Assembly (NCBI RefSeq): GCF_019968905.1
Contig: NZ_CP079946.1
Location: 1,364,001-1,428,000 of the forward strand
Reading direction: 5' to 3'
DNA length: 64,000 nucleotides
Origin: Corallococcus sp. EGB
GTDB taxonomy: Bacteria; Myxococcota; Myxococcia; Myxococcales; Myxococcaceae
This document shows positions 1-64,000 of the stretch, piece by piece. Made by a program: the position numbers and the translations under genes. Below the pieces are notes generated by a model. That model saw only the letters and a program-made list of their open reading frames with translations. It ran no database searches and was not told the origin of the DNA. The number at the start of each line of letters is the position of its first letter. The stretch's first letter is position 1.

Positions 1-8
1 GCGCGGCC

Positions 9-1049
9 TCAGGGCGCCAGCGTCTTCGCGCGCTGCTCCAGCGCGCCCGCGCGCCCGTCCAGTTCGTGCTCCAGGGACTCCAGCCGCGCGGCCTCCTGCT
101 CCATCAAGCCGACGTCCTCCGCGCCGCCCGCGGCCAGCGCCTGGGCGCGCACCGGGTCCACCTGGGGACGGCGGTCGCTGGCGGTGACGGAGGGCGGTGT
201 CCCCCCCGCGGAGACCTCGCCCCCGTTTCCGGGCGCGGGGCCGCCCGCGTAGTTCGGCGCCTGGTCCGACTCGCCCGCGCTCACCCACGGCAGGCGGCCA
301 CTGCCCCGCTGGGTGGGCGCCAGCTGCAGGCCCCGGTCGCCCGACGTGCGCATGCGCAGGCGGCGGTCCTGGTCGTCGAACATGGACTCCTCCCCCAGGA
401 AGTCGTTCATGCGGCGGTCCAGGTCGCGCTCCTCGCGCACCTCGGTGATGCGTGTCTTCAGCGCCTGGAGCCGCTGGCGCACCTTGTCCTGGGTGTCGCG
501 CAGCGCGTCCGCCTGCGCGAGCAGGTCCTCCGGATCATCCCCGCGCGCCGCGCCATCCAGCGCCGGCACCTGCGAGGCGGGCAGCGCCGCGCGCACGGCC
601 TCCCGCTCGCCGCGCACGGAGCGCATCTGCTCCAAGAGCCGCGCCCGCTCCGCCCGGTCCGTCGTCGCGTCCCACGCCGCGCGCAGGCGCGTCAGCTCCT
701 GGGACAGCGCGCCGTGCAGCGCCAGGTGCGCGCGCTCCACCTCTCCGTCCGCGCCGGACACCGACTGCGCCAGCCCCGTCAGCTCCCCGCTCAGCTCCTG
801 CGAGCGGCGCAGCGCGGCCTCCAGCTCGCCGCCGGGCGTGAGCTTCCCCTGGCGCTGCGCCTTGAGGGACTCGATGCGCGCGGCCAGGCCGTTGAGCTCG
901 TCGCGCAGCCCCTGCTGCCGGGTGCGCAGGGTGCGTGCCTCCGTGCGCGCCGCCTGGGCCTTCGCGCGCGCCTGCTCCAGGCCGGACATCGCCCCGGCGG
1001 GAGCCGCCACGAACAGGCACAGGAGGAGGGGGAGGACACGCGACATCAT
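9..1049 (-). CDS. exported coiled-coil protein, unknown function
   Basis: About 346 residues. The first 21 residues form a Sec signal peptide (hydrophobic LPLLLCLFVAAPAGA core, AxA-like cleavage). Residues about 25-230 are almost all heptad-rich Arg/Glu/Leu/Ala helix, so a long periplasmic coiled coil is expected. A Gly/Pro-rich linker at about 255-295 separates it from a final short helix rich in Glu and Leu. No enzymatic motif is visible. Two adjacent ATGs (1049 and 1046) are possible starts; a TTG lies one codon upstream. It may brace an envelope complex, but that is inference; I do not recognise the family. Confidence 0.8.
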   Translation of the reverse strand: MMSRVLPLLLCLFVAAPAGAMSGLEQARAKAQAARTEARTLRTRQQGLRDELNGLAARIESLKAQRQGKLTPGGELEAALRRSQELSGELTGLAQSVSGADGEVERAHLALHGALSQELTRLRAAWDATTDRAERARLLEQMRSVRGEREAVRAALPASQVPALDGAARGDDPEDLLAQADALRDTQDKVRQRLQALKTRITEVREERDLDRRMNDFLGEESMFDDQDRRLRMRTSGDRGLQLAPTQRGSGRLPWVSAGESDQAPNYAGGPAPGNGGEVSAGGTPPSVTASDRRPQVDPVRAQALAAGGAEDVGLMEQEAARLESLEHELDGRAGALEQRAKTLAP

Positions 1050-1258
1050 CAAGGGGACACCGTCAGCAAGGCGGATGCCAGTCCTTCCCTCCTACCCCGT
1101 TCCCGGGCCCGACGGAAAGCGCCCTGGTTCCGGACACCTGCACGGGCCGGGTGGGGTGGGGTGGGTGGGCCGGACGGTGGAAAGTCATGGCGCCGGGGCG
1201 GAGGTGACGGATTTCCGAGGCCCTGAAGCGCCGGGGCCCACGCGCACCGCGTGGGTGG

Positions 1259-2665
<1,407 letters not shown>

Positions 2666-2816
2666 GCGCCTGCTCGGGTGGGAAGGGTGGGGTGCCGCTG
2701 AGGGGCCGGCGGCGGAATGCACACGCCAAGCCACCCTACACCGGACCTGCCGGGATGGATGCGCGGCCCCGTGAAAGCGCTGGCGTCCCGGGCCGGGCGG
2801 GTGTCTATCCCGGCGC

Positions 2817-3392
2817 ATGGCCCATGCCCCCGCTGCCCTCGTTGCCCTGCTCGCGCGCCACGTCCCCACGGACGACAAGGAGCGCGAGGACCTCTCGCGC
2901 ATGCGCGACTTCGCCACGTCGCTGGAGTCGCCGTTCTCCCGCTCGCAGGCGGAGGCGCACTTCACCGGCAGCGCGGTGGTGGTGGACGCGACGGGGGAAC
3001 GGGTGGCGCTGCTGCACCACGCGAAGCTGAAGCGGTGGTTGCAGCCCGGCGGGCACGCGGAGGCCGGGGACGGCGGCGACATGGAGGCCACCGCGCTGCG
3101 CGAGGCCCGCGAGGAGACGGGGTGCCGTGTGCACCTGCACCCCAGTGCGCCGCGGCCGTTGGACGTGGACGTGCACGTCATCCCCGCGCGCAAGGACGAG
3201 CCCGAGCACCGCCACCTGGATGTCCGCTACCTGGTGGTGGCGGAGGACCCGGAGGCACTTGCGCATGATCCGGCGGAGTCGTTCGGCATCCAGTGGCTGG
3301 GTTGGGACGAGGCGCTGGCGCGCGCGGATGAGGCGCCGCTGCGCCGCATGCTGCTCAAGGCGCGCTCGCTTGCTCGCCCGGAACGTCAATGA
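2817..3392 (+). CDS. Nudix hydrolase
   Basis: 191 residues. The Nudix box runs at about 80-107: [14 protein letters not shown] followed by [11 protein letters not shown], matching G-x5-E-x7-REUxEExGU with a few extra residues before the helix. The catalytic Glu residues of REAREET are intact. Flanking strands ([37 protein letters not shown]) fit the Nudix fold. Members cleave nucleoside diphosphates linked to another moiety; the substrate cannot be told from sequence. It stands alone between the divergent sigma-54 regulator and the next gene. Confidence 0.9.
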
Positions 3393-3614
3393 CCCTTGTC
3401 GGATGAGTGTCTCTTGGATGAATGTCCAAGCGCCAGATTCCTGATTCACGCGCGGGGAGTTCGCGGGGTTTGAGACAGAAACCGGCTTGAGACGGCTTCA
3501 TGTCCCGGGGGGGCATGGATGAAACACAGACACCCCGGCAACCTGGGGACACGCTGGGTGGAGGGGGGGCGGCCATGACGGCTTGTCGTCCACCCAGGAG
3601 CAGGAGCACGTTTC

Positions 3615-4421
3615 ATGTCGTCGCCGGACGCCGTGTCGCATGGCACCGCCGTGGAAGAATTCTCTTACGCATCCTCGAAAAATGAGAGTGCATCCCGGCC
3701 CTATCAGCCCGCCGCCTTGAAGCTCACGCCCCATCCTGTCTGGATGGAGACGATGTTGAGCACGCTCAAGCCCGCGTGGGACGCGGCGTGCATGCCCACG
3801 CTGTTCCGGGAGACAGCGGAAGGACGGCATCCGCCCCTGCACGCCTGGCAGCGGTTCCTGGTGCACTGCTTCCCCATCGTCGAGAACTTCCCCAAGTACA
3901 TGGGGCTGTCGCTGGCGAAGACGACCTATGGCGTGCGTCCGGGCGACGCGAGCATCCGCCGCTGGCTCCTGCAGAACCTGAGCGTGGAGGCCCGCCACGC
4001 CGAGTGGTGGATCGACTGGATGCAGGCGTCGGGCGTGGACGCCTCCAGCGCCTTCGAGTCGCCGTGGAGGCCCGAGGTCCAGGCGCTCCACGAGCACCTG
4101 CTGGCCACCTGCCGCGATGGGTCGCTGGCGGAGGGCATCGCCGCGTGCAACTGGGCCATCGAGGGGGTCACCGGCGTCTGGACGCGCGCCGTGGTGGAGC
4201 CCTTCACCGCGTATGCCCGGGACGGCGTGCGCATGGACGCAGCCGCGCTGCGCTGGCTCCGGGCGCACGCCCGCTACGACGACGCGCACCCGGACGAGGC
4301 GCTGGAGATCATCAAGCTGTCCATCGACGTGACGGCGGGGGAGCCGGTGCGCGTGGAGACCGCGGCGCACCGGTCCCTGACGTTGCTGGCGCGCGTCTTC
4401 GAGTCCTGCTGCGAGGTGTGA
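3615..4421 (+). CDS. haem-oxygenase-like (TenA/PqqC-type) diiron or iron-containing redox protein
   Basis: 268 residues, mostly helical. The region about 40-90 (HPVWMETMLSTLKPAWDAAC, then HAWQRFLVHCFPIVENFPKY) and the motif EARHAEWWIDW at about 128-138 resemble the iron-containing redox/TenA-PqqC-CADD superfamily, where Glu and His from several helices bind two metals. A later NWAIEGVTGVW helix at about 178-190 would supply another Glu. Known relatives act in cofactor synthesis or oxidise small substrates; the reaction here is unknown. The start is ATG 3615, about ten bases after caggagca. A family-level call only; a pure TenA-type thiamin enzyme seems unlikely because no thiamin genes are nearby. 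Confidence 0.5.
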   Translation: MSSPDAVSHGTAVEEFSYASSKNESASRPYQPAALKLTPHPVWMETMLSTLKPAWDAACMPTLFRETAEGRHPPLHAWQRFLVHCFPIVENFPKYMGLSLAKTTYGVRPGDASIRRWLLQNLSVEARHAEWWIDWMQASGVDASSAFESPWRPEVQALHEHLLATCRDGSLAEGIAACNWAIEGVTGVWTRAVVEPFTAYARDGVRMDAAALRWLRAHARYDDAHPDEALEIIKLSIDVTAGEPVRVETAAHRSLTLLARVFESCCEV

Positions 4422-4463
4422 GTCCCCGCGCGGGCTGAAGCAGCCGCTTCATTGGCGGTGATG

Positions 4464-4509
4464 TCGCAGTCGCAGTCGCAGTCGCAGTCGCAGTCGCAGT
4501 CGCAGTCGC
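4464..4509. repeat. hexanucleotide tandem repeat (TCGCAG)n
   Basis: Seven perfect head-to-tail copies of TCGCAG (4464-4505) followed by a partial copy. It lies 38 bases after the preceding stop and ends 49 bases before the chemoreceptor start, so it sits in the promoter/leader region of that gene. Repeats of this kind change copy number by slipped-strand replication. Confidence 0.9.
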
Positions 4510-6356
4510 GAGGCATGCCGGTCCGGCCTTTCGCTGGACCGGAGGGGGGCATAGAGACATGAATGAGACAGAAGACATCCGGGAGCTGGCCTGGCGTGGG
4601 ATGTGGTTGTTCCTGCGGTGGGTCCTGCCGCCCTCCATCGTCTGTGCCTACCTCATCGCGATGGCGATGGGGCTGTCGAGCCGGGAGGGGCTGCTCGTCA
4701 CGGCCACGGTCCTGCCGTTCATCGTGCTGGTGTTCGGGCTGCTGCATCCCTACGTGACGCTGCGGTGGCTGGCGCGCTGGGCCCTGCGGAACCACGCCGG
4801 GGACGGCCCGGGGGACCGGCTGCGGCGCGTGCTGGAGTTGCCCTGGCGCTCCATGGTCTTCACCACCTGCGCGGCGTGGACGTTGGGCGGCTTCTTCTTC
4901 AGCCTCCCGGTGTGCCTGTGGTTCGGCAAGGACTGGTTCCGGCTGGGGCTGGGCACGCTCATCGCGTTCTGCTTCGGCGTGGTGGTGGCGTTCCCCATCG
5001 CGCTGGGGCTGGAGCGGCTGGCGCTGCCGTGGGCGCTGCGCGAGCAGGACGCGCATCCGGAGCTGGCGCCAGCGGGCTCGGGCCCCTTCTGGCCGCGGCA
5101 GACGTGGTTCCTGCCCTTCACGTTCCTGTCCACCATCTTCGCCACGGTGGCGCTGAGCGCGTGCGTGGTGGTGGTGAAGCTCCTGAACGTGCGCAACCTG
5201 CTGAAGGAGGTGCTGCTGGCGGACGGCGCGAAGCAGGCCGTGGCCCGGTTGGATGACGTGGGCAGCTCGCTGTTCGCGGACCTGGGCTTCGCGCTGCCCT
5301 GGGTGGGCGCGTTGGTGTTCATCCTGCCGGCCTTCACCACGTGGATGCTGGCGAGGCGGCAGGCGACGAGCGCGCGCGCGGTGCACGAGGCCATCTCCGG
5401 GTTGGCGTCCGGGCGGATCCGCTCGCCGCGCTGGGTGTCCACGGACGAGATGGGCGACCTGGCGTCGGGGATGAACGACGCGCTGTCCCGGCTGCGGAGG
5501 TTTCCCCGGCTGCTCCAGACCTCCGCGCAGCGGCTGGGCCAGGCCGGCACCGAGCTGCGCGTGTCGAACGAAGAGCAGCGGCAGGGGCTCACCCGGCAGG
5601 CGGCGGCGCTGCACGAGGCGCAGGTCACGTCGGAGGAGCTGCGGCGGGCGTCGCGCGTCGCCGCGGACTCCGCGGAGGAGGTCCTGCGCGTGGCCCGTCG
5701 CGCGGAGGCGCTGGGGCAGCAGGGCGAGACCGCGGTGGTCCTGAGCCTGGAGGGGCTGGCGGCCATCCGGAGCGCGGTGTCCGGCATCCAGCAGCGGCTG
5801 TCACGCCTGGAGGAGAGCACGGCCCAGATTGGTGAAATCACCGGCGCGGTGAAGGACCTGGCGGACCAGTCCCACCTGCTCGCCGTCAACGCGGCCATCG
5901 AGGCGGCGCGCTCGGGCGAGGCGGGGCGGGGCTTCGCGGTGGTGGCGAAGGAGATGCGAGGGCTGTCGGACCAGTCCGTCCAGGCCACCCGGCGCATCCG
6001 CAACATCCTCGCGGAGATCAGCCAGGGCATCCGCGACGCGGCGTCCATGAGCGAGCAGGGCGGGCGTCAGGTGGCCGCGGGGTTGGACCAGATGCGCGCC
6101 TCCGGCGAGTCCCTGCGCGCGCTGTCTCAGAGCTCGCAGGAGAGCTCCGAGGCCGCGCGGAAGATCGCCAACGCGGTGACGCGGCAGAACGCCGCCTTCT
6201 CGCAGATCACCACCGCCATCGCGGACCTGTCGCAGCTGATGGACAGCACCCTGCACCGGCTGTCCTCCACGCAGGAGGCCACGCGGACGCTGCAGGTCGT
6301 CTCCGGGGAGGTGGGGCAGATGGCGCTGCAGTTCGACGTCCAGGACGCGGAGTCCG

Positions 6357-7838
<1,482 letters not shown>

Positions 7839-8010
7839 CCGGGCGGCGCTCCTCGCACCCCCGCATCAAACGGCATGCCCCCGTCGCTGGCCAGTCCTTG
7901 TTCCGCGCCGGAGCGGGTGCCCTCGGATGCCAGGGACGCGCGCGTCAGGAAGGGGTTCGCGAAACGCGTCAGACCCGACTGCTAGATGAGAGGGATTGAG
8001 GGGGCGCGCC

Positions 8011-9729
8011 ATGCGAACAGGGTGGCTGGGAGGATTCAGCGCGGGGCTGATGGGCGTCCTGTCGCTCACGGCCTGTGGGACGCCGGGCTCGCGGGCCATG
8101 CCGGTGGGGATGCACGGCTACGGGCGCTATCACAGCGCTTCACCGGCTGCGTTCACGCGCGACATGGACTGGCGGAACGCGGGTCCGGGCGGCGCGGTCA
8201 GTGGTGAGGAGCTGGGGCGCTACCTCGCGTTCATCCGCGAGAAGCGGGCCGCCCTGAAGCAGCTCTCCGAACTGGAGACGGAGCGTCAGGTAGGGCAGGC
8301 CGCGCTCGATGACCTGCTGCTCTGGGCCTCCGCGCGGACGGAGGAGGAGCTCGCGAAGGACGAGCCGCTGGAGGTGTACCTGCGGCTGAAGGCCCGCCAC
8401 GCGCAGGCCCTGCTCGACGACGCCAGGCGCTCCGCGCGGGTGGAGGCGAAGCTGGAGGAGTTCCACCGCTGGGCGGACGCGCGCCGTCAGGTCCTGGCGG
8501 ACGCGCACTTCCGGAGGCTCGGGAGCGACGGGCTGCTCACCGAGAGCGCGCGCTACGAGGAGACGCAGCAGGCCTTGCTGGACGCGGTGCTGGACTGGGC
8601 CTACACGCACACGGAGGACCCGGACTTCCCGCGCAAGGGCCCCAGCGAGGTGGCGGCCTACCTGCTGGCGCGCGACAGCTTCCTGGCGTCGGCGGTGGAG
8701 GCCAGCCGCTTCGCGTCCCCCACCTGGGACCCGGCCCGCGAGCCCCCGGGCATCGCGCCGGAAGAGCTGGTGCTGGAGATCGCCCTGGGGCTGCTGCCCG
8801 TCACCGGAGAGGTGTCGGACGTGAGCGGCGCGGTGCTGGGGCAGAGCCTCCTGGGCTACCCGCTGACGGACGGCGAGCGGCTGCTGTGCGCGGTGAGCGT
8901 GGCGCTGCCGGTGGTGTCGGGGCGCCTGTTGCCGGAAGGAGCGCAGGGTGTGGAGCAGGTGGCGCTCCTGACGGGCCGGAGCCTGCGCGAGGTGCGGGTG
9001 CTGCAGCGGGTGGTGCAGCACCTGTCGCCGAAGGAGGCGCAGGAGTTGAGAGAGGTGCTGCGAGCGGCGGGACGCGGTGAGCCCGTGTCCGCGGAGGACG
9101 TGGAGAAGTTGCGGGCGCTGGCGAAGCGGCTGGAGGTGCCGCTCGCGGAAGCGGGCCGGGTGCTGGCCCGGGGCGACCGCGTGGCGCGGGTGGGCTTACG
9201 GGCGACGGCGGAGGGCGCGAGCCTGGTGCCGGGCAGCGCGGAGCACCTGGCGCAGGCGTGGGTGGACTACCAGTTCCGCCACCCGGGCAAGTACCCGCGC
9301 TTCAGCTACGCCGTGGATCCGGAGTGGGAGCGGCTCTTCCAGACGGTCATCCAGAACAAGGGCGCGGGTGGTGCGTTCGAACAGTCCGTGCTCCAGGGCC
9401 GGAAGCTGCCGAAGAACACGGACCCCTTGTTGCCGCCGCCGGGGAGCAAGGCCCAGGGCTTCATTCCGGACGCGGTGTCAGGTCACGAGGGGGACCTGGT
9501 CTGGGGCAGCGCCTACGACTTCGTCGAGGTGATTGGGCGCAAGGAGCTGGCGCTCACCGGCAACCTGGAAGCCATGCTGGAGTATGTGAAGCGGTATGGT
9601 GGCTCCATCGAGCTCTGGATCCGTTCCGCCAGACATCCCGAGGGCGCGATTCGACTCACGGCGCCGCTGGATGCGCGGCTCGAGGAGCTCAAGCAAATGA
9701 ACCGTGCCAACGTCCGGTCCTTTCCTTGA
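8011..9729 (+). CDS. lipoprotein with pre-toxin TG-like region and C-terminal nuclease-like (Tox-REase) domain
   Basis: 572 residues. A lipoprotein signal ends at C22 (lipobox LTAC). The middle is helical; residues about 253-300 (LLPVTGEVSDVSGAVLGQSL and the hydrophobic stretch after it) look like the pre-toxin TG (PT-TG) domain that precedes toxin tips in polymorphic toxins. The C-terminal 140 residues carry FIPDAV (D487) and YDFVEVIGRKEL (E506, K511), a D...E-x-K pattern like restriction-endonuclease-fold toxins. ATG 8011 is preferred over the in-frame TTG 7996 because gaggggg lies just before it and it begins the signal peptide. No immunity gene follows: radA starts convergently 129 bases on. 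Domain names are by motif resemblance only. Confidence 0.6.
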   Translation: MRTGWLGGFSAGLMGVLSLTACGTPGSRAMPVGMHGYGRYHSASPAAFTRDMDWRNAGPGGAVSGEELGRYLAFIREKRAALKQLSELETERQVGQAALDDLLLWASARTEEELAKDEPLEVYLRLKARHAQALLDDARRSARVEAKLEEFHRWADARRQVLADAHFRRLGSDGLLTESARYEETQQALLDAVLDWAYTHTEDPDFPRKGPSEVAAYLLARDSFLASAVEASRFASPTWDPAREPPGIAPEELVLEIALGLLPVTGEVSDVSGAVLGQSLLGYPLTDGERLLCAVSVALPVVSGRLLPEGAQGVEQVALLTGRSLREVRVLQRVVQHLSPKEAQELREVLRAAGRGEPVSAEDVEKLRALAKRLEVPLAEAGRVLARGDRVARVGLRATAEGASLVPGSAEHLAQAWVDYQFRHPGKYPRFSYAVDPEWERLFQTVIQNKGAGGAFEQSVLQGRKLPKNTDPLLPPPGSKAQGFIPDAVSGHEGDLVWGSAYDFVEVIGRKELALTGNLEAMLEYVKRYGGSIELWIRSARHPEGAIRLTAPLDARLEELKQMNRANVRSFP

Positions 9730-9858
9730 AGCGACGCTGCGGAAGGCCAGCTCGTCGACACTCCGGGCCGCGAGGCCTTCTTCGACCTGCCCCCCTCACG
9801 AAGCCCACGCGCGCGCCAGACGTGTCCTGGATGCTGCACACGCGCTGACGTCCCTCCG

Positions 9859-11220
9859 TCAGTCGAACATCGCCGCCAGCGCCTCGCTCAGGGTCTCCAC
9901 GCCCACCACCTGGAGCTTCGTCGCCTCCACGCGCCGCGCGCTGCCCGCGGGCAGCACCACCCGCTGGAAGCCCATCTTCGCGGCCTCCGCGAGCCTCGGC
10001 TCCACCTGGCCCACCGCGCGCACCTCGCCCGCGAGCCCCACCTCACCCAGCACCAGCGTCTTCGCGTCCAACGGCCGGTTCTGGAGGCTGCTCACCAGCG
10101 CCGCGCACACCGCCAGGTCACACGCCGGTTCGCTCAACTGCATGCCGCCCGCCACGTTCACGAACAGGTCGCAGCCCACCAGCGGAATCTCCTCCTTCTT
10201 CTCCAGCACCGCCGCCAGCAGCGCCACGCGGTTGCCGTCCACGCCAATCGCCGTGCGCCGCGCCGTGCCGTAGCCGGTGGGCGCCACCAGCGCCTGCACC
10301 TCCACCAGCAGCGGCCGCGTGCCGTTGAGCGTGCTCGTCACCACGCTGCCGGACTTGCCCTGCGGACGCTCGGAGAGGAACAGCGCGGACGGGTCCGCCA
10401 CCTCCACCAGCCCCGCGCCCTTCATCTCGAAGACGCCAATCTCGTTGGTGCTGCCGAAGCGGTTCTTGTGCGCGCGCAGGAGCCGGAACGGGTGGCCCCG
10501 TTCGCCCTCGAAGTAGAGGACCGTGTCCACCATGTGCTCCAGCACGCGGGGGCCCGCGATGGAGCCCTCCTTCGTCACGTGCCCCACCAGGAAGGTGGGC
10601 ACCCCGCTGCGCTTGGCGAACGCCATCAGCCGGCCCGCCACCTCGCGCACCTGGGTGATGCTGCCCGGCGCGTTGCCCAGCTCCGGCAGGTACATGGTCT
10701 GGATGGAGTCCACCACCAGCGCCTGCGGCTTGAGCGCCTCCGCCGCCTGGAGCACCCGCTCCGCGTCCGTCTCCGCGAACAGGTGGATGGCGTCCCCCTC
10801 CACCCGCAGGCGCTCCGCGCGCATCTTCGTCTGCCGCAGGCTCTCTTCACCCGACACGTAGAGCACCGGCCCGTGCCGAGACAGCTTGTCCAGCGCCGCC
10901 AGCAGCAGCGTGGACTTGCCGATGCCCGGGTCGCCTCCCAGCAGCACCAGCGAGCCGCCCACCACGCCGCCGCCCAGCACGCGGTCGAACTCCGTGATGC
11001 CCGTCCTGCGGCGCACCTCCGTCTCCGCCGTCACGTCCTGCAGCTTCACCGGCCGGGAGGAGCCCCCCGAAGCGCCCCACGCCGGGCGCTTGTCGTCCAC
11101 CTTCGCTTCGGTCTCCTCCAGGAGCGAGCTCCAGGCCCCGCAGTCCGGACACTTCCCGAGCCACTTCGCCGTCTGGTAGCCGCAGGCCTGACAGGTGTAG
11201 TGCGTCTTCGCCTTCGCCAT
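9859..11220 (-). CDS. radA: DNA repair protein RadA
   Basis: 453 residues, the usual RadA length. Zinc finger at the N-terminus (CQACG ... CPDCG, residues 10-27), RecA-like ATPase with Walker A GGDPGIGKST at about 94-103, the RadA-specific KNRFGSTNEIG motif at about 252-262, and the Lon-like C-terminal domain (ALVAPTGYGTARRTAIGVDG; FVNVAGGMQLSEPACDLAV). RadA is a hexameric helicase-like ATPase that promotes branch migration during recombinational repair. It is a single-gene unit with its own start ATG 11220. Confidence 0.97.
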   Translation of the reverse strand: MAKAKTHYTCQACGYQTAKWLGKCPDCGAWSSLLEETEAKVDDKRPAWGASGGSSRPVKLQDVTAETEVRRRTGITEFDRVLGGGVVGGSLVLLGGDPGIGKSTLLLAALDKLSRHGPVLYVSGEESLRQTKMRAERLRVEGDAIHLFAETDAERVLQAAEALKPQALVVDSIQTMYLPELGNAPGSITQVREVAGRLMAFAKRSGVPTFLVGHVTKEGSIAGPRVLEHMVDTVLYFEGERGHPFRLLRAHKNRFGSTNEIGVFEMKGAGLVEVADPSALFLSERPQGKSGSVVTSTLNGTRPLLVEVQALVAPTGYGTARRTAIGVDGNRVALLAAVLEKKEEIPLVGCDLFVNVAGGMQLSEPACDLAVCAALVSSLQNRPLDAKTLVLGEVGLAGEVRAVGQVEPRLAEAAKMGFQRVVLPAGSARRVEATKLQVVGVETLSEALAAMFD

Positions 11221-11399
11221 GGGTTGGAGTGTCTACCCCAGACCCCTGACGTTTCCCCGCCTCATGCGCGCGCCATGCCAGCAGGGCAGGCAAGCAACAT
11301 GCCGTGGATCAGGTAGCGAGTTGCCCTACAGGGCGGGGCAACCCACTTTCTGGACCACGGGCGACGCGGGAAGCGCGCCCCCCACACAGGGAGAGTGCC

Positions 11400-11669
11400 A
11401 TGGGGATTATCGCTTTTCTGGTGATTGGTCTGGTCGCGGGTCTGATCGCTCGAGCCATCATGCCGGGCAACCAGTCGATGGGGCTCATCGCCACCACGCT
11501 GCTGGGCATCGCCGGTTCGTTCGTGGGCGGCTTCATCGGGTCTCTGTTCTCCAGTGACGGCCGGGTCTTCGACCTGCACCCCACGGGCCTGTTGTTCTCC
11601 GTCCTGGGCGCACTGGTCGTGCTGTTCCTCGTGGGCTTCGCTGGCCGCGGACGTCGCGTCCACGTCTAG
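11400..11669 (+). CDS. GlsB/YeaQ/YmgE-type small membrane protein
   Basis: 89 residues with three hydrophobic helices: [20 protein letters not shown], then [20 protein letters not shown] and [17 protein letters not shown]. The N-terminal helix followed by the Gly-rich second helix is the transglycosylase-associated (YeaQ/GlsB) pattern; members accumulate under general stress but their molecular role is unclear. Start ATG 11400 follows GGGAGA. A strong intrinsic terminator lies 41 bases downstream. Confidence 0.88.
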
Positions 11670-11710
11670 CCGCACGAGGCTCCCCGGCCGATGAGGCGGG
11701 AGACAGCCTG

Positions 11711-11746
11711 GGGACGTCCGTGAGGAGCGGACGTCCCTTTCTGTTT
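11711..11746 (+). terminator. intrinsic terminator after the small membrane protein gene
   Basis: Perfect 10-bp stem GGGACGTCCG / CGGACGTCCC with a 7-base loop, followed directly by TTTCTGTTTT. It separates the stress protein gene from the biotin operon. Confidence 0.85.
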
Positions 11747-11787
11747 TCGCGGGCCTTTCCGGGCGGGCCCCAAGAGGGGAGGGCGAC

Positions 11788-11819
11788 TCGTCAACCCCAT
11801 GTCGCGAGAGCGTTGACAA
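11788..11819 (+). promoter_or_regulatory. BirA-like biotin operator overlapping a -35-like TTGACA
   Basis: Half-sites TCGTCAACC (11788-11796) and CGTTGACAA (11811-11819) are inverted repeats (7 of 9 matching) separated by 14 bases. The known BirA operator is two inverted 9-mers of the type TTGTNAACC separated by about 14-16 bases, so form and spacing agree. The right half contains TTGACA, which could be a -35 element; I do not see a convincing -10 box. It lies 54 bases before bioB. Regulation by biotin through a BirA repressor is inferred. Confidence 0.6.
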
Positions 11820-11872
11820 TAGGCTCCGGGCCACGCACCGTCGGCCCCCTGACGCCTCCCCAAGGAGCCCGC

Positions 11873-12898
11873 ATGTCCGACACCGCCGAGTCCTTCCACG
11901 GCCACGCCCACCACGCCGCCCCCGTCCCGGAAGGGGTGACGGTGCGGCACGACTGGTCGCTCGCGGAGGTGAAGGCGCTGTACCAGTTGCCGCTGCTGGA
12001 CCTCGTGCACAAGGCGCAGACGGTGCACCGGCAGGTGTTCGTGGAGAACAAGGTGCAGCTGTGCTCGCTGCTCTCCATCAAGACGGGGGGATGTCCCGAG
12101 GACTGCGCGTACTGCCCGCAGGCGGCTCGCTACAAGACGGGCGTGAAGGCGGAGAAGCTGATGGCGGTGCCGGAGGTGCTGGCCGCCGCGTCCCAGGCGC
12201 GCGCCGCCGGGGCCACCCGCTTCTGCATGGGCGCCGCGTGGCGTGAGGTGAAGGACGGCCCGCAGTTCGACAGCGTGCTGGAGATGGTGAAGGGCGTGCG
12301 GGCCCTGGGCATGGAGGCGTGCGCCACGCTGGGCATGCTCACCGACAGTCAGGCGAAGCGCCTGCGCGAGGCGGGGCTGTCCGCGTACAACCACAACCTG
12401 GATACCTCTCCGGAGCACTACGGCGACATCATCTCCACCCGCACCTATGACGACCGGCTGAAGACGCTCAACCGGGTGCGCGACGCGGGCATCTCCGTGT
12501 GCTGCGGAGGCATCATCGGCATGGGCGAGTCCGTGGACGACCGCTGCAACCTGCTGCGCACGCTGGCCAACCAGGAGGTGCACCCGGAGTCGGTGCCCAT
12601 CAACGCGCTGGTGGCCGTGGAGGGCACGCCGCTGTCCGACCAGCAGCGCGTGGAGACGGTGGACATGGTGCGCACCATCGCCACCGCGCGCCTGCTCATG
12701 CCGCAGTCCATGGTGCGCCTGTCCGCGGGCCGCATGCAGATGAACGAAGAGGCGCAGCTGCTCTGCATGATGGCGGGCGCCAACTCGCTCTTCTTCGGGG
12801 AGAAGCTGCTCACCACCGGCAACCCCGAGTACACCCAGGACATGGCGCTCCTGGAGAAGGCGGGCATCCGCCCCCTGGAGCCCCGGCAGGACCGGTGA
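11873..12898 (+). CDS. bioB: biotin synthase BioB
   Basis: 341 residues, radical-SAM enzyme that inserts sulfur into dethiobiotin. The [4Fe-4S] motif CPEDCAYC (CxxxCxxC, about residues 77-84) is intact, as are later motifs [10 protein letters not shown] and the region supplying [2Fe-2S] ligands ([20 protein letters not shown]). ATG 11873 is chosen because CAAGGAG precedes it by about nine bases; the longer frame upstream crosses the operator. First gene of bioBFD; its stop overlaps the bioF GTG by four bases (GTGA), implying translational coupling. Confidence 0.97.
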
Positions 12899-14076
12899 GC
12901 TCCGTCACGCAGGTCGCGGACCGCTGGGCGCGCGAGGACCTGGAGGCCCTGTCCGCGAGGGGCCTCCGCCGCGCGCTGGAGCCGCTCGATTCGCCCCAGG
13001 GCGCGGAGGTGCGCCTGGGGGACGAGCGGCTGGTCAACTTCTCCTCCAATGACTACCTGGGCCTCGCGGCGTCGCCCGCCGTGCGCGCCGCCGCGGCGTC
13101 CGCGCTGGAGCGTTACGGCGTGGGCACCGGCGCCAGCCGCCTCGTCGTGGGGGACATGGTGCCGCATCAGCGGCTGGAGGCGCGGCTCGCCCGCTTCGAG
13201 CGCGCGGAGGCCGTGCGCCTCTTCAACTCCGGCTACGCGGCCAACACCGGCATCCTGCCCGCGCTGGTGGGCCCCGGCGACGCGGTGTTCTCCGACGCGC
13301 TCAACCACGCCTCGCTGGTGGACGGCTGCCGGCTGTCGCGCGCGCGCGTCGTCGTCTATCCGCACTCGGACGTGGCCGCGCTCACCCACGCGCTCGCGCA
13401 GACGCCCGCGCGGCGCAAGCTGGTGGTCACCGACAGCGTGTTCTCCATGGATGGGGACGTGGCCCCGCTGCGCGAGCTGGTGGCCGCGTGCGAGGCCCAC
13501 GGCGCCGCGCTGATGGTGGACGAGGCGCACGCCACCGGCGTCCTGGGGGCGCGCGGCGCGGGGCTGTGCGAGGCGCTGGGCGTGGAGGAGCGCGTGGACC
13601 TGCGCATGGGCACGCTGAGCAAGGCGCTGGGCGGGCTGGGGGCGTACGTGGCCACCTCGCGCGCGGTGGCGGACCTGCTGGTGAGCCGCGCACGGCCCTT
13701 CGTCTATTCCACCGCGCTGCCCGCCGCCCTGTGCGCCGCCGCCGAGCGCGCCGTGGACCTGGTGGAGCACGACCCCGTTCCGCGTGAGCGGCTGTGGGGG
13801 CACATCCGTCGTTTCACCGAGGGTCTGCGGGCGCTGGGACTGCCCGCTGAACCCCGGAGCGCCATCTTCCCGGTCATCCTGGGCGAGCCGTCCCGCGCGC
13901 TGGATGCGGCCGGTCGCCTGCGCGAGGCGGGCCTCCTGGTGAAGGCCATCCGCCCGCCCACCGTGCCGGACGGCACCAGCCGGCTTCGCTTCTGTCTCTC
14001 CGCGGCCCACACGACGGGCCACATCGACCTGGCGCTGGAGGCCCTGCGCCGGGTGGGAGTCTCCCGTGGCACCTGA
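12895..14076 (+). CDS. bioF: 8-amino-7-oxononanoate synthase BioF
   Basis: 393 residues, PLP-dependent alpha-oxoamine synthase condensing pimeloyl-thioester with alanine. Diagnostic segments: [10 protein letters not shown] near 40, [13 protein letters not shown] near 75-88, [12 protein letters not shown] near 135, [10 protein letters not shown] near 205, and the PLP lysine in GTLSKALGG near 240. The start is GTG 12895, which overlaps the bioB stop as GTGA. It is followed by bioD with an 11-base overlap. The three overlaps suggest a single tightly coupled operon; bioA and a pimeloyl-ACP pathway gene are not in the window. Confidence 0.96.
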
Positions 14077-14761
14077 GGCACTCCAGTTCTTCGTCACCGG
14101 CACGGACACGGGCGTGGGCAAGACGCAGGTGTCGTGCGCGCTGCTGTCGCTCCTGAAGGACGCGGGCCATGCGCCCCAGGGTTTCAAGCCCTACGAGAGC
14201 GGCTGCGCGTCCCTGCGCGCCCCGGCGGACGCGCTGTCCATGCGCGAGGCCGCGGGCAGCACGCTGCCGGTGGACGCCGTGTGTCCGCACCGCTTCAAGG
14301 CGCCGCTGGCCCCGGGCATCGCCGCGGCCCGGTTGGGAAGGGAGCCGGACTTCCGCGTGACGCTGGACGCGTGGAAGCGGCTGAAGGGCGGATCCGTGGT
14401 GGTGGAGGGGGCAGGGGGGCTGTTCGTGCCGGTGGATTCGAAGCGCGACGTGGTGGACCTGATCCAGGCCTTCCGCCTGCCGGTGGTGCTGGTGGCGCGC
14501 GCGGGGCTGGGCACGCTCAACCATGTAGCGCTGTCGCTGGAGGCGCTCGCGGCGCGGAGGGTGTCCGTGCGGGCGGTGGTGCTGTCGCGCGGGGTGCCCG
14601 GGCGCGATCTGGCGGAGCGGGACAACCGCCGCTACCTCGAGGCCCGCCACGGCGTGGAGGTGCTGGGGCCCGTGCCGTATGTGGAGGACCCGAGAAAGCG
14701 CCGGCAGGCCTTCCGGCGGGCGCTGGCGCCGCTGGTGCCCGAACGCGCGCAGGGCCGATAA
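14066..14761 (+). CDS. bioD: dethiobiotin synthetase BioD
   Basis: 231 residues. ATP-dependent ring closure of 7,8-diaminopelargonate. P-loop GTDTGVGKT at about 11-19, the substrate lysine region FKPYESGC (about 40-47), and the [13 protein letters not shown] motif (about 111-123) are all present. Start GTG 14066 inside the end of bioF. A run of about 117 bases without a gene follows, so the operon probably ends here. Confidence 0.95.
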
Positions 14762-14878
14762 ATCGGCCTCCGGCGCATTCGCCACCGGGCCCGCGTGCTA
14801 CAGGCCGCGCAAGTTTTCGCGTGGTGGTGGCCGTGATCTGGACGTGACATTTGTTCCGCGCGAGAAAGCCGGGCACGA

Positions 14879-15157
14879 ATGGCGGACATCATCGACATCA
14901 CGCTCCTCGCGGACGTCCGGCGCTTCTTCCAGAAGCTCATTGAACAGCGCGGGCTGTCCTACTTCCTCCAGAAAGACGGTCCGCGGCTGTTCCAGATTGA
15001 GCCGTCGAAGGTCGAGCTGGTCCTGCGCACCGCGGTCCGCACCCGGAACCCGGAGCTGCCCGCGCCTCACGAGAAGGCCATCGAGCACTGCCGCCTGGAG
15101 CTGCGCCGCGAGCTGATCCGCCGCGTGGCCAGCGCCATGCTCCAGACGGGGCTGTGA
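14879..15157 (+). CDS. small conserved-looking protein, unknown
   Basis: 92 residues, soluble, no signal peptide. The sequence alternates helices with many charged residues (ADVRRFFQKLIEQRGLSYFL; HEKAIEHCRLELRRELIRRV). No motif is recognised. It begins with ATG 14879 about 13 bases after GCGCGAGAAAG. Its TGA overlaps the GTG of the following aminotransferase gene (GTGA), so the two are likely co-translated; it could be a small partner of that enzyme. Confidence 0.7.
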   Translation: MADIIDITLLADVRRFFQKLIEQRGLSYFLQKDGPRLFQIEPSKVELVLRTAVRTRNPELPAPHEKAIEHCRLELRRELIRRVASAMLQTGL

Positions 15158-16446
15158 GCCGCTTCTCGCTCCGCACCGGCTTCCCGCGCACCCTCAACCC
15201 GCTCTCCCAGGCCGTCGCCGAGCGCCACGCGCGCGGGCTGCCCCTGCTGGACCTGGCGGAGACCAACCCCACGCGCGTGGGGCTGCCCCTGCCCGGCGCG
15301 GAGCTCCTGCTGGCGGGCGCGGCCTCTCCCCATCCACCGGAGCCCGTCGCTGGACGCGGCGGCCCGGCGCCGTCGAAGGCCCGTGACGGCGCCCTGCCGG
15401 CTCCGCCAGGAGAAGGTGGCAGCGCGGCGCCCTCGCCCTTCAGCTACGCGCCGGAGCCCTTCGGCCTCGCGTCCGCGCGCGAGGCCGTGGCCGCGCACCT
15501 GTCCCGGCGGGATGCGCCCGCGGAGGCCGCGCACGTCGTCCTCTCCGCCAGCACCAGCGAGGCCTACGGCTGGCTCCTGAAGCTGCTGTGCGACCCGGGC
15601 GACACCGTCCTGGTCCCCGCGCCCGGCTACCCGCTGGTGGACGTGCTGGCGCGCCTGGAGGCTGTCCACACGCGCTCCTACCGCCTGCCCGCCGTGCACG
15701 GCTTCGGCCTGGACGCGTCCCGCGTGGAGGCCGCCGTGGACGCGCGCACGCGCGCGGTGGTGGTGGTGAACCCCGGCAACCCCACCGGCCACTTCCTGCA
15801 CGAGGACGAGCTCCACGCGCTTGTGGACGTGTGCGCGCGCCACGGGCTGGCGCTCGTCTGCGACGAGGTGTTCTCCGACTTCGCGTGGGACGCGGAGCCG
15901 GGGCGCGTGACGAGCGTGGCGGGGCGGAGCCTGCCGTGCCTGACGTTCTCGCTCTCCGGCCTGTCCAAGGTGGCGGGCCTGCCCGGCATGAAGCTGGCGT
16001 GGCTGCACGTGGGCGGCCCCGCGCACGCGCGCGACGAGGCCCTGGCCCGGCTGGAGGACGTGGCGGACGCGGCGCTGTCGGTGGCCACGCCCGTGCAACT
16101 CGCGCTGCCCCGGTTGCTCGCCCACGCGCCGCGCTTCCAGCAGGCGCTGCTGGAGCGGGTGAGGGGCAACCGGGAGCGGTTGATGCAGGCGCGCCCGGTG
16201 GACGCCGCGTGGGACGTGGTGCCCGCGCACGGCGGCTGGAGCGCGGTGCTGCGCATCCCCCATCACCCCGGAGAGGAGGCCACCTGCCTCAAGCTCCTGG
16301 AGGAGGGGGTGCGCGTGCAGCCAGGGTACTTCCACGACTTCGGCGGCGGTGCGTACCTCGTGCTGTCCCTGTTGCCGACGCCCGAGGTCTTCACCGCCGC
16401 CCTGGAGCCGCTGACGCGCGTGCTCAGTCCGTCGGCGGGTCGATGA
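15154..16446 (+). CDS. class I/II PLP-dependent aminotransferase
   Basis: 430 residues. Aspartate-aminotransferase fold: cofactor-binding VLSASTSEAYGWLLKLL (about 128-144), VVVVNPGNPTG (about 204-214), DEVFSDF (about 240), and the PLP lysine in LSGLSKVAGLPGMKL (about 268-282). The C-terminal arginine region is plausible. The substrate cannot be named. Residues about 50-95 are an unusual Pro/Gly/Ala-rich insertion between the first and second conserved blocks. Start GTG 15154 coupled to the preceding small gene. Its 3' end overlaps the convergent binding-protein gene by 23 bases. Confidence 0.85.
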   Translation: MSRFSLRTGFPRTLNPLSQAVAERHARGLPLLDLAETNPTRVGLPLPGAELLLAGAASPHPPEPVAGRGGPAPSKARDGALPAPPGEGGSAAPSPFSYAPEPFGLASAREAVAAHLSRRDAPAEAAHVVLSASTSEAYGWLLKLLCDPGDTVLVPAPGYPLVDVLARLEAVHTRSYRLPAVHGFGLDASRVEAAVDARTRAVVVVNPGNPTGHFLHEDELHALVDVCARHGLALVCDEVFSDFAWDAEPGRVTSVAGRSLPCLTFSLSGLSKVAGLPGMKLAWLHVGGPAHARDEALARLEDVADAALSVATPVQLALPRLLAHAPRFQQALLERVRGNRERLMQARPVDAAWDVVPAHGGWSAVLRIPHHPGEEATCLKLLEEGVRVQPGYFHDFGGGAYLVLSLLPTPEVFTAALEPLTRVLSPSAGR

Positions 16447-17863
16447 GCTGCACGGTCTTGAAGGTGGTGCCCGTCACCTTGAACAGCTCGTAGGGGGAGG
16501 GCGCCTCGCCCGTCTCGTTGTTGAAGTTCAGCTCGCCGCTGGCGCCCTTGACGTCGATGACGGTGCCCGCGCGCAGCGCCTCGCGCGCCGCGGTGAACTG
16601 CGTGGGGCCCAGGGGATAGACGGTCGCTGTCTGGCCGGAGGCGGGCGTCAGCTTCGTGAGCCCCTCCGCGATGCGGGGGCCGGTCACCGGCTGCGGGTTG
16701 TTGTTGTCACCGCCCACCGCGTACGCCGCGCCCAGCGCCACGAGGTACATGGCGTCGTACGCGTGCGTGACGAAGGAGTACTGCCCGGGGTCCGTGCTGT
16801 AGGCCGTGATGAAGCGGTCCGCGAAGAGCTTGTAGGTGGAGTCGCTGGGACGCGCGGACGCGGGCGCCGTGCCGTACGTGCCCGACAGCTCCGTCTCGAC
16901 CTCCTTGCGCGAGGTCAGCAGGGTGCGGTCCTTGCTGGCGTCGGTGAGGAACCAGCGGTTGCCGTAGGCCATGCCCACCTTCTTGTCGATGGCCTCCAGC
17001 AGCAGGCGGGAGTTGTCCTCGGGGAAGCCCGCCAGCACCGTCAGGTCCGGCTTGAAGGACACCAGCCGGGTCACCGCGCCGCTCACGGACTCGTTGCGCG
17101 TGTACTGCGCGCCCGTGACGTTGTCCTTGTTGGGGATGCGGTTCTGGATGGCGTCGAACAGGCCCGTGCCGTACGAGTCACTCACGTACGCCACGCCCAC
17201 CTTGGTCGGAGGGGTGAACGTCACGCCCGGGTCGTTGATGGGCGTGACGCCCTGGAGCACGTTCGCGATGACGCGGCCCTGGAGCACGTCCGAGGGCGTG
17301 GTGCGCCAGACCAGGCCCACCGTGCCGCCGTTCTTGTCCGACAGCGTGGTGAACGCGGAGCTCGTTGCCGTGTGGCTCATCAAGAGCACGTTCTTGGGCG
17401 TGGTGACCTCGGAGAGGGCGAGCGTCTGCGCGCTGCCCGCGCTGATGATTGCCACCGCGCCCTTGTCGTTCACCATCCAGCTGGCCTGCGTCACGGCCCG
17501 GTTCGGGTCCGCGCCGGTGTCGCAGACGTACATCACGAACTGGCGGCCACCCACGCCCTGCGCCTGGTTGATCTCATCCAGCGCCAGCTTCAGCCCGTTG
17601 AAGCGCTGCTGTTCAATCTCCGCGTTGCCGCTCGCGTTGGTGAGCGGCAGCGCCGCGCCCAGCACGATGGGGTTCGCCGCGGACGTGGCGCCCACCACCT
17701 GGTCGCACCCCGCGGGCTGCGGCAGGCAGTAGCCGGACGTGCAGACGCTGTTGGCGCCGCAGTCACTGCTCGTCGTGCATTCGGAGAGGCCGCCCGCCGT
17801 GGTGAAGCTGCACCCGGACGACAGCAGCGCCATACCCAACGTCATCATTCCCAGCGCGCGCAT
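16424..17863 (-). CDS. branched-chain-amino-acid-type (type I periplasmic-binding fold) lipoprotein
   Basis: 479 residues. Lipoprotein signal (LLSSGCS, Cys 18) followed by a small Cys-rich EGF-like/secretory pattern (CTTSSDCGANSVCTSGYC) at about 28-46 often seen in myxobacterial outer lipoproteins. Residues about 64-470 match the Leu/Ile/Val-binding receptor family: IVLGAALPLTNASG, NGLKLALDEINQAQGVGGR, AIISAGSAQTLALSEV. No transporter permease or ATPase genes adjoin, so it may sense rather than import. It is translated after the TPR protein upstream; their stop and start share one base (TGATG). Confidence 0.82.
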   Translation of the reverse strand: MRALGMMTLGMALLSSGCSFTTAGGLSECTTSSDCGANSVCTSGYCLPQPAGCDQVVGATSAANPIVLGAALPLTNASGNAEIEQQRFNGLKLALDEINQAQGVGGRQFVMYVCDTGADPNRAVTQASWMVNDKGAVAIISAGSAQTLALSEVTTPKNVLLMSHTATSSAFTTLSDKNGGTVGLVWRTTPSDVLQGRVIANVLQGVTPINDPGVTFTPPTKVGVAYVSDSYGTGLFDAIQNRIPNKDNVTGAQYTRNESVSGAVTRLVSFKPDLTVLAGFPEDNSRLLLEAIDKKVGMAYGNRWFLTDASKDRTLLTSRKEVETELSGTYGTAPASARPSDSTYKLFADRFITAYSTDPGQYSFVTHAYDAMYLVALGAAYAVGGDNNNPQPVTGPRIAEGLTKLTPASGQTATVYPLGPTQFTAAREALRAGTVIDVKGASGELNFNNETGEAPSPYELFKVTGTTFKTVQLIDPPTD

Positions 17864-18693
17864 CAGAAACGTCCCTCCATGCCAATGCCGGTGCCACGCG
17901 GCGCGAACGTCACGCGGACCTCGCCCTGCGCGGGAGGGCCTTCCTTGGGGTACAGGATGATGGCGGTGATGGCCCCCGCGAGCCCCACGCCGAAGCCGAT
18001 GTCCGCGAGCAGCGCCTTGCTCTTGGTGCTGTCCGACAGCCGCTGCTTGTCCGCGAGCGTCTTCGCGTTGTCGAACTGCTCGCGCTGGTCGCGCGCCTGC
18101 AATCCGAAGATGACGCCCGCGCCCACGCCCAGCACCGCCACGCCGCCCGTGGCGAACGCCGCGATGCGCTGGTTGCGGTAGGACTTGATGGCCCGGTTCA
18201 GCTCCGCCTGGCGCTGGCGCTCGCTCTCGTCCTGCGCGCGCCGGGCCGTGGCCTGCTCCTCCTCCGCCCGCTGCCGCGCGGCGTCCGCCTCCGCCTCCAG
18301 GCGCTTCTTCTCCGCGTCCGCCGCCGCCGCCGCCTGGTCCTCGCGGTCCAGCTGCACGCGGAGCCGGTCGATGGCGCGGTTGCTGTTCTTCAGGAGGGTG
18401 GGGTCGGTGTCCTCGCTGGAGGACGTGACGTATTGCCGGTAGTAGGTCATCGCCTCGCGGGGCTCGCCCGCGTACTCCAGCGCCACGGCGATGTTGTAGA
18501 CGAGCCGCGGGTGCGGCTGTGCCTCGTTGGCCTGCTTCAATGCCTCCGCCGCCTCGCGGTACTTGCCCGCGTCATAGAGGCGCTTGCCCTCCTTCAGGAG
18601 GGCCTGCACGTTGACCTTGGAGCCACCCCGCTGCGCCAGGGCGGACCCTGGCGCCAGCGCCAGCGCAAGCGACAACACGAAAACCAGTCTCAT
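17863..18693 (-). CDS. secreted TPR protein with coiled coil and two C-terminal membrane helices
   Basis: 276 residues. Signal peptide 1-20 (ALALAPGSALAQ). Residues about 28-95 hold two TPR-like helix pairs (LLKEGKRLYDAGKYREAAEA; RLVYNIAVALEYAGEPREAM). Residues 105-170 are a Glu/Ala/Arg-rich coiled coil, then two hydrophobic helices (IAAFATGGVAVLGVGAGVIF and IGFGVGLAGAITAIIL). This layout is frequent in myxobacterial exported proteins of unknown role. Operon with the following binding lipoprotein. Confidence 0.78.
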   Translation of the reverse strand: MRLVFVLSLALALAPGSALAQRGGSKVNVQALLKEGKRLYDAGKYREAAEALKQANEAQPHPRLVYNIAVALEYAGEPREAMTYYRQYVTSSSEDTDPTLLKNSNRAIDRLRVQLDREDQAAAAADAEKKRLEAEADAARQRAEEEQATARRAQDESERQRQAELNRAIKSYRNQRIAAFATGGVAVLGVGAGVIFGLQARDQREQFDNAKTLADKQRLSDSTKSKALLADIGFGVGLAGAITAIILYPKEGPPAQGEVRVTFAPRGTGIGMEGRF

Positions 18694-18744
18694 GGGGCCG
18701 GAAGCCTACCGCCGAACATTCCGGCCGTCGAAGCACTGGCCCCT

Positions 18745-18770
18745 TGAAAAAGCACCGGGGCCACCCCCGG
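18745..18770 (-). terminator. intrinsic terminator after the PEP carboxykinase gene
   Basis: Read on the minus strand: CCGGGG-GTGG-CCCCGG, then TGCTTTTTC. The 6-bp GC stem with a T tract lies 61 bases beyond the carboxykinase stop and before the start of the next same-strand gene. Confidence 0.6.
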
Positions 18771-18831
18771 CTCCGTATCACCCGGAGCGGAAGCGGCCCC
18801 GTACAGGGCCTTCCCTGGCGTCAGACGGCGC

Positions 18832-20625
18832 TCAGCCGTCCAGGCGCGCGATGAGCAGCTTGCGCTGGAGCATCAGGGCCTCGGGGGCCTTGGTGCCCAG
18901 CTGCTCGAAGAAGACCTCCTGGCTCTTGAGCTCGGTCTTCCACTCGTCCTCCTTGATGGAGGTGGCCTCCTGGACGGCCTCTTCGGTCAGGTCCAGGCCC
19001 TTCAGGTTGAGGCCCTGGTCCTGGCGCGGCACCCAGCCCAGGAGCGTCTCCTGCGTGGGGACGCGGCCCTGCACGCGGTTCACGATCCACTCCAGGACGC
19101 GCATGTTCTCGCCGAAGCCCGGCCAGATGAACTTGCCGTTCTTGTCCTGGCGGAACCAGTTGACCTGGAAGATCTTCGGCAGCTGGGGGATGGACTTCTG
19201 CATGTCCAGCCAGTGCTGGAGGTAGTCACCCATGTGGTAGCCGCAGAAGGGCAGCATGGCCATGGGGTCGCGGCGCACGACGCCCACCTTGCCGGTGGCC
19301 GCCGCGGTCGTCTCCGAGCCCATGGTGGCGCCCAGGAACACGCCGTGGGTCCAGTTGAAGGCCTGGATGACCAGCGGGACGGTGGTGGAGCGGCGGCCGC
19401 CGAAGATGATGGCGCTGATGGGAACGCCCATGGGGTCGTTCGCCTTGGCGCTCAGCACCGGGTTGTTGCTCATGGGCGCGGTGAAGCGGCTGTTCGGGTG
19501 CGCCGCCTTCTCCGCGCTGCCCTTCTTCCAGGGGCGGCCCTGCCAGTCGGTGAGCTCCTCGGGGACCTCGCCGTCCTTGCCCTCCCACCAGACGTCGCCG
19601 TCGGCGGTGAGCGCCACGTTCGTGAAGAGCGTGTCCTTGGAGATGGTCTCCATGGCGTTGGGGTTGGTCTTGTTGTTGGTGCCGGGCACCACGCCGAAGT
19701 AGCCGGCCTCCGGGTTGATGGCGTACAGGCGGCCATCCGGACCCGGGCGCATCCAGGCGATGTCGTCGCCCACGGTCTCGATCTTCCAGCCCGCGTACTC
19801 CTTGGGCGGGATCATCATGGCGAAGTTCGTCTTGCCGCACGCGGACGGGAAGGCGGCGGCGACGTAGGTCGTCTCACCCTTGGGGCTGGTGACGCCCAGG
19901 ATGAGCATGTGCTCGGCGAGCCAGCCCTCCTCGCGGCCCAGGTAGCTGCCGATGCGCAGCGCGAGGCATTTCTTCCCGAGCAGCACGTTGCCGCCATATC
20001 CGGAGCCGAAGCTCCAGATGGTGTTGTCCTGGGGGAAGTGGCAGATGTAGCGGCGGTCCGGGTTCACGTCGCCCGTGGAGTGCAGGCCGCGGTTGAAGTC
20101 GTCGCTGTCGCCCAGCATGTCCAGCGCGGCCTTCCCCATGCGGGTCATGATCCGCATGTTGAGCACCACGTAGTCGCTGTCCGTCAGCTCCACGCCAATC
20201 TTGGTGAAGGGGCTGCCCAGGGGGCCCATGGCGTAGGGCACCACGTACATGGTGCGGCCCTTCATGCAGCCCTGGAACAGGTGGCCCAGCTTCGTATAGG
20301 CCTCCTCCGGATCCATCCAGTTGTTGGTCGGGCCGGCGTCCGTCTTGTTGGGCGTACAGATGAACGTGAGGTGCTCGACGCGCGCCACGTCGTTGGGGTT
20401 GGAGCGGTGCAGGTAGCAGCCCGGGCGCTTCTGCGGGTTGAGCGGGATGAGCGTCCCGTCCTTCACCGCCTGCTCCGTGAGGCGCTGCTTCTCCGCCTCG
20501 GAGCCGTCGCACCAGACGATGCGGTCCGGCTGGGTCATCGCGGCCATCTTGGCCACCCAGGCCAGCAGCGTGGGGTTCTTCGTGGGCGCCTGCTCGGTGG
20601 CGGCGGCCGCTTGCGTCGAAGCCAT
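18832..20625 (-). CDS. pckG: phosphoenolpyruvate carboxykinase (GTP)
   Basis: 597 residues, the normal size for the GTP-specific enzyme, which converts oxaloacetate plus GTP to PEP in gluconeogenesis. The hyper-reactive-Cys P-loop FPSACGKTN (about 280-288), the metal/PEP motif [10 protein letters not shown] (about 305-314), [14 protein letters not shown], and the guanine-binding [11 protein letters not shown] are all present. ATG 20625 follows GAGGAG by six bases; the more upstream in-frame ATG (20649) adds only MKHPEETS. Divergent from the SLC13 transporter gene across a 264-base region with a palindrome. Confidence 0.97.
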
Positions 20626-20796
20626 GGAGGTCTCCTCGGGGTGTTTCATTGCGTGGGGTCTTCCCGCATTCCGCGTCGTGCGAGGGGGGGAAACCCTACA
20701 GCGGAAGGAACACCAAACCTTCTGGACCGGGGGCCCAAAAGCAACTGACGTCCGGCAGTCAACCGGACTTTCGACCGCTTTGGCCTAATTCCACTT

Positions 20797-20816
20797 ATCA
20801 GCGCCCGGGCGCTCAT
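20797..20816. promoter_or_regulatory. 20-base near-perfect palindrome in the pckG/transporter divergent region
   Basis: ATCAGCGCCC followed by GGGCGCTCAT, one mismatch in ten pairs, 74 bases before the transporter start. A second smaller inverted repeat GTCCGG-N7-CCGGAC lies at 20750-20768. Possible operator shared by pckG and the transporter; no regulator can be named. Confidence 0.4.
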
Positions 20817-20889
20817 CAGTAAACGGCGCGGTGCGGCACATGCTGGCAGCGCACCGTGCCGTGCCCAGGTTGAGGGGGCGTCCGCGCCC

Positions 20890-22686
20890 ATGTCCATCGC
20901 CCTCGTCCTGGCCGTCATCGTCGTCGCGTTGGTCCTCTTTTCCATGGATTCCATCCCCATCGAGTTCACCTCGCTGGCGGTGGTGTGCCTGCTGGCGTTG
21001 TCCGGGGTGCTGACGCCGGCGCAGGCGTTCGAGGGCTTCAGCAACGACACGGTCATCTTCATCTTCACCCTGCTGGCGATGACGCAGGGGCTCGCCTCGA
21101 CGGGCGTGGTGCAGTGGGTGGGGCAGCGGATGGCCGTCTTCGCGCGCTTCGGTCCGCACGTGTTCCTGGTGGCGATGATGGGCGTGGTGGCGGTGTTCTC
21201 CGCGTTCATCTCCAACACGGTGACGACGGCGGCGTTCCTGCCGGTGGCCATTGGCGCCGCGCAGCGGGCGAGGGTGCCGCGCAGCAAGGTGCTGCTGCCG
21301 CTGGCGTACGCGTCCATGCTGGGCGGCACGGTGCTGCTGTTCGGCACGTCCACGAACCTGGTGGTGTCCGCGGCGCTGAAGCGGCACGGGATGCGGCCCA
21401 TTGGCGTGACGGAGCTGGCGCCGGTGGGGCTGCCGGTGGTGCTCCTGGGCATCGCGGTGGTGGTGGTGCTGGGGCGGTGGCTGTTGCCCTCGAGGGAGGG
21501 CAAGCCGGGCACGGAGGGCTTCGCGCTGCGCGACTACCTCACGGAGGCGGTGGTGCCCGGGGATTCGGGCTACGTGGGCCAGCCGCTGGCGGAGCTCACG
21601 AAGGGGCTGGGCCTGCGCGTGATTGGCGTGGTGCGCGGCGGCGAGACGCTCAACGCGAAGCCGTCCTACGTGCTGACGGGCCAGGAGCGGCTGCTGGTGG
21701 AGGGCAAGCGCGAGGACATCCTGCGGGTGAAGGACCTGCGGGGGCTCGCGTTGCGGCCGGACGTGCGGCTGTCGGACGCGGAGCTGGAGGGTCCGGAGTC
21801 GATGCTCGTGGAGGCGAGCGTGCCGCCCGACAGTCCGCTGGTGGGGCGCAGCCTGCGGGAGACGCTGTTCGTGGAGCGCTACGGGCTCCTGGCGCTGGGG
21901 CTGCACCGCCGGCCCGCCATCCAGCGGCTCACCAAGCTGCAGCTCCTGGGGCGCGCGTGGGACGAGCACTCGCTGTCCACGCTGCCCCTGTCCGTGGGGG
22001 ACGTGCTGCTCCTGCGTGGCCCGCGTCAGAAGGTGGCGGAGCTGGAGCCGGGCCATGCGCTGATGGTGCTGGAGGGCCACGAGTACGAGCCGCCGCGCTA
22101 CGCGAAGGCGCTGCTCGCGGTGCTCATCTTCCTGGGCTCGCTGACGGCGGGCTCGCTGGGGTGGATGCCGCTGTCGCTGGCGGGGCTCACCGGCATGCTG
22201 CTGATGATCGCCACCCGGTGCGTGGACGCGCGCGCCGCGTTCCGCGTGGACTGGCGGGTGGTGCTGCTCATCGGGTCGATGATGGCGCTGGGGCTGGCCA
22301 TGGAGGTGAGCGGCGCGGGGAAGTTCATTGGAGACCACGTGGCCCGGCTGGGCGCGTTTGGCGGGCCGCGCATGGTGCTGGCGCTGTTGATGGTGCTGAC
22401 CATCGTGCTGTCCGCGCCCATGAGCAACCAGGCCGCGGCGCTGGTGGTGCTGCCGGTGGCGCTCAACGCGGCGTCACAGCTGGGCGTGGACGTGCGCCCC
22501 TTCGCCATGGGCGTCACGCTGGCGGCGAGCTGTTCCTTCATCACGCCGCTGGAGCCCAGCTGCGTGCTCGTCTACGGGCCCGGGCACTACCGCTTCACCG
22601 ACTTCTTCCGGCTGGGCACGCCGCTGACCGCGGTGGTGGTGGTATTCCTCGTCTTCGCCGTGCCCGTGGTGTGGCCCTTCCACTAA
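20890..22686 (+). CDS. SLC13/DASS-family transporter with two central RCK_C (TrkA-C) domains
   Basis: 598 residues. About 5 membrane helices in the first 200 residues, two cytosolic TrkA-C-like domains at about 215-290 (GYVGQPLAELTKGLGLRVIGV) and 300-395 (SPLVGRSLRETLFVERYGLL), then about 5-6 more helices. The two inverted hairpin motifs that bind Na+ and carboxylate are visible: FISNTVTTAAFLPVA (first) and SAPMSNQAAALVVLPVA (second). Family members import dicarboxylates, sulfate or other anions with Na+. Being divergent from pckG, a C4-dicarboxylate role is attractive but is inference. Confidence 0.88.
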   Translation: MSIALVLAVIVVALVLFSMDSIPIEFTSLAVVCLLALSGVLTPAQAFEGFSNDTVIFIFTLLAMTQGLASTGVVQWVGQRMAVFARFGPHVFLVAMMGVVAVFSAFISNTVTTAAFLPVAIGAAQRARVPRSKVLLPLAYASMLGGTVLLFGTSTNLVVSAALKRHGMRPIGVTELAPVGLPVVLLGIAVVVVLGRWLLPSREGKPGTEGFALRDYLTEAVVPGDSGYVGQPLAELTKGLGLRVIGVVRGGETLNAKPSYVLTGQERLLVEGKREDILRVKDLRGLALRPDVRLSDAELEGPESMLVEASVPPDSPLVGRSLRETLFVERYGLLALGLHRRPAIQRLTKLQLLGRAWDEHSLSTLPLSVGDVLLLRGPRQKVAELEPGHALMVLEGHEYEPPRYAKALLAVLIFLGSLTAGSLGWMPLSLAGLTGMLLMIATRCVDARAAFRVDWRVVLLIGSMMALGLAMEVSGAGKFIGDHVARLGAFGGPRMVLALLMVLTIVLSAPMSNQAAALVVLPVALNAASQLGVDVRPFAMGVTLAASCSFITPLEPSCVLVYGPGHYRFTDFFRLGTPLTAVVVVFLVFAVPVVWPFH

Positions 22687-22696
22687 GGCGTGAGCC

Positions 22697-23323
22697 TCAG
22701 TGGATGGCCGCGCGCAGCCCCACGTCCTCGAGCACGCGCGCCTCCTGCTCGAGGAGGTACCGCAGGCGCGCGTCCACGGCGGCCTCGTCCCCGTTGGAGG
22801 CCGTCACGGCCAGGCGGTGGAAGAGGGACTGGTGGCCATCTTCCGACTGGGCCAGCTCTCCGTAGAAGCGCGCGAGCGCCGGGTCGGTGAGCCCCTCCGC
22901 GAGCAGGGACAGCCGCTCGCACGAGCGCGCCTCGATGATGGCGGCCACGAGCAGGCGGTCCACGCGCCGCTCCAGGGCGGGCGTGCGCACGTGCTTCTGC
23001 AGGCCCTGCGCGTACGGGTCGCCGGCGTCCTTGGTGAGGGTGAGGCCGCGCGCGGCCATGAGGTCCAGCACGCGCGCCAGGTGGGCGCTCTCCTCGCGCG
23101 CCAGGCGGGCCATCTGCGACGGCAGGCCCGGCAGGTCCGGGTAGGCCTGGAGCATGGACAGCGCGTTGGCGGCGGCCTTCTTCTCGCAGTGGGCGTGGTC
23201 CACCAGCACCGCGTCGAAGTTGGCGAGCGCCAGCGGCAGCCAGCCGGGGTCGGTGGGCGCGTGGAGGATGACGGGGCCCGCTCCGGAGAGGGGACGGCGG
23301 GAGGGCGTGGGGCGGCTGCTCAT
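22697..23323 (-). CDS. miaE: tRNA-(ms2io6A)-hydroxylase MiaE
   Basis: 208 residues. A ferritin-like diiron monooxygenase that hydroxylates the isopentenyl side chain of ms2i6A37 in tRNA. Diiron ligands are visible: DHAHCEKKAA (about 47-56), REESAHLARV (about 83-92), EARSCERLSLL (about 135-145) and SEDGHQSLFHR (about 164-174). Start ATG 23323. It ends ten bases from the convergent transporter stop. Confidence 0.93.
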   Translation of the reverse strand: MSSRPTPSRRPLSGAGPVILHAPTDPGWLPLALANFDAVLVDHAHCEKKAAANALSMLQAYPDLPGLPSQMARLAREESAHLARVLDLMAARGLTLTKDAGDPYAQGLQKHVRTPALERRVDRLLVAAIIEARSCERLSLLAEGLTDPALARFYGELAQSEDGHQSLFHRLAVTASNGDEAAVDARLRYLLEQEARVLEDVGLRAAIH

Positions 23324-23453
23324 TTCGGGCGCGGACTGTAGGGCATCCGCCGGGCGCCGTGCGCGTCCGAGTCGCGGGGGCCTCCCGGCCTGCCTCCTCC
23401 CGGGACGTGCCAGCCCGGGCACGGTGGGGGGCCGCCCACCGCACCCGGACGGG

Positions 23454-24119
23454 CTACAGCGGCGGGCGCGTGCCTTCCTTCGCGGCGATGAGGGTGACCA
23501 CGTAGTCCGTGCCCTCCTGCACCTCGCTGGCCACGAAGATGGAGCCCGGCCACGCGCGCAGGCCCTCCATCAGGAAGGGCGCGCTGTCGGCCGCGCTCCG
23601 GTGCACCAGCTCCACGCGGCAGAGCGTGGAGCGGCAGTCCAGCGCCTTCACGTGCGAGCTGGAGGGCAGGTGTTGGCGCAGGGTCTCGTTGAGCGTCTGC
23701 GTGGCCCGTCCGCTCCAGTCGCTGTCCACCGGCTCCTCGGAGAAGGCGGTCATCACCCGCGCGCGCGACTGCTCGAAGGACGGGGGCGGCGGGCGCATGG
23801 GCGGCGGCGGAGGCACTTCGTCCGGAGCCTCCGCGCCGTCCGCCTCCGCGGCACCGGGGGCCTTCGCCGCGGCCGGGGCCTGCGCGCGCGAAGAGGAGGG
23901 CTGAGCGGCCTGCATCGCCCACAGCCGCATCGCGGTCTCCGCGGCGGCGCGGCGCTCGGCCTGGTTCGCGTCCGTGCTCGCCGCGCTCTTGCGCACCTGG
24001 GCCCGCAGGTCCTCCAGCTCCTGTTCGGACGACTGCTGATGGCTCACGAGCGCGAACAGCACGCCGGCGATGGCGGCCGTATTGGTGAGGGCGAGGACGG
24101 TCTGGAGCCGGGAGGACAT
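23454..24119 (-). CDS. single-pass membrane protein with conserved Cys-pair C-terminal domain, unknown
   Basis: 221 residues. One membrane helix near the N-terminus (VLALTNTAAIAGVLFALVS), a short helical stalk, an Ala/Pro-rich linker at about 70-115 with a run of six Pro-rich residues, and a C-terminal domain of about 100 residues. That domain holds LDCRSTLCRVEL, a Cys-x5-Cys motif that recurs in many myxobacterial exported proteins. ATG 24119 is preferred; an in-frame TTG lies five codons upstream. Confidence 0.7.
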   Translation of the reverse strand: MSSRLQTVLALTNTAAIAGVLFALVSHQQSSEQELEDLRAQVRKSAASTDANQAERRAAAETAMRLWAMQAAQPSSSRAQAPAAAKAPGAAEADGAEAPDEVPPPPPMRPPPPSFEQSRARVMTAFSEEPVDSDWSGRATQTLNETLRQHLPSSSHVKALDCRSTLCRVELVHRSAADSAPFLMEGLRAWPGSIFVASEVQEGTDYVVTLIAAKEGTRPPL

Positions 24120-24255
24120 GGGACGCTCACGCAAGAGGCGGGGAGGAGGAACGGGCCGCGCGAAGGGGAGGAAGGATGCTGCCCTCGCGCGACCCAGGCA
24201 TCGGGACCGCGTCGTGCGCCGGGCACCTCACCCGGCGCACGTCAGGAGGCGTGCA

Positions 24256-24705
24256 TCAGTCGATGGTGAAGCCACCGATGATGCCGCCCGACTGCAGGCC
24301 GCAGCGGAAGACGATGGCGAAGTCCTCCCACACGTAGCGGTCGCCCGTGTTGAGGGTCTGCCACGCCATGGGGCCGGCCACCGTGTACGTGGTCGCGCCC
24401 AGGTTCGCGCCGTTGCCCACGCCGTTGACCGTGGTCGTCTCGCACCAGCTGTTGTTGCCGTAGATCTGCACCGTCGTCGGGTGGTAGCCGACCGTCCACA
24501 TGGGCACCGTGGCGATCGCCAGACGCGTCGTCGTACAGCTGTTGGTCAGCGCCGAGTAGCTGCTCACGTTGAAGCACGACGCGTCGGAGGCATAGGCGGC
24601 CTTGAACGCGGCGCCCGGGTAGTACTGCCACGCGGCCGCGGTCCCCGCGCTCAATGCCACCACGCCGAACGCGCACACCTTCGCCAACGTCTGGAAACCC
24701 TTCAT
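24256..24705 (-). CDS. small secreted protein, unknown
   Basis: 149 residues. Clear signal peptide (KVCAFGVVALSAGTAAA, cleavage before WQYYPG). The mature part is rich in Thr, Asn, Gly and Trp with five cysteines, likely a disulfide-bonded beta protein. A Shine-Dalgarno GGGAGCAGG precedes ATG 24705. Nothing identifies its role; similar small beta proteins occur in outer-surface or extracellular fractions of myxobacteria. Confidence 0.75.
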   Translation of the reverse strand: MKGFQTLAKVCAFGVVALSAGTAAAWQYYPGAAFKAAYASDASCFNVSSYSALTNSCTTTRLAIATVPMWTVGYHPTTVQIYGNNSWCETTTVNGVGNGANLGATTYTVAGPMAWQTLNTGDRYVWEDFAIVFRCGLQSGGIIGGFTID

Positions 24706-24893
24706 CGAACCTGCTCCCTGGAGATGCGGCGGTGATTGGGGCCGCCGGGCACGCGAACGCGCGCGCCGCACCGCCTGGGAGCAAGCACCATGCCCTCGTC
24801 CGAGAAGACGAGTTTTCAGTTGTTTACGCTTCTTTGGGTGAATGCCAGTTGTTCCGGGAGCAACAACCGGTGTTGCCTGTGTTGCTCCGGGGG

Positions 24894-25733
24894 CTACTCC
24901 ACCAGCACGAGCCGCTGGGTGCGGCCGGCGTGGTAGCCCACCTTGCGCGCGATGCGGGCGGTGCTCTCGTCGCGCTCGTCCACGCGCATGGCGAGCCGGG
25001 GCAGCGAGGACAACAGGTGCCGGGAAATCTGTCCCAGGCACAGCGTGGCGTGGCCCTGGCGGCGGCGGGACGGGGGCGTGTACATGCCCTCCAGCTCCGC
25101 GCCGAACTGCGAGCGGCAGCCGATGTCCACCTTGAACACCAGCTCGCCGCCCTCCTCCAGCACGTAGGTGCGGCGCTGGCGCACGCGCTGGAGGACGCGG
25201 GCCTCGTAGTGGGCGGGGTCCTCCGCCAGCGGGTCGCGTTCGAGGATCTCCCGCACGTAGCCCTGGGCCAGGGGGAGCAGGCGGGGCACGTCCTCCTCGC
25301 GGGCCAGGCGCAGCGTGGGGTTGGTGAAGGGGCCCAGGTCGTCCGCGGAGACGCTGAACAGCCGCTGGGTGCGAGACAGGCGCGGCTTGCCTTCACAGAG
25401 GCTGCGCACCAGCGCGTCCACGGAGGACTTGTCCCCCACGGTGGCGCGCAGCTTGAGGCTGGGGGCGAGCGCGTCCGCGATGACGCCGGTGGCGCTGGCG
25501 TCGCTGGCGCTGGGCACCACCAGCCCGCCCTCGCCGCCCACGAAGACGGCCGCGGTGAGGACGCCGCTGTCGAAGCGGCCGTGGAAGGAGAAGGCCGCCT
25601 GGCGCTCCGGCGCGGCGATGCCGAACTCCTCCAGCAACCCCAGGAGGTAGAGGTTGTGCACGGGGTCCTTCGCCAGGAGCGCGCGCAGGGCGTCCGTGTG
25701 GGAAGGCGCGAGCTGTTCGACGGTGACGGGCAT
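24894..25733 (-). CDS. GNAT-family N-acetyltransferase
   Basis: 279 residues. The N-terminal half begins VTVEQLAPSHTDALRALLAK and DPVHNLYLLGLLEEFG, the pattern of two-domain GNAT proteins; the C-terminal half has the acetyl-CoA motif YTPPSRRRQGHATLCLG (R/Q-x-x-G-x-A) at about 213-229 and the last strand RIARKVGYHAGRTQRLVLVE. Substrate unknown. ATG 25733 is assumed; a GTG at 25778, two bases from the previous stop, would add 15 residues and tight coupling to the gene upstream. Confidence 0.82.
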   Translation of the reverse strand: MPVTVEQLAPSHTDALRALLAKDPVHNLYLLGLLEEFGIAAPERQAAFSFHGRFDSGVLTAAVFVGGEGGLVVPSASDASATGVIADALAPSLKLRATVGDKSSVDALVRSLCEGKPRLSRTQRLFSVSADDLGPFTNPTLRLAREEDVPRLLPLAQGYVREILERDPLAEDPAHYEARVLQRVRQRRTYVLEEGGELVFKVDIGCRSQFGAELEGMYTPPSRRRQGHATLCLGQISRHLLSSLPRLAMRVDERDESTARIARKVGYHAGRTQRLVLVE

Positions 25734-25779
25734 GCGCGGGGGAGCCGGAAGGGGCCTGAACCTTACGCGCAACCCCACC

Positions 25780-26430
25780 TCACGGGCCAGCGTCCCCAGG
25801 CACCGTGAAACGGAACGGGTAGAGCACCGTCGCGGACCCGCCCAGGTGGGGCGCCGGGAAGCGCGCGTCCAGCAGCGAATCCAGCACGCACGCCTGCACC
25901 ATGGGGTCCGGGATGGTGCTGGAGACGAGCACGCCCCGGTTCATCTTTCCCTCGGAGCCCTCGCCCTCCACGGTGAAGCGCAGCTTCACTTCGTGTGTGC
26001 CCCGGTTGCGTTGTGCGGCGTCCTGGAAACATTGCTGCACGAGCGGAGTCACCGACTGGATGGCCAGGCGCAGGTCCTCTGCGTCGATGCGGCCTTCGGA
26101 GGACTCCACCACCGGCTCCACCACCTCCACGCGGCGCGGATCCGGCGCGTCGAAGTCGTCGCGGGGCGGCGGGGCGCGGGGCGGCGCTCGCACGGGCGCG
26201 GCGGGGCGCGGGGGCGGCTCGGTGGGGGCGGGGGACCGGGGGAGCTCGGGCGCGATGGGAGCGGCCTCCCGGGGGGGAAGGGCTCGCGGCGGCGGGGCGG
26301 GCTCGGGCGGCCGTGGGACGTCCATGAAGTGCGTCAGCCACGCGGCGCCCAGCGTGAACAGCAGGAACAGGCCCAGGCTCAGGCCGGGGATGAGGAGCCA
26401 GCGGACGAGGGTGCGGTTCGAGGACGCCAT
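25780..26430 (-). CDS. membrane-anchored protein with AgmX/PglI (TonB-like) C-terminal domain
   Basis: 216 residues. One N-terminal membrane helix (LLIPGLSLGLFLLFTLGAAW), a very Pro-rich spacer at about 38-95, and a C-terminal TonB-like domain (IQSVTPLVQQCFQDAAQRNR; KLRFTVEGEGSEGK; VQACVLDSLLDARFPAP). The conserved Cys pair 'QQCF...ACV' matches the AgmX/PglI C-terminal domain found in gliding and envelope proteins of myxobacteria. A TonB-like energy or force-transfer role is possible; no ExbBD genes are near. Confidence 0.8.
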   Translation of the reverse strand: MASSNRTLVRWLLIPGLSLGLFLLFTLGAAWLTHFMDVPRPPEPAPPPRALPPREAAPIAPELPRSPAPTEPPPRPAAPVRAPPRAPPPRDDFDAPDPRRVEVVEPVVESSEGRIDAEDLRLAIQSVTPLVQQCFQDAAQRNRGTHEVKLRFTVEGEGSEGKMNRGVLVSSTIPDPMVQACVLDSLLDARFPAPHLGGSATVLYPFRFTVPGDAGP

Positions 26431-26503
26431 GGGCCGGGAGCCCGCGTGTCATACCCGCCTCACGGGGGGAGCGTGAAGCGGGGATGCACGCGAGCGCCCG
26501 ATG

Positions 26504-27451
26504 CTACGGATACACCTCGCGCCGCGTGGTGGGCGTGGGCGTCGTCGGCGGCGTCACCACCGCGCCCTCGGCGCGGATGCGCTGCCTGCGGCTGACCCCC
26601 AGCGTGGCGCCGAGCACCGACGCGATGAGCCCCAGCGCGAGCCCCACGAAGATGCCCCAGAAGACGCGGCCGGAGCGGTCCGCCACCTTCAGCGCGCCCT
26701 GCTGCGCCTGTTGGCCCACCTCGCTGGCCTTGGCCTTGGCCTGGTCCACCTGCTGCTGCACGCGGTCGGCGACCCCTTCCGCGTCCTGCCGCGACAGGTT
26801 GGTGTTCTTCGCGATGTTGCTCACCAGCGTCTCACGGTCCATGTGACCCTGGCGCACGCCCTGGGTGACGATGTCCTTGGTCGCGGCCTCCAACTGGTTC
26901 GCGGTGACGGGGGGCTTGCCCTGCTGCTGGAGGCGCTGGTTCACCGGCCCGAGCGCGTCGTTGGCGTCCAGGCCGAACGCCTTCGCCGCTTCGCCGCCGC
27001 CCGTCACGGCGCCCACGGCCGCGGCGCCGCCCGCGCCCACCGCCGCCTTGCCCACGTTGAACACCGCGCCCACCACGTTCGACACCAGCATGCCCACCAC
27101 CACCACGCCGGTGAGCGTGGTCAGGCCCCAGAGCACCAGGCCGTGCAGCGCGCCGCCCCCCTTGTCCACGATGCCCGCGCTACGCGCGGCCACCATGCCG
27201 CCCACGAAGAGCGCGACGAGCGGGACGATGACGCTCCAGATGCCGGTGAAGGTACCCGCGGACTTCGCGCTCCCCGGGTTGGCCGGGTTCACCGACGACA
27301 GGCCCAGTGCCAGCCCCAGCGTGTAGAGCAGGATCCAGACGCCCAGCGCGGCGAAGGTGCCACCGAAGATGGCGCCCCAGCTCAGCTTGTACGCACTCCC
27401 CGGCACTGCTGGGATGATGCCGGCGCGTTCGCTCTCGACAATGGCTGCCAT
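26504..27451 (-). CDS. polytopic membrane protein, unknown (PhnA-like/TIGR-type membrane family)
   Basis: 315 residues. Four to five membrane helices: WGAIFGGTFAALGVWILLYT, IWSVIVPLVALFVGGMVA, LVLWGLTTLTGVVVVGMLVS and a last one WGIFVGLALGLIASVLGATL near 275. Between helices 3 and 4 lies a soluble helical region of about 110 residues rich in Gln, Ala and Lys. This helix arrangement is common to an uncharacterised family in several proteobacteria. The tail TPPTTPTPTTRREVYP is low complexity. Function unknown. Confidence 0.75.
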   Translation of the reverse strand: MAAIVESERAGIIPAVPGSAYKLSWGAIFGGTFAALGVWILLYTLGLALGLSSVNPANPGSAKSAGTFTGIWSVIVPLVALFVGGMVAARSAGIVDKGGGALHGLVLWGLTTLTGVVVVGMLVSNVVGAVFNVGKAAVGAGGAAAVGAVTGGGEAAKAFGLDANDALGPVNQRLQQQGKPPVTANQLEAATKDIVTQGVRQGHMDRETLVSNIAKNTNLSRQDAEGVADRVQQQVDQAKAKASEVGQQAQQGALKVADRSGRVFWGIFVGLALGLIASVLGATLGVSRRQRIRAEGAVVTPPTTPTPTTRREVYP

Positions 27452-27606
27452 TGGACTTCACCCTCGCTTCCCGTGTGCCGTCCGGCCGCGCTCGGGCACA
27501 GCCGGGACGGACGTGTCTGGATGAAGGTGTGCACACTGCGCGCCCCCTCTTTCCACTGCCTCACGGTCGCCCCGTGCCGGAGGGTGGGGTGGACGGCAGG
27601 GGCGCC

Positions 27607-28560
27607 TCAGCGCAGGCCGAGCGCGTCGAGGAGCTGTGCCTCGCGCGCCACCACCGGCGCACGCGGAAGCACGTCCGCGCGGTAGCGCGCGACGAGCGCG
27701 GGCAGGGTCACCGGGCCGCCGTCACCCAGGCCGCTCCATGCGGCGAGCAGGCCCAGGACGTGCTCGGGAGGCCGGCCGCGCGCCCGCAGCTCCCCGAGCG
27801 CGAACGCCCCGTCGCGCTTCGCCAGCCGCTTGCCGTCCTCGCCCATGACCAGCGGCACGTGGAGGAACGCGGGCGCGGGCAGGCCCAGCGCGGCGTAGAG
27901 CTGGAGCTGCCGGGGCGTGGAGGGCAACAGGTCGTCCCCGCGCAGCACGTGGGTGATGCCGCTGGCCGCGTCGTCCACGACCACCGCCAGCTGGTAGCTG
28001 GCCACGCCGTCGTTGCGGCGCACCACGAAGTCCCCCACCAGCGCCTGCACGTCCTGGGCGTAGGGGCCCATGAGCTCGTCCACGAAGCGCACCTCGCCCT
28101 CGCGAGCGCGGAAGCGGTACGCGGGGGCGCGCGTGCGGGCGCGCTCGGAAATCTGCGCGGCGGTGAGGTGCGCGCAGGTGCCCGGGTAGCGCGGGCCCTC
28201 GTCGGACAGGCCATGGGGCGCGCTCGCCGCGCGGGCAATCTCCGCGCGCGTGCAGAAGCACGGATAGATGAGCCCCTCGCGCTCCAGCTTCGCCTGGGCC
28301 TCGCGGTAGACGCCGTCGCGCTCGCTCTGGATGAGCGGCGGCTCGTCCCAGTCCAGGCCCAGCCAGCGCAGGTCCTCGTAGAGGTCCTGGAGGAACTGGG
28401 GGCGGCATCTGGCGCGGTCCAGGTCCTCGATGCGCAGGAGGAACGCGCCGCCCGCGGCCCGTGCCTGGAGCCAGCCCAGGAGCGCGCTTCTCACGTTGCC
28501 CAGGTGCATGCGGCCGGTGGGGCTGGGGGCGAAGCGTCCTCGCATCGTGGCGGGAACCAT
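27607..28560 (-). CDS. gluQ: glutamyl-Q tRNA(Asp) synthetase
   Basis: 317 residues: a class I glutamyl-tRNA-synthetase core lacking the anticodon-binding domain. HIGH-type motif in FAPSPTGRMHLGNVRSAL (about 9-26), zinc site CFCTRAE ... YPGTCAHL (about 102-131), and a KMSKS-type loop KRLAKRDGA (about 241-249). The enzyme attaches glutamate to queuosine at position 34 of tRNA(Asp). ATG 28560 follows GGGGACG; ATG 28545 five codons on is also possible. Divergent from the phosphoesterase gene with 73 bases between. Confidence 0.92.
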   Translation of the reverse strand: MVPATMRGRFAPSPTGRMHLGNVRSALLGWLQARAAGGAFLLRIEDLDRARCRPQFLQDLYEDLRWLGLDWDEPPLIQSERDGVYREAQAKLEREGLIYPCFCTRAEIARAASAPHGLSDEGPRYPGTCAHLTAAQISERARTRAPAYRFRAREGEVRFVDELMGPYAQDVQALVGDFVVRRNDGVASYQLAVVVDDAASGITHVLRGDDLLPSTPRQLQLYAALGLPAPAFLHVPLVMGEDGKRLAKRDGAFALGELRARGRPPEHVLGLLAAWSGLGDGGPVTLPALVARYRADVLPRAPVVAREAQLLDALGLR

Positions 28561-28633
28561 AACGTCCCCGCCCGTGGGGCAGGGAGAGAATGCCCCGTTG
28601 CTTCCCACCGTTGCTTGGGGTGTGACTGCCTCC

Positions 28634-29488
28634 ATGCGCTTCCTGCACTGCTCCGACGTCCACATCACCGGGGACTACTTCGCCCTGCCGCTGCACAAGC
28701 TGGGCTGGCGCCGCTGGGTGGCGCTCGTCGAGCTGACGGCGGGAGGCCGGGCGAAGGCCTACCGCGACGCGCAGGCCACGCTCTCCACCATCGCCCGCGA
28801 GGCGGGCACGCACGGCGTGGACCACTTCATCCTCTCCGGCGACCTCACCGCCTACGCGCTGGAGGGCGAGTTCCGCGCCGCCCGCGCCGCGCTCTCACCC
28901 CTGTCCCCGACGCCCGCGCGCTGCACCGTCATCCCCGGCAACCACGACGTCTTCACGCCCGGGGCCGCGCGTGAGGGCCGCTTCGCGAAGCACTTCGGGG
29001 ACCTGCTCGAAAGCGACCTGCCGGAGTACCGCCGCGAGGGCGCGTTCCCCTTCGTGCGCCTGGTGGGCGGAGGCGCCGCGGTGGTGGGGCTGTGCTCCGC
29101 GCGTCCGCTGCCCACGCCCGGCCTGTCCTACGGGACCGTGGGCCCCGCGCAGCTCGAAGGCCTGGCGGCCCTGCTGAAGGACGCCCGGCTGGACGGCCGC
29201 GCCATCCTGGTGGTGGTGCATCACGCGCCGCGCAGCGCCGCGAACCACGCGGATGGCTGGCATCACGGCCTGCATGACGCGGACGCGCTCCTGAAGCTCC
29301 TGCCCGGCCCGCGCTTCGCGGTGCTCCATGGCCACATCCACCAGCGCTACCACCACCCGGCCACCGCGGACCGGCCCCACCTGTTCGGCGCGGGCTCCTC
29401 CACGCAGGCAGGCAAGGAGGGTTACTGGCTCATCGAGGTCCAGGACGGCCTCGTGGTGGGGGGCACCCAGCACGTGCCCGCGTTGTGA
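28634..29488 (+). CDS. calcineurin-like metallophosphoesterase
   Basis: 284 residues with all five metal-binding blocks in order: SDVHI (about 8-12), SGDLTAY (about 67), PGNHDVF (about 99), VVVHHAP (about 197) and HGHIHQRY (about 236). Related to CpdA-like cyclic nucleotide phosphodiesterases and other single-domain phosphoesterases. The adenylate cyclase gene begins 33 bases downstream on the same strand, so hydrolysis of cAMP in a synthesis/degradation pair is an attractive inference, not shown. Confidence 0.88.
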   Translation: MRFLHCSDVHITGDYFALPLHKLGWRRWVALVELTAGGRAKAYRDAQATLSTIAREAGTHGVDHFILSGDLTAYALEGEFRAARAALSPLSPTPARCTVIPGNHDVFTPGAAREGRFAKHFGDLLESDLPEYRREGAFPFVRLVGGGAAVVGLCSARPLPTPGLSYGTVGPAQLEGLAALLKDARLDGRAILVVVHHAPRSAANHADGWHHGLHDADALLKLLPGPRFAVLHGHIHQRYHHPATADRPHLFGAGSSTQAGKEGYWLIEVQDGLVVGGTQHVPAL

Positions 29489-29521
29489 CAGTTCTCCCGG
29501 GCGGCGGTACAAGGGGCGCAC

Positions 29522-31132
29522 ATGACCCCAGCGCTCCCGTCCCCACCCGCTGAGTTGTCCCTGGAGGAGTACCGCTTCCTGCGCGAGCTGGGCCGCGTCA
29601 CGGACGACCTCCTGGAGGAGAGCCTTCGGGAGCGTGAGACGCTCACCCAGTGCTTCCTGCGCTGCTTCCCCACGCTGCTTCAGCGCCTGGGGGCGCGCGC
29701 CATCGCCCTCACCACGCGCGACGAGGAGCTGGTGGAGCAGACGTGGAGCGAGGGCGACTGGGGCGGCGTCTTCCCCGGCGGGCTGCTGGCGGGCACCGTG
29801 GGGATGAGCGTCCATGACACGGGCACGCTGCTCACGCAGACGCTGGACGTGGCGGGCTCACCGGTGGGCACGCTGGGCGTGCTCTACGCGGGGCCGCCCG
29901 GCGACGCGGGCACCACCGCGAAGCGCCTGCGCGCGCTGGACGTGGTCGCGGAGGAGCTGGACACGGTGCTGATGCTGGTCCACACCGCGTCGGAGAAGCA
30001 CCAGCTCATCCTCCAGTGCAACGAGCACCTGGCCAACCCCGTCTTCGAGGCGGGCATGGACCAGGCGGTGCGCACGCTGACGCAGCGGGTGCGGCTGCCG
30101 GGCTTCCTGCTCCTGTACCGCGACGCCGTGCAGCCGCAGGTGCTGCACTACCGCACGTACCGCCATGGGCAGCTGGAGTACGAGAGCGGAGAGCAGCCGG
30201 GCGCGCAGCTGGAGGCGCTGCTGCACCAGCACGGCGCGCGGCTCCTGAACGGAGACGCGGGCGCGCTCAAGCGCCTGTTCGACGGGCGCACCACGGAGGC
30301 GGTGCTCATCTCCGCGGCCACGCGCAGCGAGCCCCTGGGGAAGATCGTCGTCTGGAGCAACGAGGGCTTCTCCGCGTACGCGATGGACCTCATCCGCGTG
30401 CTGGCCTCCACGCTGAGCCAGCGCCTGCTGGACTACAACCGCGAGCGCATCCACCTGTCGCAGTTCTTCCCCACGGACGCCATCGACGCGCTGCTGGAGG
30501 ACCCGGACTACGCGCGGCACCTGCGCGCGCAGGAGCAGGAGGTGGGCATCCTGTTCGCGGACATCAACGGCTTCACCCGCATCTGCGAGCAGGGCTTCGA
30601 CAGCGCGCGCAGCATCGGCCGCTTCGTGGACGAGTGGAGCGCGCGCGCCGTGGACTGCATCTGGGCGCACGGCGGCGTCTTCGACAAGATGGTGGGCGAC
30701 TGCGTCATCGGCTTGTTTGGCCCGCCCTTCTTCCAGACGGACCGCGTGCGCCGCGCGGAGGCCGCCGTGCGCGCGGCGCAGGGCATCCAGGCCTTCACCG
30801 CGGAGCTGAGCGGACGTGAAGAGGTGGCCGCGCTGTGCCGGCGGGTGAAGCTGCCGGGGCTGGGCGTGGCGGTGGGCGTGAACCTGGCCACCGCCAACTG
30901 CGGCCTCTTCGGGCCCAACCGCAGCTACACCGCGTTCTCCAGCGGCATGAACCAGGCCGCGCGCCTGCAGTCGCTGGCGGGCTTCCGTGAGACGCTGGTG
31001 ATGGAGAGCGTGCACGAGGCGCTGAAGCAGTCACGGGAGCCCTTCGTGCGCAAGCTCCAGTTCGGCCCCCTCACGGAATCGCCGGTGAAGAACGTGGCGC
31101 AGCCGCTGCGCCACTACCGGCTCTTGCCGTAG
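29522..31132 (+). CDS. class III adenylate/guanylate cyclase with GAF-like sensor regions
   Basis: 536 residues, no membrane helix. Residues about 30-310 contain two GAF-like regions (AGSPVGTLGVLYAGPPG ... and RSEPLGKIVVWSNEGFSAYA). The catalytic domain at about 335-520 has GILFADINGFTRI with the first metal Asp, KMVGDCVIGLFG with the second, and the C-terminal NRSYTAFSSGMNQAARLQ block. The purine-specifying residues cannot be called with certainty, so cAMP is presumed. Start ATG 29522, preceded by AAGGGGC. Probably co-transcribed with the phosphoesterase. Confidence 0.9.
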   Translation: MTPALPSPPAELSLEEYRFLRELGRVTDDLLEESLRERETLTQCFLRCFPTLLQRLGARAIALTTRDEELVEQTWSEGDWGGVFPGGLLAGTVGMSVHDTGTLLTQTLDVAGSPVGTLGVLYAGPPGDAGTTAKRLRALDVVAEELDTVLMLVHTASEKHQLILQCNEHLANPVFEAGMDQAVRTLTQRVRLPGFLLLYRDAVQPQVLHYRTYRHGQLEYESGEQPGAQLEALLHQHGARLLNGDAGALKRLFDGRTTEAVLISAATRSEPLGKIVVWSNEGFSAYAMDLIRVLASTLSQRLLDYNRERIHLSQFFPTDAIDALLEDPDYARHLRAQEQEVGILFADINGFTRICEQGFDSARSIGRFVDEWSARAVDCIWAHGGVFDKMVGDCVIGLFGPPFFQTDRVRRAEAAVRAAQGIQAFTAELSGREEVAALCRRVKLPGLGVAVGVNLATANCGLFGPNRSYTAFSSGMNQAARLQSLAGFRETLVMESVHEALKQSREPFVRKLQFGPLTESPVKNVAQPLRHYRLLP

Positions 31133-31135
31133 CCG

Positions 31136-31522
31136 TCAGGCCAGCAGGTGCGTGCCCGCGTAGCGGCGGGAGAAGTGGATCCACCGGCGCTCGTCCACCT
31201 CCACCTGCCACTCGCTGTTGGGCGTCAGCGGCAGGCGCTGCTTGAGGAAGCTCTCCAGGTGGTCCGCCGCCTTGAGCGGCGTGAGCCCCGGCGCGCGGAA
31301 GGCGATGTGGAGCGTCACGTCCAGCGATGGCGCCACATCCACCGATGCGCAGATGCGCAGCGGGCCCACGCGCCGCTGGTACTGGGTGTCCTGCGCCGGC
31401 CACGTGGCGGAGCCCTCGGGCTGCGGGGGCGCCTGCTCGAGCCAGTTATCGGGGATCAGGATGAAGTCGAGCAGGTTGCTGCTCGCCTCTTCCACCGTGC
31501 CGTGCTCCTGGATGGAAAGCAT
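31136..31522 (-). CDS. small protein, unknown
   Basis: 128 residues, soluble. MLSIQEHGTVEEASSNLLDF at the start, and a C-terminal half (WQVEVDERRWIHFSRRYAGT) that looks like an alpha/beta fold. ATG 31522 is chosen because GGAGGTGGGCA immediately precedes it. It ends three bases from the convergent cyclase gene. No family recognised. Confidence 0.7.
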   Translation of the reverse strand: MLSIQEHGTVEEASSNLLDFILIPDNWLEQAPPQPEGSATWPAQDTQYQRRVGPLRICASVDVAPSLDVTLHIAFRAPGLTPLKAADHLESFLKQRLPLTPNSEWQVEVDERRWIHFSRRYAGTHLLA

Positions 31523-31724
31523 TGCCCACCTCCGCCAGAGAAGCCGTTGGGGTTGCGTGGAAGCCGTCGTAAAGAATGTGCCCACGAGCCCATGCCACGC
31601 AAGGGCCCACGAACATCCGCGTCCCGCGCACATCTCGTGACGCGCGCGCATCGGCGCAACGGACACTAGCGCCGCGGGGTGACATGGCAGGTCGGGGGGT
31701 GTGCCGCGCGACCCCGCGCGTTGC

Positions 31725-32801
31725 TCAGGAGGTGACGGGGAGGGAGCGGCGGGGCTTGCGCTCCACGGCGGCCTTGAGCTGGCCGCAGCCCGCGTCAATG
31801 TCGATGCCGCGACGCTGGCGCACCGTGCTGGGCACGCCGTGCGACGTGAGCACGTCCTGGAACGCGCGCACCGCGTCAGGGACGCTGGGTCCGCCGTCGT
31901 AGCCCACCGTGGGGTTGAGCGGGATGACGTTCACGTGCGCGTCCATCCCGTGAAGCAGTTGCCCCAGGTGGTGCGCGTGCTCCGCGGTGTCGTTGCGGCC
32001 GGAGATGAGCGTCCACTCGAAGAAGATGCGGCGCTTGCGCTTCGCCACGTAGTAGCGGCACGCGTCCATCAGCTCCTGCAGCGGCCAGCGGCGGCCCGCG
32101 GGCACCAGCGCGGCGCGCTCGGCGTCGGTGGCGCCGTGGAGGCTCACCGCGAGCTGCACCGGGCGCGCCTCGTCCGCGAGCCGGAGGATGCCGGGCACCA
32201 CGCCCACGGTGGACAGGGTGATGAAGCGCGGCGCCAGCGCCAGCCCCTTGGGGTCCACGAGGATGTCCACCGCGGCCATGGTGTGCTCGTAGTTGTGCAG
32301 GGGCTCGCCCATGCCCATGAGCACGATGTTGCGCAGGGCCTCTCCTTGCGCGCGCAGGAGGCGCGTGACGTGGAGCACCTGGCCCACGATTTCGCCCGGC
32401 GTCAGGTGGCGAGACAGGCCCATCTGTCCGGTGGCGCAGAAGACGCAGCCCATGGCGCACCCGGCCTGCGTGCTCACGCACACGGTGGCGCGGCCCTTGA
32501 AACGCATCAGCACTGTTTCAATGGTCTGCGCGTCGTGCAGGCGCAGGAGCAGCTTGTGGGTGAGCCCGTCGCTGCTGAAGCTCTCATGGTGCGTGGCGAG
32601 CGTGCCCAGGTGCGCGCGCTCCTGGAGCGCGGCCTGGAGGTCCGGGCGCAGGCCCGCCATGTCGCCCAGCGCGCTGACGCCGTCGCGGTACAGGCCCGTC
32701 CACACGCGCTCACGGTACTGGGGGCTGAAGCCCCAGCCGGCGAGCCGCGCGTCCAGCGCGGGGCGGGGCAGGTCGTAGAGGTTGACGGTGGCGTCCGGCA
32801 T
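31725..32801 (-). CDS. rlmN: dual-specificity 23S rRNA/tRNA (adenine-C2)-methyltransferase RlmN
   Basis: 358 residues. Radical-SAM motif CAMGCVFC (about 107-114), the preceding VSTQAGC, the conserved VLMGMGEPLHNYE (about 147-159), and VSLHGATDAER. The C-terminal Cys of the catalytic pair sits in GIDIDAGCGQL. The enzyme methylates C2 of A2503 in 23S rRNA and A37 in some tRNAs. Start ATG 32801; the frame upstream is open but without coding character. Confidence 0.95.
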   Translation of the reverse strand: MPDATVNLYDLPRPALDARLAGWGFSPQYRERVWTGLYRDGVSALGDMAGLRPDLQAALQERAHLGTLATHHESFSSDGLTHKLLLRLHDAQTIETVLMRFKGRATVCVSTQAGCAMGCVFCATGQMGLSRHLTPGEIVGQVLHVTRLLRAQGEALRNIVLMGMGEPLHNYEHTMAAVDILVDPKGLALAPRFITLSTVGVVPGILRLADEARPVQLAVSLHGATDAERAALVPAGRRWPLQELMDACRYYVAKRKRRIFFEWTLISGRNDTAEHAHHLGQLLHGMDAHVNVIPLNPTVGYDGGPSVPDAVRAFQDVLTSHGVPSTVRQRRGIDIDAGCGQLKAAVERKPRRSLPVTS

Positions 32802-32967
32802 GACGGGACCTGGGATAACACACCCGAAGCTCGAGCACCCGGGTCCGCCGGCCTGGAGGGCGGACGGGGGAGCGTGGAGGCCTGGCGCCTCCCCTGGAAC
32901 GTGGCGGCGTCCAGCGGGTGACACCTCGCGTGCGAGCGCGCCGCGCCGTGCCAATCGTGGAGGGCCT

Positions 32968-34455
32968 ATGGGACTGGCCATCCAGCAGGAGGAGTTCACG
33001 CCGGAGGAGCACGCGCGGTTCGTGGCGCGGCTCGGGGAGAGCCTGGAGGCGCTGAGGCAGGTGCTCCAGCGTCCCGGCTTTGGCGTGGGGCCCGCGACGA
33101 TGGGCGCGGAGCTGGAGGTGGCGCTGGTGGACGGCGCGGGCTCGCCGCTGCCGGTGAACCAGCAGGTGCTGGCGAAGGCGAAGGACGACCGGCTCACGCT
33201 GGAGCTCAACCGCTTCAACATGGAGATGAACCTGCGCCCCTCGCCGCTGGCGGGGCGGCCGTTCACCGGGCTCCAGGCCCAGCTGGACGAGCTGCTGACA
33301 AAGCTGCGGCGCGCGGCGGCGACGGAGGGCGCGCGCGTGGCGCTGGTGGGCATCCTGCCCACGCTGCGGCAGGCGGACCTGGGGAAGAACGCGCTCACGC
33401 CGCAGCCGCGCTACCGGGCGCTGTCCGCGGCCATCCGCAAGCGGCGCGCCGGGCCCTTCCAGGTGGCCATCGCGGGTGACGACACGCTCAACCTCGCGTG
33501 GGAGGACGTGACGCTGGAGGGGGCGAACACGTCGCTCCAGCTCCACCTGCGCGTGGCGCCCGGGGACTTCGCGCGCGTGTACAACGCCGCGCAGCTGGCC
33601 ACCGCGCCGGTGCTGGCCGCGAGCGGCAACTCGCCGGTGTTCCTGGGCAAGCGGCTGTGGGAGGAGACGCGCGTGGCGCTCTTCCAGCAGGCCACCGACG
33701 ACCGCGGCGAGAGCGACGAGGCCGCGCAGCTGCACCCGCGTGTGACGTTCGGACACGGCTGGGTGCGCGAGGGCCTGCACGAGCTGTTCGCGGAGGCCGT
33801 GGCGCTCTATCCCACGCTGCTGCCGGTGATGGGGCAGGAGTCCCCGCTGGAGGTGGTGGCCGCGGGCGGCCTGCCGAAGCTGGAGGAGCTGCGGCTGCAC
33901 CAGGGGACGGTCTGGTCGTGGAACCGGGCCATCTATGACCCGAGCGGGGAGGGCCACGTGCGCATCGAGTTCCGCGCGCTGCCCTCCGGCCCCACGACGG
34001 TGGACATGGTGGCCAACGGCGCGTTCCTGCTGGGGCTGACGCTGGGGCTCGCGGAGCGGGTGGACGCGCTGCTCCCGGCGCTGCCCTTCTGGCAGGCGCG
34101 GCGCAACTTCAAGCAGGCGGCGCATCACGGCCTGGGCGCGACGCTGCTGTGGCCGGCGGAGACCGCGCCCAGCCCCCGCGTGATGCCGGCGGTGGAGCTG
34201 GTGAAGCAGCTGCTGCCGGTGGCGCGGCGCGGGCTGGTGGCGGCCGGGGTGGAGGCCGCGGAGGCGGAAGGGCTGCTGGACATCATCGCGCAGCGCGCGG
34301 CGCTCCAGCGCACGGGGGCTCGCTGGCAGCGGGCGGTGCTGGCGCGGCTGGAGGCCCACATGCCCCGTCAGGACGCGCTGGCGGCCATGCTGGAGCGCTA
34401 CCTGGAGCTGTCGGAGGAGGGGCTGCCGGTGCACACCTGGCCGGTGGAGCGCTGA
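32968..34455 (+). CDS. glutamate-cysteine-ligase-like (GCS2 family) protein
   Basis: 495 residues. ATP-grasp-like carboxylate-amine ligase features: GPATMGAELEVALVD (about 38-52), LTLELNRFNMEMNLRPSPL (about 75-93), FGHGWVREGLHEL (about 262-274), and a basic/acidic core FRALPSGPTTVDM (about 336-348). The family makes gamma-glutamyl or related amide bonds; gamma-glutamylcysteine synthesis is the likely reaction but the substrate is inferred. Start ATG 32968 with GGAGGG upstream. Divergent from rlmN. Confidence 0.7.
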   Translation: MGLAIQQEEFTPEEHARFVARLGESLEALRQVLQRPGFGVGPATMGAELEVALVDGAGSPLPVNQQVLAKAKDDRLTLELNRFNMEMNLRPSPLAGRPFTGLQAQLDELLTKLRRAAATEGARVALVGILPTLRQADLGKNALTPQPRYRALSAAIRKRRAGPFQVAIAGDDTLNLAWEDVTLEGANTSLQLHLRVAPGDFARVYNAAQLATAPVLAASGNSPVFLGKRLWEETRVALFQQATDDRGESDEAAQLHPRVTFGHGWVREGLHELFAEAVALYPTLLPVMGQESPLEVVAAGGLPKLEELRLHQGTVWSWNRAIYDPSGEGHVRIEFRALPSGPTTVDMVANGAFLLGLTLGLAERVDALLPALPFWQARRNFKQAAHHGLGATLLWPAETAPSPRVMPAVELVKQLLPVARRGLVAAGVEAAEAEGLLDIIAQRAALQRTGARWQRAVLARLEAHMPRQDALAAMLERYLELSEEGLPVHTWPVER

Positions 34456-34562
34456 CGTGGCCCGGGGGCCTTGTCGGGACGGGGAGGGCGCGGTGAATAA
34501 TCGCGGCCCTCCGTGGGTCAGCCTGTGAGGCCACACGCCTCGTGTTGAAGGGTTCCGTTCCC

Positions 34563-36029
34563 GTGATTGCCTCGCTCCTCTCATCGTTCCGCTCCGGCGC
34601 CCGCCGGAGGTCCCTCCTCGTGCCGGCGCTCCTGTGCGCGGGAGTCCTGTCCGGGTGCTCGACCATCCGGGGCAAAGCCAACGACCTGGCGGAGAAGGGC
34701 CGCTTCGTCGAGGCGGCCGAGGTCTACGTGAAGCTGTTGCAGGACGAGCCCAACAACCCGGAGTATCGCGCGTCGCTGGAGGACCTGCGCTGGCGCGGCC
34801 TGTCGCAGCTGCTCACCCAGGCGCGCCAGGCGCGGGTGGAGGGGCGTGACGAGGACGCGGAGGGCAACCTGGAGCAGTTCCTCGCCTACAAGGTGAAGTG
34901 GAACTCCAAGCTGGATGGCGGCATGGAGAGCTCGCTCTTGGAGGAGATGGCGGGCACGCACCAGCACCTGCGCCAGCTCATCATCGAGCCCGCGAGGCGG
35001 GGCAACGCGCTGACCGCGGAGTCGCATCTGGTGCGCAAGCGCGCGCTGCTGGCGCATTCGGAGATGGTGCCCATCCGCCGCGACATGGAGGAAGCGGTGG
35101 CGCAGGGCGGCGTGGCGACGTGCGCGAAGCTGAAGGAGTCGCTGCCCGGCGGCGCGCAGCACTGGGCGGAGCTGGTGTCGCGCTACTGCGGGCACTACCA
35201 GCAGCCAGCGCCCCGCGCGGGCATGTTCCCGGAGGCGCTGGGCGTGCCCACGTGGCAGGTGTCCGTGGATGGCATCAGCAACGACGTGGTGCAGTACCTG
35301 ACGACGCGGCTGTCGGGCGCGTTCGAGGCCTCGCCCTGGTACTCGGAGGCGTCCCAGCGCCATGCGCCGCTGACCATCTCCGGCAGCCTGAGCGAGCGGC
35401 GCATGAGCGAGCCGGTGACGTTGACGGCGCCGTGGACGGAGCGCGTGCCGTACACGGACCATGAGGACCGCACCGCGACGGCGGACGTCCCGTACACGGT
35501 GGAGGAGTCCTACGAGGACAAGGGCGTGATGAAGAAGCGCCTCGTCCACCAGACGAAGAAGGTGGAGTACACGACGACGGTGGAGGTGACGAAGTACCGC
35601 GACGTGGAGCGCTCGTTCGACTACCACGCGCAGCGCCGGGGCGTGGAGTACCACTTCGCCGTGGTGGCCCAGGGCCTCCTCCAGGAGCGGCACGCGCCGC
35701 TGGCGGTGAAGGCGGAGCGGTCCCTGGAGGCCTCCGGCTACGAGCACAACATCACCTTCGAGCCCGGCGGCGTGCGGCCGCAGCGCTTCGAGCGGCCCGA
35801 CAAGGAGAACTGGCTGGACGGCCAGCTGCGCGGCTACGAGCAGGTCTTCTTCGCCTCGCTCATCGAGCGCTGGCAGGACGCGTACTGCAAGGCGCCCACC
35901 TTCGCCGTGGAGGACGCGGCCCGCTGCGCGCGAGGTGGCGTGGAGCTGCCCGGCCCCGCGAAGCAGGCCCTGCGGGATGAGCTGGGCGACGACGCGGCGC
36001 TGGTGCACCAGTTGTTCGTCTGGAACTGA
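34563..36029 (+). CDS. large lipoprotein, TPR-like N-terminus, unknown
   Basis: About 488 residues. Lipoprotein signal LLCAGVLSGCS. Residues about 35-110 form TPR-like helices (NDLAEKGRFVEAAEVYVKLL). The middle (about 225-370) is beta-rich, including the Tyr/Glu/Val-rich pattern DVPYTVEESYEDKGVMKKRL and KKVEYTTTVEVTKYRDVE. No motif I can name. The start is uncertain: GTG 34563 has AAGGG ten bases upstream; GTG 34542 would add seven residues. The low-GC island begins just after its stop. Confidence 0.72.
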   Translation: MIASLLSSFRSGARRRSLLVPALLCAGVLSGCSTIRGKANDLAEKGRFVEAAEVYVKLLQDEPNNPEYRASLEDLRWRGLSQLLTQARQARVEGRDEDAEGNLEQFLAYKVKWNSKLDGGMESSLLEEMAGTHQHLRQLIIEPARRGNALTAESHLVRKRALLAHSEMVPIRRDMEEAVAQGGVATCAKLKESLPGGAQHWAELVSRYCGHYQQPAPRAGMFPEALGVPTWQVSVDGISNDVVQYLTTRLSGAFEASPWYSEASQRHAPLTISGSLSERRMSEPVTLTAPWTERVPYTDHEDRTATADVPYTVEESYEDKGVMKKRLVHQTKKVEYTTTVEVTKYRDVERSFDYHAQRRGVEYHFAVVAQGLLQERHAPLAVKAERSLEASGYEHNITFEPGGVRPQRFERPDKENWLDGQLRGYEQVFFASLIERWQDAYCKAPTFAVEDAARCARGGVELPGPAKQALRDELGDDAALVHQLFVWN

Positions 36030-36197
36030 GTGCGTAGCACATGCAGGTTGAACGACAGGGTGACCGCAGTGAGCAACCACCCTGTGGCTATGTGGGCGCT
36101 CCATTGACTGTGATGATGCGGTCCCGACTGGATTGGTCAGTCTTTGCTGTCAATTGCCTCCCTTGAGGGGGCATTCCCAGATGTTCACCTTCTTCAA

Positions 36198-36220
36198 GCT
36201 CCGCTGTGATACAGCGGAGC
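36198..36220. repeat. 10-bp-arm hairpin at the left edge of the low-GC island
   Basis: GCTCCGCTGT-GAT-ACAGCGGAGC, perfect arms. There is no T tract on either side, so it is not a typical intrinsic terminator. It lies in the 247-base gene-free stretch 36030-36276, in which I find no other feature except the palindrome at 36261. Confidence 0.6.
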
Positions 36221-36260
36221 ATTGGTGCAGGAATATCGCGAGCCGACGCCGCATGGGCCG

Positions 36261-36276
36261 CTCAAGAATTCTTGAG
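36261..36276. repeat. 16-base perfect palindrome abutting the NACHT gene stop codon
   Basis: CTCAAGAATTCTTGAG, directly beside the TAA at 36277-36279. It could be a 3' end-protecting or terminating hairpin for the two-gene transcript, or a protein site; there is no T run to settle it. Confidence 0.55.
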
Positions 36277-38523
36277 TTATGCGTGCATGAACTCAAGGAA
36301 TTGCTTAAAAGAACCTCCACTCTTTGTTAGTGCGTCTTGAATTTCGGATAGGCGGCGTCCAAGCCGAAAACGGCGCTGTTGGCCTCCTCCCTGATATGTG
36401 ACTTCTTGGAGAATACCTGTCCGGTAGCAGGCAGGTAGAATTTCGTCAAAGAATATGCCGCCCGACTTCCCCATTTTTGCACGAAACACTCCTTCATTGA
36501 CCTCCGTTGCTCGCAGAAACAGTCGCAACATCCTGGTGATGAGAATGATCTCCTCATCGTCGTCATGCACTTCTGTAGAAGATGTCTGCTGAAGAGGTGC
36601 TTGAGGAAATGTGAAGCCAATCCGTTCGAGTTCCTGCTGGATGCGCACTGGGCTGAAAATAGATGTCTCCGCTCCAGTATGGCCTATGACATGAATACGA
36701 CACGAAACGAGCGTGGTGCCCTTCACAACCAGTCCGATGTCTATATCAAGTCGTTCGAACTCACATTCCGTAAAATGGCAATCTTCGATCTTGGCGTCGC
36801 GCAGGGATGAGCCAAGGAATGTGCAGTTTCTGAAGTCAATTTGATTGATGTGCGACTTGATGAAGCTATCTTGAGGAAATGTAGCCCCCTCAAGAGTCAA
36901 TGGGCCGGTTTTGTTTTGAACCAAGCGCATTGCGAGTGCTCCGAAATTCTCTCTCACGAACGATGCGCGTGTCTCAAGGTTGGTCGTTGTCTGTAGCTTG
37001 CCGAGTATTCCGACCCGATCGTTGCTTGCGGCAAGCTGGCCAACACAAGTCTCCACGGCGAGTGCGGGAAGCGTGCCGGCCCGCAGCACTGAGCGAATCT
37101 GCGCGTCTGAACCGCTGGATAGGACTTGGGCTAGAGCGCGACCTAGATAGTAGTTCTTGAATTCCTCATGGTCGAACCCGAATGCGAGCTTTGAGGAGTC
37201 TGGTTGTGAAAGCAATGCGTGTTGTTTTGTTCTGTCGATAATTTGGCGTGTGGTTGTTAGGTTTTTATTCTTGTTTTCACAGAACACCTCTGCAACTGTT
37301 TCGATTAGATCGTGCCGGAGAATGTCTACTTGGTTTTCCCACATCTCCTGGGCAAGCATTGAGAGTAATTCTTCGTGCTCTGGTATGGTCAGGAGAGGAC
37401 GAGGTGGCTCGCCGCTTCGATCTAGCCATTTTTCTTCAGCTTCTCTTTTGACGATTGTGCGGACGAATTGTGAGAAATATTCGCTTGGGCTGATCTGTTT
37501 TAACAACTCGTCGCGCTCTTCAACTGAAGAGGCCACATCCAGAAGTCGGCGTACAAGCACTGCCCTGGTTAATAATGGGTGATCCGCACCCAATGCGACA
37601 CTCACGTCGTCATAAAGACGGTCGGCGTTGGGGATATTGCGTTCCTGAGCATAAATTAAGAATTTTTGTTTGTCCCATCGGATCAAGTCAAGCCGAGCGA
37701 ACGAAACCTGCGTTTTTCCCAATGCGTCAAATAGGCGACCTTGTGTTTCGAAACTCCTATACTCGAAATAGGCCTTTCTTGCTGCTACAAGCACAGAGCC
37801 TGAGCCTGAGAATGTTTGAAGAAGATTGCCAAGGGCCGAAACTGCCTCGCCAGATGCACTCTCAACAAACATTTCTTCAAAGCCGTCTAGGGCAGGAACA
37901 AGTACGCCCATTTTGACTAGCTCGACGAATCCTTCGAAGAACAGACCGGGAAATCGAAGTCTGTTAACTAATGAGGCTACGATTACGTCGTCAAGGCGCA
38001 GGAATGAACGCCCACCCAGTGAGACAGGTATTAAAAGCCAGTCTGCCGTTTTGGTTTTGAAGGCGTGGGCTTGTTTGCGTGCGAGTTGACTGATTAAGGT
38101 TGTCTTTCCTTCTCCTGCGTCGGAAGTGAGGTAGAGTATGGAACACATTCCCGCAGGGCGTTCAGAAAGCACCTCGGTCGTAACGTCTAGGGCGTTGTCG
38201 ATTGATTGCGGATTCTGCTCCGGAGCTCGCTCAAGGCGGTCAAGCAGTCGCGCGGATGGTGTGACGAAAAACTGTTCGGGTGGTATTTGAGAGAGGATGC
38301 GATCTGCTAGCAGGGGTAGTCTTGCGAGTCTATGTACGATCCATCGCTCTGCCGGTTGTTGGTATTCGTTTTCTTCAATTAGGAGGCGCCCCTCTCGCAT
38401 AAGCATCTTGCCTGTTATGAGGTCATCGCCGTGTTGAATGGCAATATGTCCTTTGTGAAATTCAATGTCGGACTTCGTGTCTGCGAATGTGGTTGCGATT
38501 CGTTTGAACGATTCAATGTCCAT
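36277..38523 (-). CDS. NACHT/STAND-type NTPase with pentapeptide-like and winged-helix-like C-terminal parts
   Basis: 748 residues. Residues 1-115 are an N-terminal domain I do not recognise. The NTPase core follows: Walker A SDAGEGKTT (134-142), Walker B VLVPALDGFEEM (207-218), a sensor-1-like strand VLVAARKAY (244-252), a NACHT-style LDLIRWDKQKF (278-288), and FGFDHEEFKNYYLGRAL (448-464), a motif typical of the helical part after NACHT. Residues about 541-595 show pentapeptide-like periodicity (DFRNCTFLGSSLRDAKIEDC). Residues about 657-730 look like a winged helix. Low GC and AT-rich third positions contrast with neighbours. Its ATG lies inside the end of the NYN gene (11-base overlap). A prokaryotic NLR-like sensor is inferred; no effector domain is fused. 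Confidence 0.8.
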   Translation of the reverse strand: MDIESFKRIATTFADTKSDIEFHKGHIAIQHGDDLITGKMLMREGRLLIEENEYQQPAERWIVHRLARLPLLADRILSQIPPEQFFVTPSARLLDRLERAPEQNPQSIDNALDVTTEVLSERPAGMCSILYLTSDAGEGKTTLISQLARKQAHAFKTKTADWLLIPVSLGGRSFLRLDDVIVASLVNRLRFPGLFFEGFVELVKMGVLVPALDGFEEMFVESASGEAVSALGNLLQTFSGSGSVLVAARKAYFEYRSFETQGRLFDALGKTQVSFARLDLIRWDKQKFLIYAQERNIPNADRLYDDVSVALGADHPLLTRAVLVRRLLDVASSVEERDELLKQISPSEYFSQFVRTIVKREAEEKWLDRSGEPPRPLLTIPEHEELLSMLAQEMWENQVDILRHDLIETVAEVFCENKNKNLTTTRQIIDRTKQHALLSQPDSSKLAFGFDHEEFKNYYLGRALAQVLSSGSDAQIRSVLRAGTLPALAVETCVGQLAASNDRVGILGKLQTTTNLETRASFVRENFGALAMRLVQNKTGPLTLEGATFPQDSFIKSHINQIDFRNCTFLGSSLRDAKIEDCHFTECEFERLDIDIGLVVKGTTLVSCRIHVIGHTGAETSIFSPVRIQQELERIGFTFPQAPLQQTSSTEVHDDDEEIILITRMLRLFLRATEVNEGVFRAKMGKSGGIFFDEILPACYRTGILQEVTYQGGGQQRRFRLGRRLSEIQDALTKSGGSFKQFLEFMHA

Positions 38524-39229
38524 TGTTTTTCATCCAGGTTGATTGGTATCCGGCGCCGAGATCGGAATGGTAGTCCGCTTGGCTGGCATTGTCTGGGGAG
38601 CGTATGTGCAGTATTGCTGCGCCAAGTTGAATTGCAGTTCGGACTCCAGGCCAAATGTCGTCATCCGAGCAGACCACGATGGTTGGTTCTTTGTCGCCAT
38701 GTGTGGCCAAATATACTAGGTCTGCGGTGATCATTGAGTCTACGAGTTTTTGTTCCGCTTTGTAGAGTAAGTCTTTTGTTTTGATTGTGCATGTGGTTGC
38801 GGGACATCTTCCGCTCTTGATGAGCTTGGCGATTCCTGAGAGCGCGCAACTTGAGTCCATGCAACCAGCTTCAGTGGGTTCCCTGCTTCGTAATGCTTGC
38901 GGAGGTTTTTTCTCGCGATATGTATGGAGTAGATGCCTTTTGGGTTCTGCTAGAAGGCTATAGGCTAGTTCGACTTGGACCCTTAGCGGTTGAGGGGCTG
39001 TGTCGATGTTAATGGCGTGCGGGAAGTTGGCTGCTACGTCGGCTGCCAGTTGTTGGGCTCGGCGGGTAGGGCCTTGTTCTTCATACCAACCGCCGTAAAG
39101 ACGAACCTGTACTCGTGTTGTTGTGGAGAGTGTCGGTTTGGCGGCGTCAAATATTGTGTCAACGGCTTTGAGCAGCGGTCCGCTGCGAGTCAAAGGTGCG
39201 ATGTTGTCGAAGTCGACAAGAATGTGCAT
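38513..39229 (-). CDS. NYN-domain (PIN-like) nuclease
   Basis: 238 residues. The start MHILVDFDNIAPL (D6, D8, N9) is the NYN signature, and the acidic positions DSMITAD (D164, D170) and VVCSDDDIWPG (D189-191) complete a PIN-like metal site; the last strand is AAILHIRS. Residues 123-147 add four cysteines (C123, C128, C142, C147) that could bind zinc. NYN proteins are usually ribonucleases. ATG 39229 starts at the signature; the frame upstream to 39535 reads as low-complexity Thr/Pro/Ser/Gln and is probably not translated. It is the first gene of the pair with the NACHT protein and is likely its effector. Confidence 0.78.
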   Translation of the reverse strand: MHILVDFDNIAPLTRSGPLLKAVDTIFDAAKPTLSTTTRVQVRLYGGWYEEQGPTRRAQQLAADVAANFPHAINIDTAPQPLRVQVELAYSLLAEPKRHLLHTYREKKPPQALRSREPTEAGCMDSSCALSGIAKLIKSGRCPATTCTIKTKDLLYKAEQKLVDSMITADLVYLATHGDKEPTIVVCSDDDIWPGVRTAIQLGAAILHIRSPDNASQADYHSDLGAGYQSTWMKNNGH

Positions 39230-39553
39230 TGGGCTGATTTGTCGAGGGGTGAGGGCGCTTTGGGGAGGATGGAATTTTAGTGTTGGCTGTGCGGTGGAGT
39301 CTAGGGGGTGTTCTTGCCTTGTGGTGGCGGAGTGATTTGTTGTGTGGTGTAGAGCGCTTTGGCTTTGGCGAAGGGGGCTGTGTTGGGTGGTATTGGCTTT
39401 TGGGGGCGGCGGTCGGGTGGGTGATGGTGTTGAATGTAATGGGCGACTTTGCTTGGTTGATGCGCGCTTTTGGTGGTAGTACCCCTTGATTTGGGGGCTG
39501 CTGTATGGATGGCCTTGTTTTGCCGAGTATGCCATTCTGTGCCTTGGTTTTCT
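39230..39553. other. gene-free 324-base stretch, strongly G+T-rich on the + strand, upstream of the NYN gene
   Basis: By hand count, 39241-39480 has G 111, T 80, C 25, A 24, i.e. about 80% G+T. The nuclease gene reads off the other strand, so any leader RNA would be C+A-rich. Several G runs occur (for example GGGGG-N7-GGG near 39373-39387 and GGGGG-N8-GGG-T-GGG near 39402-39421). I see no coding pattern or clear promoter. Confidence 0.6.
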
Positions 39554-40327
39554 TCAGCCCTCGTCCTCCGCGCCCTTGCGCAGGCCCAGCATGCGGCGCA
39601 GCTCGCGCGCGGACTGGCGGCTCACCTCCACCGCGTGACCTCGCGCCGTGCGCGCCAGGTAGCCACCGGTCTCCAGTGGCTCCAGCCGCGTGACGTGCGC
39701 CAGGTTGAGCAGCGCGCGGCGGTGCACCCGGTGGAAGTGCTCGGCGGGCAGCTTGTCCGCCAGCTCGTTGAGCGTGAAGTCGGTGAGGAAGTCGCCCTGC
39801 GCGGTGAACACCGTCACCAGCTCGTCCTCCAGCGACGCGTGGGAGATGGCGTCTGGCGACACCAGCACCAGCCCCTGCCGCGTCGGGATGGGCAGCCGCG
39901 TCAGCGCCGGCTTCTCCGCCGAGGCCACCGGCGCCGTCACCGGAGCGGGCTTCACCCGCGTGGGCAGCCGCGCCCGCGCGCGCTCCAGCGCCTTCTGCAG
40001 CCGCGCCGCCTCCACGGGCTTGAGCACGTAGTCCACCGCGCCGTGCTCGAACGCGTTCACCGCGTGCTCCGCATGGGCGGTGCAGAAGATGACATGCGGC
40101 CCTCCCTCCGGCAGCAGCGCCATCGCGTCCAACCCGCTCAGGCCCGGCATGTGGATGTCCAGCAGCACCACGTCCACGCCGCCCGCGCGCACCGCCGCGA
40201 GCACCGAGTCGCCGTCCACCGCCTCGCCACAGACGCTCACGTCCGGCAGCGCGGCCAGCAGGCGCGCCAGGCGCCTCCTGGCCAGCAGTTCATCGTCGGC
40301 GATGAGGACGCGCAGGGGCTCTCTCAC
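39554..40327 (-). CDS. LytTR-family response regulator
   Basis: 257 residues. Receiver domain 1-120 (DDE at 11-13, phospho-acceptor D57 in VVLLDIHMPG, K in VLKPVEAARL), an Ala/Pro linker, and a C-terminal LytTR DNA-binding domain (HFHRVHRRALLNLAHVTRLE; ARTARGHAVEVSRQSARELR). Start GTG 40327 overlaps the kinase stop as GTGA. It should be phosphorylated by the kinase translated just before it. Its targets are unknown. Confidence 0.93.
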   Translation of the reverse strand: MREPLRVLIADDELLARRRLARLLAALPDVSVCGEAVDGDSVLAAVRAGGVDVVLLDIHMPGLSGLDAMALLPEGGPHVIFCTAHAEHAVNAFEHGAVDYVLKPVEAARLQKALERARARLPTRVKPAPVTAPVASAEKPALTRLPIPTRQGLVLVSPDAISHASLEDELVTVFTAQGDFLTDFTLNELADKLPAEHFHRVHRRALLNLAHVTRLEPLETGGYLARTARGHAVEVSRQSARELRRMLGLRKGAEDEG

Positions 40328-41382
40328 GTGAGGACTCCGGGTTGGGGGCCCTGGCGGGGCAGGGTGACGGTGACACGGGTGCGTCCGTCGGCGCTCTCCA
40401 GCGACAGGAGCGCGTGGCCGCCATACGCCAGCGCCAACCGCCGCTCCACCATGGGCAGGCCCACGCTGCCCTCGCGAGGGCCCTTGGACGCGCCCGGGTT
40501 GTCGATGGAGACGATGACCGCCCCCCCGCGCGCGACCACGCCCACGCTCAACGGGCCCCGGTGGCCGGCCGCCGGGCCGTGCTTCACCGCGTTCTCCGCC
40601 AGCGGCAGCAGCACCAGCGGCGGCACGGGCACGTCCGCCAGGCCGTCCGCCACGTCCACGCGCAGCTGGAACAGGTCCGGGTCGCGCAACAGGTGCAGGT
40701 CGAAGAGCGTGCGCATCAGCTCCAGCTCCTGCGACAGCGGCCAGGAGACGCTGCGCACGCCCGCGAGCACCGAGCGGAGCATCGTGGACAGCCGCAGCAC
40801 GGCGGCCTCGGCGACCGCGCCGTCCTCGCGGCACCACTCCGCGATGGCGTTGAGCGTGTTGAAGAGGAAGTGCGGATCCAGGTGGCTGCGCAGCGCCAGC
40901 AGCTGCGCCTGCTCCGCCTCCCAGGCGAAGCGGGTGGCGCGGGCCCGCTCGCGGGCCAGCGTCTCCTCGAAGCCGATGTCCCGCCCCAGCCCCCAGCCCG
41001 CGACGAGGAACAGGCCGCCGCAGATGGCCAGGTTGTATGGCTCCGACAGGAACGTGGGCTGCATCTGCGTGACGCGCGGCAGGGCGTAGCCCACGGACAG
41101 CACCACGCCGCTGCCCACCGCCGCATAGAGAAGCAGGCGGATGCCCCCGTGGCTCAGGTCCAGCCCTTCCGGGAACAGCACCCGGTACGACACGGGCGCC
41201 ACCGCGACGCACAGGAGGCACAGCAGGAGCCCGAGCCAGAACGCGCGCGGATCCAGGCTCCAGCGCACCTGCGCAGCGAGCAGCGGCAAGGACACCAGGA
41301 CGATGGGGACCAACCGCCACGGCGCGACGAGCGCGCGCAGCGTGGCGCGAACGATGGAGCCTTCCGACGACGTCTCCGGCAT
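40324..41382 (-). CDS. LytS/YehU-type sensor histidine kinase
   Basis: 352 residues. Four to five membrane helices in the first 150 residues with very short loops, then a coiled linker (EETLARERARATRFAWEAEQ) and the His_kinase domain with LDPHFLFNTLNAIAEW (phosphorylated His, about 183-199) and an HATPase_c domain (LLPLAENAVKHG; GSVGLPMVERRLALAYGG). ATG 41382 starts just before the first helices. Partner LytTR regulator overlaps by four bases downstream. A 37-codon hydrophobic peptide gene lies 31 bases upstream on the same strand. Confidence 0.92.
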   Translation of the reverse strand: MPETSSEGSIVRATLRALVAPWRLVPIVLVSLPLLAAQVRWSLDPRAFWLGLLLCLLCVAVAPVSYRVLFPEGLDLSHGGIRLLLYAAVGSGVVLSVGYALPRVTQMQPTFLSEPYNLAICGGLFLVAGWGLGRDIGFEETLARERARATRFAWEAEQAQLLALRSHLDPHFLFNTLNAIAEWCREDGAVAEAAVLRLSTMLRSVLAGVRSVSWPLSQELELMRTLFDLHLLRDPDLFQLRVDVADGLADVPVPPLVLLPLAENAVKHGPAAGHRGPLSVGVVARGGAVIVSIDNPGASKGPREGSVGLPMVERRLALAYGGHALLSLESADGRTRVTVTLPRQGPQPGVLT

Positions 41383-41413
41383 GCGGAAGGCGGATGCTAC
41401 ACCGCCCCGCGTC

Positions 41414-41527
41414 CTACCGCTGGGGGACGGTCGCGGGGACGAACTCCAGGACGAACGTCCCGGCGAGGACCGCGGGGAAGAAGAGGACAGCAAGCATGGA
41501 CAAGAGCGGCGAGCGCAGTGAGAACAT
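41414..41527 (-). CDS. 37-residue single-helix membrane peptide
   Basis: A short open frame starting at ATG 41527 with GGAGG nine bases upstream. The product begins MFSLRSPLLSMLAVLFF, continues PAVLAGTFVLEFVPATVPQR, and forms one hydrophobic helix with a positively charged start, or a signal-peptide-like leader. All but about three codons end in G or C, as in real genes here. It is 31 bases before the sensor kinase gene, so probably in one transcript. It may be a signal or regulator of that kinase; unproven. Confidence 0.55.
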   Translation of the reverse strand: MFSLRSPLLSMLAVLFFPAVLAGTFVLEFVPATVPQR

Positions 41528-41602
41528 GAGGGGCGCCTCCAGTGTCCGTGAAACATGCCCACGCACTCTGGCAGCGACCTGGTGCCCTTGCTGGGAGGGT
41601 TG

Positions 41603-41625
41603 CCCCGGCCGTCGAGGGGCCGGGG
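41603..41625 (-). terminator. GC-rich hairpin after hemG (possible terminator)
   Basis: CCCCGGCC-N7-GGCCGGGG, perfect 8-bp arms, 12 bases past the hemG stop codon. No T tract follows on the minus strand, so termination would be weak or factor-dependent. Confidence 0.35.
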
Positions 41626-41636
41626 TGAGCGGTCGC

Positions 41637-43154
<1,518 letters not shown>

Positions 43155-43165
43155 TTAATAAAGGC

Positions 43166-43855
43166 ATGCGCTATGTCATCACGGGAGCAAGCCGTGGCAT
43201 TGGTTTCGAGTTCGTGCAGCAGTTGCTGCGGCGGGGAGAAACCGTGGATGCGGGTGTGCGGGCTCCGGAGCTGGCGCGCCGGCTGGAGCCGCTGCTGCTG
43301 GAGGCAGGCACCCGCCTGCGGATCCACACGCTGGACGTCACCCGCGCGGACAGCGTGCGTGCGTTCGCGGAGCGCATCTGCCGCGAGCCGGTGGACGTGC
43401 TCATCAACAACGCGGGCGTGGCCGGCCAGTGGGCGGGGCTGCATGAGCTGGACTACGAGGACCTGGCGCGCACCCTGGAGGTGAACGCGCTCGGGCCGCT
43501 GCGCATCACCTCCGCGCTGCTGCCCGCGCTGCGCCAGGGGATGGGGCGGAAGGTGGCGAACGTCACCTCGCGCATGGGGTCGCTCTCCAGCAACACGGAG
43601 GGCGGCGCGTACGCCTACCGCATGTCCAAGGCCGCGCTGAACATGGGCGTGCGCTCCATGTCCAACGACCTGCGCCGCGAGGGCCTCGCGTTCGTGCTGC
43701 TGCATCCGGGTTGGGTGCAGACGGACATGGGCGGCCAGGACGCGCCGCTGCCACCGGAGGAGTCCGTGCGCGGGATGTTGCAGGTCATCGACAGCATCTC
43801 GCTGGAGCACTCCGGCCGTTTCTTCGACTACGAGGGCGCCGAGGTGCCCTGGTAG
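43166..43855 (+). CDS. csgA: C-factor/C-signal protein CsgA (short-chain dehydrogenase family)
   Basis: 229 residues, the exact length of M. xanthus p25 CsgA. NAD-binding TGASRGIGFEF with T6 and R10, NNAG at 81-84, S135 in VTSRMGS, and YRMSK with Y151 and K155; these are the residues shown in M. xanthus to matter for NAD binding and signalling. The C-terminal half gives the p17 surface signal after proteolysis in that species. CsgA governs rippling, aggregation and sporulation in fruiting-body development. Start ATG 43166 follows AATAAAGGC. A hairpin 41 bases past the stop may end the transcript. Confidence 0.93.
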   Translation: MRYVITGASRGIGFEFVQQLLRRGETVDAGVRAPELARRLEPLLLEAGTRLRIHTLDVTRADSVRAFAERICREPVDVLINNAGVAGQWAGLHELDYEDLARTLEVNALGPLRITSALLPALRQGMGRKVANVTSRMGSLSSNTEGGAYAYRMSKAALNMGVRSMSNDLRREGLAFVLLHPGWVQTDMGGQDAPLPPEESVRGMLQVIDSISLEHSGRFFDYEGAEVPW

Positions 43856-43896
43856 TGCTCCTCGGGGACAGGGTCACTGTCCTCGGATGAACACCC

Positions 43897-43916
43897 GCCT
43901 GCTCCTGGGAGCAGGC
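43897..43916 (+). terminator. hairpin after csgA (possible terminator)
   Basis: GCCTGCTCC-TG-GGAGCAGGC, perfect arms (about 7 bp usable with a 6-base loop). No T run follows, so the call is weak. Confidence 0.4.
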
Positions 43917-44004
43917 AGGCAGCCCCGGGGTGTGAGGCCCGTGCTGGCGCCTGCCTGCCTTCATCCCCATCTCGTCGCGGGGACGTGCGCGGGGGAGGGG
44001 TGGA

Positions 44005-46422
44005 ATGGCGTGGCGGCGGTGGGGGCCCACGGCGTGGGTGGCGGCGTGTCTCGTGGCGTGTGGTCCGGGCGCGTCCACGCCGAAGCAGGGCGCAGTGACG
44101 CCGGACGACGTTCCGGTGACGCCCGTGACGCCGCCGGCCCCTCCACCCGAAGAGCAAACGTCTCCGCCGCCCGGGCCCCCACCGGACGAGGCTCCGCCTC
44201 CCGACGAGACGGCGGAGGAGCCGCCCCCGCAAGAGGAGGTGCCACCGGTGCTGACGGCCTGCGCGCCGGAGCCCGCGGCGGACGCCTCCGTGCCCGAGTC
44301 CGAGCGCGCGGCCCGCCACGACTACGCCTGCACCGGCATCGCGCTGGAGGGCTCACTGGTCTCGACGGTAGGCAGGCCGGTAGCGAATGCCGTGGTGAAG
44401 GTGGGGGACGCTCAGGCGCGCACGGATGCGAGCGGCCACTTCCGCTTCCCCGTGTTGCCCCGGCACAACCGGCTGCTCACGGTGGAGGCGGAGGGCTTCC
44501 GTCCGGCGGTGGTCGCGGTGGAGCTGCGCAAGAGCCTCACGGAGACGCGCGTGACGCTGCCGCCGGTGCGCCTGTCGCCGAAGGACGGCGTGCGGATGCT
44601 CTTCGCGGGTGACGTGTCGCTGGGCCGGCGCTTCCTGGATCCAGACGACGCCACGCCGCGCAACCAGCTTCCCCGGGACAACCCTGCGGCGCTCATCCGC
44701 GTGTCGGAGCCGCTGCCGGGCACGAAGGCTGTCTTCGCGCACGTGCGGCCCTACTTCCAGGCGGCGGACTTCCGCGCCGTGAACCTGGAGACGCCGGTGA
44801 CGGACCACCCGGCGACGCCGCATGACGAGAAGGCCTATGCGTTCTTCACGCTGCCCGGCTCGCTGCCCGCGCTGCCATGGCTGGGCGTGGACTACGTGAG
44901 CCTGGGCAACAACCACGTCTACGACTACCTGGCGCCGGGGCTGGCGGACACGCTCTCGCACGTGGCCGCGACGGGGATGGCCTACAGCGGCGCGGGGCAG
45001 AACGAGAACGAGGCCTTCGTACCGGCGCAGGTGTCGCTCTCGGGGGCGAACTACAGCCTCGTGTCCATGTGCTCCATCACCGGCAGCGCGCACGAACAGC
45101 AGTACGTCGCGGGCCCGAACCAGGGCGGCGCGGCGGACGCGCGGAACATGGCGCGGGTGTCCGCGCTGCTGGGCGCGGAGAAGGCACAGGGGCGCGTGCC
45201 GGTGGCGGTGCTGCACACCGGCGTCGAGTACAGCGTCCGGCCCTCCACCCCGACGGCGCAGCGGATGCGCGACCTGGTGGACGCGGGCGCGGGGCTCGTC
45301 ATCGCGCACCACCCGCACATCCCGCAGGGCTTCGCGCGCCACGAAGGCGTGCTGATGGCGCAGTCGCTGGGCAACTTCGCCTTCGACCAGGACCGCATGG
45401 AGACGATGGTGGGCCTGATGGCGGAGGTGGAGGCCACGGGCGCGCGCGTGGACCGCGCCCGCGCGGTGCCCGTCTACATCGAGGACTACCGCCCCCGGCC
45501 CGTCGCGGGCGACCTGGCGGACAGCTTCCTGCGCAACCTGGCGGAGCTGTCCCGCGAGGGCGCCGTGGAGCTGGTGCCCCAGTCCTCCTGGGGCGAATTG
45601 CTCCCTGAAGACAGACACGCGTCCGTGAGCGAGCGCACCGTGGACGTGCCGGTGACGGTGGATGGAAGCGGCCGCGCCACGGTGGACCTGCGGCCCCTGC
45701 GCCACGAAGGGGAGTCCGTGGCGGTGGCGACGCTCACGGGCGCGGACGTGACGGGCGTGAAGCTCAAGGCCGGGCGCGACGTGCTGTTGCACGGCGACTT
45801 CGAGGACCACGACGTGGACGACGACGCCAACGAGGCGGCCCGCTGGAGCGTGGGCCCGAACGCCGGCTACGTGTGCCAGGACGGGCCGCACCGGGGCGCC
45901 GCGGCGCTCTGTCAGCGGAGAGCGGCCAGCGACTCACGCGGCGCGGCGGTGAAGCTGGTCAACCGCTTCCGTCCGCCGGGCTTCGCGGAAGGGCCGCCCA
46001 ACCGCGACCTCACGGCGGTGGCGTGGCTGAAGGGGCAGGGCGGCGGTGCGTTCTTTGCGAAGGTGCAGTACCTGCCCGTGGAGTCGTACACCCTCTTCGG
46101 CGAGCAGACGCTGCTGCGCCACGACGGCGGCACCTACGACTGGACGCTGGTGGCGGAGGACCTGCACTTCCCCGCGGATCCGCTGAAGCCGGACCTGTGG
46201 AACGCGCCCTGGGCGCTGGACCTGACGCTCAACACCGCGCCCCCGAAGTCCGGCGAGGGCGTGACGGCGGTGGACGACCTGGCGCTGGTGGCCTGGGAGA
46301 AGCAGGCCACGGGCGGCACGCTCACGCAGCAGACGCCGCACGCGCGGGACTTCGTGCGCGTGGAGGCCAAGGCGGGCACGTACACGCTGCGCGTCACCTT
46401 CCGCGAGCACCGCGTGCCCTGA
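44005..46422 (+). CDS. CapA-like (poly-gamma-glutamate synthesis type) metallophosphatase-fold lipoprotein
   Basis: 805 residues. Lipoprotein signal (AACLVACG), a Pro/Glu-rich spacer at about 30-85, a carboxypeptidase-regulatory-like beta domain at about 110-185 (VGRPVANAVVKVGDAQARTD), then a CapA/PgsA-type domain at about 195-480: LFAGDVSLGRR, AVNLETPVTD, VDYVSLGNNHVYDY, VAVLHTGVEYS, VIAHHPHIPQGF, the last with the HxPH-like metal site. The last 300 residues are beta-rich with a DHDVDDDANE acidic patch, possibly a binding module. CapA domains act in anionic polymer export or cleavage; role here unknown. Confidence 0.78.
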   Translation: MAWRRWGPTAWVAACLVACGPGASTPKQGAVTPDDVPVTPVTPPAPPPEEQTSPPPGPPPDEAPPPDETAEEPPPQEEVPPVLTACAPEPAADASVPESERAARHDYACTGIALEGSLVSTVGRPVANAVVKVGDAQARTDASGHFRFPVLPRHNRLLTVEAEGFRPAVVAVELRKSLTETRVTLPPVRLSPKDGVRMLFAGDVSLGRRFLDPDDATPRNQLPRDNPAALIRVSEPLPGTKAVFAHVRPYFQAADFRAVNLETPVTDHPATPHDEKAYAFFTLPGSLPALPWLGVDYVSLGNNHVYDYLAPGLADTLSHVAATGMAYSGAGQNENEAFVPAQVSLSGANYSLVSMCSITGSAHEQQYVAGPNQGGAADARNMARVSALLGAEKAQGRVPVAVLHTGVEYSVRPSTPTAQRMRDLVDAGAGLVIAHHPHIPQGFARHEGVLMAQSLGNFAFDQDRMETMVGLMAEVEATGARVDRARAVPVYIEDYRPRPVAGDLADSFLRNLAELSREGAVELVPQSSWGELLPEDRHASVSERTVDVPVTVDGSGRATVDLRPLRHEGESVAVATLTGADVTGVKLKAGRDVLLHGDFEDHDVDDDANEAARWSVGPNAGYVCQDGPHRGAAALCQRRAASDSRGAAVKLVNRFRPPGFAEGPPNRDLTAVAWLKGQGGGAFFAKVQYLPVESYTLFGEQTLLRHDGGTYDWTLVAEDLHFPADPLKPDLWNAPWALDLTLNTAPPKSGEGVTAVDDLALVAWEKQATGGTLTQQTPHARDFVRVEAKAGTYTLRVTFREHRVP

Positions 46423-46431
46423 GCCCCTGCT

Positions 46432-47031
46432 TCACGGGAAGAGCAGCTGCGTCTTCCAGCCCGCGCCGTCACGCAGGTACACGTTGCGCTCGTGCAACCG
46501 GCTGGGGCGCGCGTGCCAGAACTCGATGCGGTCCGGCACCACGCGGAAGCCGCTCCAGTGCGGCGGGCGCTCCACCGCGCGCCCCTGGAAGCGCGCCTCC
46601 ACCTCCGCCACGCGCTGTGCCAGGAGCTCTCGCGAGGGCAGCTCCTCGCTCTGGAGGCTGGCCCACGCGCCAATCTGGCTGCCGCGCGCGCGGCTCTGGA
46701 AGTACGCGTCGGCTTCCGCGTCGCTCACCTGTTCCACGCGGCCCTCGATGCGCACCTGCTGCTCCAGGGGCTGCCAGAAGAAGCACAGCGCCGCGTACGG
46801 GTGCGCCCGGAGCTGCTGCCCCTTGCGGCTGTGGAAGTTGGTGAAGAAGACGAAGCCGCGCGCATCGAAGTCCTTGAGCAGGACCACGCGCGAGCTGGGG
46901 CGGCCCTGGTCGTCCACGGAGGCCACCACCATGGCGTTGGGGTCCACGGGGATTGCGGCCTTCGCCTGGGCGAAGAGGTCCGCGAAGCGCTGGATGGGGT
47001 CGGGAGGGATCGTCGTCACGCGGCGCACCAT
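46432..47031 (-). CDS. pdxH: pyridoxamine 5'-phosphate oxidase
   Basis: 199 residues. FMN-dependent oxidase of the PLP salvage pathway. Typical blocks: [24 protein letters not shown] (FMN site), [27 protein letters not shown], and the C-terminal [20 protein letters not shown]. Start ATG 47031; a longer in-frame start is less likely. Ends ten bases from the convergent CapA-like gene. In M. xanthus a homologous gene (fprA) is reported beside csgA, so this neighbourhood is partly preserved with the CapA-like gene between. Confidence 0.93.
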
Positions 47032-47102
47032 AGGAAACCGCGCCTCCCCGCGCACGTTCGCGGTTGACTCCCTGTCGGGACTCGCACGCAATGGCAGGTC
47101 TC

Positions 47103-48536
47103 ATGAAGATCCTCTTCATCGCCTCGGAGGTCACCCCCTTCTCGAAGACGGGGGGACTGGGCGACGTGGCCGGGGCCCTGCCCACGGCGCTGGCCGGGCT
47201 GGGACACGACGTGAAGATCGTCACGCCCCGCTACCAGGACGTGCGCAATACCGGACAGCTGCTGCCCACGGGACAGTCCCTGGTGCTGCGCTTCCCCTTC
47301 GGTGAGACGGGCGGCCCCATCCTGTCCGCGCGCCTCTCCGAACGGCTGGAGGTCCTCTTCCTGGAGAACGAGGCCTTCTACGGCGGCCGCAAGGGGTTCT
47401 ATGGCACCGCGGGCGGTGAGTTCGCGGACAACCCCCGCCGCTTCGCCTACCTGTGCGTGGGCGCGCTCCAGGCCGCGCAGCGCCTGCGCTTCTTCCCGGA
47501 CATCATCCACCTGCACGACTGGCAGACGGGCCTGGTCCCCGTGGCCCTGCGCCGCGGCTTCCAGGGCACGCCGCTCGCCCGCGCGAAGTGCGTCTTCACC
47601 ATCCACAACCTGGCCTACCAGGGGCAGTTCCCCAAGCACACCATGGAGGACCTGGGGCTGCCGTGGGACCTCTTCACGCCGGAGGGCGTGGAGTTCTACG
47701 ACCACGTCAACTTCCTCAAGGCGGGGCTCGTCTACTCCGAGGCGCTCACCACCGTGTCGCCCACGTACGCGCGTGAAATCCAGACGCCGGAGCAGGGCTA
47801 CGGGCTGGATGGCCTGCTGCGCCGCCGCTCGCACGCGCTCACCGGCATCATCAACGGCATCGACGCGCACGAGTGGAACCCCCGGACGGACTTCTTCCTG
47901 CCGGCGCGCTACGACCCGGAGGACATGACGGGCAAGGCCGTATGCAAGCGCGCGCTGCTGGAGCGCTTCGGCCTGCCCACGGAGGGCAACGCGCCGGTGT
48001 TCGGCATCGTCAGCCGGCTGGCGTGGCAGAAGGGCGTGGACCTGCTCCTGGAGACGCTGCCCTCGGCGCTCCAGGCGGACCTGAGGTTCGTGGCGGTGGG
48101 CAACGGCGACCCCGCGCTGGAGGAGGGGCTGCGGGCGTTGCAGGCGCGCTATCCGAAACAGGTGGGCGTGCACATCGGGTTCAACCCGGAATTGTCACAT
48201 CTGGTGGAGGCCGGGTCGGACTTCTTCCTCATGCCCAGCCGCTACGAGCCATGTGGGTTGAACCAGATGTATTCACTGCGCTACGGCACGGTGCCCATCG
48301 TCCGGGCCACGGGCGGGCTGGTGGACACGGTGGAGGGCGGGCTGGACGGCAACGGCATCCTCTTCGAGGCCTTCCACCGCTCGGCGCTCCTGGCGGCCAT
48401 CCGCCGGGCGCTCTCCCTGTACGCGGACCCCGGGCGGCTGGGGGACTTCCGGGTGCGGGGCATGGGGAAGGACTTCTCCTGGACCGCGTCCGCCCGGAAA
48501 TACGAAGCCCTCTTCCGCTCCCTGGTGGATGAATAG
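47103..48536 (+). CDS. glgA: glycogen synthase GlgA
   Basis: 477 residues, same length as the E. coli enzyme. GT5/GT-B fold: ADP-glucose-binding KTGGLGDVAGALP near the N-terminus (KxGGL), IIHLHDWQTGLVP, KAGLVYSEALTTVSPTYARE, IINGIDAHEWNPRTD, FGIVSRLAWQKGVDLL, and the C-terminal donor site PSRYEPCGLNQMYSLRYGT. Adds glucose from ADP-glucose to glycogen. ATG 47103 begins the typical first strand MKILFIASEV; ATG 47091 is an alternative four codons upstream. Confidence 0.96.
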   Translation: MKILFIASEVTPFSKTGGLGDVAGALPTALAGLGHDVKIVTPRYQDVRNTGQLLPTGQSLVLRFPFGETGGPILSARLSERLEVLFLENEAFYGGRKGFYGTAGGEFADNPRRFAYLCVGALQAAQRLRFFPDIIHLHDWQTGLVPVALRRGFQGTPLARAKCVFTIHNLAYQGQFPKHTMEDLGLPWDLFTPEGVEFYDHVNFLKAGLVYSEALTTVSPTYAREIQTPEQGYGLDGLLRRRSHALTGIINGIDAHEWNPRTDFFLPARYDPEDMTGKAVCKRALLERFGLPTEGNAPVFGIVSRLAWQKGVDLLLETLPSALQADLRFVAVGNGDPALEEGLRALQARYPKQVGVHIGFNPELSHLVEAGSDFFLMPSRYEPCGLNQMYSLRYGTVPIVRATGGLVDTVEGGLDGNGILFEAFHRSALLAAIRRALSLYADPGRLGDFRVRGMGKDFSWTASARKYEALFRSLVDE

Positions 48537-48572
48537 TGGGGCCCCTGGTGGATCCGCGCTAAAGTTGCGGCC

Positions 48573-49490
48573 GTGGCGGAAGCTCCGGACCTGGGTGGCT
48601 ATGAAGTGGTCGGCCGGCTGGCGGTCGGTGGCATGGCCGAGGTGTATCAGGCGCGTGCCCGTGAGACGACCCAGCGTTCCCCGGGCGAGCCCGAGGAAGT
48701 GGTCATCAAGCGGCTGCACCCGTCCTTCCGCAACGACCCCGCGTATGTGAAGGCCTTCGTCGACGAGGCGAAGCTGACGGTGCGCCTGCGCAACGCGCAC
48801 ATCGTGCGGACGTTCCGGCTGTTCCGCGCCGGGCCGGACTACCTCATGGTGCAGGAGCTCGTGAGCGGCCGGACGCTGGGCTACATGCAGGAGCTGTTGA
48901 TCAAGGCCGGCGCCGCGATGCCTCCGGAGTCCGCCTGTTACATCGCGTGGTGCGTGCTCAAGGCGCTGGACTACATCCACCGCGCCAAGGTGGGGGAGAA
49001 CGGCGCCACCATCGTCCACCGCGACGTGAACCCCGCCAACGTGCTGCTGGGCGTCCAGGGCGACGTGAAGCTCACCGACTTCGGCGTGGCGGAGGTGGAG
49101 GGGATGATGCGCGGCGACTCCGGCGCGCTGCGCGGCACGCTGCCGTACATGAGCCCGGAGCAGGTGCTGGGGCAGGCGGTGGACGCGCGCACGGACCTGT
49201 ACGCGGTGGGGGTCATCCTCTGGGAGTTGTGGGCGGGCCGCCGCCTCTTCAACGGCGACAACGAGGCGCAGCTGATGCACCAGGTGCGCGACGCGCGCGT
49301 GCCGCTGCTGTCCTCGCTGGCGCCGGACCTGCCGGACTACGCGGCGCGGGTGGCGCGCAAGGCGCTGTTCGCGGACCGGGCCCGCCGCTTCCAGACCGCG
49401 GCGGAGTTCATCAAGGCGCTGGAGGTGCTGGCGCGCCGCGCGGGCTGGCCCCTGACGGTGGAGGCGCTGCAGCCTCTGCTGGGCGGCTGA
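48573..49490 (+). CDS. Ser/Thr protein kinase
   Basis: 305 residues, soluble kinase domain only. Gly loop GRLAVGGMAEVYQA, catalytic lysine VVIKRLH (about 46), HRDVNPANVLL (catalytic Asp; Asn in place of the usual Lys after HRD is 'DVN'), DFGVAEV in place of DFG-x, and SPEQVLG for APE. GTG 48573 is used as start, giving MAEAPDLGGYEVV. Its TGA and the next ATG share one base. Myxobacteria carry many such kinases; the target is unknown, though the coupled lipoprotein gene is a candidate partner. Confidence 0.9.
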   Translation: MAEAPDLGGYEVVGRLAVGGMAEVYQARARETTQRSPGEPEEVVIKRLHPSFRNDPAYVKAFVDEAKLTVRLRNAHIVRTFRLFRAGPDYLMVQELVSGRTLGYMQELLIKAGAAMPPESACYIAWCVLKALDYIHRAKVGENGATIVHRDVNPANVLLGVQGDVKLTDFGVAEVEGMMRGDSGALRGTLPYMSPEQVLGQAVDARTDLYAVGVILWELWAGRRLFNGDNEAQLMHQVRDARVPLLSSLAPDLPDYAARVARKALFADRARRFQTAAEFIKALEVLARRAGWPLTVEALQPLLGG

Positions 49491-49975
49491 TGCGCTCGCG
49501 GCGGGCGGTGCTCGGGCTGGGCTTGTCGCTGGGCCTGACCGGCTGCCTGGGCGCGGTGCCCTTCCGCCCGCGCGCCTACGACGAGGCGGTGCGGGTGGAG
49601 GCGGTGGACGTGACGTTCACGCGGGAGGGCTCCGGGGCGCTCACGCTGAAGCTCCAGGTGAAGAACCCGTCCTCGGACGCGGCCACGCTCGTCCGCGTGG
49701 ACTTCGACCTGCGCGTGGACGGGCGGCGCCTGGCCACCGGTGAGCAGGTGCTGGGCGTGCCCGTGGATGGCGACGGCGAAGTTCCCCTGGAGGTCCGCTT
49801 CCCGCTGGCCGTGGCGCGCGGCGGTGGCCGTCCGGAGGGCGGCTCGCACGGGGTGCGGGTGCAGGGGGGCGTGGTGCTGCGCTTCGGAGGCTCCGAGCGG
49901 CGCGCGCCCTTCCAGGACGCGCGCTCGCTGGACATCGCGTGGCTGCCGGGCGGGGAGTCCAGCCCGGCGCCCTGA
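49490..49975 (+). CDS. LEA/WHy-type lipoprotein
   Basis: 161 residues. Lipobox LTGC (Cys 19). The rest resembles a single late-embryogenesis-abundant type 2 / WHy beta domain: VRVEAVDVTFTREGSGALTL, KLQVKNPSSDAATLVRVDFD, LRVDGRRLATGEQVLGVPVD. A second, larger protein of the same style lies at 56947-57789. Start codon overlaps the kinase stop (TGATG). Likely structural or stress-related in the envelope; no enzymatic motif. Confidence 0.78.
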   Translation: MRSRRAVLGLGLSLGLTGCLGAVPFRPRAYDEAVRVEAVDVTFTREGSGALTLKLQVKNPSSDAATLVRVDFDLRVDGRRLATGEQVLGVPVDGDGEVPLEVRFPLAVARGGGRPEGGSHGVRVQGGVVLRFGGSERRAPFQDARSLDIAWLPGGESSPAP

Positions 49976-49980
49976 AGGCC

Positions 49981-51342
49981 TCAGCCCTTCGCGTCTGGAG
50001 CCGAGCCGGAGTCGGCGGTGGGGCGCGGCGGGCCTGCCTGGCCATCCCCGGCGCCGGGGGCGGTGCTCTTGAGGCGGGACATCCGCACGCGGTCGATGCG
50101 GGCGCCCTCCTTGGTTGCCACGACGAACTGCCAGCCGTTGTAGGTGAAGCGCTCGCCCACGTCCGGCAGGTGGCCCGCGAGCGAGGACAGGTAGCCGCCC
50201 AGCGTGTCGAAGTCGCCCTCCGGCAGCGGGAAGCCGAAGAGCTTGGTGAACTGATCCACCTCCATGGCGGCGTCCACCAGCGAGCTGCCGTCGGCCAGCT
50301 TCTCGACGAGCTTCTCCTCCACCTCGAACTCGTCGCCGATGTCGCCCACGATTTCGCGGAGGATGTCCTCCAGGGTGACGACGCCCATGAAGCCGCCGTA
50401 CTCGTCGACGACCATGGCCATGTGGATCTTCCGCTTCTGCATGTCGCGCAAGAGGTCGCCCACGGGCTTCATCCACGGCACGAAGTGGGCGGGGCGGATG
50501 ATGTCCTGCAGGACGATGAGCTCCGGGTGCTGGAGCAGCGGGATGAGGTCGCGCGCGTGCAGCACGCCGACGATGTGGTCCACGTCATCCTTGTAGACGG
50601 GGATGCGCGAGTGGTTCTCCTCCGCCAGGATGCGCAGCACCTCGTCCGGCGGCGTGGTGACGTCCACGGAGACGACGTCCGTGCGGTTGACCATCACGTC
50701 GCGGCAGCGCTTGTCGGACAGCTCGAAGATGGAGCGGATGAGCTGCGGGGCGCTCTTGTCCACCTCGTTGCGCGCGGCCTGCGCGGCGAGCAGCTTCTCC
50801 AGCTCCTCCAGGGGCGGAGGGGGCGGCTCGAAGCGCAGGGTCCGGCCCATGGTGCGGGCGCCCAGGTTGAGCAGGCCCAGCATCAGGCGCATGGGCGGGT
50901 AGAGCACGGCCACCAGCAGGGACACGAGCCCCGACAGACGCAGGGCCCAGCGCTCCGGGTTGCCGTTGGCCAGACCGCGCAGCGTCACCTCGATGAGGCT
51001 GGCGAGCACGCCCACGAAGAGGGCCCCCGCGCACACCGTGGCGATGGGCACCCAGGCGGCCTCGGCGTATTGGCTGAAGTCCAGGAGGCGCGGCGGGACG
51101 AAGGCGCCAATGGCGGCGGCGAGGAAGCCGGACAGCACCATGCCCAGGCGCAGGGCGGTGGCGGCGGGTTCACGGTCCGTCTTGTGACGGAGCACCCGGC
51201 GGGCGGCGACGCTCCTGCTCTCTTCCGCGAGCTCCTGGGCGCGCAGTTCGGACGTCCCGTAGAGCGCGGACTCCGCGGCGGCGACCAGGGACCTCATGAA
51301 GCAGAGGGCCAGGCAGGCGACCCAGAGGGTCCAGGTAGGCAT
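49981..51342 (-). CDS. CNNM/CorC (HlyC-type) membrane protein with CBS pair
   Basis: 453 residues. DUF21/CNNM membrane domain in the first 160 residues (helices around 1-20, 68-88, 99-120, 138-158), two CBS domains at about 215-335 ([40 protein letters not shown]), and a CorC_HlyC domain at about 355-430 ([20 protein letters not shown]). Members take part in Mg2+/Co2+ handling; some are Mg2+ exporters. ATG 51342 begins the first helix. Terminal tail is low-complexity Gly/Pro. Confidence 0.93.
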
Positions 51343-51397
51343 AGGGGAAGGTTCTTAACCCGTGCTAGAGGGGCATACCACCCTGGCGGGAGGCACC

Positions 51398-52201
51398 ATG
51401 CGGGGACGTCGGATGTACGTCATTGGCGGACTGCTGGGTGCGCTCTCGGCGCCCTCGTCGGCCTGGGCCTGGCCGGTGGACCAGGCGCTGACGCTGGAGC
51501 CCGGCAGGGAGACCTTCCAGAAGCTCACCGCGGTGGACTGGGCGGAGTCCGACGCGCCCAACGTGGTGACGGCGGAGGCGCTGTCCCAGAGCGGCGAGCT
51601 CCTGCTGACGCCCCACACCGAGGGCATCGCGCGGGTGCTGCTGTACGCGGAGGGGCGCTTCGCGGTGTGGCGGGTGATGGTGGGCCCCATCGAGCTGCAG
51701 AACACCGCCGCCCAGCTCGCGGCGGCGAAGAAGGCGTGTCCGGACCTGAAGGCCACGGAGGGCGTGGAGCGGAGCCTGACGGCGACGGTGAACGACAACG
51801 CGTGCCGGCTGGCGCTGCGCGCGTTCTTCAAGACGCACGCGTACCTGGCGAAGGAGCTGGACCTGACGTTCGCGGTGCCGCAGCTGCAGGCGCAGCTGGA
51901 GGACTTCGCGGCGGGGATGCCGCCGGGGCTGACGGTGCGCTACAGCGGCGCGGGGCTGGTGCTGTCCGGGAAGACGGACCGCGAGGGGCACCGCAAGGCG
52001 CTGTGGGAGCTGTTCAACCGCGCGGTGGGCCGCGTGCCGCTGGAGGACCGCACGGAGGTGGAGGCGCCACAGCCGAAGCCGGCCGACGCCGCGACGCAGG
52101 AGGCGCTGGATGCCACGGTGTCGGACGTGCCAGTGGACGCCGGGGTGCCGCCGGCGCCGCCGCCGGTGAAGCGCAAGGCGGCTCCGAAGAAGCCGCGCTG
52201 A
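51398..52201 (+). CDS. secreted protein with pilus-formation (T2SS/secretin N-terminal)-like and BON-like regions
   Basis: 267 residues. Signal peptide to about 27 (LSAPSSAWA). Residues about 32-100 (LTLEPGRETFQKLTAVDWAE; GELLLTPHTEGIARVLLYAE) look like the N-terminal pilus-formation domain found before secretins in Tad-type systems; residues about 175-215 (PGLTVRYSGAGLVLSGKTDR) resemble a BON motif. The tail is Pro/Ala/Lys-rich. ATG 51398 with GGGAGG upstream. No secretin gene adjoins, so pilus involvement is only a suggestion. Confidence 0.65.
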   Translation: MRGRRMYVIGGLLGALSAPSSAWAWPVDQALTLEPGRETFQKLTAVDWAESDAPNVVTAEALSQSGELLLTPHTEGIARVLLYAEGRFAVWRVMVGPIELQNTAAQLAAAKKACPDLKATEGVERSLTATVNDNACRLALRAFFKTHAYLAKELDLTFAVPQLQAQLEDFAAGMPPGLTVRYSGAGLVLSGKTDREGHRKALWELFNRAVGRVPLEDRTEVEAPQPKPADAATQEALDATVSDVPVDAGVPPAPPPVKRKAAPKKPR

Positions 52202-52261
52202 GCTTGGGGCACGCCGGAGGGCATCCGCTTGCGGTATGACCGTGGGTGGAGGTCCGACGGA

Positions 52262-53260
52262 ATGACGAACGGAGTGAAGCGCGCGGGGTTCGCGCTGGTG
52301 TTGGCGCTGACGGTGGGGCCGGGGGCCGCGTGGGCGCAGGTGGATGACGGCTCGGCGGTGGTGATTGACATGCCGGAGCCGGACCGGGGCTGCCCGGCGA
52401 AGCCGGAGTTCCTGCCGATGACGCCCATGGGGCAGGTGGGCATCGACCGGCTGGGGTGGCTGGTGCACCAGGCCATCATCCCGTCCTCGAAGGACAAGTT
52501 CTTCCAGGCGGGGGCGCGAAGCCGCTCCGGGGTGAAGCCGGTGCCCATGGACCAGGCGAAGAAGCTGGGCGCGCTGGACACCACGAAGGCGCCCATCTGG
52601 GTGTTCGGCAAGGAGAAGTCGAAGGCCTGCAAGGGCACGCCCATCGCGTACTGGGCGGTGCGGATGGGCACGGATGAAGACCGCCAGACGTACCTGATGG
52701 CGGAGCTGGCGACGGAGTGCGAGGTGCTGCCGCCCGGGCGGCTCGCGGGCACGCCCATCGCGCTCCGGCAGAAGGAGGAGCCCACGGGCTGCGTGCTGCG
52801 CCGGCCCAACCGGAGCCTGACGGGCAAGGAGACGGACGGCATTCCGCCGGACTACGCGGAGCACATCCCGCCGCAGGACTGCGCGTCGCCGGAGTGCGCG
52901 CGGCTGTGGGAGTACTTCGGCGTGACGGGCGACGAGGGCGAGGGCGCGTTCGATTTGACGGTGTCCTATCTGCACAAGAACGGCAGCAACCCGTGCAACT
53001 GGACCTCGGAAGACCTGTCCATGTTGTTCGTGCGCACGCCGCAGGGCACGGCGCTGACGCCGCTCAAGCCGGGAGGGCAGCTCTTCGGGGGCCTCTGGGA
53101 CTTCAGCGGCCCGCGCTACATCCTGAGCCGGGAGATGGGCGTGCTCTACGCGTACGACTACCAGAAGCTGAAGGCCGCGCCGAAGGCCGTGCGCTACGGG
53201 AGTCCGACGGAAGAGGACCTCATCCACGCGAAGCGCTCGCTGTCTCCGTGCAGGAAGTAG
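52262..53260 (+). CDS. secreted protein, unknown
   Basis: 332 residues. Signal peptide 1-25 (LALTVGPGAAWA). The mature protein has eight cysteines in three zones and a Trp-rich segment (IDRLGWLVHQAIIPSSKDKF; IAYWAVRMGTDEDRQTYL). No domain recognised. ATG 52262 follows CGACGGA, 60 bases after the preceding gene, likely the same transcript. The accessory scar begins soon after its stop. Confidence 0.72.
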   Translation: MTNGVKRAGFALVLALTVGPGAAWAQVDDGSAVVIDMPEPDRGCPAKPEFLPMTPMGQVGIDRLGWLVHQAIIPSSKDKFFQAGARSRSGVKPVPMDQAKKLGALDTTKAPIWVFGKEKSKACKGTPIAYWAVRMGTDEDRQTYLMAELATECEVLPPGRLAGTPIALRQKEEPTGCVLRRPNRSLTGKETDGIPPDYAEHIPPQDCASPECARLWEYFGVTGDEGEGAFDLTVSYLHKNGSNPCNWTSEDLSMLFVRTPQGTALTPLKPGGQLFGGLWDFSGPRYILSREMGVLYAYDYQKLKAAPKAVRYGSPTEEDLIHAKRSLSPCRK

Positions 53261-53670
53261 CCGCGCTCAGGCTGTGAAGCCAAGGCCCCTGTCCTCGGAT
53301 GAAGAAGTCCTCCGCGAAGAAGCGCCTCACGCGCACGAAGTCCGCCGCGACCAAGGCGACGGCGCTCGCCGTGCCTCGAGCAAAGCGGGCGATCGTCGAC
53401 GGCGGAGACATGCGGTTCGCCGAAATCATCGCGCTCATCGAGGCGGCCCGACGACGCGCGCACCAGGCGGTGAACACGGAGCTGGTGGCCCACTACTGGG
53501 AGCTGGGCGAGTACATCAGCCGGAAGATCGCCACCGCCGAGTGGGGCGACAGCATCGTCTAGGAGCTCGCCGCCGATCTCGCGAGGCGCTACCCGGGTGT
53601 CCGGGGCTACACGCGCCCGAACCTCTTTCGGATGCGCCAGTTCTACGAGGCATACCGGTCGAACTGAAAA

Positions 53671-53689
53671 GTCTCACCGCTGGTGAGAC
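53671..53689. repeat. first of two related palindromes inside the DUF1016 pseudogene
   Basis: GTCTCACC-GCT-GGTGAGAC, perfect 8-bp arms. It starts three bases after the second nonsense codon. Confidence 0.85.
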
Positions 53690-53853
53690 AATTGCCGTGG
53701 ACGCATCACCTCATCATCCTCAGTCAGGCCAGGCCCGTCGAGACACGCGAGTTCTACATCCTCGCCGCCATCAAGGAGCGCTGGCCCAAGCGGGAGCTCG
53801 AACGGCAGATCCGAACGGGCGCCGTCCTTCGCGAGGCGCGTTCCACGAAGAAA

Positions 53854-53872
53854 GTCTCGCCAACGGCGAGAC
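53854..53872. repeat. second of two related palindromes inside the DUF1016 pseudogene
   Basis: GTCTCGCC-AAC-GGCGAGAC, perfect 8-bp arms, exactly 61 codons after the first. The outer bases match the first copy and one stem pair differs as A:T to G:C. Confidence 0.85.
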
Positions 53873-54426
53873 AAACGCACCCGACGGCAATCGACGAGTT
53901 CAAGAACGCCTACAGCATTGAGTTTCTCGGCCTCGCCGCCGAACACTCCGAGGCCGACCTCCACGATGCGCTTCTCCGGAACCTCGGCCGCTTCCTCACC
54001 GAGTTGGGGCGCGACTTCTGTTTCGTCGGCTCGCAGTACCCGGTGCAGGTCGGTAGCCAGGACTTCGCGATCGACCTCGTGTTCTTCCACCGAGGTATTC
54101 AGTGCCTCGTCGCCTTCGAGCTGAAGGTCGACAAGTTCAAGCCCGCCGATCTCGGTCAGCTCTCGTTCTACGTCGAGGCGCTTGACCGCGACGTGAAGAA
54201 GCTCCACGAGCGGCCCTCGATAGGCGTACTCCTCTGCGCGACGAAGGACGACGAGGTCGTCGAGTACGCGCTCGCGCGGACGACGGCGCCCACGCTCGTC
54301 GCCGAGTACCAGACATTCCTGCCGTCCAAGGAGCTGCTGCGGGCCAAACTCCACGAGTTGTACGCTCAGCTCGCGCCGGAGGATGCGGTCGTTCCCCGCG
54401 CGACGTATCTCCGGAGACGCTCATGA

Positions 54427-54728
54427 GCGGCACCTCATCCCTCGAACGTCGTGCCACTCCACGACGCCCGTGAAAGCAACGGTGTTCGGTGGCAGGCGTA
54501 CATCTCTTCGACCGCACCCCCTGGTCTAAACGTACTTCTCGACGAACTCCCTGTTCCTGCCTCGCTCCATTCTCGCGCACCTCGGCAGGTCTCCATTGCG
54601 CTCACGAACTGCTGCGACTTCGGGACCTGTCAACGTGAAGGAGACAGTGGGTTCATAAGCCCTTGTACGCTGCTAACAGCATCCAGGGGCTTTTCGCGTG
54701 AAGCGCTCCGGAAGGAGAGAGGCCCGTG
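54427..54728. other. gene-free stretch within the accessory scar
   Basis: No open frame of convincing codon use. Its only recognisable element is the hairpin at 54657-54694. Confidence 0.5.
54657..54694 (+). terminator. terminator-like imperfect hairpin
   Basis: AAGCCCTTGTACGCTG pairs with CAGCATCCAGGGGCTT (13 pairs plus a wobble, two mismatches) around a CTAA loop, then TT. It stands before the next small gene. Confidence 0.5.
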
Positions 54729-55055
54729 ATGGCAAGCTCCAGCCTCGAAGGGCAGTTGGTCGATGCACAAGGCAACCTCATCGGCAGGGTGCGTGTGTCA
54801 GCGAAAGGCGGCCGTTGGTCGGGAGAGGTCGACCTCAACGGCGCTGCACCGAGCATCGTGTCGCTCTTCGCTGAATTCGAGGAGCTGGTGAACGAGCAGG
54901 TGCTGTCCCTTCTGGACGACATGGAGGCTCAAATCGCCCGGCTCGGTGCACGGTTGCTGGTTGCCGGGGAAGAGGCTCTCCCCGTGGAAGACCTGCAGAT
55001 CTACCCAGCAGAGCGGGTGGTTTCTTTCCGAGCCCCCACGCTGCTCGTGAAGTGA
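54729..55055 (+). CDS. small protein, unknown
   Basis: 108 residues, soluble. A beta-rich start (SSLEGQLVDAQGNLIGRVRV; AKGGRWSGEVDLNG) followed by helix and a final beta segment (LQIYPAERVVSFRAPTLLVK). AAGGAGAG precedes the start by about ten bases; the in-frame GTG 54726 is one codon upstream. It sits directly before a broken short gene in the accessory patch; the two may have formed an accessory pair. No family recognised. Confidence 0.6.
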   Translation: MASSSLEGQLVDAQGNLIGRVRVSAKGGRWSGEVDLNGAAPSIVSLFAEFEELVNEQVLSLLDDMEAQIARLGARLLVAGEEALPVEDLQIYPAERVVSFRAPTLLVK

Positions 55056-55078
55056 CGTCACCCATCGCAAGATTCGCC

Positions 55079-55315
55079 ATGCGCCTTTATCGTCCCGTCG
55101 GGCTTCAAGAGTTGCTGTTGATCTACCGCTCGGGCATGCGGCGGTTTCCACCGCGTCTGCCGGAGCAGCCCATCTTCTACCCGGTGCTCAACGAGCCATA
55201 CGCCCGGTAGATCAGCCGGGAGCAGATCGCCACCGGGCCCCAGGTGGTGGAGGCGATCCGGAAGGTCTGGACGGAAGCCTTCCCGGAGCTTCCCCTGGGA
55301 CTCCAGCCCGCTTAG
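55079..55315 (+). pseudogene. remnant of a short ADP-ribosylation/crystallin-J1-like gene
   Basis: Starts MRLYRPVGLQELLLIYRSGM and continues RRFPPRLPEQPIFYPVLNEP, which matches my memory of a family annotated ADP-ribosylation/crystallin J1 of about 120 residues. Here TAG at 55208-55210 stops it after 43 residues; the same frame goes on for 34 codons (ISREQIATGPQVVEAIRKVW ...) to TAG 55313-55315. The middle of the usual protein is missing, so it looks like an internally deleted, decaying copy. Confidence 0.6.
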
Positions 55316-56235
55316 TGCGCGCTGGACCCGTGATACGTCTTGCGCAGCTTCAAGTCCGACACGTCCACCGTGCCGTCCTGGTTGTCCGTGCAGTACCAGA
55401 ATGAATCGTGCGGTGCCTGGACGCCGCCCTTCTGCGTGCGCGTCACGCCGTTGTAGACGGAGCCGGCGATGAGGTAGCGGAACACCTGCGGCGCCTCCGC
55501 GGTCACCAGTTCGTTGTTCTGTTGCATCTCCTTCCAGACCACGCAGTACTGCTTCAGCGCCGCCCAGGCGCCCTTGGAGTAGCGCGGGCTGGCCAGCATC
55601 CACACCTCCAGCTGCGGGCACATCTCCGTGCCACCGTCGTCCGCGGCGCCGTAGTGCATCGCCGCGCAGACCTCGTCCGCGCGCATCTCGTTGAGCGTCA
55701 CGTCACCCTGCGCCTGCCAACCCGCGAGCCGGGAGAACTGGAAGCGGCGCATCATCAGCGCGTCCACCCGCGTCAGCGACGGCGCCATGAAGGCCGTGGG
55801 CTCAGGCAGTGCGAACGCGCCGGCACCGTGCGGCCCCACGCCCGCGTCCAGCACGTAGCCTCCCCACGTGTACATGAGGAACAGCGACCACGCGTCCTTC
55901 ACGAAGGCCCGGTACGAAGTCGGCGTCCCGTTCGCCAGACCCCAATTGAGGATGTCCGTCATCGCCGCGACGGCCCAGTCGTCCGACTCCTGGTACCAGT
56001 AGTACCAGCGATACGCCTTCCCTCCCGCCGTCCTCAGGAACGCCTCCATGCCCCGTACGGTGACGTTCTTGTGCGCGGCGAAGTCCCGCTCGTACGACGC
56101 GACCTGCGCGTCGAGGCACCAGAAATAGATTTTGACGCTCTGGCCCGCGCAGCGGGCCGCCAGGGCCTTGGGGCCGTTGATGTCGCGGTTCCGGTCCGCC
56201 GGAGGAGCACCAATCCAGGTGTAGTGGATGTCCAT
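55312..56235 (-). CDS. putative DXD-type (GT44/TcdA-TcdB-like) glycosyltransferase-fold protein
   Basis: 307 residues, no signal peptide. The N-terminus MDIHYTWIGAPP matches the IHxxWIG start of the sugar-transferase family with a DXD motif, and FVKDAWSLFLMYTWGGYVLD (about 111-130) aligns with the SD-x-LR ... LYxxGGxYxD-x-D core. The DXD position reads D130-A-G132, so the second Asp is absent, and the SDxxR arginine is replaced. The rest is helical with a Trp-rich segment (AYRWYYWYQESDDWAV). It could be a divergent or inactive relative. Starts ATG 56235, next to aat. Confidence 0.45.
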   Translation of the reverse strand: MDIHYTWIGAPPADRNRDINGPKALAARCAGQSVKIYFWCLDAQVASYERDFAAHKNVTVRGMEAFLRTAGGKAYRWYYWYQESDDWAVAAMTDILNWGLANGTPTSYRAFVKDAWSLFLMYTWGGYVLDAGVGPHGAGAFALPEPTAFMAPSLTRVDALMMRRFQFSRLAGWQAQGDVTLNEMRADEVCAAMHYGAADDGGTEMCPQLEVWMLASPRYSKGAWAALKQYCVVWKEMQQNNELVTAEAPQVFRYLIAGSVYNGVTRTQKGGVQAPHDSFWYCTDNQDGTVDVSDLKLRKTYHGSSAH

Positions 56236-56245
56236 CCCCGGAAGC

Positions 56246-56932
56246 CTACTCCGTCCACGGCCCCCGCCGCGTGGGCTCCCGCAGCGCCTGCCCGAGCGCC
56301 GCGAGGAAGCGCTTGCGCGGCCAGGACTCCGCCCCGAAGCGCTCCAGGTGCTCCGTCTCCACCTGGCAGTCGATGAGCTGGAAGCCCCAGCCCTTGAAGC
56401 GCTCCACCGCCGTGGCGAACGCCACCTTCGACGCGTCCGGCGCCAGCGCGAACATGCTCTCCCCGAAGTACGCCGCGCCCAGCGACACGCCGTACAGCCC
56501 GCCCACCAGCACCTCGCCGTCCCACGCCTCCACCGAGTGCGCCAGCCCCAGCTCGTGCAGCCGGATGTACGCCTGCTTCATCGCGTCCGTAATCCAGGTG
56601 CCGTCCTGCCCCGGCCGGTGCACGCGCGAGCACGCGTCGATGACCTTGGGGAACGCGGTGTCGTAGCGCACCGTGTACGTGCCCCGGTTCATCACCTTGC
56701 GCAGCGAACGCCCCACGTGAATCCTGGCCGGCTCCAGCACGAAGCGCGGGTCGGGCGAGTGCCACAGGATGGGCTGCCCCTCGCTGTACCAGGGGAAGAT
56801 GCCCTGCGAGTACGCGGCCACCAGCCGCTCCGGGCGCAGGTCGCCGCCCACCGCGAGCAGGCCGCTCTTGTCCGCCTTGGAGGGCGGGGGGAACAGCTCG
56901 GGCTCGTCGTCACTCAGCAGGTAGATGGGCAC
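56246..56932 (-). CDS. aat: leucyl/phenylalanyl-tRNA-protein transferase
   Basis: 228 residues, standard length. N-end-rule enzyme adding Leu or Phe to proteins with N-terminal Arg or Lys. Motifs: GLLAVGGDLRPERLVAAYSQ, GIFPWYSEGQPILWHSPDPR, the acceptor region WITDAMKQAYIRLHELGLAH, and LVGGLYGVSLGAAYFGESMF. Start ATG 56932. ClpS/ClpA partners are not in this window. Confidence 0.97.
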   Translation of the reverse strand: MPIYLLSDDEPELFPPPSKADKSGLLAVGGDLRPERLVAAYSQGIFPWYSEGQPILWHSPDPRFVLEPARIHVGRSLRKVMNRGTYTVRYDTAFPKVIDACSRVHRPGQDGTWITDAMKQAYIRLHELGLAHSVEAWDGEVLVGGLYGVSLGAAYFGESMFALAPDASKVAFATAVERFKGWGFQLIDCQVETEHLERFGAESWPRKRFLAALGQALREPTRRGPWTE

Positions 56933-56946
56933 GCGTGCGCGCCAGT

Positions 56947-57789
56947 CTAGCGGGACACGTTGAGCTTCACTTCACCCTTGAGGACGTAGGGGACCTGCAA
57001 CAGGGGACCCTTCAGCTCGCCCTTCACGCTGTAGGGCAGGACGCCCTTGGAGATGAGCGCCTTGACGCCCGGGCCCCAGGACTGGGCCGTCACCGCGACC
57101 TCCACCGGGTACACGCCCGTGGCGGACGCATCCACCGTGTCCGCCTGGGCGGTGGTGCCCTCCTCCAGCGGCCGGTCCGAGACGGCGACCTGGTAGGTCA
57201 GCGAGTCCAGCCGCAGCGGGAAGGGGTTCGGGTTGCGCACGCCCAGGCGCAGGTTCATCTGCACCTCCTCCGGCGAATAGCGGGCGGCGTCCAGGCTCTC
57301 CACGATGACCTCCGGCAGCCGGGGCACCCGCACGGCGCGGCTGGCGGCGAAGGGCAGGGTGTCCTCGCTGCCGTCGGTGCGCACCACCAGGGTGCCGCGC
57401 AGCGCGATGAGCACCGTGCCGCCCTGGGCGCTCAGGCGGGCCAGGTCCTCGGGGCTCTTCACGTAGGCGGACTTCTCCTCGATGGAGAAGTTCGCGGGCG
57501 TGCCCGGCGCGAACGGCACCCCCAGCTTCGAGGACCCCGTCTTCACCACCTTCCCGTCGGCGACGAGCTCGTAGTCGGCGCGCTCCACGACGCCGTTGGC
57601 GGTCCCGGTGATTTGTCCGGTGTAGCGCACGGAGGCGTCGGTGAGCCCCTGGGAGACGACGGCGGTCTCCTGGGCCGTCAGGGCAGGGGGGCCCCCGGAG
57701 CGGACCGGGGCGGAGGCGCACCCGGAGTTGAGGGCGAACAGCGCGGACACCAGGGCCAGCAGGCAGGTCGAGCGATTCACAAAGGACAT
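56947..57789 (-). CDS. LEA2/WHy-type lipoprotein, two-domain
   Basis: 280 residues. Lipobox near LNSGC (Cys about 24). Two repeated beta domains: about 45-150 (VRYTGQITGTANGVVERADY; GVPFAPGTPANFSIEEKSAY) and about 165-280 (VQMNLRLGVRNPNPFPLRLD; LEEGTTAQADTVDASATG), the NPNPFPL segment being typical of LEA type 2. ATG 57789 starts the signal peptide. Related in style to the smaller protein at 49490-49975. Divergent from the metallopeptidase gene. Confidence 0.8.
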   Translation of the reverse strand: MSFVNRSTCLLALVSALFALNSGCASAPVRSGGPPALTAQETAVVSQGLTDASVRYTGQITGTANGVVERADYELVADGKVVKTGSSKLGVPFAPGTPANFSIEEKSAYVKSPEDLARLSAQGGTVLIALRGTLVVRTDGSEDTLPFAASRAVRVPRLPEVIVESLDAARYSPEEVQMNLRLGVRNPNPFPLRLDSLTYQVAVSDRPLEEGTTAQADTVDASATGVYPVEVAVTAQSWGPGVKALISKGVLPYSVKGELKGPLLQVPYVLKGEVKLNVSR

Positions 57790-57845
57790 ATTGGGGAGGG
57801 CAGGCGCTGGTCCCAAGGGGATTTCCGCTAGACTGTCCACCAACC

Positions 57846-58490
57846 GTGGCTCCCCGACGTCCCAACTTCAACCGGACCCTGCGCTCCCTCATCCGGGACA
57901 TCGCCGCGCGCATGCCCGAGTTCAGCCACGTGAAGGTGGGCCGCATCCTCGTCGTCGCCGGTGAGGCCCGCCGCGCGTCGCGAGGCACGGTGAAGCCCCT
58001 GTGCTTCAAGGGGGGCAAGAGCATCGACAAGGCGGGGCGGCGCAAGCCGGTGGTGCGCATCCGGGGCCGCCGCATCCTGTACTGCATCACGCTCAGGCCG
58101 CTCTTCTTCCGGGGCTCCACCGCGAAGTCGCGGCTGGAGACGCTGATGCACGAGCTCTTCCACATCTCGCTGCGCTTCGACGGCACGCTGCACGCGGGCC
58201 GGCGCCACGCGAAGCTGGGCGCGGAGTTCGGGCGCCGCCTGCGGCCGCTGGTGCGCCGCTACCTGAAGCTGTGCCCGGAGGCGCTGCTCGCGGACCTGGC
58301 CTACACGGGCGAGGTGCGGGTGCTCCAGTGGCTGGAGCGTCCGGGCCCGGCCTATCACCCGCGCGCGTCGCACCGCCGCGTGCGCAAGGTCTACACGGAG
58401 GACCAGCTCTACTCCGGCGTGGCCCGCATGGTGACGCCGCGTCCGCGCGTGGCCCGCGAGGCCCACGTGCGCGACGACAAGGTGCACTGA
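57846..58490 (+). CDS. putative metallopeptidase (HEXXH), soluble
   Basis: 214 residues, very basic. The zinc motif HELFHISLRFDGTLHAGRRH at about 101-120 fits HEXXH-x8-H. N-terminal strands (FSHVKVGRILVVAGEARRAS; RGRRILYCITLRPLFF) and the C-terminal Arg-rich tail match a group of conserved putative metallopeptidases. Start GTG 57846. Ten bases separate its stop from the hemerythrin gene, so the two are probably co-transcribed. Confidence 0.7.
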   Translation: MAPRRPNFNRTLRSLIRDIAARMPEFSHVKVGRILVVAGEARRASRGTVKPLCFKGGKSIDKAGRRKPVVRIRGRRILYCITLRPLFFRGSTAKSRLETLMHELFHISLRFDGTLHAGRRHAKLGAEFGRRLRPLVRRYLKLCPEALLADLAYTGEVRVLQWLERPGPAYHPRASHRRVRKVYTEDQLYSGVARMVTPRPRVAREAHVRDDKVH

Positions 58491-58500
58491 GGGGCCTGGG

Positions 58501-58995
58501 ATGTCCGGGCCCACCGACTTCGTCAGCCTCGGCGCGCTCCACCGCGAGCTGGAGGAGCTGTTCCTCCAGCACCAGGAGGCGCTGATGGGCATGGACCTCG
58601 CCGCCGCGCGCGAGCGGCTGGCGAGGTATCGGGACGAGCTGACGCGGCACCTGGAGGCGGAGGAGGCCCTGCTGCTACCGGAGCTGCCGCGCGCCGGACG
58701 GATCCGAGGCGCGGCGCCCGAGCTCTTCACCGGCGAGCACCAGCGCATGCGGGAGTTGCTGACGAAGTGCCAGGAGGCCGTGGACGCGCTGGACCCGGGC
58801 GCCCCGGACTACCGCCGCGCGGTGCTCCGGGTGTTCGACATGGAGAGCACGTTCAAGCACCTGGAACACCACCACTCGCTGCGGGAGGAGACGTACCTGT
58901 TCCCCGCGTTGGATGGGGTGCTGGGGGCGGAGGAACGGCGGGCCCTGCTGGCTGCGTTCCTCGCGCGCACGGAGCCTACTGCTCCGAAGGCGTGA
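58501..58995 (+). CDS. hemerythrin (HHE) domain protein, cytoplasmic
   Basis: 164 residues, all helical. Iron-binding positions: GALHRELEELFLQHQEAL near 11-28, DELTRHLEAEEALLLPEL near 45-62, GEHQRMRELL near 80, and LEHHHSLREETYLFPAL near 120-136. Such domains bind a diiron site and respond to O2, NO or metals. Convergent with a second, exported hemerythrin protein; the stops overlap by 20 bases. Confidence 0.85.
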   Translation: MSGPTDFVSLGALHRELEELFLQHQEALMGMDLAAARERLARYRDELTRHLEAEEALLLPELPRAGRIRGAAPELFTGEHQRMRELLTKCQEAVDALDPGAPDYRRAVLRVFDMESTFKHLEHHHSLREETYLFPALDGVLGAEERRALLAAFLARTEPTAPKA

Positions 58996-59686
58996 ACCGG
59001 GCGAGCTCGAAGATTCCGAGCGCACGCTCCAATTGAGCCACCTCCTTGAGCGCGTTCTCGAAGCCATGGCTCCCCAGCAGCTTGTGTTCCTGCTCCTCGA
59101 AGCGCTCGCCGAGCTCCTTGAATTGCTTCGCATCGAAGAGGTCGCGGAAGGCGGGGAACAGGACCGTGTCCTCGCGCGCGGCGTGCGGCCGGTACATGTC
59201 GCTGAACTGGGTGAGCTGCATCGCGACCGCGGCCCTGGGTTCGGGTTTCGTGAGGGCGTCCCGACCCGAGGTCGTGGCGAGGATGGACTCGGTGATCTTG
59301 CGCCCGGCGGCGTGCTGTTCGAGCAGCACCTGAACGAGCTCCTGCTGCTGGCCCGCCTTCACCAGCCGGGGGAACACCTCCGTCTCCTCCGTCTTCTCGT
59401 GGTAGTTCTCGCCAAAGCGGCGCATGAGGCGCGTGGCCTGGACGAGCACCTCCACGGGAGCCTTCTCGTCAGGACTGCCGAGGCGGCGAGCAATCTCCTC
59501 GTACACCAGGAGCGTGCGGCGGATGATGCCGTGCTCGCGCATCAGGTCCTCGGTGGCGTTCACCTCCGCGGGCTTGGACTTGCTCTGGGGCTTGGGCGCC
59601 GCGGCGAGGGCGTCGCTGGCCGTGGCTCCCACGCCCAGCAAGGCGACCGTGGACAAGAAGCTGCGGCGACTGGGGGCTTCGCTCAT
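58976..59686 (-). CDS. Tat-exported hemerythrin (HHE) domain protein
   Basis: 236 residues. Twin-arginine signal SRRSFLSTVALLGVG at 6-20, cleavage near ALAAAP. Two HHE-type halves: TEDLMREHGIIRRTLLVYEE with NYHEKTEETEVFPRLV, and VLLEQHAAGRKI with YRPHAAREDTVLFPAFRDLF. A periplasmic diiron protein is expected, folded before export as Tat requires. ATG 59686 is used; a TTG two codons upstream is an alternative. Confidence 0.85.
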   Translation of the reverse strand: MSEAPSRRSFLSTVALLGVGATASDALAAAPKPQSKSKPAEVNATEDLMREHGIIRRTLLVYEEIARRLGSPDEKAPVEVLVQATRLMRRFGENYHEKTEETEVFPRLVKAGQQQELVQVLLEQHAAGRKITESILATTSGRDALTKPEPRAAVAMQLTQFSDMYRPHAAREDTVLFPAFRDLFDAKQFKELGERFEEQEHKLLGSHGFENALKEVAQLERALGIFELARFTPSEQ

Positions 59687-59773
59687 CGACAATCTCCTTG
59701 AATACGCGTGTCGGGAATCCGCCGCTCCCGGTCTCTCACGGTGGACTTATGGGCTGATGCCTCGTCGGCCGAA

Positions 59774-59796
59774 CCTGTCCGACAGTCGAACAGGTC
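59774..59796. repeat. palindrome copy 1 (ACCTGTCCGAC type)
   Basis: ACCTGTCCGAC-A-GTCGAACAGGT, 11-bp arms with one mismatch. It lies about 140 bases before the metalloprotease start and closely matches the perfect copy at 62447-62475. Confidence 0.85.
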
Positions 59797-59938
59797 TGTC
59801 CGCGGCGCGGCTGGCAGGGCGGGCGAGCGGGAGAGCCGTCGTCCTCCTGGCTCTGCTTGGAGTCGGAGCGCGCGTGCTGTCCTTTCGCCCGCATCCGGCC
59901 CCGGTGTGGGGTGCTGGCTCGAACGAGGTTTCCTCCAG

Positions 59939-61576
59939 GTGGGACGTGGGTTCTGGGCGTGGTGCGGGGCGCTCGTGGCGTGGGTGCTCACGGGCTGCGA
60001 TTCGGGCGCGGCGCTGACGCCCTGTGCCGCTGACTGCGAGGGCGCGGCCTGCGCGGCCTGTGTCACATCCCTTCCTGAAGAGACCGCCCGGCCCGCGCTC
60101 GCGTGTGATCAGCTTCCCGCGCCCTCGCGGTGCCTGGGGCCCCGGGTGCTGGAGCGCTGTGAGGGCGGTGCCGTGCACCGGGAGGACTGCGCGGAGGACA
60201 CGACCTGTGTCGAATCTCCCGGGGGCGCCTGTGTCGCGGGCACGGCGTGTGTCGACGGCGTCTCGCGGTGCACGGAGTCGCGCGCGTTGCAGGTGTGCAC
60301 GAATGGCCGGTGGGCCGCTCGGGCCTGTGACGTGGCCTGTGAAGCCGCGCCAGGCCGGGGCTTCTGTGGACGGCCCGGGCCCACGTTGAGCGGCTTGGTG
60401 CGCTACGCGCGACGCTTCCCGGATGCGGAGTTCCGTGCGTGGACGCCGGACGTGGAGCCGGTGCCCGCGCGTGGATTCCTCATCGTGTCGTTCCAGGGCA
60501 CGAAGGTGCTGGACTCGCAGGTGACGGATGAAGCCGGCCGCTTCACGCTGACGGTGTCGGCCTCTCCCGGCGAGGACGACCGCGTCGTCGTTTACGCCGC
60601 CGGGCGGGGGCGGGATGGCGCGGTGGCCTACGCCGTGGCGGACCCCGGCCTGCCGGGCGCGCAGTCCGTGAAGACGGCGCCGGGGGACGCGGCCCGCATC
60701 TGGAGCTGGTCCCGCACGACGCGAGAGCTGTCCGAACAGCCCGTGTTCAACCTCGCGGAGTCCGAGGGCGCCGGCGCGGCCGCGGTGTTCGACGTGCTGG
60801 GCACGGCGTGGCGCCGGATGCGCGAGCGCTACGACGGACGCGACGGCATGTCCGTGGTCGCGTGGCTGGGCTTCGGGACGACGTGGTCCTGCGGCGCGTG
60901 CTTCGCGCCCTGGCCGGTGACGACGGTGGGCCGGAGCTGGGAGTCACAGGTGTGGCTGCCGGGGGACTCGGATGCGGCGTGGTGGTCGGACGCGATGGTG
61001 ATGCATGAGCTGGGGCACTGGGTGATGGCCAGCCGGGGCACCAGCCCGGAGGAGGGCGGTCCGCACTACGTGGGCGTGCCCACCCTCCCGGGACAGGCCT
61101 GGAGCGAGGGCTGGGCCACGTGGTTCAGCGCGGACGCGCGCCGCAGTCCCCGCTACTTCGACCGGCAGGGCGGGACGATGTTCTGGGTGGACCTGTCCGC
61201 GCGAGCCTCCTCGGTCAGTCCCTGGACGCGGCCTCGCGCGGAAGACGGCCTGCTCCAGACCGTGGACGAGAACGAGGTGGCCGCCATCCTCTACCGCACG
61301 GCGGCGGGCACACCGTCGAGCCAGCCGCTCTACGACGCGCTCGCCGCGCCCGCGATGAACCGGTCGCCCTGGGCCCGCGGCTACACGCGGCACACGTGGA
61401 AGCGCGATGAGCAGGGCGCGCTCACGGACGTGCTGGACACGGGCAAACCGTCGCCGTGTCTCGCGGACTTCCTGGACGCGCTGAGGTGCCGGGGCTTCCC
61501 GAGCACCCTGGTGGACGCGGCCACCGAACCCGCCACCGCCTTCCCGTACCCCAGCCACGCGCCCCTGTGCCCATGA
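59939..61576 (+). CDS. lipoprotein zinc metalloprotease with Cys-rich N-terminal region
   Basis: About 545 residues from GTG 59939, which begins a lipoprotein signal (ALVAWVLTGC); the frame is open further upstream but without coding character. Residues about 25-140 hold many cysteines (CDQLPAPSRCLGPRVLERCE and similar), a sticker-like module often repeated in myxobacterial surface proteins. Residues about 140-210 look like a beta carboxypeptidase-regulatory domain. The protease part has MHELGHWVMASRG (HEXXH, about 357-365) and SEGWATWFSADA (third ligand Glu, about 388). Its TGA overlaps the next ATG (ATGA). Confidence 0.75.
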   Translation: MGRGFWAWCGALVAWVLTGCDSGAALTPCAADCEGAACAACVTSLPEETARPALACDQLPAPSRCLGPRVLERCEGGAVHREDCAEDTTCVESPGGACVAGTACVDGVSRCTESRALQVCTNGRWAARACDVACEAAPGRGFCGRPGPTLSGLVRYARRFPDAEFRAWTPDVEPVPARGFLIVSFQGTKVLDSQVTDEAGRFTLTVSASPGEDDRVVVYAAGRGRDGAVAYAVADPGLPGAQSVKTAPGDAARIWSWSRTTRELSEQPVFNLAESEGAGAAAVFDVLGTAWRRMRERYDGRDGMSVVAWLGFGTTWSCGACFAPWPVTTVGRSWESQVWLPGDSDAAWWSDAMVMHELGHWVMASRGTSPEEGGPHYVGVPTLPGQAWSEGWATWFSADARRSPRYFDRQGGTMFWVDLSARASSVSPWTRPRAEDGLLQTVDENEVAAILYRTAAGTPSSQPLYDALAAPAMNRSPWARGYTRHTWKRDEQGALTDVLDTGKPSPCLADFLDALRCRGFPSTLVDAATEPATAFPYPSHAPLCP

Positions 61577-62397
61577 AGCTTCCCCGTCCAATGCAGCGAA
61601 GCCGGCGGTCCCTCCTGCGCCCCTGGATGCGGAGACGCGTGGCAGGGGCCGTGCTGGCGCTGGCGCTCGTCGGTGCACTCTCCGCGAGCATGGCGTCCAG
61701 CGTGGAGCGCGTGCGGCGCAAGAAGCCGCCACGGTCTTCCGAGCCACCTCCGCGGGCCCAGGAGCACTCCGGCCCCATGTCCTCGCCAACGCTCCTCGCG
61801 TCAGCGCGGTCGGTGGCGCTTCCCGCGGAGGGAAGGGACGCGTGGAGCCTGAAGTCGCGCGAGCGTCAGGGCTCGCGGGCCACGCCAGCGAAAGCGCAGC
61901 CCCTGGATGCGACGGCCGCCCGCGCCATCGCGCCCACGCAGGGCCCGGAGGAAGGCGTCACCGCGACGGACAGCCCGTGGTCACCGTCCACGGTGCTTCC
62001 CGCCACGGCGCGAATCCCCGCGCCGCTGCACGTCTCCTGGAGGGTGGTGGACGCCAGCGCGGACACGGTGCGGCTCGTCGCGCGATTGGACCGGAGCCCG
62101 GGCTTCACCGCGCCCGTGCAGGTCTCCCTGCGCGTGCCGCCGAGAACAGTCCTCCGGGAAGGCCCCACGTCGCCCGTCGTCCTGGACGGCGAGACGCGCG
62201 AAGTGCCCTGGACCCTGGGGCTGCCCGAGGGCGGCGGCCCCGATGACGACCTCGTGCTGCTGGCGAGCGCCGGGGATGGGGCCTTCGGAGTCCACGCGGA
62301 GGCCCGCTACCACTTCGGTGGGGCGCTCGCGGAACCACCGCGGCCCACGCCCACAGGGCCTCCGCTGCCAGACGCCCTCATGCGCTCGAGCGAGTAG
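61573..62397 (+). CDS. single-pass exported protein, unknown
   Basis: 274 residues. Arg-rich N-terminus followed by one helix (RVAGAVLALALVGALSAS). Residues about 35-135 are low-complexity Pro/Ser/Ala. The C-terminal part (about 140-245: SWRVVDASADTVRLVARLDR; VPPRTVLREGPTSPVVLDGE) is beta-rich and may be an Ig-like fold. Coupled by ATGA to the metalloprotease gene; a partner or substrate of it is possible. Confidence 0.7.
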   Translation: MKLPRPMQRSRRSLLRPWMRRRVAGAVLALALVGALSASMASSVERVRRKKPPRSSEPPPRAQEHSGPMSSPTLLASARSVALPAEGRDAWSLKSRERQGSRATPAKAQPLDATAARAIAPTQGPEEGVTATDSPWSPSTVLPATARIPAPLHVSWRVVDASADTVRLVARLDRSPGFTAPVQVSLRVPPRTVLREGPTSPVVLDGETREVPWTLGLPEGGGPDDDLVLLASAGDGAFGVHAEARYHFGGALAEPPRPTPTGPPLPDALMRSSE

Positions 62398-62446
62398 GCC
62401 CAAGCCCCAACATCCCCGCGGTGCACCTGCCGCCGCCGACGCGGCC

Positions 62447-62475
62447 CGGACCTGTCCGACTGTCGGACAGGTCCG
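62447..62475. repeat. palindrome copy 2, perfect 14-bp arms
   Basis: CGGACCTGTCCGAC-T-GTCGGACAGGTCCG. It lies 49 bases after the operon's last stop, between convergent genes, with no T tract. Copy 1 is at 59774-59796, so the two copies flank the metalloprotease operon. Confidence 0.9.
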
Positions 62476-62501
62476 CGCGGTGCGCCGCGGGCGTCGCCTG
62501 A

Positions 62502-64000
62502 CTACGGCGTGTCCACGGCCAGCTTCTGCAGTGCGGCCTTCGCGTCCGCGTGGTCCGGCTGCAGCTGCACCGCGGCCTCGTACTCCTTCTTCGCCTCGGC
62601 CTTGCGGTTGACGGCTTCCAGCAGCTGCGCGAGCGCGTAGTGCGGCTCTCCCGCGCTGGCGTCCACCTGCGACGCGCCCCGGAAGGCCTTCTCCGCCTCC
62701 TGCAACTTGCCCTGCCGGTACAGCGTGTGCCCCAGGTACAGCAGCCCCAGCGAGTTGCGCGGCTCCACCGCCAGCACGTCGCTCAGGACCCGCATCGCCT
62801 TGGCGTCGTCACCGCCTCGCATGTACAGGAAGCCCAGCTCCGCGCGGGCCTCCAGCTGCGCGGGGTCCTTCGCCACCACCGCCTCCAGCTCCGGCACCGC
62901 CAGCTCCGGCCGGCCGCGCCGCGAGTGCAGGATGCCCAGCCGCGCCAGCGCCGCCGTGTCCGCCTCATCGCCCTCGGCGGGCGTCAGCAGCTTCTCCGCC
63001 GCGACGTAGTCGCCCATCGAGAGCAGCAGGTCCGCCAGCCCCAGCTTCGCCGCGCGGTGCTTCGGATCCTCCTTGAGCACGGCCTCATAGAGCGGCCGCG
63101 CCTGGGCGCCCACGTGCTTCTTCGCGTACGCGTCCGCCAGCATCAGCCGGTTGTCCACCGTGGGCTGGAGCTTCACGCAGGCCGAGTACTGCGCGATGGC
63201 GCCGTCCAGGTCGCCCTTGGCCTTGAGCGCGTCACCGTAGCCCGCGCGCACGCCGGGCTCGTCCGGGAAGGTCTCCACCGCCGTCTTCAGCGTGGCCAGC
63301 GCGTCGTCCACCTTGCCCAGCTCCAGGTACGCGCGCGCCAGGCCCTGGTACGCCTCCGTCGTCTTCTTGCCGTCGTCGGCGCTCTTCTCGATGGCCTTCT
63401 GGAACGCGGACACCGCCTGCGTCTTCTTGCCCTGCGCCAGGTACAGCTGGCCCAGCTGCGTGTACGGGCCGCTCGCGCGGCGGGGCTCCAAGAGCAGCGC
63501 CTTCTCGAAGGCCTTCGTCGCCCGGGCGTTCTCCCCCAGCTGGAAGCACGCGAGGCCCAGGTTGAAGTGCGCCTCCGCGTACTTCGGATCCAACGTGATG
63601 GCCTTCTGGAACGCGTCCGCCGCCTTGCGCGCGTTGCCCTGGCCGTCCAGCACCACGCCCAGGTTGTTCTGTGCCCGCGCGTGCTTCGGGTCCGCCTTGA
63701 GCGCCGCCTGGTACTCCGCGAACGCGCCCGTGACGTCGTTCTCCCGCATCAGCACGACGCCCAGGTTGTAGTGGGCCTCCGCGTCGTTGTCCTTCTGGCG
63801 GATGGCCTCGCGCAGCGTCTCCTTCGCTTCCGCCGACAGCCCCTTCTCCGCCAGCGCCTTGCCCAGGTTCACCCGCGCCACCTGGAGCCCGCCGTCCAGC
63901 TTCAGCGCTTCCCGGTATGCCTCGATGGCGTCGTCCGTGCGGTTGGCGCGCTGGAGCACCTCGCCCAGGTTGAAGCGCAGCTCCGCGTCCCTGGGCGCCA
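62502..64000 (-). CDS. TPR-repeat protein (5' end beyond the window)
   Basis: At least 499 residues, N-terminus off the right edge. The whole visible part is tandem 34-residue TPRs, about thirteen by eye; good examples are AEAHYNLGVVLMRENDVTGA, ARAQNNLGVVLDGQGNARKA, PTVDNRLMLADAYAKKHVGA and NSLGLLYLGHTLYRQGKLQE. Such solenoids bind protein partners; in myxobacteria they often belong to gliding, secretion or cell-polarity complexes. Stop at 62502. No other domain is in view. Confidence 0.88.
   Translation of the reverse strand, partial: APRDAELRFNLGEVLQRANRTDDAIEAYREALKLDGGLQVARVNLGKALAEKGLSAEAKETLREAIRQKDNDAEAHYNLGVVLMRENDVTGAFAEYQAALKADPKHARAQNNLGVVLDGQGNARKAADAFQKAITLDPKYAEAHFNLGLACFQLGENARATKAFEKALLLEPRRASGPYTQLGQLYLAQGKKTQAVSAFQKAIEKSADDGKKTTEAYQGLARAYLELGKVDDALATLKTAVETFPDEPGVRAGYGDALKAKGDLDGAIAQYSACVKLQPTVDNRLMLADAYAKKHVGAQARPLYEAVLKEDPKHRAAKLGLADLLLSMGDYVAAEKLLTPAEGDEADTAALARLGILHSRRGRPELAVPELEAVVAKDPAQLEARAELGFLYMRGGDDAKAMRVLSDVLAVEPRNSLGLLYLGHTLYRQGKLQEAEKAFRGASQVDASAGEPHYALAQLLEAVNRKAEAKKEYEAAVQLQPDHADAKAALQKLAVDTP

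Follow-up and report, generated by a model that had tools for sequence, protein, structure and literature searches.

We conclude that the reading frame at 41414..41527 is almost certainly a real gene and that its product, the 37-residue peptide MFSLRSPLLSMLAVLFFPAVLAGTFVLEFVPATVPQR, is, very probably, a small LytTR-controlled membrane protein. Positions are those of the window, the whole stretch of 64,000 nucleotides of Corallococcus sp. EGB DNA that was analyzed. The initial annotation had placed a 37-codon membrane-peptide gene at these coordinates, which are correct; the frame runs on the minus strand from 41527 to 41414 (37 codons and TAG), and a plus-strand reading of 41414..41527 gives no membrane peptide. 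The minus-strand gene order is protoporphyrinogen oxidase, peptide, kinase and LytTR response regulator, with the following features:

39554..40327, minus strand: LytTR response regulator, whose GTG start and the stop of the kinase share GTGA
40324..41382, minus strand: AlgZ/LytS-like sensor histidine kinase of 352 aa (PF06580, by domain search)
41394..41399, minus strand: kinase-proximal -10-like TAGCAT, a possible second promoter; TAGGCT or TATGCT in relatives
41414..41527, minus strand: gene of the 37-codon small membrane protein (ATG 41527-41525, TAG 41416-41414), from profile matches and substitution tests
41536..41540, minus strand: Shine-Dalgarno-like GGAGG, with 8 nt between it and the peptide ATG
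41565..41570, minus strand: putative promoter -10-like CAGAGT, the counterpart of CAGACT in Myxococcus
41605..41614, minus strand: LytTR-type half-site 2, CGACGGCCGG; follows half-site 1 at 21 bp and is degenerate in Corallococcus
41626..41635, minus strand: LytTR-type half-site 1, CGACCGCTCA, conserved upstream of the peptide
41637..43040, minus strand: protoporphyrinogen oxidase (TIGR00562), the upstream neighbor, with 1 nt from its stop to half-site 1

Most of what had been read from the letters of this frame holds. The GGAGG is present, at a spacing of 8 nt and not the nine bases first given, and GGAG, AGGA or GAGG precedes the peptide in 48 of 54 homologs. Third codon positions, described as G or C nearly throughout, are so in 34 of 37 codons; the one hydrophobic helix that was claimed corresponds to a single stretch at residues 8-26 (Kyte-Doolittle mean of 2.31); and the peptide stop does lie exactly 31 nt before the kinase ATG (41382), both genes being on the minus strand. 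Judged by hydropathy, all five homologs inspected likewise have a single hydrophobic stretch, which fits a single-pass small membrane protein. In each of 53 homologs, the charge (termini included) is more positive on the N side than on the C side, and the predicted topology is probably N-terminus in, with a short tail outside. Searches of Pfam and NCBIfam with the peptide returned no match at E ≤ 0.001, and we found no literature on it among open-license PubMed Central papers.

The kinase next to the peptide matches PF06580 (E = 6.3e-15) and has about four hydrophobic peaks in its N-terminus (residues 1-135), and the regulator carries PF00072 (Response_reg) and PF04397 (LytTR) domains. The pair is therefore AlgZ/AlgR-like, that type having a PF06580 kinase with a polytopic N-terminus and a regulator with receiver and LytTR domains. 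Regulators of the type also bind CCGTTCG-like half-sites, for which the candidate counterpart here is the motif CGACCGYTCR at the system's own promoter. Of the earlier label, a LytS/LytTR pair, the LytTR part stands and LytS proves too loose: at E ≤ 0.001 no 5TM-5TMR_LYT domain was found in the kinase, His_kinase and HATPase_c alone being reported, so that it is AlgZ-like and not assigned to the LytS family. The best NCBIfam match of the regulator is BtsR, below the cut-off of that family (155.2 of 246 bits). The AlgZ/AlgR (FimS/AlgR) system of Pseudomonas aeruginosa is described as pairing a LytTR-type regulator with an unorthodox kinase, for which four membrane helices are predicted (PMC4064291); the present pair is alike in this, but its candidate targets are genes for the lipid carrier and the envelope. 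The LytTR Regulatory Systems HdrRM and BrsRM likewise are described as combining a LytTR regulator, a membrane protein and direct repeats at their own promoter (PMC6193735); in the present locus, however, the regulator has a receiver domain and an adjacent kinase and the membrane protein is a peptide of 37 aa, so that we do not class it with them. A heme-synthesis gene (41637-43040) adjoins the AlgZ/AlgR-like system, comparable to the algR-hemC neighborhood of Pseudomonas. We know of no such peptide at AlgZ/AlgR of P. aeruginosa.

A profile built from 23 homologs of the peptide matched 55 of 145 genomes of the order at E ≤ 0.001, once per genome (E of 2.2e-7 to 3.0e-19), and none of the 55 matches contains a stop codon. 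The peptide lies directly before the kinase in 50 of these genomes and one gene away in 4, and in 1 no kinase was found; the proposed frame is thus found upstream of orthologous kinases, with conservative substitutions. In a search of 96 family genomes with the single sequence, the peptide was recovered from all 16 Corallococcus genomes, including its own, so that the frame is intact in 16 of 16 genomes of the genus, where disruption in close relatives that keep the kinase had been named as grounds for giving up the gene. We read 70 of the 77 kinase loci in six frames; the peptide is present at 54 and absent from the other 16. The 54 comprise 16 loci in g1 (Corallococcus), 26 in g19 (Myxococcus/Pyxidicoccus), 2 in g5 (Citreicoccus), 3 in g7 (Hyalangium), 1 in g8 (a genus neighboring Hyalangium) and 6 in g3 (Archangium), and the genetically tractable M. 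xanthus (strain AM003) has the peptide. In one of the 54 (G065), the frame breaks off at the end of a contig and gives way to unrelated sequence. By profile, which covered all 96 family genomes, 23 of 77 kinase-bearing genomes, some of them fragmentary, lack the peptide; in G074, negative by profile, a contig end cuts just inside the peptide start. Residues M1, F17, P18 and L21 are invariant, L9, A13 and G23 nearly so, and the conserved part is the hydrophobic helix, the tails being variable. Paralogs elsewhere were considered and rejected, given one match per genome at E ≤ 0.001. The peptide is also not a fixed companion of protoporphyrinogen oxidase, which occurs without it in G035-G038, G031 and G034.

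The amino acid sequence of the peptide is under constraint, with conservative substitutions. We redistributed parsimony substitutions over positions with the same base in 2000 reshuffles, excluding G021 from g1 and G056, G057, G058, G065 and G079 from g19. Scored by BLOSUM, P was 0.0005 in g1 (15 sequences), 0.018 in g19 (21 sequences) and 0.032 in g3 (6 sequences), and 0 of 2000 reshuffles reached the observed value in g7 and g8 combined (4 sequences; P < 0.0005). Scored by nonsynonymous changes, P was 0.022, 0.063, 0.016 and 0.0235, respectively. The test singles out the true frame in g1, g3 and g7+g8; in g19, frame +1 also passes (BLOSUM P = 0.031; nonsynonymous P = 0.023), so that the true frame is not singled out in Myxococcus. 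Pooled pN/pS values (Nei-Gojobori) were 0.50 in g1, 0.83 in g19, 0.49 in g3 and 0.38 in g7+g8. Mean pairwise divergence in g1 was 0.089 for the peptide, 0.184 for the upstream region and 0.100 for the oxidase tail, and the corresponding values in g19 were 0.165, 0.361 and 0.204.

Upstream of the peptide lie two copies of a half-site with the consensus CGACCGYTCR, spaced exactly 21 bp apart, which form a candidate operator of the AlgR/LytTR type. Of 51 peptide promoters, 47 have a pair that scores 17 or more out of 20, and in the whole window, on both strands, one position alone scores that well, which must be the site upstream of the peptide; the remaining four promoters (G060, G069, G071 and G072, all Myxococcus) score 14. 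LytTR regulators are described as usually binding two imperfect direct repeats about 12 bp apart, and AlgR as recognizing CCGTTCGTC, which the half-site here resembles, at sites that need not be direct repeats 12 bp apart (PMC4064291). It is quite likely that the peptide is under LytTR control. Among the 16 kinase loci without the peptide, a pair scoring at least 17 is found within 250 nt of the kinase in 10 (g2, g4 and g26), the g12 score is 16 and those of g6 and g9 are 13. This pattern suggests that an autoregulatory promoter was there first and that the peptide gene was inserted behind it later. A -10-like hexamer occurs in 48 of 50 gaps between peptide and kinase, and the kinase may therefore also be served by a promoter of its own.

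On a tree of 31 of the 77 kinases, the distribution of the peptide takes two changes, in our reading a single gain and a loss in g6, which clusters with Archangium. At all four g6 loci the kinase is present without the peptide, and the oxidase runs almost directly into it, without half-sites. In the six Archangium genomes, peptide and kinase stay together though the regulator is not beside the kinase; no regulator gene adjoins the kinase at the four g6 loci read either, and the regulator of G031 lies on another contig without half-sites upstream. G033 contains a second, partial kinase copy (G033:C1:2291856-2292425) about 8 kb from the kinase. Four Hyalangium genomes (G035-G038) have no kinase, no close regulator ortholog and no peptide, and three congeners carry both kinase and peptide. 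Conversely, in G080, a metagenome-assembled genome, the peptide follows the oxidase and is preceded by a Shine-Dalgarno sequence, but the next gene is unrelated; half-sites, kinase and a regulator ortholog were not found in this assembly, which is 86% complete. The peptide is not an obligate signal, since the kinase occurs without it in outgroups and in one sister genus, and G080 shows the opposite.

Bacterial sugar transferase genes adjoin the peptide or its start in two settings. In all four Hyalangium/g8 genomes, a sugar transferase lies between peptide and kinase, its GTG start overlapping the peptide stop (GTGA). Archangium G002 has, elsewhere in its genome, a promoter much like that of the peptide, followed by peptide codons 1 to 11, which continue in frame into the same kind of sugar transferase (PF02397). 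The arrangement reads as a natural translational fusion of the peptide start; because of this fusion, the peptide start codon is probably used. The promoter and first codons of the G002 gene resemble those of the Hyalangium peptide, though at a different locus, and the sugar transferase has apparently moved there from a Hyalangium-like arrangement.

The exact pattern of the half-site pair occurs in 50 of 96 genomes. It matches 73 times and its reversed control 11 times; many of these 73 matches repeat a single site across related genomes, and 20 stretches were read. Sites found in more than one genome precede uppS (PF01255), a gene for a DUF4153 protein, one for a protein with a weak linalool-dehydratase-like domain, one for an ABC ATPase and one for a protein without a Pfam match. 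Behind uppS at such a site follow a CTP_transf_1 gene and an M50-protease gene. A sugar-transferase site away from the kinase was found in one genome. For uppS, the highest scores (18-19) come from one genome each of Archangium and g6; those of g1, g19, g5, g7 and g8 are 15-17, and that of g2 is 13. Non-matching places in g4 and g26 score 15 as well, which keeps the weak uppS sites of Corallococcus and Myxococcus from being decisive. In the uppS promoter, two or three LytTR-type half-sites follow one another at 21-bp intervals; they are strong in Archangium and in g6, and weak elsewhere. This arrangement suggests AlgR-like control of lipid-carrier supply through the uppS promoter, and the similar pairs before uppS, DUF4153 and sugar-transferase genes hint at control of undecaprenyl-lipid and envelope functions. 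Half-site pairs lie upstream of the DUF4153 and linalool-dehydratase-like genes in several genera, and in the Corallococcus sp. EGB genome two of six one-mismatch sites precede orthologs of the DUF4153 gene (55% identity) and of the dehydratase-like gene (75%). A regulon defined by a looser pattern in this genome was rejected, since up to 2 mismatches gave 45 sites compared to 66 for the reversed control, which is no enrichment. The genome encodes six LytTR proteins, and other regulators could therefore use these sites.

The initial annotation had offered the peptide as signal or modulator of the system; only the second role retains standing, and we tentatively prefer it, at somewhat short of even confidence. 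As we infer it, the neighboring LytTR regulator probably binds the operator, behind which the peptide gene comes first, so that production of the peptide probably goes with activity of the AlgZ/AlgR-like system; most conjecturally, this single-pass peptide would then contact the membrane part of the kinase and tune it by feedback. The position of the gene, the joint absence of peptide and kinase and the survival of the pair where the regulator has moved favor kinase feedback. Against it count the 16 of 70 loci with kinase alone, G080, the sugar transferase abutting the peptide in Hyalangium/g8 and the four promoters that score 14. To our knowledge, small membrane proteins that tune sensor kinases are known from few systems. 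One is MgrB, which inhibits PhoQ in enterobacteria and is likewise described as a single-pass small membrane protein controlled by the system whose kinase it regulates (PMC8404706). An N-in/C-out topology is predicted here as well; in contrast to MgrB, the tail has no cysteines, the gene precedes the kinase and the kinase family is PF06580, and the likeness is one of description.

A possible but doubtful alternative is that the peptide is an effector put out by the LytTR regulon: it would bind an enzyme in the membrane that takes part in making undecaprenyl lipids or polysaccharide, such as an initiating sugar transferase, and adjust it under envelope stress. The retention of the peptide without the system in G080 and the sugar-transferase links, namely the GTGA overlap in four of four Hyalangium/g8 genomes and the G002 promoter with 11 codons leading into the same enzyme, favor this role, as do the further half-site pairs before uppS with the genes behind it, DUF4153 and sugar-transferase genes. 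An initiating phosphoglycosyl transferase of M. xanthus, EpsZ, is reported to be activated by a bound regulator, EpsW, a parallel for this alternative alone and one in which the regulator, unlike the membrane peptide here, is a single-domain response regulator (PMC12802240). However, a search of 18 genomes for the sugar transferase, run with no positive control, gave no match at E ≤ 1e-40, and 13 of these genomes have the peptide; outside the cases named the linkage of the peptide is to the kinase. A further reading, which we consider speculative and unlikely as a whole, is that the AlgZ/AlgR-like system of myxobacteria governs supply of the lipid carrier and of the envelope, through uppS with the genes that follow it, DUF4153 and sugar transferase. 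Its own peptide would then link the kinase with an enzyme of undecaprenyl lipids, so that use of the carrier is reported directly within the membrane.

The remaining explanations fare worse. It is improbable that the short frame is a leader whose translation as such, with no role for the peptide made, adjusts how the downstream gene is expressed. The frame heads a likely operon, overlaps the next gene (GTGA) in Hyalangium/g8, and no clear Shine-Dalgarno sequence was seen by eye before the kinase; yet the amino acid sequence is conserved with conservative substitutions, 32-55 nt separate the peptide stop from the kinase match outside Hyalangium/g8, with a -10-like hexamer in 48 of 50 gaps, and G080 keeps the peptide ahead of an unrelated gene. 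Very improbable is a secreted or processed peptide that the kinase senses, as in Agr- or Com-like systems. The gene does adjoin the polytopic kinase of a LytTR system, but no processing or export gene is among the immediate neighbors (protoporphyrinogen oxidase, kinase and regulator), so that we do not class the locus with Agr or Com, and it is the hydrophobic helix that is conserved while the tails vary; moreover, 16 of 70 kinase loci are without the peptide, and in G080, which has the peptide, no ortholog of kinase or regulator was found. A chance open frame in GC-rich DNA, for which the pooled pN/pS and the passing +1 frame of Myxococcus might speak, is hardly credible against 55 matches free of stops, the BLOSUM reshuffle results in four groups and the natural fusion of the peptide start.

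The preferred reading and its closest alternative thus differ in whether the peptide may tune the neighboring sensor or the cell envelope that this sensor watches. Each M. xanthus genome is reported to have two LytTR members (PMC7694542), and since the peptide is present in this tractable species, its role and the predicted regulon are cleanly testable there. The operator motif is a first handle on the function of the myxobacterial AlgZ/AlgR-like system.
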